Shown here: piece after piece, positions 1 through 41,014 of the stretch
How positions within the stretch are numbered: position 1 is the stretch's first letter
Layout of the letters: every line of letters starts with the position of its first letter
Virus record (IMG/VR): IMGVR_UViG_3300049789_000040
Coordinates: 1 to 41,014 of that record
Origin: a virus
Strand: one strand, 5' to 3'
DNA: 41,014 bases
The notes under the pieces: model-generated
Database searches by the model: none
What the model was told of the DNA's origin: nothing
The model's input: only the letters and a program-made list of their open reading frames with translations
Translations under genes and position numbers: made by a program

Positions 1-19
1 GGTGAGGCCGCACCTCACC
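1..19. terminator. 7-bp perfect hairpin at window edge
   Basis: GGTGAGG and CCTCACC are perfect inverted repeats around a 5-nt loop at the first base of the window, followed on the plus strand by a pyrimidine-rich stretch. This could end transcription of a gene lying to the left, but there is no clear T-run and the left context is missing. The rest of 20-162 shows no convincing gene. Confidence 0.25.
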
Positions 20-162
20 CCTCGCTTCTGGGCGGTCTGGGCGGTCCCCGCGGGCTTGATCTCCATCACCTGGCCGGCCGGTGGCCTGCGCGCCAGTGGA
101 CGTGTCCGGTGTCATGACGTACCCTGCTCGCTCACCCTACAACCCGAGCAGAACGAGGTGTC

Positions 163-774
163 ATGCACACACTGCGCGTCGTTGCTGTTGTCCTGGTAGT
201 CCTGGTCGCTGGTCTGGCCTGCGCGCCCGGGCCTGCAGGGCCGGCTGGGCCTCCGGGGCCGGCCGGCGCGACCGGGCCGCAGGGAGATCGAGGCCCGCAG
301 GGGCAATCCTTCGTCGCCGGGAGCGCGCTGGTGTGGAAGGACGCAGCGGGCGTCGCCACCGGCCTCGGGGACCGACTCATGGTGGAGGACGGGAACGGCT
401 ACTGGTGGTTCCTGAACGCGGAGACGGCAGGCCCGGACGGCGCGCAGCATTCCTATGGGCCCGCGGCTGGCACGCTGTACTTCACCGGCTCCAACTGCAC
501 CGGCTCAACCTTCCTCGCCGGGCCGCTCCCACCACCGCGGGTGCCCTTCGCCTACGGCGGCCGGAGCCCATACCGCGTGCGCTCTGACACCGCGCTGTTC
601 CAGACGGTGGTGATCTACTCGAAGAAGGACGTCGCGACGAACTGCGCGAACATCACCACGCCAGGCGGTCAGGCGCTCTACCTTTTCGCGGATTCGGACG
701 CTCCGCAGATTAACACCCTGGCCCCACCAGGGCTCGGCCTGACTCCGCCCCTACACCTTGAGCACACGCCATGA
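163..774 (+). CDS. Collagen-like putative lipoprotein (moron)
   Basis: A 203-aa protein. Residues 1-20 form a hydrophobic signal sequence rich in V and L that ends at Cys20, so it is probably a type II (lipoprotein) signal, although the residues just before the Cys (GLA) are not an ideal lipobox. Residues 23-49 are nine Gly-X-Y triplets (GPAGPAGPPGPAGATG and so on), a collagen-like stretch that would form a trimeric rod. The rest has two Cys (about residues 111 and 166) and no family I recognise. The start follows GAGGTG a few bases upstream. It overlaps the next lipoprotein gene by ATGA, so the pair is co-translated. Collagen-like stretches also occur in phage tail fibres, but the signal sequence argues for an exported, membrane-anchored protein. 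Confidence 0.7.
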   Translation: MHTLRVVAVVLVVLVAGLACAPGPAGPAGPPGPAGATGPQGDRGPQGQSFVAGSALVWKDAAGVATGLGDRLMVEDGNGYWWFLNAETAGPDGAQHSYGPAAGTLYFTGSNCTGSTFLAGPLPPPRVPFAYGGRSPYRVRSDTALFQTVVIYSKKDVATNCANITTPGGQALYLFADSDAPQINTLAPPGLGLTPPLHLEHTP

Positions 775-1280
775 GGCGGGCGTTGTTCTCGGCGGGCTGC
801 CTACTGCTGGCTTGCGTGACGCCGTATCAGCCCGTCGGCCCCGGCGGCGGCTACAGTGAGGCGCCACTCCAACACCCCGGCGAATGGTATCTGGAGGTAA
901 CTGGCAACGGGTTCACGAACAGGGCAACGCTACTCAGCTACTGGCACCGCCGGGCCCAAGAACTCTGCGATGGAGACCAGTATGAGGCGAACTTCGACAT
1001 CGAGCGCTCCAGCAAGTCATTGGGGACCGACATCGACACGAACGCATCTGCGCGCGCTGGATATGGGTCCGCCCACGGTTCCAGCCATACTTCCATTACG
1101 GACCGCGGTTCCGTGACTAGATATGGCGTGGTCGGTGTGTTGCGCTGCTATCAGCAGCCCGCGGCATCGGCATCACCTGCGGTGGTGCCCACCCAACCCG
1201 TTACTGGACCTGGCTGTCGTTCCGATTCGGATTGCAAGTTTGAACGCATTTGCGACCAGGGGCGCTGTCGCGACCCGTGA
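771..1280 (+). CDS. Cys-rich lipoprotein with CTPYQP start
   Basis: A 169-aa protein. Its signal peptide ends in LLAC, a good lipobox with the lipidated Cys at 15. The mature start CVTPYQPVGPGGGYSE followed by a GNGFTNRATL segment resembles a bacterial lipoprotein family that begins CTPYQP..GGYSE, from my memory of that family. The C-terminus (about residues 148-167) has four close cysteines in the pattern CRSDSDCKFERICDQGRC, like the Dickkopf-type cysteine-rich ends often seen in myxobacterial secreted proteins. The start overlaps the upstream gene (ATGA). The stop lies 1 bp from the stop of the oppositely oriented tail-fibre gene. It is probably a lysogenic-conversion lipoprotein; function unknown. 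Confidence 0.75.
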   Translation: MRRALFSAGCLLLACVTPYQPVGPGGGYSEAPLQHPGEWYLEVTGNGFTNRATLLSYWHRRAQELCDGDQYEANFDIERSSKSLGTDIDTNASARAGYGSAHGSSHTSITDRGSVTRYGVVGVLRCYQQPAASASPAVVPTQPVTGPGCRSDSDCKFERICDQGRCRDP

Positions 1281-1281
1281 G

Positions 1282-2235
1282 CTACTGCGCTCCGTAAAAC
1301 AGCACTGCCATTTTGAGCACGGTGCCCCAAGAGTCGATCACGACGCTCCCGCCGGTGCTCTTGGAGAGCCCCGCCACAACAGAGCCGGTATTCCGGGTGG
1401 TCGGGTTGAGCATGATGGTGTCCGACCCCACCACTCCGGTCATCTGCTGGCCCACGACGGCGTAGTTCCCAGCCGCGAACCCGGACCCCAGGGTGATGGT
1501 GAACGTCGAGGCCGACGTCCGCGCCACGGACGCCACATTGAAGCCCGCGTCCACGCTGATGGTGAACGGACTGCCTGAGCCGTCGATGTTGAGCACGCAC
1601 CACGCCTTGCAGACGTTCGCCGGGGTCAGCCGGTTCGCGATTGCCGTCGTGCTCGTCGGGTAGGCCACGGCCGACAGGTCCAGATCCCCGTTCGTCAGCG
1701 AGAGCGCGTCCTGGCGCGTCCCCCCGGTGGCCGCCGTCGCCGCCGAGATGCTGAGCTTGGTGGTGGCCTGGGCGATGTCCTTGGAGTTCACCGCCAACCG
1801 CACGTCATGGGAGCCAGCGCGGTAGAGGCCCGCCCCGGCCTCGCCTGAGAAGGACAGCCCCGGCGCGCTGATCAGCCCATCCTCGGCCAGGACTTGCCCC
1901 GTCGCCTGGAGCGCCGCCGAGATGGTCAGCCGCGAGGCCGTCATCTTCAGCCGGTCCACCCCCGCGATGGCGAACCGCAGGTCTCCGGCCCCCGCCCGGT
2001 ACAGCCCCGAGTTCGTCTCCAGTCGCCACGCCAGCCCCGGCGCCCCCACCGCCCCGGCGTCGAGTTGGAGCTGGCCAAGCATCGCCCCTCGCCCGTTCCG
2101 GTCCAGGCTTTGGGTGAGCTCGTTCCCGATGTCGGACATGGTGTTGTTCGCCCATGCCGCGGTGGCGGGCGTGTTCCCCACCACCGGGTTGACGGCGGAC
2201 GGGAGGGAGTAGGTTCCGCTGGCGTTGCGAGGCAT
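1282..2235 (-). CDS. Putative tail fibre / receptor-binding protein
   Basis: A 317-aa protein with the N-terminal pattern typical of phage tail fibres: a short conserved start (MPRNASGTYSLP), then a WANNTMSDIGNELTQSLDRNG segment. Two related repeats follow, SGLYRAGAGDLRFAI and AGLYRAGSHDVRLAV, with beta-rich Ala/Thr/Ser spacers, as in trimeric fibre shafts. The C-terminal half is rich in T, V and G. ATG start with GGAGAC upstream. It is the last gene of the minus-strand virion block, where a podovirus fibre or tailspike is expected. Receptor and fold are unknown. Confidence 0.7.
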   Translation of the reverse strand: MPRNASGTYSLPSAVNPVVGNTPATAAWANNTMSDIGNELTQSLDRNGRGAMLGQLQLDAGAVGAPGLAWRLETNSGLYRAGAGDLRFAIAGVDRLKMTASRLTISAALQATGQVLAEDGLISAPGLSFSGEAGAGLYRAGSHDVRLAVNSKDIAQATTKLSISAATAATGGTRQDALSLTNGDLDLSAVAYPTSTTAIANRLTPANVCKAWCVLNIDGSGSPFTISVDAGFNVASVARTSASTFTITLGSGFAAGNYAVVGQQMTGVVGSDTIMLNPTTRNTGSVVAGLSKSTGGSVVIDSWGTVLKMAVLFYGAQ

Positions 2236-2246
2236 GGTGTCTCCGG

Positions 2247-3956
2247 TTACGGCGTCTGGTTGCGGTTGGCGAGGTAGTCCGCGAGCGCGGCGCGCTGCTG
2301 GGCGGTGAGCGCCGTCCCGCCGCCGATGCCGGCGGTCAGTGCGGCCCGGCCGATGCCCGGAAGCTCGCGCTCCGCCGCGGCGGGGAGGCCCCGGAGGGCG
2401 TTGGCCAGCTCGGACACCGCGGCGCCCGTCACGGCACCGGAGGATGGCCCCACGGCGCGCAGGGCCATGGAGGCGGGCGCCGCCACGACGCCCGGGAGGC
2501 CGAAGTGCGCGCCCCCGGCCATGCCCGCCAGCATGTCGTACAGGCCGACCGGGTTGCGCTTCGCGGCCTTCCCGGCCCCCTGCTGCGCCAGGTTGCGGAG
2601 GCGGATGAGCGCGGCGTCCTCCGCCTTCGCCGGCTGGAACGCAGCGGCGACCTCCGGAGCCTTCGCCGCTTGCCGGTCCACCGCGTTCTCGATGGCGGTC
2701 TTCAGCTTGTCCGCCAGCGCTACCCGCCCCTCCGCGGCGCTCTTCAGGTCTGCGCCGGCGCCCAGTGCCCTGAAGTCCTGCGCCGCGGCGTTCTGAAGGG
2801 TGCGCTTCATCCCCTCCGCCACGTCCAGCGGCATGTCCGCCTCGCCGGGCTGGTACTGGGCGCCCAGCTTCTCCGCGAAGCGCTGCATCAGGGGCGGCCC
2901 GGCGCCGATGGGGTCCATCAGGACGCGCTTGGCCGCGTCCTGCGCCACCTCAGCGGCGATGCGGTGCGCGTTCGGCCCCTGCACCCCCGCCGCCTGGAGC
3001 TCGTCCAAGATGGAACCATAGAGCGCTCCGGCCTGGTCTGCCTGCGCGGTGGCCCGGTCTGCCGCCCCCTGGGTGGTGGACCCGAACTTGATGATGCCAC
3101 GCCGGATGGCGTCCATCACCGTCTCCTCGGGGATGGGGGAGCCCTTCGAGAGCGTCTCCGAGCCCCCCTGGAGCACCCGCCGCCCGAGCCGCGTGGCCAG
3201 CGCCCGGCCCAGCCCGCCGATCTTCTCGTTCGCCGCGCCGATCAACTTGGGGAGGTAGTACGCGCCGGCGCCCGCAGCCGCACCCAGGGCCCCGCCGACC
3301 CCGGTGTCCAGCGCCGCCCGGCCCAGCTGGCCCACATCCCCGGTGGTCAGGTCCGCCTCGGAGCCGCCAAATCCGGCCGCCGACCCCAGCTTCGCGCCTT
3401 GGAGCGCCGCCTGACCTGCCGTCGCCGCGCCGCCGCCCATCAGTGGAGCCGTCACCGCGCCGCCGGCGAGGTTCCCGAGGCCGTAGGACCAGGGCGCGGC
3501 CTCCTTCGCCGCAACATTCTCCTGCCGCGCCGAGTCCCGCCCCATTCGGTACTCCCCCAGCGCCCGGCGCAGCCGCGCGCCCGGGCCCTCCTTCGCGAGC
3601 CGGGCGGCCCGCTCCTCGTCCACCTGGGCGGCTCGCGCGCGCTGGTCCGCCGGGACGTCGGAGGTGGCCTCCGCCAGCGCCTTCGCCGGCCCCAGGAGGA
3701 ACCCGGCCGGGCTGAGCCACAGCGCCTTGTCCGGGAGGGTCTGGATGGCACCCTGGAGTTCGTCCCCGAGGCCCAGGGTGGCGCCTTGGACGGCGCCGCG
3801 GCCGAAGGCTTCACCCCCGCCGACCAAAGGTGCAGCCTGCCCGTTTGGTGTGGCGCCAGCTTGCGCCCACAGGGCGGCAAGATCCTCGGGCGGCGGCGGG
3901 GACTTCGCCGCTGGCTTCGCCTGCTCCCACAGCTTCTGCAGCTCCTCCGGCGTCAC
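2247..3956 (-). CDS. Putative internal virion / DNA-ejection protein (569 aa)
   Basis: A 569-aa Ala/Gly-rich protein. The N-terminus carries two copies of a short helical repeat (EELQKLWEQA at 4-13 and EDLAALWAQA at 25-34). It continues with FGRGAVQGATLGLGDELQ, a pattern I associate with phage internal or tail virion proteins, and then a long Gly/Ala-rich stretch (about 165-250) that could insert into a membrane. Position in the row of proteins after the tail genes suggests a role like the P22 ejection proteins (gp7, gp20, gp16); there is no sequence motif that proves it. GTG start, GTGA overlap with the gene upstream. One copy of the dispersed 25-bp palindrome (3824-3848) lies inside it and encodes PNGQAAPLV near residues 36-44. 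Confidence 0.55.
   Translation of the reverse strand: MTPEELQKLWEQAKPAAKSPPPPEDLAALWAQAGATPNGQAAPLVGGGEAFGRGAVQGATLGLGDELQGAIQTLPDKALWLSPAGFLLGPAKALAEATSDVPADQRARAAQVDEERAARLAKEGPGARLRRALGEYRMGRDSARQENVAAKEAAPWSYGLGNLAGGAVTAPLMGGGAATAGQAALQGAKLGSAAGFGGSEADLTTGDVGQLGRAALDTGVGGALGAAAGAGAYYLPKLIGAANEKIGGLGRALATRLGRRVLQGGSETLSKGSPIPEETVMDAIRRGIIKFGSTTQGAADRATAQADQAGALYGSILDELQAAGVQGPNAHRIAAEVAQDAAKRVLMDPIGAGPPLMQRFAEKLGAQYQPGEADMPLDVAEGMKRTLQNAAAQDFRALGAGADLKSAAEGRVALADKLKTAIENAVDRQAAKAPEVAAAFQPAKAEDAALIRLRNLAQQGAGKAAKRNPVGLYDMLAGMAGGAHFGLPGVVAAPASMALRAVGPSSGAVTGAAVSELANALRGLPAAAERELPGIGRAALTAGIGGGTALTAQQRAALADYLANRNQTP
3824..3848. repeat. 25-bp dispersed palindrome, copy A
   Basis: CCAAAGGTGCAG followed by CCTGCCCGTTTGG: a quasi-palindrome with CCAAA/TTTGG ends, inside the 569-aa virion gene. 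Same element at 23281-23305, 31399-31423 and 36779-36803. This copy has two mismatches in the right half against copy C. On the minus strand it is read in frame as P-N-G-Q-A-A-P-L. Confidence 0.75.
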
Positions 3957-5212
3957 GACTTCACCCGCACCGTGCCGTCGCTGAGCTTCTGGAGGACGCG
4001 CCCGTCAGGCAGGGTGCGCTCCTCCACGACGCCGGGGGATGACGATGGCGCGGCCGCGCTACCCTCCGGCGCGGCCGCTGACGCCTTGGAGCCGCTGGTC
4101 CGGGAGCGGATGGCCCCGAGCTGGCCCTGCATCGCCGCCTTCCGGTTGGCCATGTCCTGCTTCAGCACCTGGGCGGCTGCCTCGATCTGCGCGAGGCTGG
4201 CATCCGGCCCGAGGAGCTGCTCCACCTCACCGCGGGCGGAATCCGACACCACGCCGCTGCCGGTGCCACCGGAGAGCACCTTCGCCACCTCCTGGACGGC
4301 CACCTGCCGGGCGGTGATGTACCGCTGCAGATCCGCGCTGCCGGCCAGGCCCTGCTGCACGGCCCGGAGGGGCCGGTTGAACCACGGGGAGCCGGTGTCG
4401 ATCACCTTCTTCGCCGCGCCGAGCGCGGTGTCCAGGTTGGCGTTCGCCGTCTTCTCGAAGGCGTCCACCCGGTCCGCCTGCGCCTGGAGCGCCTTGAGCG
4501 AGCCGGTGTCCGCTTTGTACCCGGCCTCGGCCGAGGCCAGGTCCAGGCCCGGGTGACGCTCGCTGGCCCGCTGCATGATCGCCACCCGCACCCCCGCGCC
4601 GGCCTTGCCCAGGCCCAGCTGCGGGAGGCCACCGCCGGCGGCGAACTTGTCCGCGAGGGCGTTGAGGGTGTCGTCCCCCATGGTGCCCAGCAGGGCATTC
4701 TGCTGGTTCTGCATCGCCTGCCGCTGCAGCGCCCGGTTCCGGGCGTTCTCGTCCACCTGGTAGCCCTTTTCGCCCAGCCCCAGCACCGGCTCCAGCTCCT
4801 GCGCGGTGGCCGTCGGGCTGACCTTCATCTGGGGCATGAACTTCGCGAGCAGCGCGCGCGCGGTCTGCGACTCCGCCGACGCGGGGTTCGTCTTCAGCTG
4901 GCGCGCGGCGGCCTTCGCATCCTCCTCCGCCTGGCCGGTAGCGAGCTGCTGGCGCTGGAGCGCCATCCGCAGCCGCTGGCCTGGCATCTCCCCCAGCTGC
5001 TCCGCCCCCTGGCGCGCGTTCGCCACCAGCTGCTGGCCGTAGGGGGCGAGCACCTTGTCGCCGGTGAAGGAGGCCACCGTCCCCAGCTGCTCCTGGCCCC
5101 GGAGCGCCGCGGCCTGGGCGAGCAGCCGCCGCCGCGTCGCCGCGTCCAGAGCCCCCGGCCCGGTGTCGTCGTCCGGGGCGAACATCTGCCACGAGTCGTA
5201 CCCGGCGCCCAT
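3953..5212 (-). CDS. Putative internal virion protein (419 aa)
   Basis: A 419-aa protein rich in A, Q, R and L, predicted to be almost entirely helical and probably coiled-coil for long stretches (for example RRRLLAQAAALRGQEQ and QRLRMALQRQQLATGQAEEDAKAAARQLK). There is no signal peptide or catalytic motif. The C-terminus ends in a small basic segment (LPDGRVLQKLSDGTVRVKS). The gene lies between other internal-protein candidates; in podoviruses the genes after the tail-tube region encode proteins ejected with DNA, and that is the inferred role. ATG start; it overlaps the next gene by 4 bp. Confidence 0.5.
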   Translation of the reverse strand: MGAGYDSWQMFAPDDDTGPGALDAATRRRLLAQAAALRGQEQLGTVASFTGDKVLAPYGQQLVANARQGAEQLGEMPGQRLRMALQRQQLATGQAEEDAKAAARQLKTNPASAESQTARALLAKFMPQMKVSPTATAQELEPVLGLGEKGYQVDENARNRALQRQAMQNQQNALLGTMGDDTLNALADKFAAGGGLPQLGLGKAGAGVRVAIMQRASERHPGLDLASAEAGYKADTGSLKALQAQADRVDAFEKTANANLDTALGAAKKVIDTGSPWFNRPLRAVQQGLAGSADLQRYITARQVAVQEVAKVLSGGTGSGVVSDSARGEVEQLLGPDASLAQIEAAAQVLKQDMANRKAAMQGQLGAIRSRTSGSKASAAAPEGSAAAPSSSPGVVEERTLPDGRVLQKLSDGTVRVKS

Positions 5213-5215
5213 GCG

Positions 5216-5617
5216 CTACCCCATGCCGTAGGTGTCGTTCGGGAGGAGATCCCCGGCCCCCGCGGGGAGCGCCGGCTGGGCCTGCGGCGGCTGGCGGCCC
5301 TGGAGGAGCTTCTGGAGCAGCATCTGCCGGGCGTCCACCTGCCCGCCCATGAGTTGGTCCATCTGGTCGCGAAGTTGGTGCTGGCGGACGCCGCCGAGCA
5401 GCGCACCGCCCGCATCCGCCACGCCGCCAAAGAGCGCGCCCAAGGGCGAGGAATGCTGCTGGCCGCTCCCCTGCCGGAGCGCCTCGGCCTGCATCATCTG
5501 CTGCTGCAGCATCTGCTGCTTCTCGGGCGCCACCCCGAGGGTCAGGAGCTGGCGGAGCTCCGCCGGGGTGAACTGGGCCAGCTGGTTCTGCTCGTCGCCG
5601 TCGTTGTCGTCGTACAT
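5216..5617 (-). CDS. Gln-rich small virion-region protein (133 aa)
   Basis: A 133-aa protein with an acidic start (MYDDNDGDEQNQL), a Gln/Met-rich helix (PEKQQMLQQQMMQAEALRQ), a Gly-rich middle (GALFGGVADAGGALLGG) and a second Gln-rich helix. I do not recognise a family. Third-position GC and tight packing (3-bp gap to the next gene) support coding. Probably a minor virion or ejection protein. Confidence 0.55.
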   Translation of the reverse strand: MYDDNDGDEQNQLAQFTPAELRQLLTLGVAPEKQQMLQQQMMQAEALRQGSGQQHSSPLGALFGGVADAGGALLGGVRQHQLRDQMDQLMGGQVDARQMLLQKLLQGRQPPQAQPALPAGAGDLLPNDTYGMG

Positions 5618-5626
5618 GTCGTTCTC

Positions 5627-6490
5627 CTACAGCAGGAATGGGAGCGCCTGTGCGCCGAGCCCGAGCAATTGACCAAACCCACCCAGGGTGTCGGCCTGGC
5701 TCTTTTGATTGGCCTGGTAGTTCCGGAACGCGGCGTTGTCCCCGGCCATCGCCGCGCCGAGCAGGTTGGGGCCCTGCACCTGGTTGAAGTTCGGCATCTG
5801 GAGGAAGCTCTGCAGCTGCCCCAGCTCCGCCAGCGGCTGCTCGCGCTTTCGGAGGAGGTCGGCAATCGCCATCTGCCGCGCCATCGCCGAGTTCTGGAAC
5901 ACCTGGTTGCCGGCCGCCGTCCCCTGCGCGATGGCGGAGGACATCGCGCCCCCGTAGGCGTCATTCCGGTCCCGGCCGAACTGGGCCATGGCGTTCCGGC
6001 CGGCCTCGGAGTCCGGGTCGATTCCCTGGTTCGCCAGCTGCTGGCGGAGCTGGTCGCCGCGCTGGTTCCACTGGGGGTCGAGCCGGGTGGTGGCCTGGTT
6101 GTAGGCGGAGTTGATCGCCTGGTCCCGCGCCTGCTGGCCGTTGTCCAGCTGAGGCACGCCGGAGAAGTCGAGCGGCGAGGAGAGCGCGTCCTGGGCCTGA
6201 CCGGTCAGGGCGGTGTTCGCCGCGCTCAGCCCGCCGTTGAGGCTGGTGGTGAGGTGCCACTGCCCATCCGGGCCCTGGGACCAACCCATGGACGCGTTCG
6301 GCGTGGTGACGTCCGGGCGGTTGAGCTGGGCGTTCTGCTGGGACTCCTGCGTCGCCGCGCCCTTGTAGTCCGGGGGCGCCGGGGCGTTCTTCTTCCCTCC
6401 GCTGCTGAGGTGGCCGCTCGGGTCGGACTGGTTGCCCCGGTCGTCCGGCCGATCCCCTCCGCCGCCTCCCACTGGCAAGCTGAAACCCAT
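5627..6490 (-). CDS. Phage virion-associated protein (287 aa)
   Basis: A 287-aa protein of a kind often found next to the internal proteins of podoviruses. It has a Gly-rich N-terminus, a PPDYKGAA motif near residue 40 followed by a Gln/Asn-rich helix, a segment with the pattern LTGQAQDAL...LDNGQQARDQAINSAYNQATTRLDPQW, and then QGIDPDSEAGRNAMAQF, which reads like a head-tail or ejection-associated helical protein. The start codon abuts the stop of the acetyltransferase gene. No enzyme motif is visible. Confidence 0.6.
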   Translation of the reverse strand: MGFSLPVGGGGGDRPDDRGNQSDPSGHLSSGGKKNAPAPPDYKGAATQESQQNAQLNRPDVTTPNASMGWSQGPDGQWHLTTSLNGGLSAANTALTGQAQDALSSPLDFSGVPQLDNGQQARDQAINSAYNQATTRLDPQWNQRGDQLRQQLANQGIDPDSEAGRNAMAQFGRDRNDAYGGAMSSAIAQGTAAGNQVFQNSAMARQMAIADLLRKREQPLAELGQLQSFLQMPNFNQVQGPNLLGAAMAGDNAAFRNYQANQKSQADTLGGFGQLLGLGAQALPFLL

Positions 6491-6955
6491 CTACGCGGCC
6501 CTCCTCTCGTTCCGACGGGAGCGCGCGCGGGGCCCTGACTCCAGCCACCGGCACTCCTCTCGGCGCATTTCCACCAGCACCAGGTCCTCACCGGGCGCCG
6601 CGCCATCCCGCACCCGGTGCACCAACCGGAAGCCGAGGTGCTGGGCCACCCGGAGGCTCGCCGCGTTGCCCCCGCGGATGAGCCCGAGCAGCACGAGGCG
6701 GCCGGCCTGCAGGAAGGGGTACTCGAACGCCGGGCGGACCAGCGCGCGCCATGCGGCGGGGCTCTCGACAGCGACGTGCGCTTGGACGGAACTGTCCGTC
6801 CACCCGTCGTAAGCGGCCATGCCCCGGATGTCCCCGCTGGCGCTCACCACGGCGATCCCGCGGGCGCTCGGGGACAGCGCGACGCCCACGCGCTGCTCCA
6901 GCCAGGCGAGCACCCGGCGCGGGGCCGGCACCACGCTGTAGCCACGCGCGCTCAC
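6491..6955 (-). CDS. GNAT-family N-acetyltransferase-like protein
   Basis: A 154-aa protein. The C-terminal half carries the GNAT-type signature GNAASLRVAQHLGF (acetyl-CoA binding loop and helix, residues about 107-120) followed by a beta-strand region ending LVLVEMRREE. The N-terminal half holds GIAVVSASGDIRGMAAYDGW, a GNAT-like central strand pair. Such small acetyltransferases are found in the virion gene block of many podoviruses, but their substrate is not known. The GTG start overlaps the upstream stop as GTGA. The open frame continues far upstream through the neighbouring gene, but only this part has coding-like content. Confidence 0.7.
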   Translation of the reverse strand: MSARGYSVVPAPRRVLAWLEQRVGVALSPSARGIAVVSASGDIRGMAAYDGWTDSSVQAHVAVESPAAWRALVRPAFEYPFLQAGRLVLLGLIRGGNAASLRVAQHLGFRLVHRVRDGAAPGEDLVLVEMRREECRWLESGPRARSRRNERRAA

Positions 6956-9042
6956 AGGAAGCCGCCCTCCGTGAAGTACACGTCGATGCCCACCAGCGTC
7001 GTTCGGGAGCTGGCGTTGCCCCGGATGGAGATCGCCACCTCCTTGCCCAGCCCGCCGGCGGAGCCCCCGATGGTGGAGGCGCCCAGGCTGCCGGCCTGCC
7101 AGATCATCGAGTCCCAGCGGCCCACGTCCCAGGAGTTGGCCGTCCCTGAGATGGTGGAATTGAAGGCCGCCAGCTCCGAGAGGTCCATGTTGTACTTCGC
7201 CTCCGCCTCGTAGGGCGGCGTGGCCTCGTCCGAGACGAAGGTGGCGCGAATCATCTGGACCTGCTTGTTCGTGGCCACGCCCTTGTTGCGGAAAGCGTTG
7301 AGCAGGCTCCACTGGATGGCGTTCCCGGCGACGCCGATCTCCCGCGGCACGTCGTCCAAGAAGCCGTAGTTCCGGCAGACGCGCCCGTCCGCCGTCCCGA
7401 AGTAGAAGTCCCCGTCGAAGGTGGCCCCGGAGAGCATCGGGAGGTCCCGGTAGTACCACCAGCTCCGGTTGAAGAAGGCCATGGCGAGCTGGGTGGTGGC
7501 GCTCCCCTCGGCGGTGGGGACGAACACGAGGAGGGCGTTGTCCGTCGGGTGGATGTGGACCGCCCACCCGTTCAGCTCCCGGTACAGCGTGGCCAGGTTG
7601 GTGAAGACGGGGGCGATCTTCGCCGTGCTGTAGATGGTTCGGTCCACCGAGGGGTTGCCGATGACCAGCTTGGAGAGCGGCACCGCGCCGAGGAGCGAGA
7701 GGATCAGCAAGTCGCCGCCGTAGTCGGTGGCGATGCGCCGGCCGGAGGGCACCGCGCCGACGCTCCAGCAGCCCTTGAGGCCGAAGGTGGTGGTGCTGGT
7801 GGGGTCCGTCCCCTGGTAGATGACCAGGTCCCCGGCGCCGGAGATGCCCACCAGCGCGGTGTCCATCCCGGCCCCGCCGTCGTAGCTCCAGTTCCACAGG
7901 CCCACCAGCGGGCCTCCGGCGCGCATCTTCGGGCCGAAGTCGAAAGCGCTGGCGGTGCCGTAGATGGAGTTGGTGTCGAGGTACCAGGCTTTTGACGTGT
8001 CGCGCTCCACCAGGAATACGCGGTGGTTCCAGGTGGTGACGAACACGAGGTTCGACGGGTCCAGCGAGCGCCCCGCCTGCTGGTCCGCGAGCGACGGCCC
8101 CACGGCATTCGCCACCGCCGCGCCCACGTAGCTCCAGGTGGCCGTCCCGTCGCCGATGGCCGCGCCGGTTCCGGTGGGGCCGCCGCTGCCCGCCGTCGTT
8201 CCGGCGATGGTGCAGATGTACTCGTTGCCGCCGTTGAGCAGGTGGTTGCCGACCTGAACCACCGTGTTCGCCGTCCACGGGGCCGTCGTGCCGGTGGCCA
8301 CCTTCGTCCAGAGCTGGGTGCTCTCGCTGTAGACGTAGTACCCGTTCACCTCGTCGCAGAGCAGGAGGAACTTCCCTGCCGGCGTCGTCATGGTGTGGTG
8401 CGTGACGTACCCGGCGTCCCCGCCGCTGTTGGGGAAGTCCACCGAGCGCGAGAGTGGTGTGGGCGGTGCGTAGTTGCTGTCCACCAGAGTGCCGCCGCCC
8501 AGGCTGAAGGCGCGGTCGTTCCACTGGACGATGGCAGAGGCGCCGTCGAAGCCGAGCACCGTGGCGAGAAACGTCGTCGCGTCGTCGTTGAGCCCGTCCT
8601 GGAGCCGAATGCCGCCGCGCGCAGCCACGCTGGCGAAGACGAGCGTCCCCGTCCCGTCGCCGTTGTCCGTGGCCGCGGTGTACGTGTAATTCGGCCCGAC
8701 GTTCGGGTCCGTCGTTCCGCCGCTCGACACGTCCCAGATGCCAAGCGACGTTACCGCGAAGAGCCTGTCGTCCGAGCCGTTCTTGTGACTTCCGTGGAAC
8801 GGCACCAGCGAGCGCACGGTGTTGTCGCCGGAGCCCGTCAGGCCCTCGGCGATCACCTGGTACCCCAGCCGGACCCGCGTCCCCTGGTCCGAGGCGATCA
8901 GGTTGTATGCGTAGTGGCAGTCCAGCGGCGGGAGCTGGGTGCCAGGGCTGATGGTGTTGACCCCGCCCACCGGGGCCGGCTGGTAGGCGGTCTGCACCGC
9001 CGGGGCGGGCGCGCGGCGACGCGAGGTCATCGGGAAGGCCAC
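6952..9042 (-). CDS. Large beta-rich tail protein (P22 gp10-like position)
   Basis: A 696-aa protein with many short beta-strands, rich in G, T, S and W. Repeats of the form RSLVPFHGS, DRLFAVTSLGIWDVSSGG and WNHRVFLVERDTSKAWYLD resemble the blades of a beta-propeller. Podovirus proteins with this look are usually annotated as packaged-DNA stabilisation or tail-hub proteins (P22 gp10; 472 aa in P22, longer here). It follows a gp4-like adaptor gene directly, as gp10 follows gp4 in P22. Family assignment is by pattern and order, not by an alignment. ATG start 5 bp after the adaptor stop; the stop overlaps the acetyltransferase start. Confidence 0.65.
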   Translation of the reverse strand: MAFPMTSRRRAPAPAVQTAYQPAPVGGVNTISPGTQLPPLDCHYAYNLIASDQGTRVRLGYQVIAEGLTGSGDNTVRSLVPFHGSHKNGSDDRLFAVTSLGIWDVSSGGTTDPNVGPNYTYTAATDNGDGTGTLVFASVAARGGIRLQDGLNDDATTFLATVLGFDGASAIVQWNDRAFSLGGGTLVDSNYAPPTPLSRSVDFPNSGGDAGYVTHHTMTTPAGKFLLLCDEVNGYYVYSESTQLWTKVATGTTAPWTANTVVQVGNHLLNGGNEYICTIAGTTAGSGGPTGTGAAIGDGTATWSYVGAAVANAVGPSLADQQAGRSLDPSNLVFVTTWNHRVFLVERDTSKAWYLDTNSIYGTASAFDFGPKMRAGGPLVGLWNWSYDGGAGMDTALVGISGAGDLVIYQGTDPTSTTTFGLKGCWSVGAVPSGRRIATDYGGDLLILSLLGAVPLSKLVIGNPSVDRTIYSTAKIAPVFTNLATLYRELNGWAVHIHPTDNALLVFVPTAEGSATTQLAMAFFNRSWWYYRDLPMLSGATFDGDFYFGTADGRVCRNYGFLDDVPREIGVAGNAIQWSLLNAFRNKGVATNKQVQMIRATFVSDEATPPYEAEAKYNMDLSELAAFNSTISGTANSWDVGRWDSMIWQAGSLGASTIGGSAGGLGKEVAISIRGNASSRTTLVGIDVYFTEGGFL

Positions 9043-9046
9043 GGCG

Positions 9047-9790
9047 TCACGTCCCCCCGAAGTTGGTGAAGGGAATGTTCTGCTGTCCCAGCAGCGGGTC
9101 CAGCGACTGCGGCCGGCTGAGATAGTGGACGCGGGCCGCCGCGTCGTCGTCCATCACCTGCTCCAGCGCCTTCAGGTAGTCGTCCTCGACCGCCTGCGAC
9201 GGGAACCCCTTGGCCTTGAGGAACCAGAACTTCAGCGCCCGCTTCATGAGGTGCCGGTCGAAGAGCAGGACGTCTGTGGAGAGCGTCGGGGCATCCTTCG
9301 CGCCTACCGTCGGAGCCGCCGCGACGGCCACCCAGTAGGAGGACATGTACTCGAGGGCGATCTGGTAGCCGCCGGGCGTGTTCGGGGACGTCGGGAAGAG
9401 GCGCCAGACGCCCTGCCACTTCCGGAGGATGACGTTGAAGGTGATGCCCACCAGCCGGCTGCGCAGGTACTGCCACTCCTCGCTGTCCACCGGGCCGCCC
9501 ACCGGCAGGCGGTTGGTCCGGTTCCAGGCGGTCTGCGGCACCATCCGCAGGAAGTCGGCGGGGAGCGGGTAGCTGTCCGTCCCCGAGACGGTGGTGAACG
9601 TCTGCTCGTTGATGGCCTGCGTCCACCGCCGCTCGCGGACAATCTCGTCCCCCACATCCGTGAGGAGCGAGCACATCTGCTTGATGTTGGCGTCGGTGCT
9701 GGCGAATGGGTCCGAGATGTCCGCGGACACGAGGCCCAGCTCGCGCGCCGCGCGACTCACCACCTGGGCCACGGTCTCGAAGTGCGCCAC
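9047..9790 (-). CDS. Head-to-tail adaptor (P22 gp4-like)
   Basis: A 247-aa protein with the pattern of P22 tail accessory factor gp4-type adaptors: an N-terminal helical part (VSRAARELGLVSADISDPF), then ERRWTQAI, SYPLPADFLRMVPQTAWNRTNRLP, and a bulky aromatic stretch including LEYMSSYWV. These proteins bind the portal ring and start the tail machine. GTG start with GGAGG about 5 bp upstream. It is followed at once by the large gp10-like protein. P22 gp4 is about 166 aa, so this version is longer. Confidence 0.7.
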   Translation of the reverse strand: MAHFETVAQVVSRAARELGLVSADISDPFASTDANIKQMCSLLTDVGDEIVRERRWTQAINEQTFTTVSGTDSYPLPADFLRMVPQTAWNRTNRLPVGGPVDSEEWQYLRSRLVGITFNVILRKWQGVWRLFPTSPNTPGGYQIALEYMSSYWVAVAAAPTVGAKDAPTLSTDVLLFDRHLMKRALKFWFLKAKGFPSQAVEDDYLKALEQVMDDDAAARVHYLSRPQSLDPLLGQQNIPFTNFGGT

Positions 9791-9802
9791 CGACGCCTCC
9801 GG

Positions 9803-10096
9803 CTACTTCGCGGCCGGCGGCTCCGCGGGCGCGGCCGGCGGCTCCTTCGGCTTGTTCGCCTCGGCCAGCTGCGCCTGGAACGCCGCCCACTCCTTCGGGT
9901 GGAGGCCCTGGTCCAGCTTCGTGGCGAGGCGGTCCACCACGTGCCCGGAGCGCCCGGTGTGAGGGTCGGTGCGCCCGGTGTGAGGGTCGGTACCGTGATC
10001 GATCCGGATGTACGGCGCCTCGGAGTTCGGGCGCCACCCGGGCAGCGGCGCGGGCGCCGGTGGGGGTGGGGTGTGCAGGTGGAAGGTGACGTTCAT
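9803..10096 (-). CDS. Small Pro/Ala-rich protein with TDPHTGR repeat
   Basis: A 97-aa protein with a Pro-rich N-terminus, a middle with two identical heptads TDPHTGR-TDPHTGR, a helical segment (LHPKEWAAFQAQLAEANK) and a Pro/Ala tail. The heptad doubling is a perfect 21-bp DNA duplication (9950-9991). No family recognised. ATG start preceded by GAGGGAG; an in-frame, high-GC3 reading frame between two virion genes. Confidence 0.6.
   Translation of the reverse strand: MNVTFHLHTPPPPAPAPLPGWRPNSEAPYIRIDHGTDPHTGRTDPHTGRSGHVVDRLATKLDQGLHPKEWAAFQAQLAEANKPKEPPAAPAEPPAAK
9950..9991. repeat. 21-bp perfect tandem duplication
   Basis: The 21-bp unit beginning GCGCCCGGTG and ending GAGGGTCGGT is present twice head to tail (9950-9970 and 9971-9991) without a mismatch, inside the 97-aa gene. 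The length is a multiple of three, so the frame is kept. It looks recent. Confidence 0.9.
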
Positions 10097-10113
10097 CGGG
10101 GATACTCCCTCGT

Positions 10114-10143
10114 CTCGGCGTGGTGGGTCTCGGCGTGGTGGGT
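10114..10143. repeat. 15-bp perfect tandem duplication
   Basis: CTCGGCGTGGTGGGT occurs twice in tandem (10114-10128, 10129-10143) in the short gap between the 267-aa and 97-aa genes. Second slippage-type duplication within 200 bp. Confidence 0.9.
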
Positions 10144-10144
10144 G

Positions 10145-10948
10145 CTACGCGGCCTTCTTGGTCTTCTCGGCGCTGGCCTTCTTCATCTCCTCCATCAGCT
10201 TCACCATCTCGGACATCTGCGCCTGCATGGCGAGCATCTGGCCCTTGAGCGCCTCGTTCTCCGTGACGAGCTTCTGGGCGCTCGCCCCGCTCTTCGCGGC
10301 CTCCAGGTGGGCGCGGGCGCGCTGCTTCAGCTCCACCAGCCCGCGGTAGCGCCCGGTCACCTCGTCGCTGAGATCGGCCAGCTCCTCCACGGTGCGGATC
10401 CTCATCGCCTTCAGCTCCGCCACCTGGTTGCTCAGGATGACCGGCCAGTGCTCCAGCGGCAGGCCGGAGACGCGCTGGCCTTCGCCGGACTTGTACTGGC
10501 GCCACTGATCCGGGAAGCGGTTGACGTGGGAGTTCGGCGCGGTCGGGTCCTTCCACACCGGTCCGCGAAACACCTGCAGGTTGTCGCCGGGCTGCGCGAT
10601 GAAGACATAGTCCTCCTCGTCGAAGATGGCGCGGCCAGCGCCCTCGACGTCCACCTCGTGGTCGTCGAAGCCCCGCCCCTGGGCCTTGCCGAGCACCTTC
10701 ACCAACCTGGCGCCGCAGCCCCAGCCGTTGATGATTTTCTCGGCGGACTTCCGCCGGTCCTCGTCATCCCGCCCGGGCAGAGTCATGACCGTGATGCCGC
10801 CCCAGCCCTTCACCGGGTTCTCCACGGGGTGCTTGTAGAACTGGACCACCAGGCCCTTTGCATCCATGTGCGGAGCAGGCTGCCCGCGCTGCTGCTCTAC
10901 CATGCGGACGTAGGATTCGGTGTTCATGAAGTCAGGGCTGTCGAACAT
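10145..10948 (-). CDS. Conserved-looking virion-region protein with C-terminal coiled coil
   Basis: A 267-aa protein. The first 150 residues are globular with aromatic motifs (VVQFYKHPVENPVKGWGGITVMTLPG, read in two parts; and FDEEDYVFIAQPGDN). The last 100 residues are a charged heptad-like helix (ENEALKGQMLAMQAQMSEMVKLMEEMKKASAEKTKK), probably coiled coil. It lies between the capsid/decoration genes and the adaptor genes, a place where podoviruses often carry a head-completion or unknown virion gene. Function not known. ATG start with a weak GAGGAC upstream. Confidence 0.55.
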   Translation of the reverse strand: MFDSPDFMNTESYVRMVEQQRGQPAPHMDAKGLVVQFYKHPVENPVKGWGGITVMTLPGRDDEDRRKSAEKIINGWGCGARLVKVLGKAQGRGFDDHEVDVEGAGRAIFDEEDYVFIAQPGDNLQVFRGPVWKDPTAPNSHVNRFPDQWRQYKSGEGQRVSGLPLEHWPVILSNQVAELKAMRIRTVEELADLSDEVTGRYRGLVELKQRARAHLEAAKSGASAQKLVTENEALKGQMLAMQAQMSEMVKLMEEMKKASAEKTKKAA

Positions 10949-10981
10949 GCGGTCCTCGGGGTGCTACCGCGGGAGAGGTGA

Positions 10982-11017
10982 GCACCCGGCGCCGTCCCGC
11001 GTGGCGGCGCCGGGTGC
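10982..11017 (-). terminator. Strong 12-bp hairpin after decoration gene
   Basis: GCACCCGGCGCC (10982-10993) and GGCGCCGGGTGC (11006-11017) are a perfect 12-bp inverted repeat with a 12-nt loop, 7 bp past the stop of the 171-aa gene on the minus strand. There is no T-tract after it, so it is either a rho-dependent pause or mRNA-stabilising hairpin, or a partial terminator that lowers expression of genes below the capsid genes. Confidence 0.6.
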
Positions 11018-11024
11018 AGAGCTG

Positions 11025-11540
11025 CTACCCGTTGCCGTTGGCGCTCGGCCGGTCCATCTGGCAGAGGGTGAAGCCCGTGGTGATGGCGGCGTTGGCCCCG
11101 GTGGTGGTCATCCCGTCCACCTTGTCCGTGGACACCACCGCGTCGTCGATGTTGCCGTCCGTGCCGGTCAGGAAGACGGGCGCGCCCGCGGCCACGGTGT
11201 TGCTGGCCGAGGACACCAGGCAGGAGCCGGAGATCATGTACCAGCCGTACTGGCTGGCCACGTTGGCCGACATCGCCACCGCGCACTGCCCGCGCGCGGC
11301 GGTGGTGTGGACGGCCCGCGCAGTGGTGCCGGCCTTCTCGTCGTAGATGACGACGTCCCCGGCTGCGGTGGAGGCCACACCCTTGAGGTAGATGAACTCC
11401 GCCGCCCCGTAGGTGGCATCCTTCCCCTTCACCCGCTTGCCCAGGACGTGGTTCTGGGTGGTGGAGGTGTCATTGATCGGCTGTAGCCCGATGTCCGGGT
11501 CCGTGTGGTACCAGCTGGCGTTGCTCGGAAAGGCTGTCAT
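11025..11540 (-). CDS. Putative capsid decoration / head protein
   Basis: A 171-aa Gly/Ala/Thr/Val-rich protein, predicted mostly beta, starting right after the major capsid gene. The pattern (LGKRVKGKDATYGAAEFIYLKGVASTAAGDVVIYDEK, read as short strands) looks like small beta-barrel head-decoration or stabilising proteins that sit next to capsid genes. Two Cys are present (SGSCLVSS, FTLCQMD). AGGAGA is 6-7 bp before the ATG. Assignment rests on position and composition. Confidence 0.55.
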   Translation of the reverse strand: MTAFPSNASWYHTDPDIGLQPINDTSTTQNHVLGKRVKGKDATYGAAEFIYLKGVASTAAGDVVIYDEKAGTTARAVHTTAARGQCAVAMSANVASQYGWYMISGSCLVSSASNTVAAGAPVFLTGTDGNIDDAVVSTDKVDGMTTTGANAAITTGFTLCQMDRPSANGNG

Positions 11541-11565
11541 GGTCGTTCTCCTGTCGTTCGCTGGG

Positions 11566-12528
11566 CTAGTAGCCCTTGAGGAAGCCCTGGAACTGGGCGC
11601 CGTCGGAGGTGAGCGCGCCCGCGAAGGCGAGGATCTCCACCTCGGCGTCCTGGTTGACGGCCACGCGCCGGCCCGGGTTGAGCGGCACCATGTTCCGGTC
11701 CGCGTGCGGGCGGAGGAACAGGTAGTTGGTGTTCAGGAACCAGCCGCTGTTGGCGGGCGCGAAGCCGCCGATGCCGCCGTCCAGCACCACGTCCGCGTCC
11801 ATGAACTTGATGGACGGGAAGCCCAGGTCCCCCACCTTCGGGTCGGTGAAGCGCTGCTGCGCCTGGAGCGCGCTCATGTAGAGCTGCCACAGCGCGTTGT
11901 CGAAGACGATGAGGTCCGGCCGGTCCTTGCCGCGGACGCACTTCGCCCACAGCCCGTTCATCTGGTAGATGATGGTGGCCGGCGTCATGGCCCCGGCGGC
12001 CTGGAGCTGGGAGCGCCAGAACGTCCAGGTGCCGCGGTCGATGCCGCCGTAGGTGCCCGTCGTCGGGTCCACCGGGACCGCGGACGCGAGGCCCACCAGC
12101 TGCTTGCCGCCGTAGCCCGTGCCGTCGCTGTAGACGGCCTCGGACATGCGGTTCGCCATGGTCCCCTCGCCCACGCCGATCCGCTTCTCGAGCAGGTCCA
12201 TGATCTTCTCCTTGCCCGCGTTCTGAAGCTTCTCGAGGCCGGAGATGACGATGGGGACGGCGGCCTGCTTGATGGCGTAGGACGCGCCGGAGATGACGTC
12301 CTGCGCGGCGACGGAGAGCTGGTCATAGCCGGAGTACCAGCTGAAGTTCTGGTTCTCCGCGAAGCTGATCTCCTCGAAGATGACGGAGCCGCCGGAGAAG
12401 GTGCGGATGCGGTCCTTCTGCTTCAGGCGGGCGTACAGCGCGTTGTTCTTGGTGACGTTGTCAGCGATGTCCGTCGAGCGAGCCTCGATGGTGGTCGTGA
12501 CGATGTCGGTCAGGTTGGGGAAGGCCAC
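11566..12528 (-). CDS. Major capsid protein
   Basis: A 320-aa protein with the hallmarks of a phage coat protein family: an N-terminal stretch RSTDIADNVTKNNALYARLKQ, then FSGGSVIFEEIS, WYSGYDQL and a long mixed alpha/beta body ending GFLKGY. I recognise this N-terminus from podovirus and other phage coat proteins. It would assemble around the scaffold encoded just upstream (12680-13909). ATG start with GGAGAGG 5-6 bp upstream. Encoded between scaffold and decoration-like gene, the usual order. Confidence 0.85.
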   Translation of the reverse strand: MAFPNLTDIVTTTIEARSTDIADNVTKNNALYARLKQKDRIRTFSGGSVIFEEISFAENQNFSWYSGYDQLSVAAQDVISGASYAIKQAAVPIVISGLEKLQNAGKEKIMDLLEKRIGVGEGTMANRMSEAVYSDGTGYGGKQLVGLASAVPVDPTTGTYGGIDRGTWTFWRSQLQAAGAMTPATIIYQMNGLWAKCVRGKDRPDLIVFDNALWQLYMSALQAQQRFTDPKVGDLGFPSIKFMDADVVLDGGIGGFAPANSGWFLNTNYLFLRPHADRNMVPLNPGRRVAVNQDAEVEILAFAGALTSDGAQFQGFLKGY

Positions 12529-12603
12529 GAGCCTCTCCTCGTCGCGTAGTGGTTCCGTTCCGCGAGCTCTTGCGCGTTGACGCCGCTGTGGCGTTCGCCG
12601 CGC

Positions 12604-12636
12604 CCCGTCGCGTGAAGGGGCTCACCTCACGACGGG
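12604..12636 (-). promoter_or_regulatory. Hairpin between scaffold and capsid genes
   Basis: In the 151-bp gap, CCCGT-CG-CGTGA (12604-12615) pairs with TCACGACGGG (12627-12636), a 10-bp stem with a 2-nt bulge and an 11-nt loop. A second small stem (ACGCC/GGCGT, 12580-12594) lies nearer the capsid gene. These may protect or tune the capsid mRNA. No promoter sequence is obvious. Confidence 0.4.
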
Positions 12637-12679
12637 TTGACCGGAGGCCCGGTTCCCGCCCACTTCCACTGCCCCACTG

Positions 12680-13909
12680 CTACCGCTGATCCTCCAACTG
12701 CGCCCATGACTCCTCGAGCGCGCCGCGAAGCCCAGGCTTCTTGGCTGGTGGTGGCGCGCCCGCGGGCTGCGTCTTCACCGAAGACGACGCGACGCGGGCT
12801 CGCTGCGTTGAGGCCAGCTTCGCCTTCGCAGCTTCCGCCTCCCGCCGTTGCTGGAGCACCGGAGCGAGGTCGGGGTGGTTCTGGACGGCCTTCTCGTAGG
12901 CCTGCTGCAACGAAAGCGAGCGCCCGGTCCGGGCGTGCATCTCCAGCAGGTCCGCCATCTCCTGGCGGACGGTGTCGCCGAACTCCTGTCCGGAGATGAA
13001 CGTCTCCACGTTGGCGGACTCCTGCGCCTGCATGGTGGCCCACTGTTGCTGTTGGAAGTTCTGCTGCACCTTCTCGAGAATCTGCCGCTCCATCGCCGCC
13101 GGGTCGAACACGGGCGCGGGCGGCGCGGCCTGGGTCTGCCCGGGCGCCGCGCCCTTGCCGTCCAGCACGTCCGCCAGGGCGTTGATGTCCACGCGGTGGC
13201 GCTGAATCATCTTCGCGACCCACGCCGCGTCCACCGGCACCTGGTGCGTCTCGATCAGCTGGTCGATGAAGGCAGCCTTCTGCGCCGGTGCACCGTACCG
13301 CATCATGTGGGACTGCTTGAGCAGGGCGCCCACGGCGGCCAGGGGCTCGGCGCCCTCGGCGCGAATCATCTGCTCGTAGGGCCCGAGCGTCTGAGCCACG
13401 GCGTTGACGATGCGCTGGTTGCCCGCGTCCCGGAGCATCACCTTCTGGGCTTCCTTCTCCGTCCGCGAGGCCTCTTCCTGTGCCCAGCGCGGCAACTCGC
13501 CCCACTTCTCGCGGGCGAGTGGCTTCCAGCTGGAGGGCGGCTTCAGCGCGGGGTCACCGCCCGCCACTGCGGTGGGCGCCGCAGGAGCGACCGGGGCCGC
13601 CGCGACCTTCGGCGCGGGCGCGGGCTGCTGGCCCGTGGCCTTCGCCGGGTCGGCCGCCGTGTCCGCCGTCGGCTCCTTCCCCGGCCGCTTGGCCTCCTTC
13701 GCGAACCGGCCGCCCTCGTCGCGCGCGCGGGCGTCCAAGGCGGACTGGGCCTTCGGCTCCTCGGTGGCGACCTCCGGCTCCGCACCTTCGGCCGGCTCGG
13801 GCGCCTCCACGTCAGCGGCAGACGTCTCGGGCTCGGGCGCGGGCTCGTCGCCCGGCCCCTCGTCCTTGGCCATCGCCTTCGACAGCGCCTCGCGCAGGGA
13901 CTGGCCCAC
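12680..13909 (-). CDS. Scaffolding protein
   Basis: A 409-aa acidic then basic, helix-rich protein. The N-terminal 150 residues are low-complexity (Pro/Ala/Glu). The middle has WKPLAREKWGELPRWAQEEAS (read as two parts) and further helices, and the C-terminus is a basic, helical tail (GLRGALEESWAQLEDQR), as scaffold proteins have for capsid binding. It lies directly before the capsid gene. I chose the GTG at 13909, 2 bp after the upstream stop, with GGAGGAGG 10 bp away; a second possible start (M at residue 13) is downstream. The open frame extends further upstream, but that part overlaps the next gene and has no coding character. Confidence 0.75.
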   Translation of the reverse strand: MGQSLREALSKAMAKDEGPGDEPAPEPETSAADVEAPEPAEGAEPEVATEEPKAQSALDARARDEGGRFAKEAKRPGKEPTADTAADPAKATGQQPAPAPKVAAAPVAPAAPTAVAGGDPALKPPSSWKPLAREKWGELPRWAQEEASRTEKEAQKVMLRDAGNQRIVNAVAQTLGPYEQMIRAEGAEPLAAVGALLKQSHMMRYGAPAQKAAFIDQLIETHQVPVDAAWVAKMIQRHRVDINALADVLDGKGAAPGQTQAAPPAPVFDPAAMERQILEKVQQNFQQQQWATMQAQESANVETFISGQEFGDTVRQEMADLLEMHARTGRSLSLQQAYEKAVQNHPDLAPVLQQRREAEAAKAKLASTQRARVASSSVKTQPAGAPPPAKKPGLRGALEESWAQLEDQR

Positions 13910-13911
13910 GG

Positions 13912-14970
13912 CTAGTTGGCCTCCTCCGAGAACACCGCGTCCACGGAGTAGTTGCCCGTCCCGCCGGACCCGCCCGTCAGGTCCGCCAGCGCCAGCCCGT
14001 TCGCCGTCCCAGTGGCCGTGGTGGGCGCGCGACCCTGGCCGATGTCGAAGTCCTTGCGCACGCACTGGACTGCGGTGGTCGCCGCCGCCGGCATGAAGAC
14101 CACCTCACTCCAGAGGCCCGCCGTCAGGGCGACGGACCCGCCGGCCGGGGTGGTGGTGATGCCGCCTACACGCACCGTCCCGCCGAACGCGGAGTCGTTC
14201 GTCTTGTCGTAGAGGATGGGCGTCTTCGCCGTCCCGCCCGTCGCCGCCGCCGTGGTGTGGAACAGGAGGATCTCCCGCTCACCCGCGGTGGTCTGCAGGC
14301 CGTCCAGCAGACAAATCTTGATGCTCCGGAGGTGGACCCGCGTCGAGGCACTGGACTCCACCGCGAAGAAGGAGTTCGCCCCGGTGCCCACCGTGACGTT
14401 CGCTGTCACGCCGTAGGTGGGCCGGTCGGAGTTGCCGCTGAGCAACCGGTTGGAGGCGTCGGACAGCCACAGCAGCGGGAGCATCCCCGGCGCGGCGGTT
14501 TCGAGGATGACCGTCGCCGTCCCCGAGGTGTACGAGGAGGCCGACACGCGCACGTTGGTGTAGGCCGCCGCCATGGCGATCCACTTCCCGGTGGTGGTGG
14601 TGGTGGTGGCCGGGGCCGTCCCGGCCACGCCAGTGCCGGAACTCACCGCGTAGACGGGGAGGGTGATCCAGGTGCTCCCCTCGTCCATCGACGCCTGGAA
14701 GCGCAGGGTGGCGGAGAAGGTGCCCGTCACCTGGATGTTCACCATCCCGAGGATGGGCTGCGAGCCGCCGAAGATGGTGTTGGAGATGGGGCCACTGTAG
14801 AGCGGCACGCCCACGTAGGAACTGGCGGTGGGGGTCCCGCTGGAGAGGTTGGAGTTGGCGGCGGTGATGGTGCCGGTGACGCCGTTGCTCCCGATGGCGA
14901 ACGCGGGCGCGGCGAGCGCCAGGACGGCGGCAACCAGGAGTGCGGTCCAGCTCTTCAGCTTCTGCGTCAT
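13912..14970 (-). CDS. Exported-looking beta-rich protein (352 aa)
   Basis: A 352-aa protein. It begins with a classical Sec signal peptide: a basic MTQKLK, a hydrophobic core (WTALLVAAVLALA), and an AFA-type cleavage site at about residues 24-26. The mature part is rich in G, T, S and V with Ala/Thr-rich repeats, a beta-structured protein; six Thr in a row near residue 125 come from a run of GGT (read ACC on the coding strand). A signal peptide on a gene between portal and scaffold is unusual for virion proteins and suggests export across, or insertion in, the membrane. Preceded by a duplicated intergenic element (15009-15039). Function unknown. Confidence 0.6.
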   Translation of the reverse strand: MTQKLKSWTALLVAAVLALAAPAFAIGSNGVTGTITAANSNLSSGTPTASSYVGVPLYSGPISNTIFGGSQPILGMVNIQVTGTFSATLRFQASMDEGSTWITLPVYAVSSGTGVAGTAPATTTTTTGKWIAMAAAYTNVRVSASSYTSGTATVILETAAPGMLPLLWLSDASNRLLSGNSDRPTYGVTANVTVGTGANSFFAVESSASTRVHLRSIKICLLDGLQTTAGEREILLFHTTAAATGGTAKTPILYDKTNDSAFGGTVRVGGITTTPAGGSVALTAGLWSEVVFMPAAATTAVQCVRKDFDIGQGRAPTTATGTANGLALADLTGGSGGTGNYSVDAVFSEEAN

Positions 14971-15008
14971 GGAGTGCTCCAGCCTTTCAGGTGCCCAAGG
15001 ACGCCCGA

Positions 15009-15039
15009 GAGGTTGGCGCGGGGGATGGAATTCGTCCGC
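15009..15039 (-). promoter_or_regulatory. Duplicated intergenic element, copy 1
   Basis: Plus-strand pattern GAGGTTGGC-4 nt-GGGATGGAATTCGTCCGC. The 18-bp part is identical to 21232-21249 and the 9-bp part differs by one base, with the same 4-nt spacing. It sits in the gap before the 352-aa gene start (14970), about 40 bp upstream of it. No sigma-70 boxes are visible inside. Candidate promoter or binding site for a phage activator. Confidence 0.5.
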
Positions 15040-15072
15040 GGGGCGCGCGAGCGCACTTCCGACACCACCACT

Positions 15073-15417
15073 TCATCGCCGCCGCTCCAGCTTCGCCACG
15101 GCCTGCTCCACCGCGGCGCGCCGGGCCCGGTGGTCTCCCCCGGTACTGAACAGGTCCGCCCGCTTCTCCGCCGCCTTCGCCCACGTCTGCGTGTAGTCGG
15201 ACGCCACCGTGACGCCGTGCCTGTGCATGTACTCCCGGTGCTTCGTCCTGGAGTCGATGGGCGTCCCGTCCGTTGCACGGAGGCCCTCGTAGTGGCCGTC
15301 CAGCATCAACTCCACACGGGCGCCCGGCTCGCCCCAGCCGGTGTAGTCCGGGCTGACCTCCACCGGCACCACCTCGCCGGAGTCGCTCTTGACGTAGCGG
15401 TAGCGGCGGCGGCTCAT
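15073..15417 (-). CDS. Small virion-region protein with REYMHRHG motif (114 aa)
   Basis: A 114-aa protein with a basic start and the pattern TPIDSRTKHREYMHRHGVTVASDY, which I have seen in small proteins of phage structural regions. The C-terminus carries TWAKAAEKRADLFSTGGDHRARR, similar to the C-terminus of the 66-aa protein encoded just upstream. The start is ATG at 15417 (ATGA overlap with the upstream stop), with GGAGG 5 nt away; a GTG 6 bp earlier would overlap the ribosome site. Function unknown. Confidence 0.6.
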   Translation of the reverse strand: MSRRRYRYVKSDSGEVVPVEVSPDYTGWGEPGARVELMLDGHYEGLRATDGTPIDSRTKHREYMHRHGVTVASDYTQTWAKAAEKRADLFSTGGDHRARRAAVEQAVAKLERRR

Positions 15418-15614
15418 GCGCACCTCCGTAACGTCGCGGCCAGGGCAAGGAGCGCTGGCCGGAGGTACTCCCAGACGCTCCAGGCATCCGCCAGTGCACT
15501 GCGGCGCCGCGCGTGGTCTCCGCCATCAACGCGGATGTCTCGCCGCTCTTCGGCCGCGCGCGCCCAGCGAATCCAGTCGTCCTGGTTGACTGGCCGAGAC
15601 GTGTTCGGTCCCAT
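15414..15614 (-). CDS. Small protein with AAEERRDIRVDGGDH motif (66 aa)
   Basis: A 66-aa protein with a stretch WARAAEERRDIRVDGGDHARRRSAL that mirrors WAKAAEKRADLFSTGGDHRARRAAV of its neighbour, so the two are probably related. The long open frame continues upstream through the portal gene, but only this part is free of the portal's own frame. ATG start at 15614; the stop overlaps the next start. Function unknown. Confidence 0.5.
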   Translation of the reverse strand: MGPNTSRPVNQDDWIRWARAAEERRDIRVDGGDHARRRSALADAWSVWEYLRPALLALAATLRRCA

Positions 15615-15652
15615 CGGTGGAGTCCGGCCGCTGGGACCACTCCAAACAAGGC

Positions 15653-17722
15653 TCACAGCGCACCTCCCGCGCCCGGTGCCCCCAGCGCCTGCTCTGCTAC
15701 CCTGGCTTGAGCCTTCAGCGCCAGCCGCGCCTTCTCCTCGGCGATGTTCTGCTGCGTCTGAATCTGCTGCTTCTGCGCCTCCGACTGAACCTCGACCTGC
15801 TGGCGGGCGATGTCGCGTTGGAAGTCCGCCTGGCCCTTCTGCTCGTCCAATTGGGCCTTCTGCTGCTGGGCCTGCATCTTCGCTTGCTGCGCCACCACCC
15901 GCGGGTCCGGTTGCTGGGGCTGCGCCGGCGTCGAGGCGGCCTGCTGGAGCGCCTGCTTCGCCTGGGTGACGGCGCGGTCCAGGATGCCCTCCGCCGTGGA
16001 TGCGCCCCGGAGCCCGCTGATGCTCCACTGGAGCAACTCCAGGAGGAAGGGAGTGGCGGTCGGCATCTGCTGCGCCAGCGCGGCCACGTTCTGGATGTAG
16101 CCGGCGATGCCCTCCAGCACCTCCAGCTTCTCCGCCTTCAGCGCCGCGAAGTCCTGCAGCGCCACGTTCTCCGGCTTCACCACCACCCGGTACTCGCGCA
16201 GCCGGTCCTTGATGAGCGCCACCGCGCGACGGGCCACCTGGATGTCGTCGTACAGGTACTGCGCGTTGCTCCGCTCGAGGATGGTCTCCTCGTCGAAGAA
16301 CTTGGCGATCAGCTGGGCCTTCAGCCACTGCACCTCGGAGGCGAAGCGGGCCAACTCGTCCTGCTTGGCCTGCATCCGCACGCTGCCGAACCGCGCCTTG
16401 ATGCCCTGGGCGGTCGCCGTCTCGGCCGCGTCCGCTGCCTGGCCTCGCATCAGGTCCGACGTGCCCTCAATCTGATCCAGCGCCTGAATCAGCTCCGCCC
16501 GGTACTCTCGCAACTTGTCGAGCACTGTGGCGATCTGATCGATGGGCAGCCAGTCCACTACGCCCTTCAGCCCGCCACCCTGGGCGAAGACGCCCCAATT
16601 CTTCACCGGGATGAGGACGTTCCGGCCGGTGTTCTCTAGGAGCTGCTGGACGCCCTCGTTCTTCGAGTCGTAGACGCCCGCCAGCTTCAGTGCGTCCTGG
16701 AGCTCCGTAATCTTCGTCGAGACCCGGTCGATCTCGTTGTACAAGTCCTGCGCCAGCATGAAGTCCGGCACCGGCACGAAGGCGGACGTCGTGGTGTTCG
16801 ACACCAGCGGCCGGGGGAACGGCCAGAAGCCGTCCAGCTCCAGCGGGTCCTCCGCGTAGCCCTCCTCCGGCGAGTCCTGCGGCCCCAGGGTGACGGGGAA
16901 GCCCTCCACGTACCAGAAGACCTTCTTCCGCTCCTTGTCCCAGATCTCCCAGACCTCCGCGCGACCCCAGGGGCTGGGCTTGGAGTTCTGCTCGCCCTTC
17001 CGCTCGCTTGCCTTCGCCCGCTTGGCGTTCAGGGGAATCTGCCGCCCGAGCTTCTCCCCGAAGCGCTTGATCAGCCCGGCTCTGGACATGTCCGTCTTGC
17101 GCGCCGCCCACCGGACCTCCTGCCAGACCCGGGCGGGGCTCCAGAGTGTGTCCTCCCAGTGGACGTAGTCCACCGGCACCTCCTCGCGCACCTTGCGCGT
17201 GGTGGCCGGCACCTCAGGGGCCAACTCCTGGCCGTCCGAGCCCCGCTTCGTTGGCACCGCTTCCACGTCCTCCGTCTCCACCTCGTACCGGACCCAGTTG
17301 AGCCCGAATCCCGGCAACAGGTAGTCCTGCGCCGCGTCCTTCAGCGCCAGCGCCGACACGTCCCCGTCGCGCTCAATGTCCGTATTGAGGAGGCGCTCCA
17401 GCAGCTCCCCGGCTACGCGCGCGTCGTCGTCGTTGGCGTCCGCGAAGCGCCGGGAGACGTCCACCTGGGGGAGGCGCCCGTAGAGGATGGCCAGCTGCGT
17501 GCGGACGTTGGCGGTGAAGAGGTTCCAGCGGGTGTCCGTGCGGTCCACCGAGTCCCGGTCGTCCCGGTAGCGCTGGTCAATCTTCCGGCCCTGCTTCTGC
17601 CACTTCTTCAGCGCGTCACGCGCGGCGGCGAACTCCAGCGCCCAGAGCTTGGCCCAGCCCTTGGGCGAGTCCTCGAACTCGTCCTCCTGGCTGTCGTCGG
17701 CTGGGCGCGGGACCGGGGGCAT
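15653..17722 (-). CDS. Portal protein
   Basis: A 689-aa protein of P22 portal size (725 aa in P22). The N-terminal half has charged and aromatic motifs (RWNLFTANVRTQLAILYGRLPQVDVS, split as RWNLFTANVR and ILYGRLPQV), which match podovirus portal patterns (the IYGRLP-type segment). The C-terminal quarter is a Gln/Ala-rich long helix with repeated QQ, as in the helical barrel of P22-type portals. It forms the dodecameric DNA gate on the head, receiving DNA from TerL and later holding the adaptor. The start ATG at 17722 overlaps the upstream stop (TGATG). The frame is open further upstream but that part overlaps the neighbouring gene. Confidence 0.85.
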   Translation of the reverse strand: MPPVPRPADDSQEDEFEDSPKGWAKLWALEFAAARDALKKWQKQGRKIDQRYRDDRDSVDRTDTRWNLFTANVRTQLAILYGRLPQVDVSRRFADANDDDARVAGELLERLLNTDIERDGDVSALALKDAAQDYLLPGFGLNWVRYEVETEDVEAVPTKRGSDGQELAPEVPATTRKVREEVPVDYVHWEDTLWSPARVWQEVRWAARKTDMSRAGLIKRFGEKLGRQIPLNAKRAKASERKGEQNSKPSPWGRAEVWEIWDKERKKVFWYVEGFPVTLGPQDSPEEGYAEDPLELDGFWPFPRPLVSNTTTSAFVPVPDFMLAQDLYNEIDRVSTKITELQDALKLAGVYDSKNEGVQQLLENTGRNVLIPVKNWGVFAQGGGLKGVVDWLPIDQIATVLDKLREYRAELIQALDQIEGTSDLMRGQAADAAETATAQGIKARFGSVRMQAKQDELARFASEVQWLKAQLIAKFFDEETILERSNAQYLYDDIQVARRAVALIKDRLREYRVVVKPENVALQDFAALKAEKLEVLEGIAGYIQNVAALAQQMPTATPFLLELLQWSISGLRGASTAEGILDRAVTQAKQALQQAASTPAQPQQPDPRVVAQQAKMQAQQQKAQLDEQKGQADFQRDIARQQVEVQSEAQKQQIQTQQNIAEEKARLALKAQARVAEQALGAPGAGGAL

Positions 17723-18237
17723 CAGGCGCTCCCAGCGAGTAGCGAACCGCGCAGGCGGTTCGCCTCGTTGTGGATGGGGCAGCCGTCGAAGTTGAGCCAG
17801 CCGTTGGCCTGGTGGCCGGGCGGGCAAGCGCACTGCGTTAGGGCCATCTCCGCTTCGTCGAGTAGGGCCTGCCGCCGCACGCAGTCGGGACAGCGCTCCA
17901 GCGGCACCTGCTGCGGGTGCGGGTCGAAGGGGCGCGCGCCGTCGAAGAGCAGCGCCTCGTCAGCCTCATGCGTCGCGAACTGCTTCAGCATGGACTGCGC
18001 CATGTGCAGCACCAGGTCTGCCGGCGCCGTCACGTCCACGACGCTTGAGTAGTGCGCTCCGGAGGACTCATCGACCTCTCCGGTGTCTCGGTGCGGAGCG
18101 CCCGGCACTGTCAGCGCCAAGACCATGACGCCGGGCACCGCCGTCGAGGCGGTCACGCGGAAGCGCGCTCCCCAGGCCCGAAACGGCCACCCCACGTCCA
18201 GCTTGCTCGCGAAGTCCGCCCATTCAGCGCGCGTCAT
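17722..18237 (-). CDS. Cys-containing protein between TerL and portal (171 aa)
   Basis: A 171-aa protein with a C-terminal cluster of Cys/His (CPDCVRRQALLDEAEMALTQCACPPGHQ, read as CPDC ... CACPPGH, and a further DGCPIH) that could bind zinc. The middle has the acidic, aromatic motif HEADEALLFDGARPFDPH. Start ATG at 18237 overlaps the TerL stop (TGATG), and its stop overlaps the portal start, so the three genes are translationally coupled. I do not recognise a family. Confidence 0.6.
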   Translation of the reverse strand: MTRAEWADFASKLDVGWPFRAWGARFRVTASTAVPGVMVLALTVPGAPHRDTGEVDESSGAHYSSVVDVTAPADLVLHMAQSMLKQFATHEADEALLFDGARPFDPHPQQVPLERCPDCVRRQALLDEAEMALTQCACPPGHQANGWLNFDGCPIHNEANRLRGSLLAGSA

Positions 18238-19649
18238 CAAATTCTCCCTCCCCCGCGCCGTCCCCGGCGGTCCTGCTCCGCCCACTGGAACGCCTGGTCC
18301 ATGGTGATGGTGTTGAGCGGAACGGCGATCGGCATCTTGGGGCTGGGCTCCGGTGGACGGGTCAGCTCCTCGACGTGCCGCACGGTGCAGGCCACCCCGC
18401 GCGCGGCGTCTGCCCCGTGGCTGCTCCAGTCGTGGACCGGCTTCTTCGAGAACGTCTTGGCGTCCTCGTCCCAGGCGTAGTGGTACTGCCGGAGCGCCTC
18501 CACACCATCCACGCAGCGCGCGTGGAAGCGGGGCCGACGTTGGAGGAGCCACCGCATCGCTTGGATGCCATCCATCAGCGAGAGGGCGGGGCTGATTTCC
18601 ACCCGCTCCGGCCCCCAGTGCTCGGCGCAGAGCTCGATGATGCTCACCCCGGTGGCCAGCGTTCGCGCGCGCGCGTCATGGGGAAGCCAGTGCTTCTCGT
18701 ACTTCCACCCGCGCTCGGCGCCGCGGCGGTCCACCTCGTCGAAATAGTGGGACAGCGGCTTGTTGTGGTTCTCGTAGTAGTCCAGGAACTCCACCGAGCG
18801 GTCCTCGCGGAACCGCCACCACCACACGGCCGTGGAGTCGTCGATGCCCAAGTCCCAGTGCGTGTGGACGCCGGAGGGCGGGTGGTCGAACGCGACGCCG
18901 ACCAGCCCGTCCTTCTCCAGCAGCTCCACCAGGTCGCCCCAGACGGAACCGACGAGCGCCGCCGTCCAGTCGCAGAGGTACTCCTGGCGGACCAGGGCCT
19001 CGGGCATCCCCGACTGCCGCTCAGCGTCGAGAATCTGGTCCGGCGTCATGCCGGGGTAGCCGCCCGTGTCGTGGATGGTGAGGAGCTGACACCACCAGCC
19101 CGGCGTCAACTTGGCCATGTCGAAGAGCTTCTTCAGGTGGTTCGGCCCGCGGGGCGTTGAGACGAAGCTGGCCCACCCGTCGCGCTCCATCAGCATCGGC
19201 CGCACCAGGTCCCACGCCTTCGGCTTCGCCAGGGCGAACTCGGAGAAGACGACGCCCACCGGGCCCGCGCCCACCACTTCCATGTGGTCCGAGCCGATGA
19301 GCCGCCAGACCGAGCCGTTCTTCAGCTCCACCACCATCTCCCCGCCAGGCGCCCAGGTGGAGGGCGACTTCCGGAGCGCGCGCGGGAAGACCTGCTCCAT
19401 GATGCGCTCCCCGTCGCGGGTGAACTCCGTCCAGATGGCGCGGCGCCCCCACTCCGCCGTTGGGTAGACGTGCCAGTAGGCGCCGACGCGGCGCCACATC
19501 TGTTTGTGGGTCTGGTGGAGCGAGGTCAAGTCCTTCCCGCCGCGGCGGTGGACCACCCAGACGGAGCGCTTCCCGCCGCCGTCGTGGTAGGCCATGTATG
19601 CCCGCTGGTGGGCGCGCGGAGTGAAGCGGTTGGGGACGTCCAGCCTCAC
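18237..19649 (-). CDS. terL: Terminase large subunit
   Basis: A 470-aa packaging motor. The Walker A-like motif is HRRGGKD (34-40), Walker B-like VGVVFSE (131-137, Glu catalytic), and the coupling motif STPRGPNH is at 164-171. The C-terminal nuclease domain has HWDLGIDDS (264-272) and SHGADAARG (410-418), which supply the acidic residues of the RNase-H-like fold. It packs DNA with TerS and cuts the concatemer. P22 TerL is 499 aa. GTG start at 19649 overlapping the upstream stop (GTGA). The open frame has no better start. Not assigned to headful or cos packaging from sequence alone. Confidence 0.9.
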   Translation of the reverse strand: MRLDVPNRFTPRAHQRAYMAYHDGGGKRSVWVVHRRGGKDLTSLHQTHKQMWRRVGAYWHVYPTAEWGRRAIWTEFTRDGERIMEQVFPRALRKSPSTWAPGGEMVVELKNGSVWRLIGSDHMEVVGAGPVGVVFSEFALAKPKAWDLVRPMLMERDGWASFVSTPRGPNHLKKLFDMAKLTPGWWCQLLTIHDTGGYPGMTPDQILDAERQSGMPEALVRQEYLCDWTAALVGSVWGDLVELLEKDGLVGVAFDHPPSGVHTHWDLGIDDSTAVWWWRFREDRSVEFLDYYENHNKPLSHYFDEVDRRGAERGWKYEKHWLPHDARARTLATGVSIIELCAEHWGPERVEISPALSLMDGIQAMRWLLQRRPRFHARCVDGVEALRQYHYAWDEDAKTFSKKPVHDWSSHGADAARGVACTVRHVEELTRPPEPSPKMPIAVPLNTITMDQAFQWAEQDRRGRRGGGRI

Positions 19650-19888
19650 ATCAGACTCGGGGTGGCGCGCCCGGTCGGCCCGCTGCGCAGCGCGGCGGCC
19701 TGGGCGAGTTGGCGGATGAGGGGCGGCCCGGTCAGCGTAGCCGGGAGGGTCCGCATGAAGCGGTCCACGCGGTACGCCGCCGGGTCCATCGGGACGGCCG
19801 GCGACGGGAGCGGCGAAACTGGGGCGGACGGCGAGACGTAGCCCGCGCGCAGGAGGTCGGCGAGCTTCTGGAGCTTCGGGTCAGCCAT
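19646..19888 (-). CDS. Small protein upstream of TerL (80 aa)
   Basis: An 80-aa Pro/Leu/Ala-rich protein starting MADPKLQKLADLLRAG. It overlaps TerL by GTGA and the 63-aa gene by 8 bp. No family recognised; coding support comes from the overlap pattern and GC3. Confidence 0.5.
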   Translation of the reverse strand: MADPKLQKLADLLRAGYVSPSAPVSPLPSPAVPMDPAAYRVDRFMRTLPATLTGPPLIRQLAQAAALRSGPTGRATPSLM

Positions 19889-20072
19889 CAGACGGCTCCG
19901 CCGGCCGCCACGGGCCCTTGCACCCAGCCACGCCCGAGCGCCCGTGCTCCTCGCAGACCCAGCCGGCGTCCGGCGCCAGGTCGGCGCAGGTGGGCGCGCT
20001 CTTCGCTTGCCGGGCCAGCTCTCGCTCCTGGCGGCAGATTTCGCGCAACGGAACTCGGTCGAGCCCGAGCAT
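19881..20072 (-). CDS. Small Cys protein (63 aa)
   Basis: A 63-aa protein with four spaced Cys (CRQ, TCADL, WVCEEHG, AGCKGPW), a possible small zinc fold. TGATG overlap with the upstream gene; 8-bp overlap with the downstream gene. One of five mini-genes between TerS and TerL. Confidence 0.5.
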   Translation of the reverse strand: MLGLDRVPLREICRQERELARQAKSAPTCADLAPDAGWVCEEHGRSGVAGCKGPWRPAEPSDG

Positions 20073-20254
20073 CAGAGGTTCCCCGCCCAGGAGATGTTGA
20101 GGAACGTCGCGAATTGGTCCAGGCGCGGGAAGTCCTGCCAGAGCCGCCGGGCCATGGCCGGATGGCCGCGCCGCGTCCAGCGCTGCCTGGCGGCCACCGA
20201 GAGGAAGCTCCTCAAGCCGAAGAACAGCGCGTCGTTGTCGCTCGCGCGCGACAT
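20072..20254 (-). CDS. Small basic protein (60 aa)
   Basis: A 60-aa protein (MSRASDNDALFFGLRSFLSV...). Its start overlaps the upstream stop as TGATG, its stop overlaps the next start. The frame is open upstream but only this part is not shadowed by its neighbour. Function unknown. Confidence 0.5.
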   Translation of the reverse strand: MSRASDNDALFFGLRSFLSVAARQRWTRRGHPAMARRLWQDFPRLDQFATFLNISWAGNL

Positions 20255-20463
20255 CAGCGGCCCCGCCGGAGCGCCTGGGCCTGGGCCATCTGCCGGGCCC
20301 TCTCCTGCGACCCGAACTTCTTGCCCTTGTCGGCCTGGGTGAACTCTTGCGCCACCTTCACCGACGGCGCCTTCACCTGATCCGGCCTCCATCCGTGGGC
20401 CACGCCGGCCATGAGGTTGTGCTGCGCCTGGCTGGAGCTGGCGCGCGGGGGCTTACCCGGCAT
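20254..20463 (-). CDS. Small helical protein (69 aa)
   Basis: A 69-aa Gln/Arg/Ala-rich protein (for example SQERARQMAQAQALRRGR at the C-terminus). It starts at 20463, overlapping the upstream gene by 11 bp. No family recognised. Confidence 0.45.
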   Translation of the reverse strand: MPGKPPRASSSQAQHNLMAGVAHGWRPDQVKAPSVKVAQEFTQADKGKKFGSQERARQMAQAQALRRGR

Positions 20464-20650
20464 CGGCGGTCTCCTTGGCGCTGCCGCGCTCTTCCACCCA
20501 CCGTCGGAGCTGGTTGCCTCGCGCCACAACGTCGATTTTTGGCGCGTACCCAGCTTGGACGGCCCTCAGCTTCCAGGCCTCGCAGTCCGCCCTGGCAATC
20601 TCGCGAGCCAGAACTTCGAGAGCGACGAGCTGCACGCCTTTACCCGACAT
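20453..20650 (-). CDS. Small protein after TerS (65 aa)
   Basis: A 65-aa protein (MSGKGVQLVALEVLAREIARAD...), helix-rich. It overlaps the terS stop by 11 bp and the next gene by 11 bp, typical of translational coupling. Function unknown. Confidence 0.5.
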   Translation of the reverse strand: MSGKGVQLVALEVLAREIARADCEAWKLRAVQAGYAPKIDVVARGNQLRRWVEERGSAKETADAG

Positions 20651-21212
20651 GCCCCCTCTCCTTCGTCTCCGCCACCAAGTTGATGTTCACCTGCACGCCC
20701 TCCCCATCGCCGTCCTCCGACTTCTTGTCGAGCATCCCCAAGTGCTTCATCGCCAACTCGAGCGCCTTCGGCTTGTCCCAGAGCTTCCACTTCTTCACCG
20801 AGGCCCTCGCCCGCGCCGGGATGTCGAGGCCGTCGTCGGTGCGCCGCTGCGGGGTTTCCTCCACCTCCACCTCGAAGCTCGCCACCGCCGCCGCGTCCGC
20901 ATCCGGCAGCAGGTGGATGGGGATGGGCTTGCCGTCCTTGTCCAGTAGCCGCTTGGGCTGGGAGAACGCCACGCGCTTCAGCTCGGCGATGACCTCCTCC
21001 TGTCGAAGCTCCGTGCGCCCGGCGACCTCCTTTCGGGCCGCCTCAATCGCCGCGCGGATCGCCGGCTGCCGGCACAGACGCGGCCCGTTGGTCTCCGCGC
21101 AGTGGGGGGAGTACCCGGCGCGGATGGCCGCCTGCTTCGCGTTCTCGTCCACCATCAGCTCCCGGACGAAGCGCGCCTGCTTGGGCGTCAGCTTGGGCTC
21201 CCTCTTCGGCAC
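20640..21212 (-). CDS. terS: Terminase small subunit
   Basis: A 190-aa protein. The first 60 residues carry the TerS DNA-binding pattern LTPKQARFVRELMVDENAKQAAIRAGYSPH (read in parts: LTPKQARFV, KQAAIRAGYS), with a helix-turn-helix, then a long helical part. It recognises packaging DNA and feeds TerL. Found upstream of TerL with five mini-genes between, an unusual insertion. GTG start at 21212 with no clear ribosome site; the duplicated intergenic element (21219-21249) begins 6 bp upstream. Confidence 0.85.
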   Translation of the reverse strand: MPKREPKLTPKQARFVRELMVDENAKQAAIRAGYSPHCAETNGPRLCRQPAIRAAIEAARKEVAGRTELRQEEVIAELKRVAFSQPKRLLDKDGKPIPIHLLPDADAAAVASFEVEVEETPQRRTDDGLDIPARARASVKKWKLWDKPKALELAMKHLGMLDKKSEDGDGEGVQVNINLVAETKERGHVG

Positions 21213-21218
21213 GGCACG

Positions 21219-21249
21219 GAGGCTGGCCGGAGGGATGGAATTCGTCCGC
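21219..21249 (-). promoter_or_regulatory. Duplicated intergenic element, copy 2
   Basis: GAGGCTGGC-4 nt-GGGATGGAATTCGTCCGC on the plus strand, the same layout as 15009-15039. It lies in the 72-bp gap before terS, the first late gene, so late-promoter or activator-site function is possible. Weak similarity continues beyond the element (GCGAGCG...CTTCCG), which suggests that a larger intergenic region was duplicated. Confidence 0.5.
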
Positions 21250-21284
21250 CGAGGCTCAGGCGAGCGACCCTTCCGGCTCGGCGC

Positions 21285-21569
21285 TTAACCCCCAGCCTTG
21301 CGGAGCCGGTCTTTCGCCTTCAGCACCCCGTCCCGACCCTCCCCGGAGGCATCCAGGAGCGCGTAAGCCGCCTCCATCAGCCGCTCGGTGCGTGACTGGC
21401 CGTAGGCCCGGAGTTCCGTGTCCATGGGCCGGCCGCGGCGCTTGCGCTTCAAGTGCGTCCAGCACCAGCGATTCCACCGCGGCCCCTTCCGCGGCGGCAG
21501 CGGGGCGGCGCGGTTCAGGCATCCGTCCCCCTCGCACTGCGGTGCGCCTGAGCGGACCCGTGCGCCCAC
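21285..21569 (-). CDS. Small zinc-knuckle-like protein (94 aa)
   Basis: A 94-aa protein. N-terminal part has C-x4-C (CEGDGC) and later CWTHL with a Cys and His, then a run of basic residues (LKRKRRGRP), like a small zinc-binding DNA-associated protein. ATG start directly after the upstream stop. No family recognised. Confidence 0.5.
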   Translation of the reverse strand: MGARVRSGAPQCEGDGCLNRAAPLPPRKGPRWNRWCWTHLKRKRRGRPMDTELRAYGQSRTERLMEAAYALLDASGEGRDGVLKAKDRLRKAGG

Positions 21570-21839
21570 CTACGTCGACACCTTCCCCTCGCGCGCCTCT
21601 TGGGCTCTGCGGATGGCCCGTCGCTGCGCCTCCCGCGCCTCCAATTCCTGGCGGATCTGCGCCGCCTTCGCCGGCTCCATGTCGGCCAGCCGGCGCACGG
21701 GGGAGCCGAGGGACCCGGCCCGGTGCATGGCGTCCAGTTCACCCAGCTTTTCGGCCAGTTGGTGGTTGATATCCTTCCGCCGGGCCCGGTTGGAGTTCGG
21801 CTTCCGTCGGTGCCCCCGACTCCAGTTCCAGTACGTCAT
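21570..21839 (-). CDS. Small basic helical protein (89 aa)
   Basis: An 89-aa, Arg/Lys/Glu-rich protein (MTYWNWSRGHRRKPNSNRARR at the start, helical C-terminus). The ATG at 21839 overlaps the stop of the upstream 592-aa gene (ATGA). The open frame upstream belongs to the 592-aa gene's shadow. Function unknown. Confidence 0.5.
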   Translation of the reverse strand: MTYWNWSRGHRRKPNSNRARRKDINHQLAEKLGELDAMHRAGSLGSPVRRLADMEPAKAAQIRQELEAREAQRRAIRRAQEAREGKVST

Positions 21840-23614
21840 CGCTTCCCCTTCCGGCCGCGCTTCGCCGGTCTCTTCTTCGTGGCCTGGTGCTCCTTCGCGT
21901 GGCTGCGCAGCTGCTCCAACTCCGCGCGCCGGGCGAGGCCCTCCTGAGTGAGCAAGAAGCGGAACGTCTTGGTGCACCGCCAGCCCTTGGGCTTCTCGGG
22001 CCAGGCGTCGCACCGGACCGTCACGCACTGCCGGCCGCCGCTGTTGCCGACGTGGCCCGAGAACTCCCCGAGCTTGCCCGCCTCCAGGATGAAGCGCTCC
22101 GGGTCCTGCAGCGAGCCGAGGGGCGAGTCCGTCGCCCGCGGGTCCGCGGCGGCGGGTGGGCTCTTCCTGCGCCGCGCCTTCAACCCGTCGATGGCGCCGC
22201 CCTTGGCAACATCAGCGTCAACCCCGAATCGGCAGCCCGGGCAAATGCTGGGGGGCGCACCGCGGATGTTGCAGAGGAACATCGCACCGCGACGAACATC
22301 TCCGCAGCGCGAGAACGTCTCCGGCGCGGCGGACGCGAAGGCGTGGACTGGCGAGTTGCTGGAGCCCTGGCACCACTCGTAGGTGACGGCGGCCTCCGGG
22401 GGCGCCTGGGCGGCGGTCACCGCGCGCGACGCGTCCCGGTCGGCCGTGGCAGCCAGTTCGCCCGCCGCGTCCTTCCCCGCCTTGCAGCTGCAACACCAGC
22501 AGGGGAACCCCTCCGAGTGCAGGTGGCCGCAGCCGCAGTCCACCAGCTCCGGCGCATCCGGCGCCCGGCGGCGCTCGCCCTCCCAGATGACCAGGCAGGA
22601 GGGCATCCCCACGCCCTTGTTCTCCGGGTCCTCGCAGTTCGGGTCCCAGACCTTGCCGTAGTTCCACCTCCCCCCGCTCGCTGTCGAGGAGGCCTCCACC
22701 CGGACGCCCGAGCCGCCGCGGTCCGGACGGTACGGCTCGATGAAGTCCAGCCAGTAGCGCCGGCCGAACTGCGTCACCGGCGTCACCTGCAGCCAGCCCG
22801 GGCACCCGGCCTCTGCTTGCTGGTGCGCCAGGTACGAGGCCTCCGGGAGTTGGTCCCACTCGGGGTTCGAGAAGACGAAGCGCTCGTCGGAGTAATCCTG
22901 GGCGAAGCCGTCCTCAGCGCGCGTGTAGAAGTGGCCGCCCGATGCCACGATCAGCTTGGTGATCGGCGCCTGCGGATGGCCGAAGGCGTCCACCGTGAAC
23001 CGGAACCGCCGGTGGAGCTCCTCCGCCAGCTCCGGGTGCGTGAAGCGGACGTTCTTCTCCGGGTCCCCATCGTTTACGTGGGAGGCTGCGTGGGGGTTCT
23101 TGCTCTTGGCCACCTTGAGCAGGCCGGTGGTGGTGATCTCCCCAGACGGGTGCTCCTTGTTCGCCCGGATGAACGTGTCGAACTTCGCCGCCGGCACCTT
23201 GGCCACCGCTTGGACGGTGCGGGCAAGGTCCTTCCCGATCCCCAATTGCTGAAGCGTCTTCGGCGCTGGCGGCTGATCCGCCAAAGGTGCAGCGTGCGTC
23301 TTTGGGCTGTTGGCCTTCGCCCGCCCGGCGTCGCCCCGCTTCTGCCGCTCGCCGCGCTCCTGCTGCTCGATCAGCACCTCGCCCATCCGGCGCTCGGCTC
23401 TGAGCTTGATCTCGGCGGCGCCGTTCTGGGCCTCCCGCGAGGCATCCCGAGCGCGTGCGAGCCCCTCCATCAGCTGCGCCTGGTCGCGCAGATCCCTCAA
23501 CTCCCGTAGGTCCTTCGAGTCGCGGATCAGGTCCAGCGCCCGCTCGATGTTCAGCACGAGCCCGGTACCGGCTGGCGGCGCGGCGTGGACGATGGCGGTC
23601 TCGGCGGCGATCAC
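21836..23614 (-). CDS. Divergent DNA N6-adenine methyltransferase-like protein
   Basis: A 592-aa protein in three parts. Residues 20-170 are helical (NIERALDLIRDSKDLREL, then AERRMGEVLIEQQERGE, then GLLKVAK), as seen before phage methyltransferase domains. Residues 190-310 resemble the Dam-type N6-adenine methyltransferase fold (FTHPELAEELHRRFRF, VDAFGHP, FVFSNPEWDQL); the catalytic D/N-PP-Y/F/W motif is NPEW (250-253), not NPPY. Residues 359-380 and about 460-490 are Cys clusters (CGCGH, CWCCSCKAG, CPGC) that could bind zinc, followed by a basic tail (RPAKRGRKGKR). GTG start (GTGA overlap). It contains palindrome copy B (PKTHAAPLA at 104-112). Activity is uncertain because of the altered motif. 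Confidence 0.55.
   Translation of the reverse strand: MIAAETAIVHAAPPAGTGLVLNIERALDLIRDSKDLRELRDLRDQAQLMEGLARARDASREAQNGAAEIKLRAERRMGEVLIEQQERGERQKRGDAGRAKANSPKTHAAPLADQPPAPKTLQQLGIGKDLARTVQAVAKVPAAKFDTFIRANKEHPSGEITTTGLLKVAKSKNPHAASHVNDGDPEKNVRFTHPELAEELHRRFRFTVDAFGHPQAPITKLIVASGGHFYTRAEDGFAQDYSDERFVFSNPEWDQLPEASYLAHQQAEAGCPGWLQVTPVTQFGRRYWLDFIEPYRPDRGGSGVRVEASSTASGGRWNYGKVWDPNCEDPENKGVGMPSCLVIWEGERRRAPDAPELVDCGCGHLHSEGFPCWCCSCKAGKDAAGELAATADRDASRAVTAAQAPPEAAVTYEWCQGSSNSPVHAFASAAPETFSRCGDVRRGAMFLCNIRGAPPSICPGCRFGVDADVAKGGAIDGLKARRRKSPPAAADPRATDSPLGSLQDPERFILEAGKLGEFSGHVGNSGGRQCVTVRCDAWPEKPKGWRCTKTFRFLLTQEGLARRAELEQLRSHAKEHQATKKRPAKRGRKGKR
23281..23305. repeat. 25-bp dispersed palindrome, copy B
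   Basis: CCAAAGGTGCAG plus CGTGCGTCTTTGG, inside the 592-aa gene. Same ends and centre as the other three copies; encodes P-K-T-H-A-A-P-L on the minus strand, in the same reading phase as copies A and C. Confidence 0.75.
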
Positions 23615-24018
23615 GTTCCACCTCCGGCGAGCCGCCGAGCGACGTCCAGTCGCTGCTCGGCCTTGGTGAGCTGGTGGACTGCATCGTCCAAGCGCTGATA
23701 GCCTCGCGACGGGCCGAGCACGTAGAGCCACGCCTCCTTCAGGACGAACCGCTCCGCCTGCTCGATTTCCAGCCGCCGCTCGGAGTCGGCGATGGCGACC
23801 TCGATGGGCTGCGGGTGGAGGGCCGCCATGCGGTGCAGGGCCACCTCGTCCGCCAGCCGAGGCACCAGATCCTCCCAGGCTAGGCGCCTCGGGTCGCAGG
23901 CGCTATCCCAGGCGACCTGGGCCATCACCTGCTCCGTCGAGTAGCAGTTCGTCACGAACGGCCGGCAAGCTCGGAGCACCAGGGCCACCAGCACATCCTC
24001 TTCGCTCAGCGCGCTCAC
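23611..24018 (-). CDS. Hypothetical helical protein (135 aa)
   Basis: A 135-aa helix-rich protein (VSALSEEDVLVALVLRACRP at the start; AEQRLDVARRLAGG at the end). GTG start at 24018 overlaps the upstream stop (GTGA), and its stop overlaps the methyltransferase start. No family recognised. Confidence 0.5.
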   Translation of the reverse strand: MSALSEEDVLVALVLRACRPFVTNCYSTEQVMAQVAWDSACDPRRLAWEDLVPRLADEVALHRMAALHPQPIEVAIADSERRLEIEQAERFVLKEAWLYVLGPSRGYQRLDDAVHQLTKAEQRLDVARRLAGGGT

Positions 24019-24635
24019 GAGGACCTCCGGGGCGCTTTGTAGGCGGGCGAGGCGAGCGCCAGCAGCTCCCGCGCCGACTTCGCCATGCTCGCGTGTCCGC
24101 ATCTGAGCGAGACCTCGTAGTTGAGGAGTGCATCGGTCAGGTCCCGCGGCTTGCGAAGTTTCTTCGGCACCCGCGAGTGTGTTTTCGGGGTAGCCGACAT
24201 AGAGGCCTTCGGCGATACAACCTCCGGCACCGGCAGCATCGCCTCGATGCGGATCCGGACGCCCCAGTCCCCGCGCTCCTGCTCGTACTTCCAGGCGACG
24301 CGGGGGTCTCGGTCGTCCACCCCGAGGACGGCCGCTACCTCATCCTTCACCGCCTTGCACGAGCCGGGGAGGTTCTCCTCGGGGTCGAGCCCGCGCCCGG
24401 GTGCCACCCGGGTGAACGTCACCGTGCAGGGCGACGGCACCGGGATGAACACCCGCACCGCCTCAAGCATTGAGCGGGGTGCGCGAAGCGCGAGCATCTT
24501 GGGCCAGCAGAGCTGCACCGCCTGGCGCTCGGCCTGGATGCGCCCGATCCGCTGGCCCCGCACCTCCCGGTTGTTCTCGCCCCGCCCAAGCCGCAACGGC
24601 ACCCAGAACTCCAGCACCAGCTTCCCGTCGTTCAT
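24015..24635 (-). CDS. RusA-like Holliday junction resolvase candidate
   Basis: A 206-aa protein. The central part has the RusA-like layout: a strand region (CTVTFTRVAPGRGLD), then DPEENLPGSCKAVKDEVAAVLGVDDRDPRVAWKYEQE (read as DPEENLPGS, KDEVAAVLGVDD). RusA resolvases use a set of Asp residues in such DN/DD patterns to cut four-way junctions made during replication, which would help process concatemers before packaging. The exact catalytic Asp set is not proven here. Start ATG 24635 overlaps the HU stop (ATGA); another ATG lies 15 bp upstream. The open frame continues upstream through other genes. Confidence 0.5.
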   Translation of the reverse strand: MNDGKLVLEFWVPLRLGRGENNREVRGQRIGRIQAERQAVQLCWPKMLALRAPRSMLEAVRVFIPVPSPCTVTFTRVAPGRGLDPEENLPGSCKAVKDEVAAVLGVDDRDPRVAWKYEQERGDWGVRIRIEAMLPVPEVVSPKASMSATPKTHSRVPKKLRKPRDLTDALLNYEVSLRCGHASMAKSARELLALASPAYKAPRRSS

Positions 24636-24961
24636 GGGCGCACCCGACATGGGCCGAAGGTCTTCAGACTGGCGGCCTTCGCGGGCCTGAGCGGGATGGG
24701 CGCCGCCCGGAGTTCCTTCGCCGCCCGGAAGCCGATACCCAGAATCGCCGGCAGCCTCCGCATCTCCCCGGTCGCCAAGTCCCGGATCCGCCGCGCCTTG
24801 CGCACCGTTGGCCGGAACGTCCCGAACCCCGGCAGGCGGATGGGCGCGCGCCGCGCGGCTGCGCCGATCTCCGCCAGCGCCGCGCCCAGTACCCGCGCCA
24901 CCTCGACCTGCGTGAGATGGCACTTCTCGGAGACTCGCCTCACCAATTCCGGCTTCGTCAC
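24632..24961 (-). CDS. HU/IHF-family DNA-binding protein
   Basis: A 109-aa protein with the HU/IHF core: N-terminal helices (MTKPELVRRVSEKCHLTQVEV), the GFGTF motif (45-49, LPGFGTF), then the arm region (RKARRIRDLATGEMRRLPA) and the short C-terminal FRAAKELR. These proteins bend DNA as dimers. The usual R-N-P of the arm is replaced by R-D-L, and a C-terminal extension of about 20 residues is present, so it is a divergent member. ATGA overlaps on both sides. Its place next to the replication gene suggests a role in origin or recombination structure. Confidence 0.75.
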   Translation of the reverse strand: MTKPELVRRVSEKCHLTQVEVARVLGAALAEIGAAARRAPIRLPGFGTFRPTVRKARRIRDLATGEMRRLPAILGIGFRAAKELRAAPIPLRPAKAASLKTFGPCRVRP

Positions 24962-26091
24962 ATCGCACCTCCGGACTCCGCTCTTGCACTTGCCGTTCCA
25001 TCTCCGCCGTTGACGAGCTCCGGGCGCGGCGGTTCCGGACCAGCACGCTCCTCCACCAGCACCACCACCTTCCGCGGGGCGGCGTAGCGCTCCGCCAGCG
25101 CGCGGTAGTTCGCCTCGAACCAGTCCGATGCCTCGGGCGTCGCAGCCAGCAGCGTGAGGATGGCCGGGGTAACGGCGCGCTCTCGGAACTGCTCCAGGAG
25201 CTGGGCGCCGTAGGCCTTCCCGTCCTCGCGCATCCGGTCCAGGACCGCCGCCCAGCTGGAGCCCAGCTTCGAGCGGTCGATGGCCGGCTGCTCTCCGCGG
25301 CCGACGCTCAGCTCCCGCACTGTGCGCTGGCCACCCTCAGCCGGAAACGGCTCCTGGTACTGGCCCCAGTGCTTCACCAGGTCGCCCACGGCGCCCAGGT
25401 AGGGGAACTTTCCCCGCGGCACCGTCAACGCGTTCCTGAGCCGCCGGAGGACTTCCGCCTCGCCATGCTGGGCGGCCAGGTCCCCGATGGCGCGCTCCTG
25501 GGCGAGCCTGTGGCGCGGCGGACCCCAGTCAAGCGGCCGGCCACGGGCGCGCTGGTGCTCGGCCTCCATGGCGTCGCCTAGACCGGATGGCATGGTCTGG
25601 TCTGCTCCCTGGGAGGGCTCCGCGCGCGCGCCCGCGCGAGGGAGATCTTTCTGTGCTGGGTGCTGGGTGCTGGGTGTAAGAGCTGGTCCGCCGCTGGCTG
25701 GCCGCTGGTCCGCCGCTGGCTGGCCGCTGGTTTTGGGCTGGAGCTGGCCACCAGCGGAACGGTCTGCGCTGGCGGCGCGGGCTCGACCGGCATCAACGCG
25801 CTGCTTGTGCGTCAGGAGAAGCCGATCAGCCTCTTCGGAGCACAGCTCCCAGGCGCTTCCCCGCGCTACCAGGAAACCGAACTCCACCAGGCCGCCGGGG
25901 ATGCGGGGGTCCGGCCCGAAGCACGCGGCCAACACCAGCGCGGAGACAGCTGGATTCTTTCGCTCCCAGACGTGCTCCAGGAGCTCTAGGAACCCCCATC
26001 CCATTGCCGCCGGCGGAAGCTCAAGGGCGCGCGCCACGCGGGCGATCCGGCGCTTCGCGTCCAGCGTCACGGCCAAATACGGGTCGGCCAT
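24958..26091 (-). CDS. Replication-initiator-like protein
   Basis: A 377-aa protein. Residues 1-100 are helical with ARALELPPAAMGWGFLELLEHVW, like the winged-helix N-termini of phage replisome organisers. Residues about 118-165 are a low-complexity Pro/Ala/Gln linker. Residues 279-336 (SSWAAVLDRMREDGK, then LTLLAATPEASDWFEANYRAL) resemble the DnaA N-terminal domain pattern (W..vL, then L.LlA...F..w....Y). It probably initiates phage replication and recruits host helicase. The start ATG at 26091 has GGGAGG 5-6 bp away; a GTG 3 bp upstream would also work. The linker DNA holds direct repeats (25655-25731), a candidate origin. Confidence 0.55.
   Translation of the reverse strand: MADPYLAVTLDAKRRIARVARALELPPAAMGWGFLELLEHVWERKNPAVSALVLAACFGPDPRIPGGLVEFGFLVARGSAWELCSEEADRLLLTHKQRVDAGRARAASADRSAGGQLQPKTSGQPAADQRPASGGPALTPSTQHPAQKDLPRAGARAEPSQGADQTMPSGLGDAMEAEHQRARGRPLDWGPPRHRLAQERAIGDLAAQHGEAEVLRRLRNALTVPRGKFPYLGAVGDLVKHWGQYQEPFPAEGGQRTVRELSVGRGEQPAIDRSKLGSSWAAVLDRMREDGKAYGAQLLEQFRERAVTPAILTLLAATPEASDWFEANYRALAERYAAPRKVVVLVEERAGPEPPRPELVNGGDGTASARAESGGAM
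25655..25731. repeat. Direct repeats in replication gene linker (candidate origin)
   Basis: Three copies of the 7-bp unit GCTGGGT (25655-25675) are followed by two perfect copies of a 22-bp unit that starts GCTGGTCCGCC (25682-25703 and 25704-25725) and a partial third (GCTGGT). Unit lengths are not multiples of three. In lambda, initiator-binding repeats lie inside the initiator gene O; by analogy this may be the origin. The alternative is simple slippage in a low-complexity linker. Confidence 0.6.
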
Positions 26092-26585
26092 CACCGGCCT
26101 CCCTTCGGCGGCTCGGCAGCCAGCTCGCGGATCCGGGTGGCGATCCGATGGGCAGTCGACGCGCTCGCTCCCGCATCCCAGCGTTCCCGTTCCGCTGCCA
26201 GCCCGGCCGGTGCGTACGGCCCAGGCGGCACTTCACCTAGGTCCGCTTCGGCCGCGAGCGCGGCATCCTCCAGCGCCTGGGCGCGGACCTCCGCAAGCAT
26301 CCGCGGGAGGTCCTCCTCAAACTGCCGGAGGTACATCGCCAAGTCGTAGACCTCTTCCTTCGCGTCCCGAAGAGAGTCCCGGCTGTTGTTCGCCCGGAGC
26401 GCCGTCCCGTACTTCCTCCGGCCGTGCTCAGCGCGCGCGGTCAGGTCGGCAACCACCAGCGGGAGGATGGGGGCGCCGTCCCCGGTGGGCGCCGGCTGGG
26501 GGACGAAAAGCTTGTCGAGGACGCGACGGTAGGCCTCACGTTCCTCAGGCGTGAGCTCTTCCTTGGGCAAGTCGCAGGTGGCCAT
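26091..26585 (-). CDS. MazG-like nucleotide pyrophosphohydrolase domain protein
   Basis: A 164-aa protein. The middle region has a segment (RAEHGRRKYGTALRANNSRDSLRDAKEEVYDLAMYLRQF, read in parts) that matches the all-alpha NTP pyrophosphohydrolase (MazG-like / dATP-dGTP diphosphohydrolase) pattern: G..KYG..L..N..RD.L.DA.EE..DL..YLRQ, with the Glu/Asp residues that bind Mg. Its likely job is to adjust the dNTP pool during phage replication. The C-terminal third is a helical Arg/Glu-rich tail of unknown role. Adjacent starts and stops link it to both neighbours. Confidence 0.65.
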   Translation of the reverse strand: MATCDLPKEELTPEEREAYRRVLDKLFVPQPAPTGDGAPILPLVVADLTARAEHGRRKYGTALRANNSRDSLRDAKEEVYDLAMYLRQFEEDLPRMLAEVRAQALEDAALAAEADLGEVPPGPYAPAGLAAERERWDAGASASTAHRIATRIRELAAEPPKGGR

Positions 26586-27014
26586 CTACGCGGCCCTCTC
26601 CTCGGTCTCCAACTGGGCGAGAACCTGAGCGGTAACGTCGCCCGGAACGCGCCAGAACCCCTGCGCGCCGTTGCGGATGAGCTGCCAGAACCGCTCCTGC
26701 GCCTCCTTCGGCGCCTCCTCGTCCAGCGGGTCCCCGAGGGAGAAGAACACCCGGCGGCGCTCACCGGCCTCCGCCGCCGCCCGTGCCCACCTCGGCGGAT
26801 CCTTCCAGGCGCTCTCCGCCGCCACCGTCCGCGGCGCGCCCGGGCCCCACTCGCCCTTGACGCCCCCCATCCGGAACTTCTCGCAGACGAGGAACTCCGC
26901 GTAGCAGTTGATGCAGCCCGGATGCGTCTCGCCGTTCGGCCCCACCGCGTGCGAGCACCCGCGCCAGGGATTGAACGTGTGGTGCGTCCAGCCGATGGCG
27001 GTCTCCTTACCCAT
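26586..27014 (-). CDS. Short Gp37/Gp68-like (DUF5131) protein
   Basis: A 142-aa protein with the family signature near the N-terminus: AIGWTHHTFNPWRGC, then C and CYA (GCINCYAEF). In full-length members (about 230-350 aa) a longer C-terminal domain follows. This copy has the VFFSLGDPLDEEAP segment but then ends with GDVTAQVLAQLETEERAA, so it appears truncated or a compact version. The family has a Cys motif that suggests metal binding; its biochemical role is not established in my knowledge. ATG at 27014, 8-bp overlap with the upstream gene. Confidence 0.65.
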   Translation of the reverse strand: MGKETAIGWTHHTFNPWRGCSHAVGPNGETHPGCINCYAEFLVCEKFRMGGVKGEWGPGAPRTVAAESAWKDPPRWARAAAEAGERRRVFFSLGDPLDEEAPKEAQERFWQLIRNGAQGFWRVPGDVTAQVLAQLETEERAA

Positions 27015-27474
27015 GGGGCGCCGCCTCTCCACCCGCGCCAAGCAGCAACCGCGTACCCTTCTCCTGGGCCTCGCGGACCAGCGGCAGCAGCCTGTCCCCG
27101 AGGTGGATGCCGCCCACCACCAGGTGCGCGAGGAAGCTCTGCTCGAACGTCTCCACGCCCTGCTCGAGCGCGGTGAACTTCGCCTTGAGCACCAGCAGCA
27201 GCTGGCGCCAGCGCTCCTTCGCCTTCTGCTCCGCCCAGCCCCGCTTCTGCGCGTCGGTGGGGAAGTACCTGCCGCCGATCTTCTGCGGCGCGTCCTCGGG
27301 CTGGGGAATGGGGATGCTCATCTGCACGGCCCACCCCTTGCGCTGGAAGTAGACGATGGCCTTCCCCGGCTCGTGCATCACCCCGACGTGGCTGCACTCC
27401 GCCCGCTGCAGGAGGCGCTCAATCTCCAGGCGGCTCTGTCCCGTATCGACGCTCGTTCCCTCTGCGTAGGCCAC
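27007..27474 (-). CDS. Conserved phage protein (155 aa)
   Basis: A 155-aa protein. Pattern: MAYAEGTSVDTGQSRLEIERLLQR, IPIPQP, WRQLLLVLKAKFTALEQGVETFEQSFLAH (read as shorter pieces). I have seen this overall layout in small phage early proteins, but I do not know a function. It is the most conserved-looking of the small genes near the cytosine methyltransferase. ATG at 27474 directly follows the upstream stop. Confidence 0.6.
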   Translation of the reverse strand: MAYAEGTSVDTGQSRLEIERLLQRAECSHVGVMHEPGKAIVYFQRKGWAVQMSIPIPQPEDAPQKIGGRYFPTDAQKRGWAEQKAKERWRQLLLVLKAKFTALEQGVETFEQSFLAHLVVGGIHLGDRLLPLVREAQEKGTRLLLGAGGEAAPHG

Positions 27475-27738
27475 TCAGGCTCTCCCCTTCGTGTCGTTGT
27501 CCCCGCACCGGCAGGCGTCGATGCGCTCCTGGAGCCGGTCGGCCCTAAACCCCAGCTCCGCCACCTGGCGCGCGAGGTGGATGTTCTCCTCGAGCAGCTC
27601 GTGTTCTCGGAGCCTGGAGGCTTGGAGGCTGCTCTCCACCGACTTCACCCGGGCCTGGAGCAGGGCCAGTGAGGGCGGCGGGAGTTGGAGTTCGGCGCGA
27701 TGCCGGCGCCAGGGCCACCAGGAGAGAAGGGAAGTCAC
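27475..27738 (-). CDS. Coiled-coil small protein (87 aa)
   Basis: An 87-aa protein with a Trp-rich start (LLSWWPWRRHRAELQ) and a long helix with heptads (LLQARVKSVESSLQASRLREHELLEENIHLARQV), then CRCGDNDTKG. It starts at the ATGA overlap with the methyltransferase stop. Might be a small regulator or membrane-edge protein; function unknown. Confidence 0.5.
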   Translation of the reverse strand: MTSLLSWWPWRRHRAELQLPPPSLALLQARVKSVESSLQASRLREHELLEENIHLARQVAELGFRADRLQERIDACRCGDNDTKGRA

Positions 27739-29030
27739 GCCGCGGCGACCTCCGCCAGCTCAGGCACGTTCGCCCGAACCAGCGCCTCCGCCACCTCGGG
27801 GGGGACGCTGTTTCCAATCAGCTCGGTCTGCGCTTCCAGCGTCCGCGCCGCGCTCAAATCGTACTTCTCCGCGAACCGGCCGAACTGCCCCCGGAGTAGC
27901 TCGGGAGGGCGCAGCATGCGGAGGGTGATGTCGCAGATCTGGTAGGGCGTCCCCTGGACCGTCACCAGCCCGTGCCGTTGCTTCCCAGTGATGGTGCGGA
28001 TTGGCTCGCGGACGTCCTGCCCGGCGGTCCCATCGGAGCCATAGTAGGTGGTCAGGAAGGCGGCGACCGCGGCGAGGTGCGTGCCCTGGGCGCTCACCGT
28101 CGGCATCGGCTGCCGCGGGTCAGCCCCGGTGCACTGGCCTCGGAGCTTGATCAGCGTCGCGGCGGTGAGGGAGTGGTGGTCCCGGCCCGTGATGGTGTCG
28201 AGCGGCCGGCCATGGTTCACCTCCACCAGCCATGAGGCGACCAGCCGCGGCGGCGCCGGGACGATAAAGGGGTTGTCGCTCTCAAGGACGAAGCGACGGA
28301 GCCCCTCCGCGATTCGCCACATTGTTTTCGGGGCAAGGTGGTTCGGCTTTCCGGTCTTCGTGCGCCGCCCGAAGATGCTGCGGCCCAGATCACTCCAGTC
28401 GATGCACTCGGCCGCGGAGTGGTACGGCAAGGGGCGCCCTGGACCGTGTGTCGGCTCGGGCCAGCGAACGGGCAGGCCGTCCCGCCGCGCGACGACGAAC
28501 AATCGCTCCCGGCTGGTGGGGGCGCCGTACTCGCACGCGGCGAGCACTCGGTGCTCCACCCGGTAGCCGAGGCGCTCCAGGTCGCGCCGCCAGCGCCGGA
28601 ACGTCTCCCCCACCCGCTCCGGGATGCGGAACCCGTCTTCTCCGAGCGGTCCCCAGCCCTCGAACTCGGGAACGTTCTCGACGAAGATGATCTCCGGCCG
28701 GACGTCCTTCGCCCACCGCCTGACCACCCAGGCCAGCGAGCGGATCTCCTTGGAGCGTGGGCGCCCGCCCTTGGCGACGGAGAAGTCGCGGCAGTCCGGG
28801 GAGAACCAGGCCACCCAGACCGGGCGTCCGCCCGTTGCCTCCTTTGGGTTGACCTCCCAAATGTCCGAGATCAGGTGGCGGGTGCGCGGGTGGTTCGCCG
28901 CGTGGACCTGGAGCGCGAGCGCGCTGTGGTTGATCGCGATGTCCACGTCTCGGCCGAGAGCCGCCTCCATGCCGGTGGAGGCGCCCCCGCCGCCCGCGAA
29001 ACCATCCACGATGAGCCCGCGCCCCTCCAT
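27735..29030 (-). CDS. DNA (cytosine-5) methyltransferase
   Basis: A 431-aa protein. Motif I DGFAGGGGAS (9-18) binds SAM; the catalytic Cys is in SPDC (Cys80, where most family members have PC, so it is a PDC variant); ENV (118-120) is motif VI; PTSRERLF is motif VIII (R-x-R type); the C-terminal motif X GNSVPP is near 406-411. The region between VIII and X is the target-recognition part (about 190-380). It adds a methyl to C5 of cytosine, likely protecting phage DNA from host restriction. It is of typical length and fully open. ATG start. Confidence 0.9.
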   Translation of the reverse strand: MEGRGLIVDGFAGGGGASTGMEAALGRDVDIAINHSALALQVHAANHPRTRHLISDIWEVNPKEATGGRPVWVAWFSPDCRDFSVAKGGRPRSKEIRSLAWVVRRWAKDVRPEIIFVENVPEFEGWGPLGEDGFRIPERVGETFRRWRRDLERLGYRVEHRVLAACEYGAPTSRERLFVVARRDGLPVRWPEPTHGPGRPLPYHSAAECIDWSDLGRSIFGRRTKTGKPNHLAPKTMWRIAEGLRRFVLESDNPFIVPAPPRLVASWLVEVNHGRPLDTITGRDHHSLTAATLIKLRGQCTGADPRQPMPTVSAQGTHLAAVAAFLTTYYGSDGTAGQDVREPIRTITGKQRHGLVTVQGTPYQICDITLRMLRPPELLRGQFGRFAEKYDLSAARTLEAQTELIGNSVPPEVAEALVRANVPELAEVAAA

Positions 29031-29033
29031 CGG

Positions 29034-29636
29034 CTACGCCTCCGGGGTCCCGATGAACAGCGGGAGCTTCGTCTCCGCGGCGGCGTACTCGGCCAGGTGC
29101 TCGAAGGCGTCCGCGAGCACCTCGGCGCCCGCCTGGATGCGCAGCTGGAAGCGCGCCCTCTGCTCCTCCACCGTCACCCGCAGGCGCACCTCCAGCGTCT
29201 GCGGCGCCGAGTCCTGGAAGATGGGGATGGAGACCAGCTGGCGCCGCGCCGGATCCGCCCAGATGGTGGAGTTGTCGGCCTTGAACCGGTTGGCGTGGTC
29301 CACGAAGGAACCGAGGGCCTGGTGAGCGGCGGTGCCCTCCCGCCGCAGGGGTCCGGGCGCGTCCAGGAGATACAGCTCGTGCGCGGCCCGGGCGCCCTGG
29401 AGGGCGGCTTCTCCCATCGAGGCGACGGTGAAGCCACCGGAGCTGTCGGGAAGGAAAGCGACGGGGATCCGCACCGGCTCGCCGCGCGCGTCCTTCGCTT
29501 CCAGGACATGCACCTGGATCTCCTTCGCGGCCTGGGCGCTCTGCTGGATGAGGGCGACGGCGCCGGCGAGATGCCCGCCCAGATCGCTCAGTGGCGGAGG
29601 CTGCGTGGGTGACTTCGGTGGATTGGGGTTCGCCAT
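29034..29636 (-). CDS. DUF2303-like phage protein
   Basis: A 200-aa protein. The pattern of the C-terminal half (GSFVDHANRFKADNSTIWADPARRQLVSI, read in parts) fits the DUF2303 phage family (FVDLVNRHK...S.IFAD), which is often near recombination or replication genes. Function is not known. ATG at 29636 sits 6 bp past the previous stop, with GGAG about 10 bp away. A C-terminal helical tail completes it. Confidence 0.55.
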   Translation of the reverse strand: MANPNPPKSPTQPPPLSDLGGHLAGAVALIQQSAQAAKEIQVHVLEAKDARGEPVRIPVAFLPDSSGGFTVASMGEAALQGARAAHELYLLDAPGPLRREGTAAHQALGSFVDHANRFKADNSTIWADPARRQLVSIPIFQDSAPQTLEVRLRVTVEEQRARFQLRIQAGAEVLADAFEHLAEYAAAETKLPLFIGTPEA

Positions 29637-29641
29637 GTTGT

Positions 29642-29998
29642 TCAGTTCTCCGTGGTGTTGCGGGTGCGCTTCGGGTTGGTGAGGTCCATCGCGGTCTGCT
29701 GCGGGTCGCTGTCGAGCAGGTTCCCCGCCTTGTCCGTGAAGAGCGTGACCGTGGAGGTGGGAGCGCGCGGCAACTTCTCCTCGCACCTGGCGGCGAAGGT
29801 GACGCGCGAGCCCTGGTCCGGGAAGACCTTGATGATGATGGTCACTTTTCCTTCCTCGCCAGTGGTCTTCACCGCCTGAATCGCCTTGGCGAGCGACTCC
29901 TCGATTTGGATTTGGATGTGGCGCTCCGGGTCCGTCTCCGCTCGGTCGACTGCGGCGAGCACTGCAGCCAGCCTGTTGCCTTCCTGCTGCTCCCTCAC
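29642..29998 (-). CDS. Conserved phage protein upstream of DUF2303 (118 aa)
   Basis: A 118-aa protein. The pattern ITVTIIIKVFPDQGSRVTF...LPRAPTSTVTLFTDKAGNLLDSDPQQTAMDLT (in parts: KVTIIIKVFPDQ, LFTDKAGNLLDSDPQQ) matches small phage proteins that precede DUF2303 genes, from memory. Start GTG at 29998 overlaps the upstream stop (GTGA). Possibly a DNA-related accessory protein; no catalytic motif. Confidence 0.55.
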   Translation of the reverse strand: MREQQEGNRLAAVLAAVDRAETDPERHIQIQIEESLAKAIQAVKTTGEEGKVTIIIKVFPDQGSRVTFAARCEEKLPRAPTSTVTLFTDKAGNLLDSDPQQTAMDLTNPKRTRNTTEN

Positions 29999-30327
29999 GT
30001 TCGGCTCCCTCCGGCCGCGAGCGCGGCCCCTTCGTGGTTGGTCTGCTGCAACTCGGGCGGGTGGAGCTCCTCCCGGTCCCGCGTACCGCCGCACCGCAGG
30101 CACCAGATGCCGAAGCGAGGGCGGAGGAAGGCGTGAGGCTCGTCCAGCGCCTCCCGCTCAGCGCCGATGCGCCGGGCCAGCTCTTCGGCGGACTTCTCCA
30201 GGCGGTGAAGCTCCAGGTGCAGCAGGTCTTGGTAGCGGCTGCCGGGGATGGCCTCACGCAGGCCGGTGATGGAGGCCCGGAGGGCGCGCAGGGAGGCGCG
30301 CAGCTTGCGGAGGGGCGCGCGGGTCAA
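29995..30327 (-). CDS. Coiled-coil protein with CxxC (110 aa)
   Basis: A 110-aa protein. N-terminal 60 residues form a coiled-coil (LRKLRASLRALRASITGLREAIPG, and EKSAEELARRIGAERE). Then FGIWCLRCGGT has a CxxC pair. ATGA overlap with the upstream gene. Function unknown; may bind metal or partner. Confidence 0.5.
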   Translation of the reverse strand: MTRAPLRKLRASLRALRASITGLREAIPGSRYQDLLHLELHRLEKSAEELARRIGAEREALDEPHAFLRPRFGIWCLRCGGTRDREELHPPELQQTNHEGAALAAGGSRT

Positions 30328-30659
30328 CGCTCGTCCTCCAGTGCCAGCACGCGCTCACGGACGGCGAGGAGCTCGTCGCGCATCTCGCGCGCCCCGGCGC
30401 CATACTCGCTGGCGGCATCCTGAAGCAGTCGGGCGATGTTGCGGCGCTCGCCCGTGCGCGCGCTGGCCAGCTTCTGCTCGGCCTCCAGCGCCCGCTTCTT
30501 CAGCGCGGCGGCCTCCTCGCCTGCCTTGGTGGCCATCTCCAGCGCGCACCGCATCGCAGAGGTGGCGGCGAAGAGCATGTCCAGCAGCTCGAAGTAGCCA
30601 GGGGTATTGGTGTCGAGCGGGTTCGACGCCAGCGCCGGGAGTGGTGGGCTCGCGCTCAT
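30324..30659 (-). CDS. Coiled-coil protein (111 aa)
   Basis: A 111-aa protein with a Pro-rich start and long helical heptads (KKRALEAEQKLASARTGERRNIARLLQDAASEY, in parts). The ATG at 30659 overlaps the upstream stop. The frame is open upstream through a neighbour shadow. Function unknown. Confidence 0.5.
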   Translation of the reverse strand: MSASPPLPALASNPLDTNTPGYFELLDMLFAATSAMRCALEMATKAGEEAAALKKRALEAEQKLASARTGERRNIARLLQDAASEYGAGAREMRDELLAVRERVLALEDER

Positions 30660-31024
30660 GACCGGAGGTGCTCCTCGACCAGCCGGTCCAAGTGGATGGC
30701 CCCCGCGCAGGCGGGGCACTCCACCAGGTGGCCCAGGAAAACGGAGAGCTCTGGCTCGGCGACCGCCCCGGCGTTGTACTTGATGACCAGGTCGCAGATG
30801 GAATCCGCCCGGGGTGAGGCCGCCAGCGCATCCACCGCGCCGTCCATCTCCTGGCGGTACGCCTCCCACCAGAGGGCGACCTCCTCCGGCGTCCAGTCCG
30901 AGGCCGGCTTCCCGGACGGCGGGCGGTAACTGCGAGCCGGCGGCGACCGAGGACCCCCGTTCCCGGCCGCCGCCGACTCCGCACCCCCACCCCCACCCCC
31001 CTCAAGCTTCGCGCGCTCACTCAT
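30656..31024 (-). CDS. Protein with HxxxCxxC (anti-sigma-like zinc motif) (122 aa)
   Basis: A 122-aa protein with a Gly/Ser-rich start, a WTPEEVALWWEAYRQEMDG helix, and near the C-terminus LGHLVECPACAGAIHL. The H-x3-C-x2-C layout is that of the zinc-binding anti-sigma (ZAS) domain, in which His and two Cys hold zinc. The layout alone does not prove anti-sigma function; many metal knuckles share it. Start at 31024, 8-bp overlap with the upstream gene. A phage anti-sigma factor here would fit early take-over. Confidence 0.45.
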   Translation of the reverse strand: MSERAKLEGGGGGGAESAAAGNGGPRSPPARSYRPPSGKPASDWTPEEVALWWEAYRQEMDGAVDALAASPRADSICDLVIKYNAGAVAEPELSVFLGHLVECPACAGAIHLDRLVEEHLRS

Positions 31025-31385
31025 GAGCGCTCCCCACCACGCATGCGCAGGGGCTCTCGCCGCAGGTCGGACACTCCGGGACGAGGCAGCCCCCGCAGCC
31101 CTCGTCCTCCTCTTGGACGCGAGGGGCCGGAGAGAACTCCACACCGCCGCCCAGGGGGGGGGTAGCGGCGGGTGGAGGAGCGCCGCCGGCCACAACTCCG
31201 GCGGAGCTCAAGGTGTCGGGCTCGCCCGGGCTGAGCGGAACTTCGGAGGCCGCCCGGAGCTGGTCCCGGTGCAGCAGAACGTAGCGGAGGACCTCCGCAG
31301 GCAGCGTGTCTCCCGACCGCTCTAGCCCGAGGTCGATGAAGTCCGCCTCCCGGCCGTAGGCCAGCTTTCGCGCGAGCTCGCTCAC
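31017..31385 (-). CDS. Small Cys-rich protein (122 aa)
   Basis: A 122-aa protein. N-terminal half is helical (MSELARKLAYGREADFIDL). C-terminal part carries seven Cys in CGGCLVPECPTCGESPCAC, consistent with a compact zinc-binding end. GTG start at 31385 overlapping the 55-aa gene stop (GTGA). A run of nine G on the plus strand (about 31154-31162) falls in its coding sequence (Pro codons) and could slip. Function unknown. Confidence 0.55.
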   Translation of the reverse strand: MSELARKLAYGREADFIDLGLERSGDTLPAEVLRYVLLHRDQLRAASEVPLSPGEPDTLSSAGVVAGGAPPPAATPPLGGGVEFSPAPRVQEEDEGCGGCLVPECPTCGESPCACVVGSAHE

Positions 31386-31549
31386 CGGGCACCTCCCGCC
31401 AAAGGTGCAGGCTGCGCCTTTGGTCCGAGTGCGCCCCGGGGCGCAAACAGAGCCGCCGTCCGCGCGCGCTCATCACGATGGCGCCGGCAGACGCACCAGG
31501 GCGTGTCGTAGCAGTGGCCCACGGGCGGGGTGATCGGGCGCTCGTCCAT
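31382..31549 (-). CDS. Small Cys/His protein (55 aa)
   Basis: A 55-aa protein with HCYDTPWCVCRRH near the start (C-x5-C-x-C-x2-H, possible zinc site) and the palindrome-encoded peptide PKAQPAPLAG near the end (palindrome copy C). ATG at 31549 with AGGAGG 8 bp upstream, a strong ribosome site; GTGA overlap with the next gene. Confidence 0.55.
   Translation of the reverse strand: MDERPITPPVGHCYDTPWCVCRRHRDERARTAALFAPRGALGPKAQPAPLAGGAR
31399..31423. repeat. 25-bp dispersed palindrome, copy C
   Basis: CCAAAGGTGCAG-GCTGCGCCTTTGG, the most symmetric copy, with only one mismatched pair between arms besides the central base. Lies near the 3' end of the 55-aa gene and encodes P-K-A-Q-P-A-P-L there. 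Confidence 0.8.
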
Positions 31550-31651
31550 CTACCGGCCCTCCTGGGTAGCAGAGCGACGCTCGAGGACACTGCGCGTCTC
31601 TTCCTCGAGGGCCTCGACGACGATGGCGAGGTTCCTCATGGTGTCGAGCAT
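31550..31651 (-). CDS. Micro-ORF, 33 aa (possible)
   Basis: A 33-aa frame (MLDTMRNLAIVVEALEEETRSVLERRS...), helical. Its second Met (31639) overlaps the upstream stop as ATGA and its stop TAG abuts the next start (TAGATG), so coupling is possible on both sides. No good ribosome site. Marginal; the alternative is a plain linker in the mRNA. Confidence 0.35.
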   Translation of the reverse strand: MLDTMRNLAIVVEALEEETRSVLERRSATQEGR

Positions 31652-32004
31652 GGACCCGAGTTGATTGCCCTCCGCAGCCGCCAGTTCTCTAGGGCCCACG
31701 CACGCTGCTTCGGGTTGCCGGTGGTGACGCCGACGCGGCGGGCCATCTCCAGCAATGACCAGCGCCGCGCCTTTCGCTCCGCCTTGATGCGGGCGGCAAT
31801 GAGCGGGGCGATTGCCTGGGTGAATAGGATCGCGCCCTCGATGCGCTGTCGCTGCACCCGGATTCCGTGTCGGGTCCGCAGAAGCAGGCGCTGTTCCTCG
31901 TACTTGTCCTCGAACGTGCCGATCACCTTGGCGCCGTTCTCCAGGCGCGTGCCGATGGCCGGCGCCTCCTCCTTCACTGCATGCAGGGGTCGTGCTGCGC
32001 CCAT
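31636..32004 (-). CDS. First gene of minus block, possible HTH protein (122 aa)
   Basis: A 122-aa basic protein. C-terminal half has IKAERKARRWSLLEMARRVGVTTGNPKQRAWALENWR (in parts), with a helix-turn-helix-like run (SLLEMARRVGV). It is the promoter-proximal gene of the minus block, facing the RHH gene across the operator. This suggests an early regulator. ATG at 32004 with GGAGGT about 6-7 bp upstream. The HTH reading is a visual guess; family not recognised. Confidence 0.5.
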   Translation of the reverse strand: MGAARPLHAVKEEAPAIGTRLENGAKVIGTFEDKYEEQRLLLRTRHGIRVQRQRIEGAILFTQAIAPLIAARIKAERKARRWSLLEMARRVGVTTGNPKQRAWALENWRLRRAINSGPCSTP

Positions 32005-32141
32005 CGAGTTACCTCCGGGGACTGCGCGTTTCCAGCCTCTGCCGACAGAGCCGAGCGTCAGAGGCAGTGCCCCGTGGGGATGCCCATCAGCAGGTGCTCG
32101 CGGTGCTGCGGTGCCAGGTCGGTTCGCGACCGGACACAGAC
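32005..32141 (-). promoter_or_regulatory. Leader of the minus-strand operon
   Basis: The region between the predicted minus-strand transcription start (about 32135) and the first gene (32004). It holds two exclusive stems: GCCTCTG (32035-32041) can pair with CAGAGGC (32059-32065), or CTCTG (32037-32041) with CAGAG (32046-32050). A CCCCGTGGGG stem follows. This might attenuate the operon, but the evidence is only symmetry. Confidence 0.3.
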
Positions 32142-32170
32142 GTTATACACGGTTGCCGCGGCATGCGCAA
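32142..32170 (-). promoter_or_regulatory. Predicted minus-strand promoter
   Basis: On the minus strand TTGCGC (32170-32165) is a -35-like box and TATAAC (32147-32142) a -10-like box, separated by 17 bp. It would start transcription near 32135 for the minus block. Overlaps the plus promoter and the inverted repeat. Confidence 0.6.
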
Positions 32171-32180
32171 CCGCGTATAA
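32143..32180. promoter_or_regulatory. Operator-like inverted repeat
   Basis: TTATACACGGTTGC (32143-32156) and GCAACCGCGTATAA (32167-32180) form a 14-bp inverted repeat with one mismatch around a 10-bp spacer. The two arms carry the -10 and -35 boxes of opposite promoters. It ends 7 bp before the RHH gene. RHH proteins bind as dimers of dimers to such repeats, so autorepression is likely. Confidence 0.75.
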
Positions 32181-32181
32181 G
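32153..32181 (+). promoter_or_regulatory. Predicted plus-strand promoter (leaderless)
   Basis: TTGCCG (32153-32158) and TATAAG (32176-32181) are 17 bp apart. The start would be near 32187-32188, on or beside the RHH start codon ATG at 32188, so the transcript is likely leaderless. No ribosome site precedes the ATG, which agrees. Confidence 0.65.
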
Positions 32182-32187
32182 TGGCGC

Positions 32188-32388
32188 ATGGCGAAACAGC
32201 GGACGGAGAAGAATCGGAGGAGCGGCACCATCACGGCGGTGTGGCTGCCTCCGGAGGACCGTGAGTACCTCACGCGCTCGGCTGCCGACGCGGGGATGAA
32301 CCTGTCTCAGGTGCTACGCCGCATCGTCCTCCGGGCGCGCACCGAGGGATGGGCGTTCGGGGATGCGCGGAGCCGGGGCGCGGCGTGA
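32188..32388 (+). CDS. Ribbon-helix-helix transcription regulator
   Basis: A 66-aa protein. The basic N-terminus is followed by a strand (SGTITAVWLPPE) and two helices (DREYLTRSAADAG, and LSQVLRRIVLRA), the Arc/CopG/MetJ ribbon-helix-helix layout, where the strand pair of a dimer reads DNA. The ATG lies 7 bp past a 14-bp inverted repeat with two overlapping promoters, so it most likely binds there and controls both directions. It is the first gene of the plus block; its stop overlaps the next start (GTGA). Whether it acts as the lysogeny repressor or as an early/late switch cannot be told from sequence. Confidence 0.75.
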   Translation: MAKQRTEKNRRSGTITAVWLPPEDREYLTRSAADAGMNLSQVLRRIVLRARTEGWAFGDARSRGAA

Positions 32389-33260
32389 AGGTGCGCCCGG
32401 TGGAGAAGCTGCGGATCCGCCGGCTGGGCGCGCGCGAGGTGACCGTGCTGGCGCGAACGAGCGGCGCTGGCCTGCCTCTGCTGCCGGACGACGGCGGCGC
32501 TGGAGGCGCTCCTGCGCCCCGCGGGAGCGGCGCGAAGGCTGCTCTGAAGCCGCCGCAGGAGCACCGCCAAGGCGCAGGAGCGCTGCGGAGGCGCAGATCT
32601 GCCACCGAAGTGCAGGCGGTGCAGGTGCAGCGGGGAAGTGCAGGCGATGCAGGAGCAGCAGCCAGGACGCCGCTCGCGAAGCTACGGTCGGCTACGGTGT
32701 CCGAAATCGGGCTTGATTCCGGCGCCTTCGCCAGCAAGAGATCAAGCAATACAAGCTGTGAGTCGGACGTTGCGGCGCCCGTAACCGCCCATCTTCCTGG
32801 GGTTTCGGCCCCGGATGGGCTTCAACGGCGCCCGCAACAGCCCGCTCAGCGTAGCCAGCGAGCTACGATTCGGGTCTGCGACGCCGCGGTCGCGGTTCTC
32901 CGGGAGACAGGAAACCCGGCGGTGATGGCCACGGACAGCGGCCTGCTTCACATGATCGCCGACCGCGCCGGCCGACCGCACAATGGGTTCCGCACCGAGA
33001 AGCTGATCCTCGACGCCCTCTCCAAGCAGCCTGGCGAGTTGGTGCCCGGGTACACACGCGCCTTCACGTGCCGCCGGCAGCGGACGCCCTGGCCGGCGGG
33101 GAACGCCCGGCGCGTCACCCTGACCGGGCGGACGCGGGAGCTCGGAGGTGGTAGCGGGAGCCGGTCGACGAACACCGCGCGGGAGTACCGCTGCGAGTTC
33201 GGGCACACCGGCTGGTCCAGGCACGTTGAACTCGCCGGGCGCGCGGGAGCGGTGCGCTGA
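32385..33260 (+). CDS. Hypothetical protein, uncertain model (291 aa)
   Basis: An open frame of 291 aa from a GTG (GTGA overlap with the RHH gene). The first 60 codons and the last 110 have high third-position GC; the middle (about 32580-32870) does not, uses rare codons (AGA, TCA, ACA) and is the low-GC structured segment described separately. The C-terminal part from ATG 32925 (MATDSGLLHMIADRAGR..., then CEFGHTGWSRH) looks like a separate real gene and has AGGA about 9 bp before. So this may be two genes with a non-coding segment between, or one gene with an insert. Function unknown. Confidence 0.4.
   Translation: MKVRPVEKLRIRRLGAREVTVLARTSGAGLPLLPDDGGAGGAPAPRGSGAKAALKPPQEHRQGAGALRRRRSATEVQAVQVQRGSAGDAGAAARTPLAKLRSATVSEIGLDSGAFASKRSSNTSCESDVAAPVTAHLPGVSAPDGLQRRPQQPAQRSQRATIRVCDAAVAVLRETGNPAVMATDSGLLHMIADRAGRPHNGFRTEKLILDALSKQPGELVPGYTRAFTCRRQRTPWPAGNARRVTLTGRTRELGGGSGSRSTNTAREYRCEFGHTGWSRHVELAGRAGAVR
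32690..32856 (+). ncRNA. Possible structured RNA with alternate hairpins
   Basis: The segment can form a closing stem (GGCTACGGTG 32690-32699 with CAGCGTAGCC 32847-32856, one mismatch). Inside it are (a) CCGAAATC/GATTCCGG (32701-32722), which excludes (b) GCTTGAT (32711-32717) with ATCAAGC (32741-32747), and (c) a long hairpin 32769-32838 (GTTGCGGCGCC with GGCGCC-C-GCAAC, plus CCCATC/GATGGG and GGGG/CCCC inner stems). GC content is clearly lower than around it. No known RNA family is recognised, and pairing was judged by eye. Confidence 0.35.
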
Positions 33261-33517
33261 TGGCCGCCGTGGAACCGACCCCCGGCGAAGTATGGGAGCC
33301 TCTCGATGGCATCCGCTCGGAGGAGGCGCTGGCCACGGCGCGCTTTCGCGTGCTGGAGGTCTGCAAGCGCTTCGTCTGGGTGCGCGGGCTGCGGTCCGGG
33401 CGCCGGCGGGCCATCGCCCGCGAGCGCTTCCGAGACCCGAGCCCCTACCGGACCGGCTACCGAGTGGTGGAGTCCGGGCCGGTGGACCCTCCCTCCAGCA
33501 CCGAGGACGGTCCATGA
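33260..33517 (+). CDS. Small phage protein (85 aa)
   Basis: An 85-aa protein with a GEVWEPLDG start and RFRVLEVCKRFVWVRGLRSGRRR, like small beta-rich phage proteins (PGxVW type). It starts at ATG overlapping the upstream stop (TGATG), and its stop overlaps the next start (ATGA). Function unknown. Confidence 0.55.
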   Translation: MAAVEPTPGEVWEPLDGIRSEEALATARFRVLEVCKRFVWVRGLRSGRRRAIARERFRDPSPYRTGYRVVESGPVDPPSSTEDGP

Positions 33518-34491
33518 AGTACCTGGTGCACGTCGATGGCAACCTGCCGAACTTGGCCTTGATGCGCCTGAGCACCTACTTCCGATCGCGTGGTGAGGAG
33601 GTGCGGCTAGTACGCGGCACCGGCCAGCGCCAGCTTTGGGATCCGCCCGGAGAGGTCTACGCCTCCTCCATCTTCGACTTCTCCGGCGCACGGCGCCGCG
33701 CCATCGACGCGGAGTGGAGTGCCTGGGGTCCGGTTCGCTGGGGCGGGACCGGCGTCCGGGTGGAGTCCTCCCTCGCCGATCTGGACGCGGAAGTTGATTG
33801 GGAGGCGATCGCTCCGGACTACTCGCTGTATCCCGGCGAGGAGCGCTCCATCGGCTTCACCCAGCGGGGTTGCCGGCTCCGGTGCGGCTTCTGCGTCGTT
33901 CCGCGGAAGGAGGGCGCGGCACGGTCGGTTCGAACCGTCCCGGAGATCTGGCGTGGCGAGGGGAACCCGAAAAAGCTCCTCCTCCTCGACAACGACTTCT
34001 TCGGCCAGCCCGAGTGGCGCGCGCGTGTGGAGGAGATCCGCATCGGCAGGTTCAGCGTTTGCCTGAGTCAGGGCATCAACATCAGGATGGTGAACGAGGA
34101 GTCCGCCGCCGCCCTGGCCTCCATTGAGTATCGGGACAACGATTTCGAGCGCCGTCGGCTCTACACCGCGTGGGACAACCTGGGCGACGAGAAGGTATTT
34201 CGGCGCGGCGTAGAGCTACTGGAACGTGCCGGCGTCCCGCCGCGTCACCTCATGGTCTACATGCTGGTGGGTTACGCGCCGGCAGAGACATGGGAGCGCA
34301 TCTTCCACCGCTTCAACGCGTTGGTAGCACTGGGGTGCAGGCCCTACCCAATGGTGTTCGACGGGGCTGCCCGGCCTGACCTGAAGGCCTTCCAGCGGTG
34401 GGTGGTAATGGGGCTCTATCGCTCTTGCGCCTGGCGCGACTACCGCGACGCCCGCCTTGTCGGCGTTCAGCGCGGCGAGGTCAGCCCATGA
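33514..34491 (+). CDS. Radical SAM protein
   Basis: A 325-aa protein with the radical SAM cluster motif C-x3-C-x2-C (CRLRCGFC, Cys120, 124, 127) that holds a 4Fe-4S cluster. The N-terminal 110 residues (LPNLALMRLSTYFRSRGEEVRLV) look like the cobalamin-binding-like domain found in front of some radical SAM enzymes, but a DxHxxG motif is not visible. The rest is the TIM-barrel part. It would use SAM radical chemistry, perhaps on a nucleic acid or a small molecule; the substrate is unknown. It is part of the small-gene plus block. Confidence 0.8.
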   Translation: MKYLVHVDGNLPNLALMRLSTYFRSRGEEVRLVRGTGQRQLWDPPGEVYASSIFDFSGARRRAIDAEWSAWGPVRWGGTGVRVESSLADLDAEVDWEAIAPDYSLYPGEERSIGFTQRGCRLRCGFCVVPRKEGAARSVRTVPEIWRGEGNPKKLLLLDNDFFGQPEWRARVEEIRIGRFSVCLSQGINIRMVNEESAAALASIEYRDNDFERRRLYTAWDNLGDEKVFRRGVELLERAGVPPRHLMVYMLVGYAPAETWERIFHRFNALVALGCRPYPMVFDGAARPDLKAFQRWVVMGLYRSCAWRDYRDARLVGVQRGEVSP

Positions 34492-34691
34492 GCGCTCCCG
34501 CACCCTCGGAGCCGGTTCCCGTCGGCGCCCGGCCCGGCTGGTGGTGGCGCTTGGGCGGGCGGGGCATGGTGGCCCACCGCTTCGTGGACACCGAGCCCGC
34601 CTGCGGGGAGCCGTCCGGGCCCAGGCAGTGGACGCGGGCGCCAGCGACGGCGAAGGTCTGCCCCGGGTGCCTCGGGAGGCCGATGCGGTGA
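34488..34691 (+). CDS. Small Cys protein (67 aa)
   Basis: A 67-aa protein with a WWWRLGG start region, ACG in the middle and VCPGCLG near the end (CxxC), a possible zinc site. It starts at ATG 34488 (ATGA with the radical SAM stop), stop overlaps the next GTG. Function unknown. Confidence 0.5.
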   Translation: MSAPAPSEPVPVGARPGWWWRLGGRGMVAHRFVDTEPACGEPSGPRQWTRAPATAKVCPGCLGRPMR

Positions 34692-34933
34692 GCAACTACC
34701 GCGGGCAGAAGCCGAAGCGCGTCCGCGCCGAGTCGGGCCCGTTCGTCACCTGCCCGTTCTGCGGGTACAGCGGCGTCCACATTCACAACCCCGGTCGGTG
34801 GTGCGCCGGCTGCTTCACCAAGTACGAGGTCAGCCCGAAGTGGGTGACGTTCGACCCGAACATGGGAGCCCGCAGCGAAGGTGAGGCGTGGGCCATCGCC
34901 CTCGCCAAGGTGGGCGGAGCCCGACTCGGATGA
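34688..34933 (+). CDS. Small zinc-ribbon-like protein (81 aa)
   Basis: An 81-aa protein with two CxxC-type pairs, TCPFCGYSG and WCAGCF, spaced as in zinc ribbons. GTG start at 34688 (GTGA with the previous stop); the stop overlaps the next ATG. Function unknown; may bind nucleic acid. Confidence 0.55.
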   Translation: MSNYRGQKPKRVRAESGPFVTCPFCGYSGVHIHNPGRWCAGCFTKYEVSPKWVTFDPNMGARSEGEAWAIALAKVGGARLG

Positions 34934-35130
34934 GCGCGCGAGAGGAGAAGCTGGAGCTGGCCTCGAAGCGGACGACCGCCGGACCGGCGCGGTGCACGTT
35001 GGCCCAGCTCCGCGCACGGTGGGGCTGCATCACCCGTCCGGAGAAGCTTTGGGTGGGCGCGGAGGTGGTGAAGGCGACGATGGACGGGCTGGAGGGCGTG
35101 GAGGGTGACGAGCCTCACCGGCCTGGCTGA
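34930..35130 (+). CDS. Small protein (66 aa)
   Basis: A 66-aa protein (MSAREEKLELASKRTT...), with RWGCITRPEKLWV. ATGA overlap with the upstream gene. Function unknown. Confidence 0.5.
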   Translation: MSAREEKLELASKRTTAGPARCTLAQLRARWGCITRPEKLWVGAEVVKATMDGLEGVEGDEPHRPG

Positions 35131-35166
35131 TGAGCAGGTACACCTGGAGAGAACTGGAGGAGCGAC

Positions 35167-35739
35167 GTGAGCGAGGAGCAGATTCGTTTCGGTGGTCCAG
35201 CGGAGTGCGAGGCACGGTGTTCGGAGTGCGGGCCCGAGGCGATGGTGAGGAAGGACGCGCCCGGCCTGTCCTCGCTGGAGCGCTTCATCGCGGGCCACCA
35301 CTTCAACGAGGCCATGATCGCCTTCGCAGACGACTTCGGCCAGGAGGATGCGGAGCCGAAGAAGCTCGGCATCGAGAGCTGGTACGACTGCATGCATTGC
35401 CCGACGGCATGGGTGGAGGACCTGCCCGAGCCGGATGAGGAGCAGGGCACCGAGAAGCACTACCGGGACATGAACAACGAGGAGCGCCTGGCCGCCTTCG
35501 ACGCGATGCTGGCAGAGGAGAAGCGCCGCTGCGGCGAGAACACCTCCAACCTCCGCGCCTCGCTGGTGATTGGCGTCCGCCACTTCATCCACCCCTTCGC
35601 CTACGACTCGGGCCGGGAGTTCATGCGCCGGGCGGCGGCGGCCTGCGGGGCCGCGCTGGACTCCGATGGCGTCTGGGCGCCGTGCCGGGGCGAGCTCTGG
35701 CTGCGCGAGGTGCTGGCCCAGCCGGAGGGTGGAGCATGA
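35167..35739 (+). CDS. Hypothetical protein with Cys pairs (190 aa)
   Basis: A 190-aa protein with Cys near the N-terminus (CEARCSECG), a DCMHC pair in the middle, and a helical C-terminal part. The Cys could bind zinc. GTG start at 35167 with GGAGGAG 5 bp away. Function unknown. Confidence 0.55.
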   Translation: MSEEQIRFGGPAECEARCSECGPEAMVRKDAPGLSSLERFIAGHHFNEAMIAFADDFGQEDAEPKKLGIESWYDCMHCPTAWVEDLPEPDEEQGTEKHYRDMNNEERLAAFDAMLAEEKRRCGENTSNLRASLVIGVRHFIHPFAYDSGREFMRRAAAACGAALDSDGVWAPCRGELWLREVLAQPEGGA

Positions 35740-35867
35740 ACGAGCAGCAGCGGCTGGCCTATGAGAACCCGATGGCGCTGGCTGGTGGCGCCTTGCCCCC
35801 GAAGTTCATTCGGAGCGCGCGCGTTGGGCGGTTCGGCTATTTCGTCGGGCTCTCCCTCAACAAGTGA
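35736..35867 (+). CDS. Small protein (43 aa)
   Basis: A 43-aa protein (MNEQQRLAYENPMALAGGALPPK...), ATGA overlap with the upstream stop. Function unknown. Confidence 0.45.
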   Translation: MNEQQRLAYENPMALAGGALPPKFIRSARVGRFGYFVGLSLNK

Positions 35868-35876
35868 GTGGACGCC

Positions 35877-36380
35877 ATGGGCGGCCGGCCCGTGTGGCTG
35901 GCGAGCTGCAGCGTCCGGGACCTCCGGCGGGAGGACCCCATCACCCGCGGGGCGCTCCTGGTCACGACGGACCGCTGGTCTCTCCTCGTCCGAGTGGAGG
36001 CGGAGCGCCAGTGCCGACTCGCGCTCGCCGGTGTGGGGGACGAGCTGCTCCAGCGCTGCTTTCGGATGTGCATCACCCTCTGCGTCCATCGGGCGATCAC
36101 TCCGGCGGAGGAGGCGGGCCTGCCGAGCACCTGGACCTGCGCGGCACCGCGGGACTTGGCGGGCGTGCCCTTGGAGGTCCTCTGGCAGACGCCGGCCGTC
36201 CCGCGCGTCCCCTCCGCTGAGCCCTGCCGGGCACCGCGGAAGCTCCTGGTCCACGGCCTGGAGCACCTCGGGGCGTTCATCCCCGAGGGCTGCGGGGAGT
36301 GCGACACCTGCCGGGCGCGGCTCCAGGTCCAGGCGGAGGCGATAGAGCGCTGGCGGGCCGCCGGTGAGCCGGCACCATGA
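35877..36380 (+). CDS. Cys-rich hypothetical protein (167 aa)
   Basis: A 167-aa protein with scattered Cys and a C-terminal GCGECDTCRARLQ (C-x2-C-x2-C, possible zinc). An in-frame GTG 9 bp upstream could also start it; the ATG is my choice. The stop overlaps the next ATG. Function unknown. Confidence 0.5.
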   Translation: MGGRPVWLASCSVRDLRREDPITRGALLVTTDRWSLLVRVEAERQCRLALAGVGDELLQRCFRMCITLCVHRAITPAEEAGLPSTWTCAAPRDLAGVPLEVLWQTPAVPRVPSAEPCRAPRKLLVHGLEHLGAFIPEGCGECDTCRARLQVQAEAIERWRAAGEPAP

Positions 36381-36778
36381 GGGTGGGCCTGCAGGAGCTG
36401 CGGCGGCGCGCGGTGAAGGGCCGCTGCCTCTGCTGTCCGCGGGCGGCGCGCGCCCGCGCTCTCCTCTGCGGCCTGCCCGAGTGCAATCGGCTCTACCTGC
36501 GAGCCTGGCACGTCGACAACCGGCGGGCCCATCCCGAGCGCTACGGGGACGCCTTCTACCGCGCGAAGGAGGCCGCTTCCCGCCGCCGCCACGCCGCTTG
36601 CTCGCCCTGCGCGCCCTCCAGAGCCGCTGCGCCGGCGCGACCGGCAGGCTCCCCGCCGTCGAGGGGCTACTACGTGGCGACCACCGTCCCCCTGCTGGGC
36701 AGCGGCGAGAGCTACGCCGCGTTCTGCCGGCGGGTCGAGCGCGGGTGGTTGCGGATGGAGCAGGACCGGCGAGGTTGA
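36377..36778 (+). CDS. Small Cys/His protein (133 aa)
   Basis: A 133-aa basic protein with CLCCPRAARARALLCGLPEC (read in two parts) and WHVDNRRAH: a C-x-C-C...C...C layout, possible zinc-knuckle protein. ATGA with the upstream gene; the stop abuts palindrome copy D. Function unknown. Confidence 0.55.
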   Translation: MRVGLQELRRRAVKGRCLCCPRAARARALLCGLPECNRLYLRAWHVDNRRAHPERYGDAFYRAKEAASRRRHAACSPCAPSRAAAPARPAGSPPSRGYYVATTVPLLGSGESYAAFCRRVERGWLRMEQDRRG

Positions 36779-36803
36779 CCAAAGGAGCGGGCTGCGCCTT
36801 TGG
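36779..36803. repeat. 25-bp dispersed palindrome, copy D
   Basis: CCAAAGGAGCGG-GCTGCGCCTTTGG directly after the stop of the 133-aa gene. With flanking bases it forms a perfect 9-bp stem (GACCAAAGG/CCTTTGGTC, 36777-36805) and may act as a terminator or mRNA end before the IbrA-like gene. This is the only copy outside a reading frame. Confidence 0.75.
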
Positions 36804-36819
36804 TCGGAGGGGCCTTCTT

Positions 36820-38433
36820 ATGCGAGCGCTTCTGAGTTTGGCTTCACCTCCTTCTCGACGAATGGGCGGGGCCGATTGCGACCGGCCAACGGTAGTGGAA
36901 GTCCTAGGAGCCGATCCGCTCTATTATCAGGGACTCGTACATCCGCTGGCCTATATGGACTACAGCGGCACGAACAAGAAGCTCACGCGCGGATTTCGCA
37001 AACTGTTCTTGCTCCTGCCCGGGGCCGTCTACCTGGTCACGGACCCCGACCAACTCAGAGCACCCCAGCGCACGTACCGCGCCGTGCTTGACGGCCAAGT
37101 GGTGATTCTGGCGGATGCAGACGAGATCGACGCCCTTCCGGACGAGCAGCGGAGGAGCTGGTTGGCAGGGCAGCGCGCGAAGCTGGAGGCGCGGCGCAGT
37201 CCGCCGGCACCGAAGGTCCGCCGCGTGGAGGGGCGACGGACGTACCTGGGGACGGATGTGCTGACGGCCGCGCGCGAGCGCATCGCCCGTGTCTTCGACG
37301 ACTTCCCGCGCGTGTACGTGAGCTTCAGCGGCGGGAAGGACTCCACCGTGATGCTCCACCTAGTAGCGGAGGAGGCGCGGCGGCGCGGGCGTCGGTTTGG
37401 CCTCCTCTTCATCGACCTGGAGGCGCAGTACCGGCTGACCATCCAGCACCTGGAGGAGATGTTCGCGCTCTACGCCGACGTGACGGAGCCCTTCTGGGTG
37501 GCGCTCCCACTCAGCCTGCGCAATGCGGTGAGCAACATCGCGCCGAGGTGGCGCTGTTGGGACCCCGCAGCGCGAGAGATATGGGTGCGCGAGCCGCCAG
37601 CATTGGCCGTCACGAGCGGGGAGCGCTTCCCGTTCTTTTGCGAGGGCGAGGAATTCGAGGAGTTCACTCCCGACTTCGGCCACTGGTACAGCCAGGACCA
37701 GCTCACCTGCTGCCTGGTGGGCATCCGCACCGCCGAGTCGTTGAACCGCTGGCGCGCCATCGCGCGCCGCCGGGTAAGCCGCTACGACGGCCTCCCCTGG
37801 ACGAGTTGGCAGTCGCAGTCGCTCTTCAACGCCTATCCAATCTACGACTGGTCCACGGAGGACATCTGGACGTACCACGCTCGGACGGGGCTCCCCTACA
37901 ACAAGCTCTATGACCGAATGCACCAGGCCGGTCTCTCCATTCACCAGCAGCGCATTTGCCAGCCCTACGGGGACGACCAGAGGAAGGGGCTCTGGCTCTA
38001 CCAGGTGATCGAGCCGGAGACCTGGGGCCGCGTCGTGGCGCGCGTCGCCGGCGCGAACAGCGGCGCCCTCTACGCCCAGGAGAGCGGGAACATCCTCGGC
38101 CGCCTTCGCATCGCCAAGCCCGAGGGGCACACCTGGCGCAGCTTCGCCACGCTGCTGCTCGACACGATGCCCGAGCGCACCGCGGACCACTACCGCGAGA
38201 AGATTTCGGTCTTCCTCCGGTGGTGGGTCAGCAAGGGCTATCCCCAGATCCCGGACGAAGCACCGCACGGAGAAGAGGCGGCCAAGAAGGCCCCGAGCTG
38301 GCGGCGCATCTGCAAGGCGCTTCTTCGCAATGACTACTGGTGCAAGGGGCTGAGCTTCACGCAGACGAAGAGCCCCTACTATGAGAAGTACCGAAAGCAG
38401 CAGCGCGCGAGGAGTCGGGCATGGCGTCTCTGA
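36820..38433 (+). CDS. ibrA: IbrA-like PP-loop (PAPS reductase/DUF3440) protein
   Basis: A 537-aa protein. From residue 141 on it follows the DUF3440 layout: DVLTAARERIARVFD, the PP-loop SGGKDST (170-176), then YPIYDWSTEDIW, YNKLYDRM and EGHTWRSF. PP-loop proteins activate a substrate with ATP, and this family (PAPS-reductase-like) pairs with an IbrB-like ParB protein. In E. coli IbrA/IbrB act together on expression of prophage-encoded genes (known knowledge). Residues 1-140 are an extra N-terminal part with lower-GC codons that I do not recognise. Start at ATG 36820: GGAGGGG lies 7 bp before. Gene symbol by similarity of the family only. Confidence 0.75.
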   Translation: MRALLSLASPPSRRMGGADCDRPTVVEVLGADPLYYQGLVHPLAYMDYSGTNKKLTRGFRKLFLLLPGAVYLVTDPDQLRAPQRTYRAVLDGQVVILADADEIDALPDEQRRSWLAGQRAKLEARRSPPAPKVRRVEGRRTYLGTDVLTAARERIARVFDDFPRVYVSFSGGKDSTVMLHLVAEEARRRGRRFGLLFIDLEAQYRLTIQHLEEMFALYADVTEPFWVALPLSLRNAVSNIAPRWRCWDPAAREIWVREPPALAVTSGERFPFFCEGEEFEEFTPDFGHWYSQDQLTCCLVGIRTAESLNRWRAIARRRVSRYDGLPWTSWQSQSLFNAYPIYDWSTEDIWTYHARTGLPYNKLYDRMHQAGLSIHQQRICQPYGDDQRKGLWLYQVIEPETWGRVVARVAGANSGALYAQESGNILGRLRIAKPEGHTWRSFATLLLDTMPERTADHYREKISVFLRWWVSKGYPQIPDEAPHGEEAAKKAPSWRRICKALLRNDYWCKGLSFTQTKSPYYEKYRKQQRARSRAWRL

Positions 38434-39053
38434 CGGAATTGCTGGAGCAGTTGCAGCGCACCATCGCCGCCCTACCGCTGGCGGAGCGGGTGGAGGCGCT
38501 GAATCGCGCGCGGACCGCGCTCCACGAGGCGAGCCCCTTCCGCGCCGAGCCCGTGGACTTGGTGCTCTGGCTTCGCGGAGAGCAGGTAGGTGGGAACGAC
38601 TACAACCCCAACCGGGTCGCGCCACCAGAGATGGACCTTCTCCGGCGCAGCATCGAGGCAGATGGGTACACGCAACCCATCGTTGCGTACCCGCTCGATG
38701 GGTCAGACGAGGTGGTGGACGGCTTCCATCGTCATCTCGTCGGAAAGTCGCCCAGCGTTGCGGCTCGCCTCCATGGGTACCTTCCGGTGACCCGCATCCG
38801 GGCAGAGAGGGCCGACCGGGCGGATCGAATTGCGGCCACCATCCGGCACAACCGCGCGCGAGGGAAGCACGTCGTCAACGCCATGAGCGACATCGTTATG
38901 GACCTCCACCGGCGCAACTGGAGCGACGAGAAGATCGCCCGAGAGTTGGGGATGGACCCTGACGAAGTGACCCGCCTGAAGCAGATCACCGGCCTCGCCG
39001 AACTCTTCGCGGACCGGGAATTCTCCGAAGCGTGGGAGCCAGCAGGCGACTGA
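38421..39053 (+). CDS. ibrB: IbrB-like ParB-domain protein
   Basis: A 210-aa protein. The middle is a ParB N-terminal-like domain (NDYNPNRVAPPEMDLLRRSIEADGYTQPIVAYP, read in parts; then VVDGFHRHLVG), which in ParB relatives binds CTP or acts as a nuclease fold. The C-terminal part has a helix-turn-helix-like run (WSDEKIARELGMDPDEVTRLKQITG). It overlaps the IbrA-like gene by 13 bp, so the pair is made together. Likely partner of the IbrA-like protein; exact activity unknown. Confidence 0.75.
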   Translation: MASLTELLEQLQRTIAALPLAERVEALNRARTALHEASPFRAEPVDLVLWLRGEQVGGNDYNPNRVAPPEMDLLRRSIEADGYTQPIVAYPLDGSDEVVDGFHRHLVGKSPSVAARLHGYLPVTRIRAERADRADRIAATIRHNRARGKHVVNAMSDIVMDLHRRNWSDEKIARELGMDPDEVTRLKQITGLAELFADREFSEAWEPAGD

Positions 39054-39096
39054 TCCGCCATCGTCCACCCATTAGATTCTTTCACGCCGCGCCAGC

Positions 39097-39125
39097 TTGC
39101 ACACTCCGACGGACTGGTGCATATT
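39097..39125 (+). promoter_or_regulatory. Candidate promoter of last plus unit
   Basis: TTGCAC (39097-39102) and CATATT (39120-39125) with a 17-bp spacer, in a lower-GC patch of the gap after the IbrB-like gene. It would give the 275-aa gene its own start about 55 bp upstream of its ATG. Confidence 0.45.
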
Positions 39126-39188
39126 GCCTCTGTCAGCGCGGCGCTCCAGCCCGCTGAGGACGGGCCGCCCCGGCCCAGGAGAGCGGCG

Positions 39189-40016
39189 ATGGCTACCCAG
39201 CATGACAACCGATTCGCGCAGGCGACCGAGGGACTCCGCATCATCAAGGGCGGCGGGGTGGTCCGTGTGCAGGACTCCGAGACCACCTGGCTCTGCCGGG
39301 CGCGGGCCTGGCACGCCGCCCAGGCGCAGCTGGAGTCCCAGACACCGTGCGAGGATGAGCCGGACTACATGACCGGCGAGCAGGCCGCCTACGCGGCGCT
39401 CTGCCGGGCGGTGTCCTCCCCCATCCTCTCGGTAGGCGGGTCGGACCGGGGCTCGGAGTCGGAGCGCCGCACGCTCGCTCGGTGGGCGGCGAAGGCCGGG
39501 CTGCTGCCGGAGAGTCTGCGGTCCATGGTGGCGAGCGCCGACCGGGCCCCGGAGTGGCCTGGACGGGCGGAGGCCGGGCGCACTGGCGCGGAGGCGCGCC
39601 GGGCCTCGCGGCAGATGATCGGCGGCGCGAAGGTCGGCGACCACATCTACGTGCTGGTCGACCACCTCCGCGGCGATGGGCAGGAGGCTGAGGCGCGGGT
39701 CGCGGCCGATGCTGGCGGCTCGCCATACCTGTCGGTGAATGGTGTCATCCCCTACGCGGGCATGGTGGCCCGCTGGCTGTCGATGCCGTTCCGCATCCAT
39801 GGCGGGGATTCGCCGGACCAGGGCGAGCTGGTCGCCACCCTGCACGGCGGCATCGAGGTGCGCGCCGGCGCATGGGCGCCCGACAACATGGGCGGTCGGG
39901 TGGTGGTCGCCTCCGGGCGGGAGTTCCGCTGGCTCCACGACGCGGTGATGGCGCTGACGCCAGCGCCCGAGGTGCCGCTCTTCACGCCGGCCATCCCCGC
40001 CGCGGAGGCTCGGTAG
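39189..40016 (+). CDS. Hypothetical protein (275 aa)
   Basis: A 275-aa protein. The first third is helical (RAWHAAQAQL), the last half is beta-rich (GDHIYVLVDHLRGDG, YLSVNGVIPYAGM). Three Cys. No family recognised. ATG at 39189 with GGAGAG upstream; the open frame starts earlier but that part is the gap with the promoter. The next gene starts at once after its stop. Confidence 0.55.
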   Translation: MATQHDNRFAQATEGLRIIKGGGVVRVQDSETTWLCRARAWHAAQAQLESQTPCEDEPDYMTGEQAAYAALCRAVSSPILSVGGSDRGSESERRTLARWAAKAGLLPESLRSMVASADRAPEWPGRAEAGRTGAEARRASRQMIGGAKVGDHIYVLVDHLRGDGQEAEARVAADAGGSPYLSVNGVIPYAGMVARWLSMPFRIHGGDSPDQGELVATLHGGIEVRAGAWAPDNMGGRVVVASGREFRWLHDAVMALTPAPEVPLFTPAIPAAEAR

Positions 40017-40322
40017 ATGCCCGACCCCGATGCTTGCATGCGGTGCGGCTATGCGGTGGGCTATCACGCCGCGTGGTGCTCGGTCGGGCGCGACATTGCC
40101 CATTCGTTTGGGTACCGGGATCAGACCGAGATGATGGAATACCAGCGGGCGCTCGCGCTCGGCTATCCATCCCCGGTCGAACTCCGACGCGCCACCCGCG
40201 GCCAGCCGCACCAGCGGACGATGACGTGGCTGCGTCAACACCTGGAGTGGATGGAGTCGCATTCAGGGTGCGTCGCGAGCGACATTCGGTGCGGCGCCAC
40301 CGGCTGCAGGGTGCCGCGGTGA
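40017..40322 (+). CDS. Small Cys/His protein (101 aa)
   Basis: A 101-aa protein with CMRCGYAVGYHAAWC near the start (CxxC plus His and Cys, possible zinc site) and a further GCVASDIRCGATGC near the end. Stop overlaps the next GTG (GTGA). Function unknown. Confidence 0.55.
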   Translation: MPDPDACMRCGYAVGYHAAWCSVGRDIAHSFGYRDQTEMMEYQRALALGYPSPVELRRATRGQPHQRTMTWLRQHLEWMESHSGCVASDIRCGATGCRVPR

Positions 40323-40564
40323 GCGGTCTCTGCCGCAACGGCGACGGCCGCCAGGCGTTCCGGCGCGGCCTCTGCCGGCCCTGCTACGACGCCGTGCCAC
40401 ACCAGGAGCGCACGCCCGGCGGCAAGGTGGAGCTGGGCGCCGTGGACGTCCCGCCGGCCATGGTGGAGGAGATCGCCCGGGCGGCCCTCCGCGCCGGGCT
40501 GCAGGTGGCTGCGTGGCGGCGGCGGGCCTACGAGGAGCAGCTCCGCCGCGAAGCCCGCGGGTAA
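40319..40564 (+). CDS. Small zinc-knuckle-like protein (81 aa)
   Basis: An 81-aa protein starting VSGLCRNGDGRQAFRRGLCRPCYD, the layout of small phage proteins that hold one zinc by CxxC and another Cys. C-terminal part is helical (PPAMVEEIARAALRAG). GTG start. Last gene of the plus block. Confidence 0.6.
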   Translation: MSGLCRNGDGRQAFRRGLCRPCYDAVPHQERTPGGKVELGAVDVPPAMVEEIARAALRAGLQVAAWRRRAYEEQLRREARG

Positions 40565-40875
40565 TATCCGCAGTCCTACGCGTCTCTCCTGCAGGGGCTG
40601 GGCGCGGCCTGGACGGAACCCTCCTGCCGTCCCGGTCAGCGCCGCCCCTGGGGTTCAGGCCCTCTATCCCAGATGGGTCGCCGGTCAGCGCATCGTTGAT
40701 GCTGATCGGCTGCTCCGAGGCCAGGTCTCTGACTCGCTCGCCGCTTCTGTCCATGGATGTCCTCCATTGGCCGGCGCCACCCGGCGGTTGGACTGGCGAA
40801 TGTCTAGATGCCGTTCGGGCGCCAGTGCATCGGCCCCACCGGAGAAACGGACGAGGGGCGAAACATCACGCTGGG
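40565..40875. other. Gap of 311 bp without a convincing gene
   Basis: The space between convergent genes. It holds a 6-bp stem (GGACGG/CCGTCC, 40611-40632), a second weak stem near 40684-40709 and a repeated CCGGTCAGCGC (40632-40642 and 40682-40692). A minus-strand ATG at 40754 has a good GGAGG site, but its frame runs antisense through the 81-aa gene, so I do not call it. Confidence 0.5.
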
Positions 40876-41014
40876 CTACGCGGGCATTTCATCGTCATCA
40901 TCGGCGCCGGGCTTCGCCGGCGGTGGCTCCGGATTCAGCCAGGCCAGAATCTTGTCCGCGATCTCGTCCGTGACGTCGCTGCGCTTGGTTCTGCCGGGGT
41001 AGAGCTTCCCGAGC
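40876..41014 (-). CDS. C-terminal end of a protein cut by the window edge
   Basis: A 45-aa open end read on the minus strand: LYPGRTKRSDVTDEIADKIL, then LNPEPPPAKPGADDDDEMPA and a TAG stop at 40878-40876. High third-position GC and a clear acidic C-terminus suggest a real gene that begins beyond the right edge. Family not recognised. It is the only minus-strand gene at this end, so it may mark the start of another block. Confidence 0.5.
   Translation of the reverse strand, partial: LGKLYPGRTKRSDVTDEIADKILAWLNPEPPPAKPGADDDDEMPA

Follow-up and report, generated by a model that had tools for sequence, protein, structure and literature searches.

In E. coli, the IbrA/IbrB pair is reported to activate the eib genes of prophages. 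This activation is repeated as an annotation elsewhere (PMC5874904), and the chromosomal ybdNM operon is controlled by the LysR repressor CitR (PMC9068703); our survey of the literature on DUF3440, ybdN/ybdM and IbrA/IbrB found no mechanism. Of the gene pairs in phages that still lack an explanation, IbrA/IbrB is one of the commoner, and most interpretations make it 'prophage co-activators' or an enzyme of sulfur metabolism. In viromes, cysH has been called a conserved and abundant auxiliary metabolic gene (PMC9301287, PMC8725595). A similar partnership, of a PP-loop enzyme with a protein of the ParB superfamily, occurs in the Dnd system as DndC and DndB, DndC being described with three Fe-S cluster cysteines plus a cysteine dyad (PMC10853773). 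Here we compare with these systems a phage locus that contains the pair together with a third small protein.

A phage copy of the IbrA/IbrB pair

The window, that is, the whole stretch of DNA analysed, is a virus record, linear and 41,014 bases long, with a G+C content of 70%. Structural genes (terminase, portal and major head protein) occupy the minus strand in its left part, and a plus-strand block from 33.2 kb contains small genes, a radical SAM gene and then the IbrA/IbrB pair at 36820-39053. The features considered here are:

33514-34491, plus strand: radical SAM ORF (phrog_9298, 5e-49; weak match to Pfam Radical_SAM, 0.005)
34488-36778, plus strand: small co-directional ORFs, several with CxxC pairs, no family match
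36820-38433, plus strand: X1-IbrA ORF (DUF3440 PF11922, E=1.7e-36; PAPS_reduct PF01507, 1.1e-15; phrog_2302, 2e-89)
36820-37224, plus strand: small domain, here X1, fused in frame to the IbrA N-terminus (profile match at 36862-37119, E=8e-17)
37225-38433, plus strand: IbrA proper, PP-loop (PAPS-reductase-like) and DUF3440, homologue of YbdN (phrog_2302, 5.6e-90); SGGKDS intact, ECGxH absent
38421-38433, plus strand: overlap of IbrA and IbrB, exactly 13 bp, the IbrB ATG lying within the 3' end of IbrA, which would allow coupled translation
38421-39053, plus strand: IbrB, ParB/sulfiredoxin superfamily, homologue of YbdM (phrog_2159, ParB-like, 6e-67)

An earlier note on this DNA had described a PP-loop DUF3440 protein and a ParB-domain protein overlapping by 13 bp as an IbrA/IbrB-like pair, and our matches and coordinates agree with that description. 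The PF11922 score of IbrA, 126 bits, lies far above the cut-off of 25. Alignment with E. coli YbdN over 398 aa gives 46% identity for IbrA, and alignment with YbdM over 201 aa gives 58% for IbrB. IbrB contains the motifs NDYNP, DGFHR and TIRHNRARG, whose residues are invariant in 49 homologues, followed by a C-terminal region resembling a helix-turn-helix. Pfam ParB models did not match the IbrB ORF, but the ParB fold is apparent by profile, since an IbrB profile matched ParB/Noc/SbnI chains in the PDB (best 4umk, 7e-5). Judged by these sequence comparisons, the pair is almost certainly IbrA/IbrB of the YbdN/YbdM type. Gene order, overlapping genes, PP-loop, and DGFHR and HNRARG motifs are all shared with ybdN/ybdM, whereas the E. 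coli genes overlap by 28 bp instead of 13 bp, lack an X gene and are preceded by citR.

Identity as a partition ParB was rejected for IbrB: there is no adjacent parA, the flanking genes have no Pfam match and only IbrA flanks IbrB.

The pair itself is already known and common, occurring in 144 of 50,697 isolated-phage records and in more than 590 stretches of viral contigs, so the setting is less unfamiliar than the earlier note had supposed. A nucleotide search of phages with the IbrA/IbrB region gave no match, and neither tRNA nor Rfam families were found in the window.

The radical SAM gene is not linked to IbrA/IbrB

It had also been proposed that the radical SAM enzyme, IbrA/IbrB and many zinc-knuckle proteins form one module. 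The radical SAM ORF at 33514 is real and lies on the same strand, and several of the small ORFs do have CxxC pairs, although none of these meets the threshold of any family, the best match being to DZR_2 at E=0.035. Joint action of the enzyme, the pair and the small Cys-rich proteins would fit their arrangement on one strand, 3-6 kb apart, in the window phage alone. Nevertheless, the proposal failed on co-occurrence, the check that had been named for it: the flanks of 80 viral-contig loci retrieved with IbrA never contained the radical SAM family, and those of 31 loci retrieved with the radical SAM protein never contained IbrA/IbrB. Across whole contigs, with the window itself as positive control, one of 30 IbrA contigs had a radical SAM match, a distant homologue, and IbrA appeared in 0 of 24 radical SAM contigs. 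We thus regard joint action as exceedingly improbable, and chance is the simplest explanation for the closeness of the genes in the window. Searching solved structures by sequence with the radical SAM protein returned nothing meaningful.

Elsewhere on the minus strand, the window encodes a C5-cytosine DNA methyltransferase at 27735-29030 (PF00145, 5.5e-23; phrog_116, 2e-84) and a DUF5131 (phage Gp37/Gp68-like) protein at 26586-27041 (PF07505, E=2e-13; 151 aa against a model of 243 positions). DUF5131 proteins are radical-SAM-like, so the phage may encode a second such protein.

A third small protein accompanies IbrA and IbrB

Clustering of all the neighbours of IbrA in 80 loci from viral contigs, in each of which IbrB was present, yielded only two frequent families besides IbrB. 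We designated them X1 and X2; both are about 125 aa long and lie immediately upstream of IbrA. The earlier note had missed this partner. The next commonest neighbour family occurred in just five IbrA loci. X1 proteins share the pattern '..WVAEITG..DY..ANS.GSRGVY..YEV..P.SW...RYF..V' and X2 proteins 'WP.SC.HNLT..NR.AWLGHAACC'. Profile searches assigned X1 to 51 of the 80 loci, X2 to 22, both to none and neither to seven.

The X profiles were trained on these first 80 loci, and the independent evidence comes from reverse scans and from isolated phages. Scanning viral contigs with X2 alone retrieved 77 further loci. Each contained IbrA and all but one contained IbrB (76), the exception being cut by the contig end; their commonest gene order was IbrB-X2-IbrA. 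With X1, IbrA adjoined 34 of the 35 loci retrieved. Altogether 82 contigs were new with respect to the first scan (70 with X2 and 12 with X1). Among the 50,697 isolated-phage records, X1 was found in one and X2 in six, all of them phages with IbrA/IbrB. The linkage is therefore obligate, and X, IbrA and IbrB very probably constitute a three-part module. Using a single X1 protein as query proved too strict and retrieved the query contig only. The sole X1-like ORF without IbrA within 4 kb (L236:3950-4426) was a weak match, E=4e-8.

Seven of the 80 viral loci and most chromosomal copies are without X1 or X2, so in some settings the pair can do without X. Where X belongs, a missing third subunit would be a concrete reason why IbrA/IbrB alone may be inactive in tests, and points to the three genes for expression. 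The third small protein of the cassette is apparently undescribed: the openly accessible literature, to which our search was confined, yielded no mention of the three-part cassette, of its mutually exclusive X1 and X2 versions or of the X1-IbrA fusion. Curated models account for neither X1 nor X2: Pfam matched neither, X1 as a family matched weakly a PHROG of unknown function, and a sequence search of solved structures with X1 and X2 returned nothing.

Some loci depart from the usual layout. In phages Nebkiss and XCL1123 (L118 and L119), X2 lies downstream of IbrB, with a GIY-YIG nuclease gene between the two in Nebkiss, and the IbrB-like genes of these phages are annotated as 'ectoine synthase/ParB multidomain' or ParB-like nuclease. 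In L052 (7574-8008), L071 (7549-8007) and L251, which lack X1 and X2, another small ORF overlaps the start of IbrA; its products share 'WSQN..FD..EN..FI..KTR.AI' and could represent a third X family.

X1 is fused to IbrA in the window

In the window, X1 spans about 36820-37119 and forms a single ORF with IbrA, with no intervening stop, an arrangement unique to the window among 273 IbrA loci. Neither Pfam nor PHROG matched this X1 region itself. The ATG at 36820 is preceded by a strong Shine-Dalgarno sequence, GGAGGGG. IbrA homologues start at around residue 136-143 of the window protein, the point at which we found an in-frame GTG (37225) with AAGG 8 nt upstream. This GTG is a likely internal start for IbrA, so a separate IbrA may be made besides the fusion initiated at ATG 36820. 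The window X1 retains the family residues D68, R78, G79, Y92 and R105 and has lost E8 and R60; being short of two highly conserved residues, it may be decaying. Conversely, in L263 X2 is fused to IbrB, and the two fusions together suggest that X probably contacts both proteins. Another candidate X1-IbrA fusion, indicated by tblastn in L034, was ruled out, its X1 and IbrA being in different frames.

The structure model of X1 was confident (pLDDT 94.8). Its top PDB match was 3ii2, the ORF157 nuclease of the archaeal virus AFV1 (Z 6.0 over 86 residues, rmsd 5.0, 19% identity), a Z in the range of chance resemblance; the profile-profile comparison was not significant (P=0.095). Further structural matches were 3vb8, an engineered protein, the mutant 3ild and, in BFVD, archaeal-virus proteins; Foldseek against the PDB gave no match below 0.001. 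The catalytic residue of ORF157 is Glu86 (PMC4187194), whose counterpart in X1, in a weak alignment, is an unconserved position. We treat a nuclease role for X1 as a suggestive lead from the modelled fold and do not claim it.

IbrA lacks the catalytic residues of PAPS reductase

The PP-loop is kept throughout the family: residues S170, G172, K173, D174 and S175 are at least 97% conserved among 278 IbrA proteins, and GxRxxES is present in 273 of them. Conversely, the reductase cysteine is missing, because the CysH catalytic motif ECGxH was found neither in the window protein nor in any of its 278 relatives, whereas the E. coli CysH control has it. Top structural matches of the IbrA model, which is confident in the PP-loop domain and less so in the remainder, were FAD synthase (Z 16.1), ATP sulfurylase (Z 15.0) and APS/PAPS reductases (Z 14-15). 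From this model, we read IbrA as a putative adenylating enzyme.

Since IbrA resembles PAPS reductase by HMM and fold, it could be a CysH of the auxiliary metabolic kind, supplying assimilatory sulfate reduction in the infected cell, and virome papers interpret viral 'cysH' genes in this way (PMC9301287, PMC8725595). Besides lacking ECGxH, IbrA misses the NCBIfam cut-offs for CysH by far (NF002537, 35 versus 154 bits; TIGR02057, 33 versus 254), on which grounds we rejected its assignment as a PAPS reductase, and sulfate reduction gives no reason for its linkage to a ParB protein and to X. A metabolic CysH role is thus highly improbable. Likewise, the window proteins are strong members of phrog_2302 (phage PAPS reductase) and phrog_2159 (ParB-like), but the 'phosphoadenosine phosphosulfate reductase' annotation of the former is unsupported by the catalytic residues of IbrA. 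When the phage collection was queried with E. coli CysH, from which a divergent CysH could escape, four records matched as compared with 144 for IbrA; none of the four looked like a typical isolated phage genome, and one was a 691-kb bacterial assembly. IbrA-type 'cysH' genes of phages have probably been misread as sulfur auxiliary metabolic genes. Should most of the viral cysH genes prove to be IbrA, they could no longer be interpreted as sulfur genes, given that IbrA has no reductase cysteine and is linked to a predicted DNA-binding partner.

The parallel with the Dnd system raises another alternative, namely that IbrA/IbrB are a Dnd-like enzyme for DNA phosphorothioation or thiolation, with IbrA acting as DndC and IbrB as DndB. 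Weak PADLOC matches to DndC (6.5e-9) are in its favour, as is the classing of DndB with ParB proteins and of DndC as a PP-loop enzyme (PMC10853773). IbrA nevertheless falls below the curated DndC cut-off (TIGR03183, 26 versus 290 bits) and, unlike DndC with its three cluster cysteines and dyad, has no invariant cysteine among 235 proteins, its five common cysteines being lost in a scattered, independent fashion. This pattern argues against both sulfur transfer through cysteines and an Fe-S cluster common to the family. In untargeted inspection, DndA, DndD and DndE did not turn up either. A Dnd-like activity appears distinctly improbable.

A possible DNA-acting cassette

A nucleic-acid-acting role is the most plausible reading of IbrA/IbrB, and a three-part machine acting on DNA describes the cassette better than a sulfur-metabolism gene does. 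Because of the ParB fold of IbrB and of the SNF2 helicase upstream of IbrA in a sister clade (see below), we lean slightly towards action on DNA, while chemical modification of the DNA is doubtful; the likeness of IbrA to small-molecule adenylyltransferases (FMN adenylyltransferase) implies that its substrate need not be nucleic acid. Also weighing against this reading, the neighbourhood of the cassette showed neither a cysteine desulfurase nor any other donor enzyme. In the mechanism that we propose, IbrB would bind DNA through its ParB/Srx-type NTP-binding domain and helix-turn-helix, X1 or X2 would be a structural subunit or adaptor joining IbrA to IbrB or to nucleic acid, and IbrA would spend ATP to adenylate, and so activate, a group on nucleic acid or on a protein bound there. 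Either nucleic acid would end up modified or gene expression would be switched; an effect of the latter kind is reported for E. coli IbrAB on prophage genes. The chances are about evenly balanced that the window holds a phage copy of a widespread X, IbrA and IbrB cassette with X1 fused to IbrA and with IbrA adenylating on DNA. A more specific version is tentative and, taken as a whole, rather unlikely: X and the ParB-like IbrB would place IbrA on DNA, where a base or phosphate is adenylated, the genome would be protected or expression rewired, and a large share of viral 'cysH' genes would be this same system.

The main rival to adenylation is a transcriptional co-activator without DNA chemistry, made up of IbrA, IbrB and perhaps X, in which IbrB binds promoters, IbrA senses ATP, and late or lysogeny-conversion genes are switched. 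The sole reported phenotype of IbrAB, activation of the eib genes of E. coli prophages, and the control of ybdNM by CitR (PMC9068703) both agree with such a role, but the conserved PP-loop and substrate-pocket residues of IbrA would be superfluous for a pure sensor, and an SNF2 helicase as alternative partner points past promoter binding. We consider the co-activator possible, though unlikely.

Distribution and history of the cassette

In a FastTree phylogeny of 110 IbrA proteins with local support values, carriers of X1 and X2 ran through a broad phage clade, forcing at least four changes for X2. Chromosomal loci of enterobacteria, Bacteroidota and others mostly contain IbrA-IbrB only. The chromosomal IbrA of enterobacteria (ybdNM type) formed a group without X, together with E. 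coli phage PhiR5_2, nested in the X-bearing phage clade, which suggests that X was probably lost on domestication. The reduced-genome insect symbiont Candidatus Providencia siddallii (L311) keeps a full-length IbrA with no detectable IbrB.

In the sister clade, an SNF2-family helicase (about 480 aa, PF00176) lies directly upstream of IbrA, apparently replacing X (L120, L271, L273, L277, L278, L284, L285, L301 and L308); it is located some 0.7 kb upstream of IbrA in L272 and upstream of IbrB in L121. Phage AQ113 exemplifies the helicase directly upstream of IbrA, and phage FCV-1 carries the same helicase family upstream of IbrB.
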